Source: Actinomycetes bacterium (GTDB taxonomy: Bacteria; Actinomycetota; Acidimicrobiia; UBA5794). Taken from it: a DNA stretch of 5,456 nt. The stretch covers positions 1 to 5,456 of the forward strand of contig JAUVQC010000108.1 of assembly GCA_030598305.1 (NCBI GenBank), written 5' to 3'. The translations under genes were made by a program, and so were the position numbers. The notes under the pieces were generated by a model. That model searched no databases. It was not told where the DNA came from and was given only the letters and a program-made list of their open reading frames with translations. Positions within the stretch are counted from its first letter, which is position 1. Each line of letters starts with the position of its first letter. Shown in pieces: positions 1 to 5,456 of the stretch.

Positions 1-680
1 AGGATGTTGAGGAACCCGTGTCGTTCAATCCCGATGCTGTCATCGAAGTGGCGGATCGGCTGATGGAGTCCTGCGGTTGCTTTGAAGGGGAGCCTGCGCC
101 TCGTCGCCGTCACGATGAATTCCGCAACTTCGGCGGAAGTCGGAAACAGATCCTTGGTCAGGCCGCCGCATCTCAGCTTCGCACCACCGACCCTGTTTCG
201 TCGGCCAAGTGCATCGGCGATGATGTCGACCTGGTCGGTGATCGAAGTGTCCCTGTTGACCTCGATGAACGGCACGACGTCAGTCGCCACGGAGAGCATG
301 GCATCCAGCAGTGCGTCGGTGGCAGATGGTGTGGCTCCAGGCAGTCGGGCCTCAGCCGCGGCGACAGTCATGACAGGGTCCATCTCGGCTTGGAAGTCAA
401 TCGCCAGCGCGGCCGATTCACCGGGTGGAAGATCGAACACAACCGCCACCTCCCAAGGTGGTTCGCCAGACCGGAATGTGGTCGTTGCGACAGACGCGAG
501 TTCAGTGAGTTGGGACGCACGGCATAGGAATCGCCCCGCGACCCATGCGTGGTTGCCATCACGTAGAGCCAGATACTCGTCAACAGCGTCCTGCATCGAC
601 CGCTTGGCGGGCGGGAAAAGGCCTGCGTAGTCGACCAGGGCAGCGAACGCTGCGGTTCGCGCGTCGAGGACGAGTCTCAT
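1..680 (-). CDS. Conserved protein of unknown function downstream of hmgA (C-terminus cut off by window edge)
   Basis: The frame is open from an ATG at 680-678 to the left edge of the window, giving 226 complete codons with no stop, so the C-terminus is missing. The start overlaps the hmgA stop as ATGA, which suggests translational coupling and a shared transcript. Visible motifs are YAGLFPPA (residues 18-25), WVAGRF (46-51), FIEV (138-141), GGAKLRCGG (165-173), PFKATAGLHQPIRH (198-211) and GFLN (222-225). The Lys/Arg/Gly-rich and KATAGLH motifs look like active-site loops of a soluble alpha/beta enzyme. I see no signal peptide or membrane segment. I recall this motif set from uncharacterised bacterial proteins, but I know of no assigned activity. 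The position beside hmgA and hppD suggests a part in tyrosine or homogentisate catabolism; this is inference. It does not look like a fumarylacetoacetase or a maleylacetoacetate isomerase, the usual next enzymes. The gene is well supported; its function is unknown. Confidence 0.85.
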   Translation of the reverse strand, partial: MRLVLDARTAAFAALVDYAGLFPPAKRSMQDAVDEYLALRDGNHAWVAGRFLCRASQLTELASVATTTFRSGEPPWEVAVVFDLPPGESAALAIDFQAEMDPVMTVAAAEARLPGATPSATDALLDAMLSVATDVVPFIEVNRDTSITDQVDIIADALGRRNRVGGAKLRCGGLTKDLFPTSAEVAEFIVTATRRRLPFKATAGLHQPIRHFDDSIGIERHGFLNI

Positions 681-1843
681 CGACCCTCGAGCCATGTCCA
701 TGCATAGCCATCGTCCTCACAATCGCGGGCTCCCGGCCCGAGGTCGAGTGGTCTGAAGGTGTCGATCATCACCGCGAGTTCCTCGGTCCCCTCTCTGCCG
801 ATCGAAGCCTCAACGGACCCTGGCTGTGGACCATGGGTGTGGCCTGCGGGGTGGAGTGAGATCGAGCCACGCTCGATACCGGAACCCTTGCGCGACATGA
901 AGTTGCCATCCACATAGAACAGAACCTCGTCGCTGTCGACATTCGCATGGTTGTAGGGAGCGGGGATCGCGTCCGGGTGGTAGTCGAAGAGTCGCGGAAC
1001 GAACGAACACACGACCACACCTGGTGCTTCAAAGGTCTGGTGGACCGGCGGAGGTTGATGGATACGCCCCGTGATCGGCTCGAAGTCATGGATCGAGAAC
1101 TTGTAGGGGTACAGACAGCCATCCCAGCCCACGACATCGAATGGGTGGTGCTCGTAAACGAACCGGGTCAATCCGCCCTTGTGCTTCACGAGAACTTCGA
1201 CGTTTGAGGCTTCGCGTTGGAGCGGTGCCGTCGGGCCATGCAGGTCGCGTTCGCAGTACGGGGCGTGCTCGAGCAATTGCCCGTTGCGCGAGAGATACCG
1301 CTTTGGGGGACCTATGTGGCCACGTGTTTCAAGGACCAATGCCCTGACCGGATCGGACGATTCGTCAAGTACGTACCGGTGGATGACCGAGGCCGGGATG
1401 ATCAGGTAGTCGCCAGGACCGAACGAAATGGCGCCGAAGACGGTTTCGAGCACGCCGGTGCCTTGCTCGATGTAAACCATCTCGTCACCCGTCGCGTTCT
1501 TGTAGAGGTCAGAGTCATCCGATCCGACGAAGTACGAGATGGCGCAATCCTCGTTCGCCATGAGCAGTGCCCTCGCTCGCACGGCATCGCCTCCCGCCTT
1601 GAGCTGGTGCGTCTTGAAGTGTCGCGGCATGAGTGGGTGGTTGGGGGTGTGTCCCTGATCCTCGGCCTCGACAGCTTCGATCGACTTGAGACCGGTCGGG
1701 ATGTGCTTGTGGTAGAGCAGTGCAGAGTCGAAGGAGAAGCCCTCCTCTCACATCAGTTCCTCCGCGTATAGGGAACCGTCCGGCTGGCGGAACTGGACGT
1801 GGCGTTTCGCGGGGATCTCCCCCACTGATCGATAGTACGGCAT
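677..1843 (-). pseudogene. hmgA: Homogentisate 1,2-dioxygenase, interrupted by an in-frame TGA at codon 32
   Basis: The product would be the iron-dependent cytoplasmic dioxygenase that opens the homogentisate ring to maleylacetoacetate in tyrosine catabolism. The frame runs from ATG at 1843 to TGA at 677-679: 389 codons, near the length usual for bacterial members. Residues 1-31 (start MPYYRSVGEIPAKRH, end LYAEELM) and residues 33-70 (EEGFSFDSALLYH onward) are both typical of the family N-terminus. Codon 32 between them is TGA where glycine is expected. Downstream the frame is intact. It holds the RIHQPPPVHQTF motif (about residues 261-272) and the probable iron ligands His299 and Glu306 (in NHANVDSDE) and His337 (in HTHGPQPG). 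The open part after the stop can first restart at Met72 (base 1630; 317 residues), but no ribosome binding site precedes that ATG and the conserved N-terminus would be lost. The gene is divergent from hppD and overlaps the downstream gene by 4 bases. It could be a true nonsense allele or a base error; the family assignment is firm. Confidence 0.9.
1748..1750 (-). other. hmgA: In-frame TGA stop at codon 32 of hmgA
   Basis: On the minus strand the codons read GAA CTG ATG TGA GAG GAG GGC, i.e. ELM-stop-EEG. Homologues as I recall them have a glycine here, so one G-to-T change (GGA to TGA) explains the stop. Frame and family similarity are continuous on both sides, so no frameshift is involved. 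Other genes in the window end in TGA (the ABC ATPase, the permease, the lipoprotein and hmgA itself), so TGA is not a general sense codon here. Confidence 0.9.
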
Positions 1844-1847
1844 GGGA

Positions 1848-1853
1848 CTCCTT
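1848..1853 (-). promoter_or_regulatory. Ribosome binding site of hmgA
   Basis: Read on the minus strand, AAGGAG lies 4 bases before the ATG at 1843. It supports 1843 as the original hmgA start and shows that the short segment before the in-frame TGA belongs to the gene. No comparable site precedes the internal ATG at 1630. Confidence 0.7.
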
Positions 1854-1881
1854 GGGGCTTCTGGCGCCCATGGTACGCGAG

Positions 1882-1906
1882 TGCGCGTGTCCAAGCTGAA
1901 CGCGCA
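1882..1906. repeat. 7-base inverted repeat, possible operator
   Basis: TGCGCGT (1882-1888) and its exact reverse complement ACGCGCA (1900-1906) flank an 11-base centre. The half-sites are 18 bases apart centre to centre, close to two helical turns, and lie midway between the divergent hmgA and hppD starts. This would suit a dimeric regulator, but a 7-base GC-rich match can arise by chance. Confidence 0.35.
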
Positions 1907-1944
1907 AGGCACGAGCCCTCTCTACGATTGTCAACGAGTCACCG

Positions 1945-1950
1945 AGGAGG
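1945..1950 (+). promoter_or_regulatory. Ribosome binding site of hppD
   Basis: AGGAGG, a full Shine-Dalgarno match, ends 3 bases before the ATG at 1954; the overlapping GAGG at 1944-1947 gives a 6-base gap. It fixes the hppD start and is the strongest ribosome binding site in the window. Confidence 0.8.
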
Positions 1951-1953
1951 CAC

Positions 1954-3069
1954 ATGGACACCGACCTGACATTGAGGGCAAAGGAATTCGCATCCAACGA
2001 CCCGTTCCCGATGAAGGGCTTCGGGCCGATCGAATGGTGGGTCGGGAACGCATTCATGACTGCGCAGGCGTTCCGGTCCCTGCTCGGGTTCGAGATCGTC
2101 GGATATGCTGGTCCTGAAACCGGCGTTCGGGACCGCTCCTCCTATCTCCTGAGGGCGGACCAGATCTCCTTCATCGTTTCGGGTACCCAGGGCCCGGACC
2201 ACGAGATCGCCGACCACGTGAAGCTTCATGGTCCCGGAGTCAAGGACGTCGGCTTCCTCGTACCGGACGCCTTTGCGGCCTTCGAGAGCGCGACCGAGCG
2301 AGGCGCTGAGCCGCACATGGAACCGATCGTGATCGAGAACGACACCGGTCGGATGGTCCAGGGGACCATCAAGGCGTATGGCGATACGGTGCACTCGCTC
2401 ATCGAGCTCGACGGTGACGACCCGAGGTTCGAGGCCCGCAAGGATTCGATCGCGCGCTCCACGGGGCTCCACGCCGTCGACCACGTCGTTGCCAACGTCG
2501 AACTCGGCAAGATGAACGAATGGGTGGACTTCTATGACCGGATCTTCTCGTTCACCATGTTGAAGCACTTCGACGATGATGCGATCTCGACGGAATACAC
2601 GGCACTCATGTCCAAGGTGATGTCCGGAGGAAACGGGATCATCAAGCTCCCGATCAACGAGCCGGCCCAGGGCAAGAAGAAGAGCCAGATCGAGGAGTAT
2701 CTCGATTTCTACCGCTCTGCGGGCGTCCAACATCTGGCGTTGTCAACCGATGACCTGCAAACTTCCATCGAGGACATCCATAGCAGGGGCATCGAGACGA
2801 TCTATGTTCCCCACGAGTACTACCCCGAGGCCAAGGAGCGCCTCTCGGACGTCGACCTCGATTGGGACGAGATCGAACGACTCAGCATTCTCGTTGACCA
2901 GGACGATGACGGGTACCTCCTCCAAGTGTTCTCCAAGATGCTGCAGGACCGACCGACCGTCTTCTTCGAGTTCATCGAGCGGAGGGGTGCAACCGGATTC
3001 GGCCTCGGGAACTTCAAAGCACTCTTCGAGTCCATCGAGCGCGAGCAGGCAAAGCGCGGCAACCTGTAG
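1954..3069 (+). CDS. hppD: 4-hydroxyphenylpyruvate dioxygenase
   Basis: This is the cytoplasmic non-haem Fe(II) enzyme that turns 4-hydroxyphenylpyruvate and O2 into homogentisate and CO2, the step before HmgA in tyrosine breakdown. The 371-residue length is normal for bacterial HPPDs. Two vicinal-oxygen-chelate domains are visible, at about residues 20-155 and 170-345. The probable iron triad is His177 (in AVDHVV), His260 (in VQHLAL) and Glu339 (in FFEFIERR). The spacing of 83 and 79 residues matches, as I recall it, that of the Streptomyces enzyme. Family motifs include LPINEPA (232-238) and the C-terminal GFGLGNFKALFESIE (348-362), which belongs to the helix that closes the active site. 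The related hydroxymandelate synthase is the main alternative, but the C-terminal motif and the neighbouring hmgA favour HPPD. The ATG follows a strong ribosome binding site. The TAG stop shares its last base with the GTG start of the ABC ATPase. Confidence 0.96.
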   Translation: MDTDLTLRAKEFASNDPFPMKGFGPIEWWVGNAFMTAQAFRSLLGFEIVGYAGPETGVRDRSSYLLRADQISFIVSGTQGPDHEIADHVKLHGPGVKDVGFLVPDAFAAFESATERGAEPHMEPIVIENDTGRMVQGTIKAYGDTVHSLIELDGDDPRFEARKDSIARSTGLHAVDHVVANVELGKMNEWVDFYDRIFSFTMLKHFDDDAISTEYTALMSKVMSGGNGIIKLPINEPAQGKKKSQIEEYLDFYRSAGVQHLALSTDDLQTSIEDIHSRGIETIYVPHEYYPEAKERLSDVDLDWDEIERLSILVDQDDDGYLLQVFSKMLQDRPTVFFEFIERRGATGFGLGNFKALFESIEREQAKRGNL

Positions 3070-3956
3070 TGACAGCTGACCTGATCGTCAGCACATCTGC
3101 GTTGACGAAACGTTACGGAGACGTCACCGCGCTCGACCGCGTTGACCTCGAAGTCACGCGTGGGTCCGTGTATGGGTTGGTAGGACCGAATGGGGCAGGC
3201 AAGACGACGATGCTCGGCATCCTTGCCGGTCTCCGGAGGCCGACCGACGGATCTGCGGCTGTGGAGACACCCTCGGTAGGGGTGCTACCGGACACGCCTC
3301 AGTTCGACCGGTGGCTGACAGGGAGAGAGGTCGTCGACCTCTCGCGAAACCTCGCGGGCAGCGCCATCCCGGAATCCGCCGTGGACGAAGTGCTTGAGAC
3401 TGCGGGTCTGAGCGACGTCGCATACCGCAGGGTCAAGGGCTACTCCCGCGGCATGTTGCAGCGCCTCGGCCTGGCGGCGGTGGTCGTGAATCAGCCCGAC
3501 CTCCTGCTTCTGGATGAGCCTGCAGCAGCGCTCGATCCTGCGGGACGACGCGAGGTGCTCGACCTGGTCGGTGCGCTGCGCGGCAGGTCCACCGTCCTGT
3601 TCTCGAGCCACATCCTCGATGACGTGCAGGAGGTCTGTGACGACATCGGGATCCTCACTCGCGGGCAGATCATGTATCAGGGCTCCCTAGATGGCTTGCT
3701 CAACCGGTTCATGACGAACACATTCGTGGTGAAGCTCCGATCGGGAGCCGAGGAGGTCAAGGATGCGTTGGTATCCCAGCGCTGGGTGAAGACGGTCGAC
3801 GTCGGTCCTGGCGAGCAGGTCGTCGTGACGGTCTCGGACGTGGCTGCAGCGGAGATGCAACTCGTTCGCGTGCTCGCCGACGGCGGTTCCCGTGTGGTGT
3901 CAATCTCCAAGGGAACGACATCGCTTGAAGATGTCTTTCTCGAGGTGACCCGATGA
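3069..3956 (+). CDS. ABC transporter ATP-binding protein (ABC-2 exporter type)
   Basis: This is the nucleotide-binding subunit of an export-type ABC transporter, acting at the inner face of the membrane with the permease encoded next. The 295 residues hold Walker A GPNGAGKT (39-46), the signature region YSRGMLQRL (125-133, with SRGML in place of the usual LSGGQ), Walker B LLLLDEP (145-151), a D-loop ALDP (154-157) and the switch His181 (in SSHILDD). The tail of about 85 residues after the core, ending in SLEDVFLEVTR, is typical of ATPases paired with ABC-2 permeases. Where a Q-loop glutamine is often found, around residues 72-78, the sequence reads VLPDTPQ. The GTG start overlaps the hppD stop as TAGTG and lacks a clear ribosome binding site of its own, suggesting translation coupled to hppD. 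The stop overlaps the permease start as ATGA. The substrate cannot be told from sequence. Confidence 0.93.
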   Translation: MTADLIVSTSALTKRYGDVTALDRVDLEVTRGSVYGLVGPNGAGKTTMLGILAGLRRPTDGSAAVETPSVGVLPDTPQFDRWLTGREVVDLSRNLAGSAIPESAVDEVLETAGLSDVAYRRVKGYSRGMLQRLGLAAVVVNQPDLLLLDEPAAALDPAGRREVLDLVGALRGRSTVLFSSHILDDVQEVCDDIGILTRGQIMYQGSLDGLLNRFMTNTFVVKLRSGAEEVKDALVSQRWVKTVDVGPGEQVVVTVSDVAAAEMQLVRVLADGGSRVVSISKGTTSLEDVFLEVTR

Positions 3957-4693
3957 CACTCTGGCGTCTCGAATGGTTCCGGTTGTGGCGGACTCAGAGG
4001 CTGATGATCCTCCTCGCCGTGTTTGGTTCGTTCGGAATCCTCGGCCCACTGACGGCCCGGTACCTCCCCGATCTCATGGAATCTTTCGGGGAGGAGGCCA
4101 TAGGCGCGGTTCCCCCGATGACGCCGCCCGACGGGATCACCCAGTATCTGGGCAACGCGATTCAGATCGGCATGTTGGCAGTCGCGTTCATCGCGGCTGG
4201 CGCTCTCGCGTTCGATGCGAAGGCCGAGATTGCGGTGTTCCTACGTACCAGGGCATCGGTACGGGACATCTTTCTACCGCGATTCCTCGTTGCCTCTGCG
4301 GCATCTGCGGCGACTTTCAGCTTCGGCATGGTGATCGCCTATGTCGGGACAGGTGTGCTTCTCGAGTGGCTCGATGTCGGACCGGTGCTCGCGGGCACAT
4401 TGTTGTTCATGCTGTATCTCGTGTTCGCTGTGGCGCTGGTCGGGGTCGTAGCTTCGTTTCTGCGGAGCGTTCCCGGTGTTGCCCTCGTATCGGTTGGCGC
4501 GCTCATCATCCTCGGACTCCTCAGCATCGTCGGTGCATTGGCGCCGTGGCTCCCCGGCGCGCTGGTGGGAGCGGTCGACTCGCTCATCCGGGGTGGGGAT
4601 TTCGATTACTGGAGATCGATCGTTGTCACGATCCTCCTGATCGCGGCGATGGTTTCATTGGCGATCCACCGTCTCGAGTCCCGCGAGGTATGA
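3953..4693 (+). CDS. ABC-2-type transporter permease
   Basis: This 246-residue membrane protein has about six hydrophobic segments, at roughly residues 17-38, 67-87, 111-138, 143-170, 174-203 and 222-240. That fits the single-domain permeases that pair with the ATPase just upstream. A short extracytoplasmic loop (about 38-66) contains a proline-rich stretch, PPMTPPDG, of a kind common in ABC-2 permeases. A cytoplasmic turn (about 88-110) carries FLRTRASVRDIFLPRF, which resembles the coupling region contacting the ATPase. The ATG overlaps the ATPase stop as ATGA, so the two are almost surely one transporter, probably a dimer of each. Substrate is unknown. Stop is TGA, and 32 bases separate it from the lipoprotein gene. 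Confidence 0.88.
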   Translation: MTLWRLEWFRLWRTQRLMILLAVFGSFGILGPLTARYLPDLMESFGEEAIGAVPPMTPPDGITQYLGNAIQIGMLAVAFIAAGALAFDAKAEIAVFLRTRASVRDIFLPRFLVASAASAATFSFGMVIAYVGTGVLLEWLDVGPVLAGTLLFMLYLVFAVALVGVVASFLRSVPGVALVSVGALIILGLLSIVGALAPWLPGALVGAVDSLIRGGDFDYWRSIVVTILLIAAMVSLAIHRLESREV

Positions 4694-4725
4694 GGGATGT
4701 CGGGAGTCGCAGTAGGGTCGGAGAT

Positions 4726-5085
4726 ATGAAGAGAACGGTGATCAGCATTATTGCCGGTGCGTTGGTGCTTGCTGCCTGCGGCGGAGGGTCCGTGTTGAGT
4801 GCGGATCAGGAGCAGTGGTGCTGGGACAACTCAGAAATCGTGGGCGACGCCGCCGGCGACCTCGGCTTGCTCGATTTCGTCGATGTGTACTACGAGAAGA
4901 ACGGCGACGGCATCGGTTCGAATGGCGAACCCGAGTTCACCACCCGGAACGTTGAGTTGAGCGAGGAACTGAAGCGGCGGAATGCTTCCGATGGGGAAGC
5001 GCTCTTCAACGATCTCTTCGAGACGTATCTGACCCATGCCGACGGCCAGAAGGCTTGCATCGCCGCCCACGCCGAGGAATCCTGA
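4726..5085 (+). CDS. Small lipoprotein of unknown function
   Basis: The 119-residue protein begins MKRTVISIIAGALVLAAC: a basic N-terminus, a hydrophobic core and a lipobox L-A-A-C with Cys18 as the lipidated residue. It should therefore be exported and anchored to the outer face of the membrane after signal peptidase II cleavage. The mature part starts GGGS, a typical flexible linker, and is acidic. Cys32 (in QWCWDN) and Cys111 (in KACIAAH) could form a disulfide. I do not recognise the domain. The start was chosen because the lipoprotein signal begins exactly there, with AGGG at 4714-4717 eight bases upstream; the same frame is open much further upstream but only overlaps the permease out of phase. 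The gene is co-oriented with the ABC genes and could be in their operon as an accessory protein, or independent. It ends one base from the convergent ppk2 stop. Confidence 0.88.
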   Translation: MKRTVISIIAGALVLAACGGGSVLSADQEQWCWDNSEIVGDAAGDLGLLDFVDVYYEKNGDGIGSNGEPEFTTRNVELSEELKRRNASDGEALFNDLFETYLTHADGQKACIAAHAEES

Positions 5086-5086
5086 T

Positions 5087-5456
5087 CTAGTACTTCTGCG
5101 GTACGAAGGTTTGCTCGGTGATCGGCGGCCGGATATAGCCGCTGTCGTCCTGGCGAGGGGGGAGTTCGATGGTACCGAGCGTGCGGTCCTCGTAGGGGAT
5201 CATCGTGAGAAGGTGGCTGATGCAGTTGAGCCTGGCCCGCTTCTTGTCCTCAGCGTTGACCACGTACCAAGGCGCCTGCTTGATGTCCGTGTGGTCGAAC
5301 ATGATGTCCTTGGCCTTCGAGAACTCGACCCAGCGCGCCCGGGACTCGAGGTCCATCGGAGAGAGCTTCCAGCGTTTGACGGTGTCGTCGATACGAGCTA
5401 GGAATCGGCGCTCCTGTTCCTCGTCACTCACGGAGAACCAGTACTTGATGAGGATG
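5087..5456 (-). CDS. ppk2: Polyphosphate kinase 2 (C-terminal part; N-terminus beyond window edge)
   Basis: The product belongs to the PPK2 family, cytoplasmic enzymes that use polyphosphate to phosphorylate nucleotides; class I members mostly convert ADP or GDP to the triphosphate. The frame is open from the right edge to TAG at 5087-5089, giving the last 122 residues. These contain ILIKYWFSVSDEEQERRF, WKLSPMDLESRARW, HTDIKQAPWYVVNAEDKKRA and LNCISHLLTMIPYE in order, all hallmarks of the end of the family domain. They are followed by a tail with LPPRQ and GYIRPP motifs that I associate with class I (single-domain) PPK2. The Walker motifs would be in the missing N-terminal part. A GTG at 5431 is an internal valine codon, not the start, since conserved sequence continues upstream of it. 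No functional link to the tyrosine genes is evident. Confidence 0.93.
   Translation of the reverse strand, partial: ILIKYWFSVSDEEQERRFLARIDDTVKRWKLSPMDLESRARWVEFSKAKDIMFDHTDIKQAPWYVVNAEDKKRARLNCISHLLTMIPYEDRTLGTIELPPRQDDSGYIRPPITEQTFVPQKY

What the first reader, a model, noticed from the sequence alone, without database searches (positions are those of the whole stretch)
1748..1750. Single in-frame TGA splits an otherwise intact homogentisate dioxygenase gene
The hmgA frame reads through 389 codons with family-typical sequence on both sides of one TGA at codon 32, in the position of an expected glycine (GGA to TGA). All later catalytic residues are kept and there is no other stop or frameshift. 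Either this is a very recent nonsense mutation, a base-call or assembly error, or a leaky stop that is read through. Decay is too slight for an old pseudogene.
Basis: partly seen in the sequence, partly recalled or inferred. Interest (0 to 1): 0.75.

Follow-up and report, generated by a model that had tools for sequence, protein, structure and literature searches.

The report
One-base stop in homogentisate dioxygenase gene
A tyrosine-breakdown gene from an uncultured actinobacterium-like contig carries one stop codon near its start, where the relatives compared have glycine; it looks like a fresh loss-of-function change or a sequencing error, not a new way of reading the genetic code.

Summary
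On the minus strand, 1843-677 is one 388-codon homogentisate dioxygenase (hmgA) frame with a single internal stop: TGA, codon 32, at 1750-1748. Of 108 non-duplicate loci with a hit, 98 cover codon 32 and 98 of 98 have glycine there, none with an internal stop at an aligned codon. The nearest relative with DNA (L001, 88% identity) has GGA, one base from TGA; the next four have GGC or GGT. Of the 120 listed homologous proteins (of 7,998 hits), 116 align a glycine and 4 start further in. The presumed iron ligands are kept, no residue deviates at positions conserved at 95% or more, and four neighbouring frames have no internal stop. Recoding is not supported: TGA ends four frames in the window, and none of 1,137 neighbouring codons is TGA. 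The next ATG, GTG or TTG in frame is codon 72; the part lost holds three predicted strands of the dioxygenase fold. What remains is a recent nonsense allele or a consensus error, not separable without reads. Ordinary, low interest.

The parts
677..1843 (-). hmgA frame (homogentisate 1,2-dioxygenase type), 388 codons plus stop, one internal TGA
   Evidence: the model of relative P0001 matches solved homogentisate dioxygenases
1748..1750 (-). internal TGA, codon 32, at a glycine position invariant in the 69-sequence alignment
1751..1843 (-). codons 1-31, the only part translated in frame from the usual start if TGA terminates
677..1630 (-). mechanical restart ORF of 317 aa from the next ATG (codon 72); keeps the presumed iron ligands H299, E306, H335 but lacks three predicted strands
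   Evidence: ligand numbering transferred from PMC6193087 (passages)
1954..3069 (+). divergent neighbour without internal stop, 4-hydroxyphenylpyruvate dioxygenase (makes homogentisate)
   Evidence: (TIGR01263, 384.4 bits against cut-off 277)
3..701 (-). protein without family match, downstream of hmgA, overlapping its stop; a protein with a similar start follows hmgA in L001; runs off the window

Best explanation
A real, recent, single-base nonsense substitution in a standard actinobacterial hmgA. Ribosomes stop at codon 32, no in-frame ATG, GTG or TTG lies before codon 72, so little or no active dioxygenase is made. Because the divergent 4-hydroxyphenylpyruvate dioxygenase gene is open, homogentisate would be expected to build up (pyomelanin phenotype). 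Shown: the stop, its absence from the relatives compared, the intact surroundings. Inferred: that the base is real, that termination is efficient, and the metabolic outcome.
For: Single internal stop in 388 codons. Glycine at the codon in 98 of 98 loci that cover it, and no internal stop at any aligned codon of those loci. L001, the nearest with DNA, has GGA, one base away. No residue of the window deviates at positions conserved at 95% or more among the 120 listed proteins. TGA is also the end of hmgA itself, the ABC ATPase, the permease and the small 4726-5085 ORF. The HPPD frame is open. In Bacillus thuringiensis, loss of HmgA gives homogentisate build-up and pigment (PMC6193087, passages including part of the abstract).
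Against: A null allele has to be the sequence the assembler chose, although the gene shows purifying selection (pN 0.062 against a saturated pS 0.67 to L001). One isolated substitution is equally what a consensus error gives. The next four relatives with DNA have GGC or GGT, not GGA, so the one-base path rests on L001 being the best guide. No reads and no own genome were available; the nearest listed proteins are 94% (hmgA) and 91% (HPPD) identical, and closer members may lie hidden inside their 90% clusters.
Confidence: 0.5

Rival explanations
1. Consensus or base-call error: the genome has glycine at codon 32 and the contig carries one wrong base, for instance from low coverage or oxidative damage in library preparation.
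For: If the true codon is as in L001, the change is G to T on the coding strand (C to A on +), the class that ex vivo guanine oxidation makes (PMC12390751, abstract read). Gene and neighbours are otherwise well kept. No whole genome is held for the window, which fits a lone metagenome contig. One other hmgA of the searched order, in G102, has a single frame break near codon 246, so isolated breaks occur in such assemblies, cause unknown.
Against: Only 130 of 3,483 possible single substitutions in this gene make a stop, so a given error is unlikely to do so. No internal stop was seen in the four neighbouring frames.
Confidence: 0.4
2. Leaky or regulated stop: UGA at codon 32 is partly read through, giving a low level of full-length enzyme.
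For: The frame stays open and conserved after the stop. Bacterial stop readthrough of 10^-3 to 10^-2 is reported (PMC10057733, passages), and a changed tryptophan tRNA raises UGA readthrough in E. coli (PMC13092985, passages).
Against: 0 of 98 relatives have the stop. The 82 nt around and after it fold no better than shuffles (z +1.38, 187 of 200 shuffles fold at least as well; one length tried). No Rfam match at gathering score. Conservation after a recent lesion is expected without readthrough. Suppressor tRNAs could not be sought: no own genome is held.
Confidence: 0.06
3. Changed genetic code (UGA = glycine, NCBI table 25, as in Gracilibacteria and Absconditabacteria) or selenocysteine.
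For: The expected residue is glycine, the very residue of table 25 (PMC8629427, passages; the table number is recalled).
Against: Reading TGA as Gly would lengthen four frames by at least 226 (to the window's end), 49, 236 and at least 124 (to the window's end) residues; the hmgA relatives end where the window's hmgA ends. No TGA among 1,137 codons of the four neighbouring frames, whose 97 glycine codons are all GGN. The window is 61% G+C, the cited clades 0.21-0.53. No relative has cysteine at codon 32.
Confidence: 0.01
4. The gene really starts downstream and codons 1-31 are not needed.
For: P0012 and P0016 are annotated from Met31, and P0022, P0023, P0080, P0081 start further in.
Against: In the window Met31 is followed directly by the TGA; the next ATG, GTG or TTG in frame is codon 72 (rarer start codons not tested). 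114 of the 120 listed proteins carry the upstream part. Three predicted strands lie in residues 27-58 and the model aligns to P. putida homogentisate dioxygenase from residue 11.
Confidence: 0.03

Closest known systems
Short bacterial HmgA, e.g. Bacillus thuringiensis BMB171 HmgA (390 aa; PMC6193087, passages)
   Same: Length class (388 against 390) and iron-ligand spacing: H298, E305, H334 there, H299, E306, H335 here. Loss of function there gives pigment.
   Different: The lesion there is a missense change, here a nonsense codon; the sequence of that protein was not aligned here.
Pseudomonas putida and human homogentisate 1,2-dioxygenase (3zds, 4aq2, 1ey2)
   Different: About 20% identity; this subfamily scores far below the TIGR01015 cut-off.
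Isolated nonsense alleles and consensus errors in metagenome contigs (general knowledge, recalled)
   Same: One in-frame stop, no other decay seen, stop not shared by the relatives compared.
   Different: Nothing found that sets this case apart.

Membership tests
Homogentisate 1,2-dioxygenase (HmgA) | Pfam PF20510 HgmA_N above gathering score | tested here: met
   Restart ORF 45.2 bits against 20.2; relatives P0001, P0002, P0021 43-45 bits
Homogentisate 1,2-dioxygenase (HmgA) | NCBIfam TIGR01015 equivalog cut-off (510.75 bits) | tested here: not met
   71.1 bits for the restart ORF, 66-68 bits for three full-length relatives: a divergent short subfamily, so the stop is not the reason
Homogentisate 1,2-dioxygenase (HmgA) | Fe(II) ligands His, Glu, His | tested here: met
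   H299, E306, H335 present in the window frame, identified only by numbering from PMC6193087 with an offset of one
Homogentisate 1,2-dioxygenase (HmgA) | Overall fold | tested here: met
   Relative P0001 only, not the window: mean pLDDT 82.6; the 11 best Foldseek PDB matches are homogentisate dioxygenases
Homogentisate 1,2-dioxygenase (HmgA) | Gene beside the homogentisate-making enzyme | tested here: met
   Divergent HPPD at 1954-3069
Homogentisate 1,2-dioxygenase (HmgA) | Enzyme activity on homogentisate | not testable with these tools
   No assay
Programmed stop codon readthrough | Stop conserved among relatives | tested here: not met
   0 of 98 loci covering the codon
Programmed stop codon readthrough | Full-length product made in the cell | not testable with these tools
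   No proteomics
UGA = glycine code (table 25) | UGA used at glycine positions throughout and not as stop | tested here: not met
   within this window only
Selenoprotein | Cys or Sec at the position in relatives | tested here: not met
   Glycine in 98 of 98 loci and 116 of 120 listed proteins (4 gapped)

The most novel reading that the evidence does not exclude
A population-level hmgA null allele has recently become dominant in an uncultured actinobacterium, turning it into a natural homogentisate (pyomelanin) secretor, with residual UGA readthrough leaving a trace of enzyme.
Probability: 0.08. Interest if true: 0.35.

Novelty: already known. Interest (0 to 1): 0.12.

Why it matters
If real, it is one more naturally broken hmgA, a gene whose loss is a familiar route to pyomelanin. 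If an error, it is a reminder that a single stop in one metagenome contig says little. Either way it gives no evidence for recoding. The clean conservation makes it a tidy example of telling a lesion from recoding.

Tried and rejected
Rejected: table 25 code, selenocysteine, programmed readthrough, old pseudogene, downstream start. The codons for Glu-Glu-Gly just after the stop spell a Shine-Dalgarno-like GAGGAGG, but no ATG, GTG or TTG follows in frame until codon 72.

Led nowhere: synonymous change, saturated against the 7 relatives compared (pS 0.63-0.67), so the stop cannot be dated; own-genome search (none held); metagenome scan (cap 0); viral contig pattern scan (0 matches); distant DNA search of plasmids (23 records, 60-80% identity) and protein search of plasmids (199 records, one at 60-80%, the rest under 60%); a degenerate pattern in the 110 loci (29 with a match), not used; promoter and terminator scan of 1500-2100 (none found); tRNA scan of the window (none). 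Paper searches seen as listings: bacterial readthrough with metagenome terms (3 papers), oxidative artefacts (9 papers, 8 listed), UGA as glycine (20, 6 listed), UGA readthrough context (38, 10 listed), hmgA and pyomelanin (18, 12 listed), premature stops in metagenome assemblies (0). From those listings five papers were opened: PMC8629427, PMC6193087, PMC13092985 and PMC10057733 for passages and PMC12390751 for its abstract. The tRNA test suggested by PMC13092985 needs a genome.

Dropped or replaced: L081 and L082 left out as duplicates of L001 and L002; 10 of the remaining 108 loci did not cover codon 32. The first codon count missed minus-strand loci and was replaced. In one search the small ORF was sliced one base off, so its row there is out of frame and not used; searches give its true frame. 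The structure alignment used 69 of the 120 listed proteins. In one search, 43 of 138 genomes of the order had any match, many of them only distant (27-31% identity); one such weak match (G048, 26%) holds a TAG and is not an orthologue.

Full report
What is there. The window carries, on the minus strand from 1843 to 677, a homogentisate dioxygenase (hmgA) frame of 388 codons plus stop, with one internal TGA at codon 32, 1750-1748. The mechanical ORF list therefore shows only a 317-aa ORF from codon 72. Divergent from it, 1954-3069 is a 4-hydroxyphenylpyruvate dioxygenase frame without internal stop (TIGR01263, 384.4 bits against a cut-off of 277), the enzyme that makes homogentisate. Next come an ABC ATPase, a permease-like protein, a small lipoprotein-like ORF and the end of a polyphosphate kinase 2 gene. 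Downstream of hmgA a protein without family match overlaps the hmgA stop; a protein with a similar start follows hmgA in L001.

Is the stop inside the gene? Yes. Of the 120 listed homologous proteins (of 7,998 hits), 116 align a glycine at codon 32 and 4 (P0022, P0023, P0080, P0081) begin downstream of it; P0012 and P0016 are annotated from Met31; the other 114 extend upstream. In the 69-sequence alignment G32 is an invariant column. On DNA, after removing two duplicate loci, 108 loci had a hit, 98 covered codon 32 and 98 of 98 have a glycine codon (GGC 47, GGG 27, GGT 15, GGA 9); none of the 98 has an internal stop at an aligned codon. These loci come from capped lists: the best 80 of 593 and the loci kept from the order search. 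L001, a metagenome-assembled actinobacterium and the closest with DNA (87.9% over 388 residues), has GGA; the next four have GGC, GGC, GGT and GGT. So a one-base path from GGA is likely but rests on one relative.

Is the rest decayed? Not visibly. At positions conserved at 95% or more in the other sequences the window has no deviant residue; 44 of 121 sequences, the window included, have none and 77 have one or more. Non-synonymous difference to L001 is 0.062 per site overall: 0.056 in codons 1-31, 0.095 in codons 33-71 and 0.058 from codon 72 on. Codons 33-71 are also the highest of the three parts against L083, L084, L085, L086 and L002, but not L087; this looks like a variable stretch rather than decay, though the same split was not computed between the relatives themselves. 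Synonymous difference is saturated at 0.67, so the stop cannot be dated. The presumed iron ligands H299, E306 and H335 are present, by numbering from the B. thuringiensis protein (H298, E305, H334; passages of PMC6193087).

Could the stop be read? TGA ends hmgA itself, the ABC ATPase, the permease and the small ORF; reading it as glycine would add at least 226 (to the window's end), 49, 236 and at least 124 (to the window's end) residues, and no TGA occurs among 1,137 codons of the four neighbouring frames, whose 97 glycine codons are all GGN. The clades that read UGA as glycine have 0.21-0.53 GC (passages of PMC8629427) against 0.61 here. The 82 nt around and after the stop fold no better than shuffles (z +1.38), there is no Rfam match at gathering score and no tRNA in the window. 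Suppressor tRNAs elsewhere in the genome cannot be checked, as no whole genome is held. The stop is in none of the 98 relatives covering the codon, so there is no sign of an evolved recoding site.

Mutation or error? The evidence cannot decide. For an error: if the true codon is as in L001, the change is G to T, the class made by guanine oxidation during library preparation (abstract of PMC12390751), and the gene is otherwise well kept. For a mutation: only 130 of 3,483 single substitutions in this gene make a stop, so a given error is unlikely to do so, and hmgA loss is tolerated and gives pigment in B. thuringiensis (passages of PMC6193087). Another hmgA of the same order, in G102, has one frame break near codon 246; it shows that single breaks occur in such assemblies, not why. 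I put 0.5 on a real recent allele, 0.4 on an error, and the rest on leaky, start-site and code readings.

Family. By fold, ligands, Pfam and neighbourhood this is a homogentisate dioxygenase type gene; it misses the TIGR01015 equivalog cut-off by far (71 bits against 511), and so do three full-length relatives (66-68 bits), so it belongs to a divergent short subfamily. Activity on homogentisate is inferred, not tested.

Verdict. Observation confirmed; interpretation partly supported (mutation or error stay open, leaky stop unlikely). Ordinary.

Noticed in passing
window 3-701 (-): Protein without Pfam or NCBIfam match, overlapping the hmgA stop; a protein with a similar start follows hmgA in L001 too. 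A stop early in hmgA could reduce its translation if the two are coupled.
   Followed up: partly
L098 (G102), about 2000: A relative's hmgA is split in two frames by one frameshift near codon 246; otherwise family-like on both sides. Mutation or assembly error not resolved.
   Followed up: partly
window 677-1843 (-) and relatives P0001, P0002, P0021: This short HmgA subfamily scores only 66-71 bits against the TIGR01015 cut-off of 511, so that naming model does not cover it.
   Followed up: partly
window 4726-5085 (+): Small lipoprotein-like ORF (signal-like start, LAAC box by eye) between the ABC permease and a polyphosphate kinase 2 gene.
   Followed up: no
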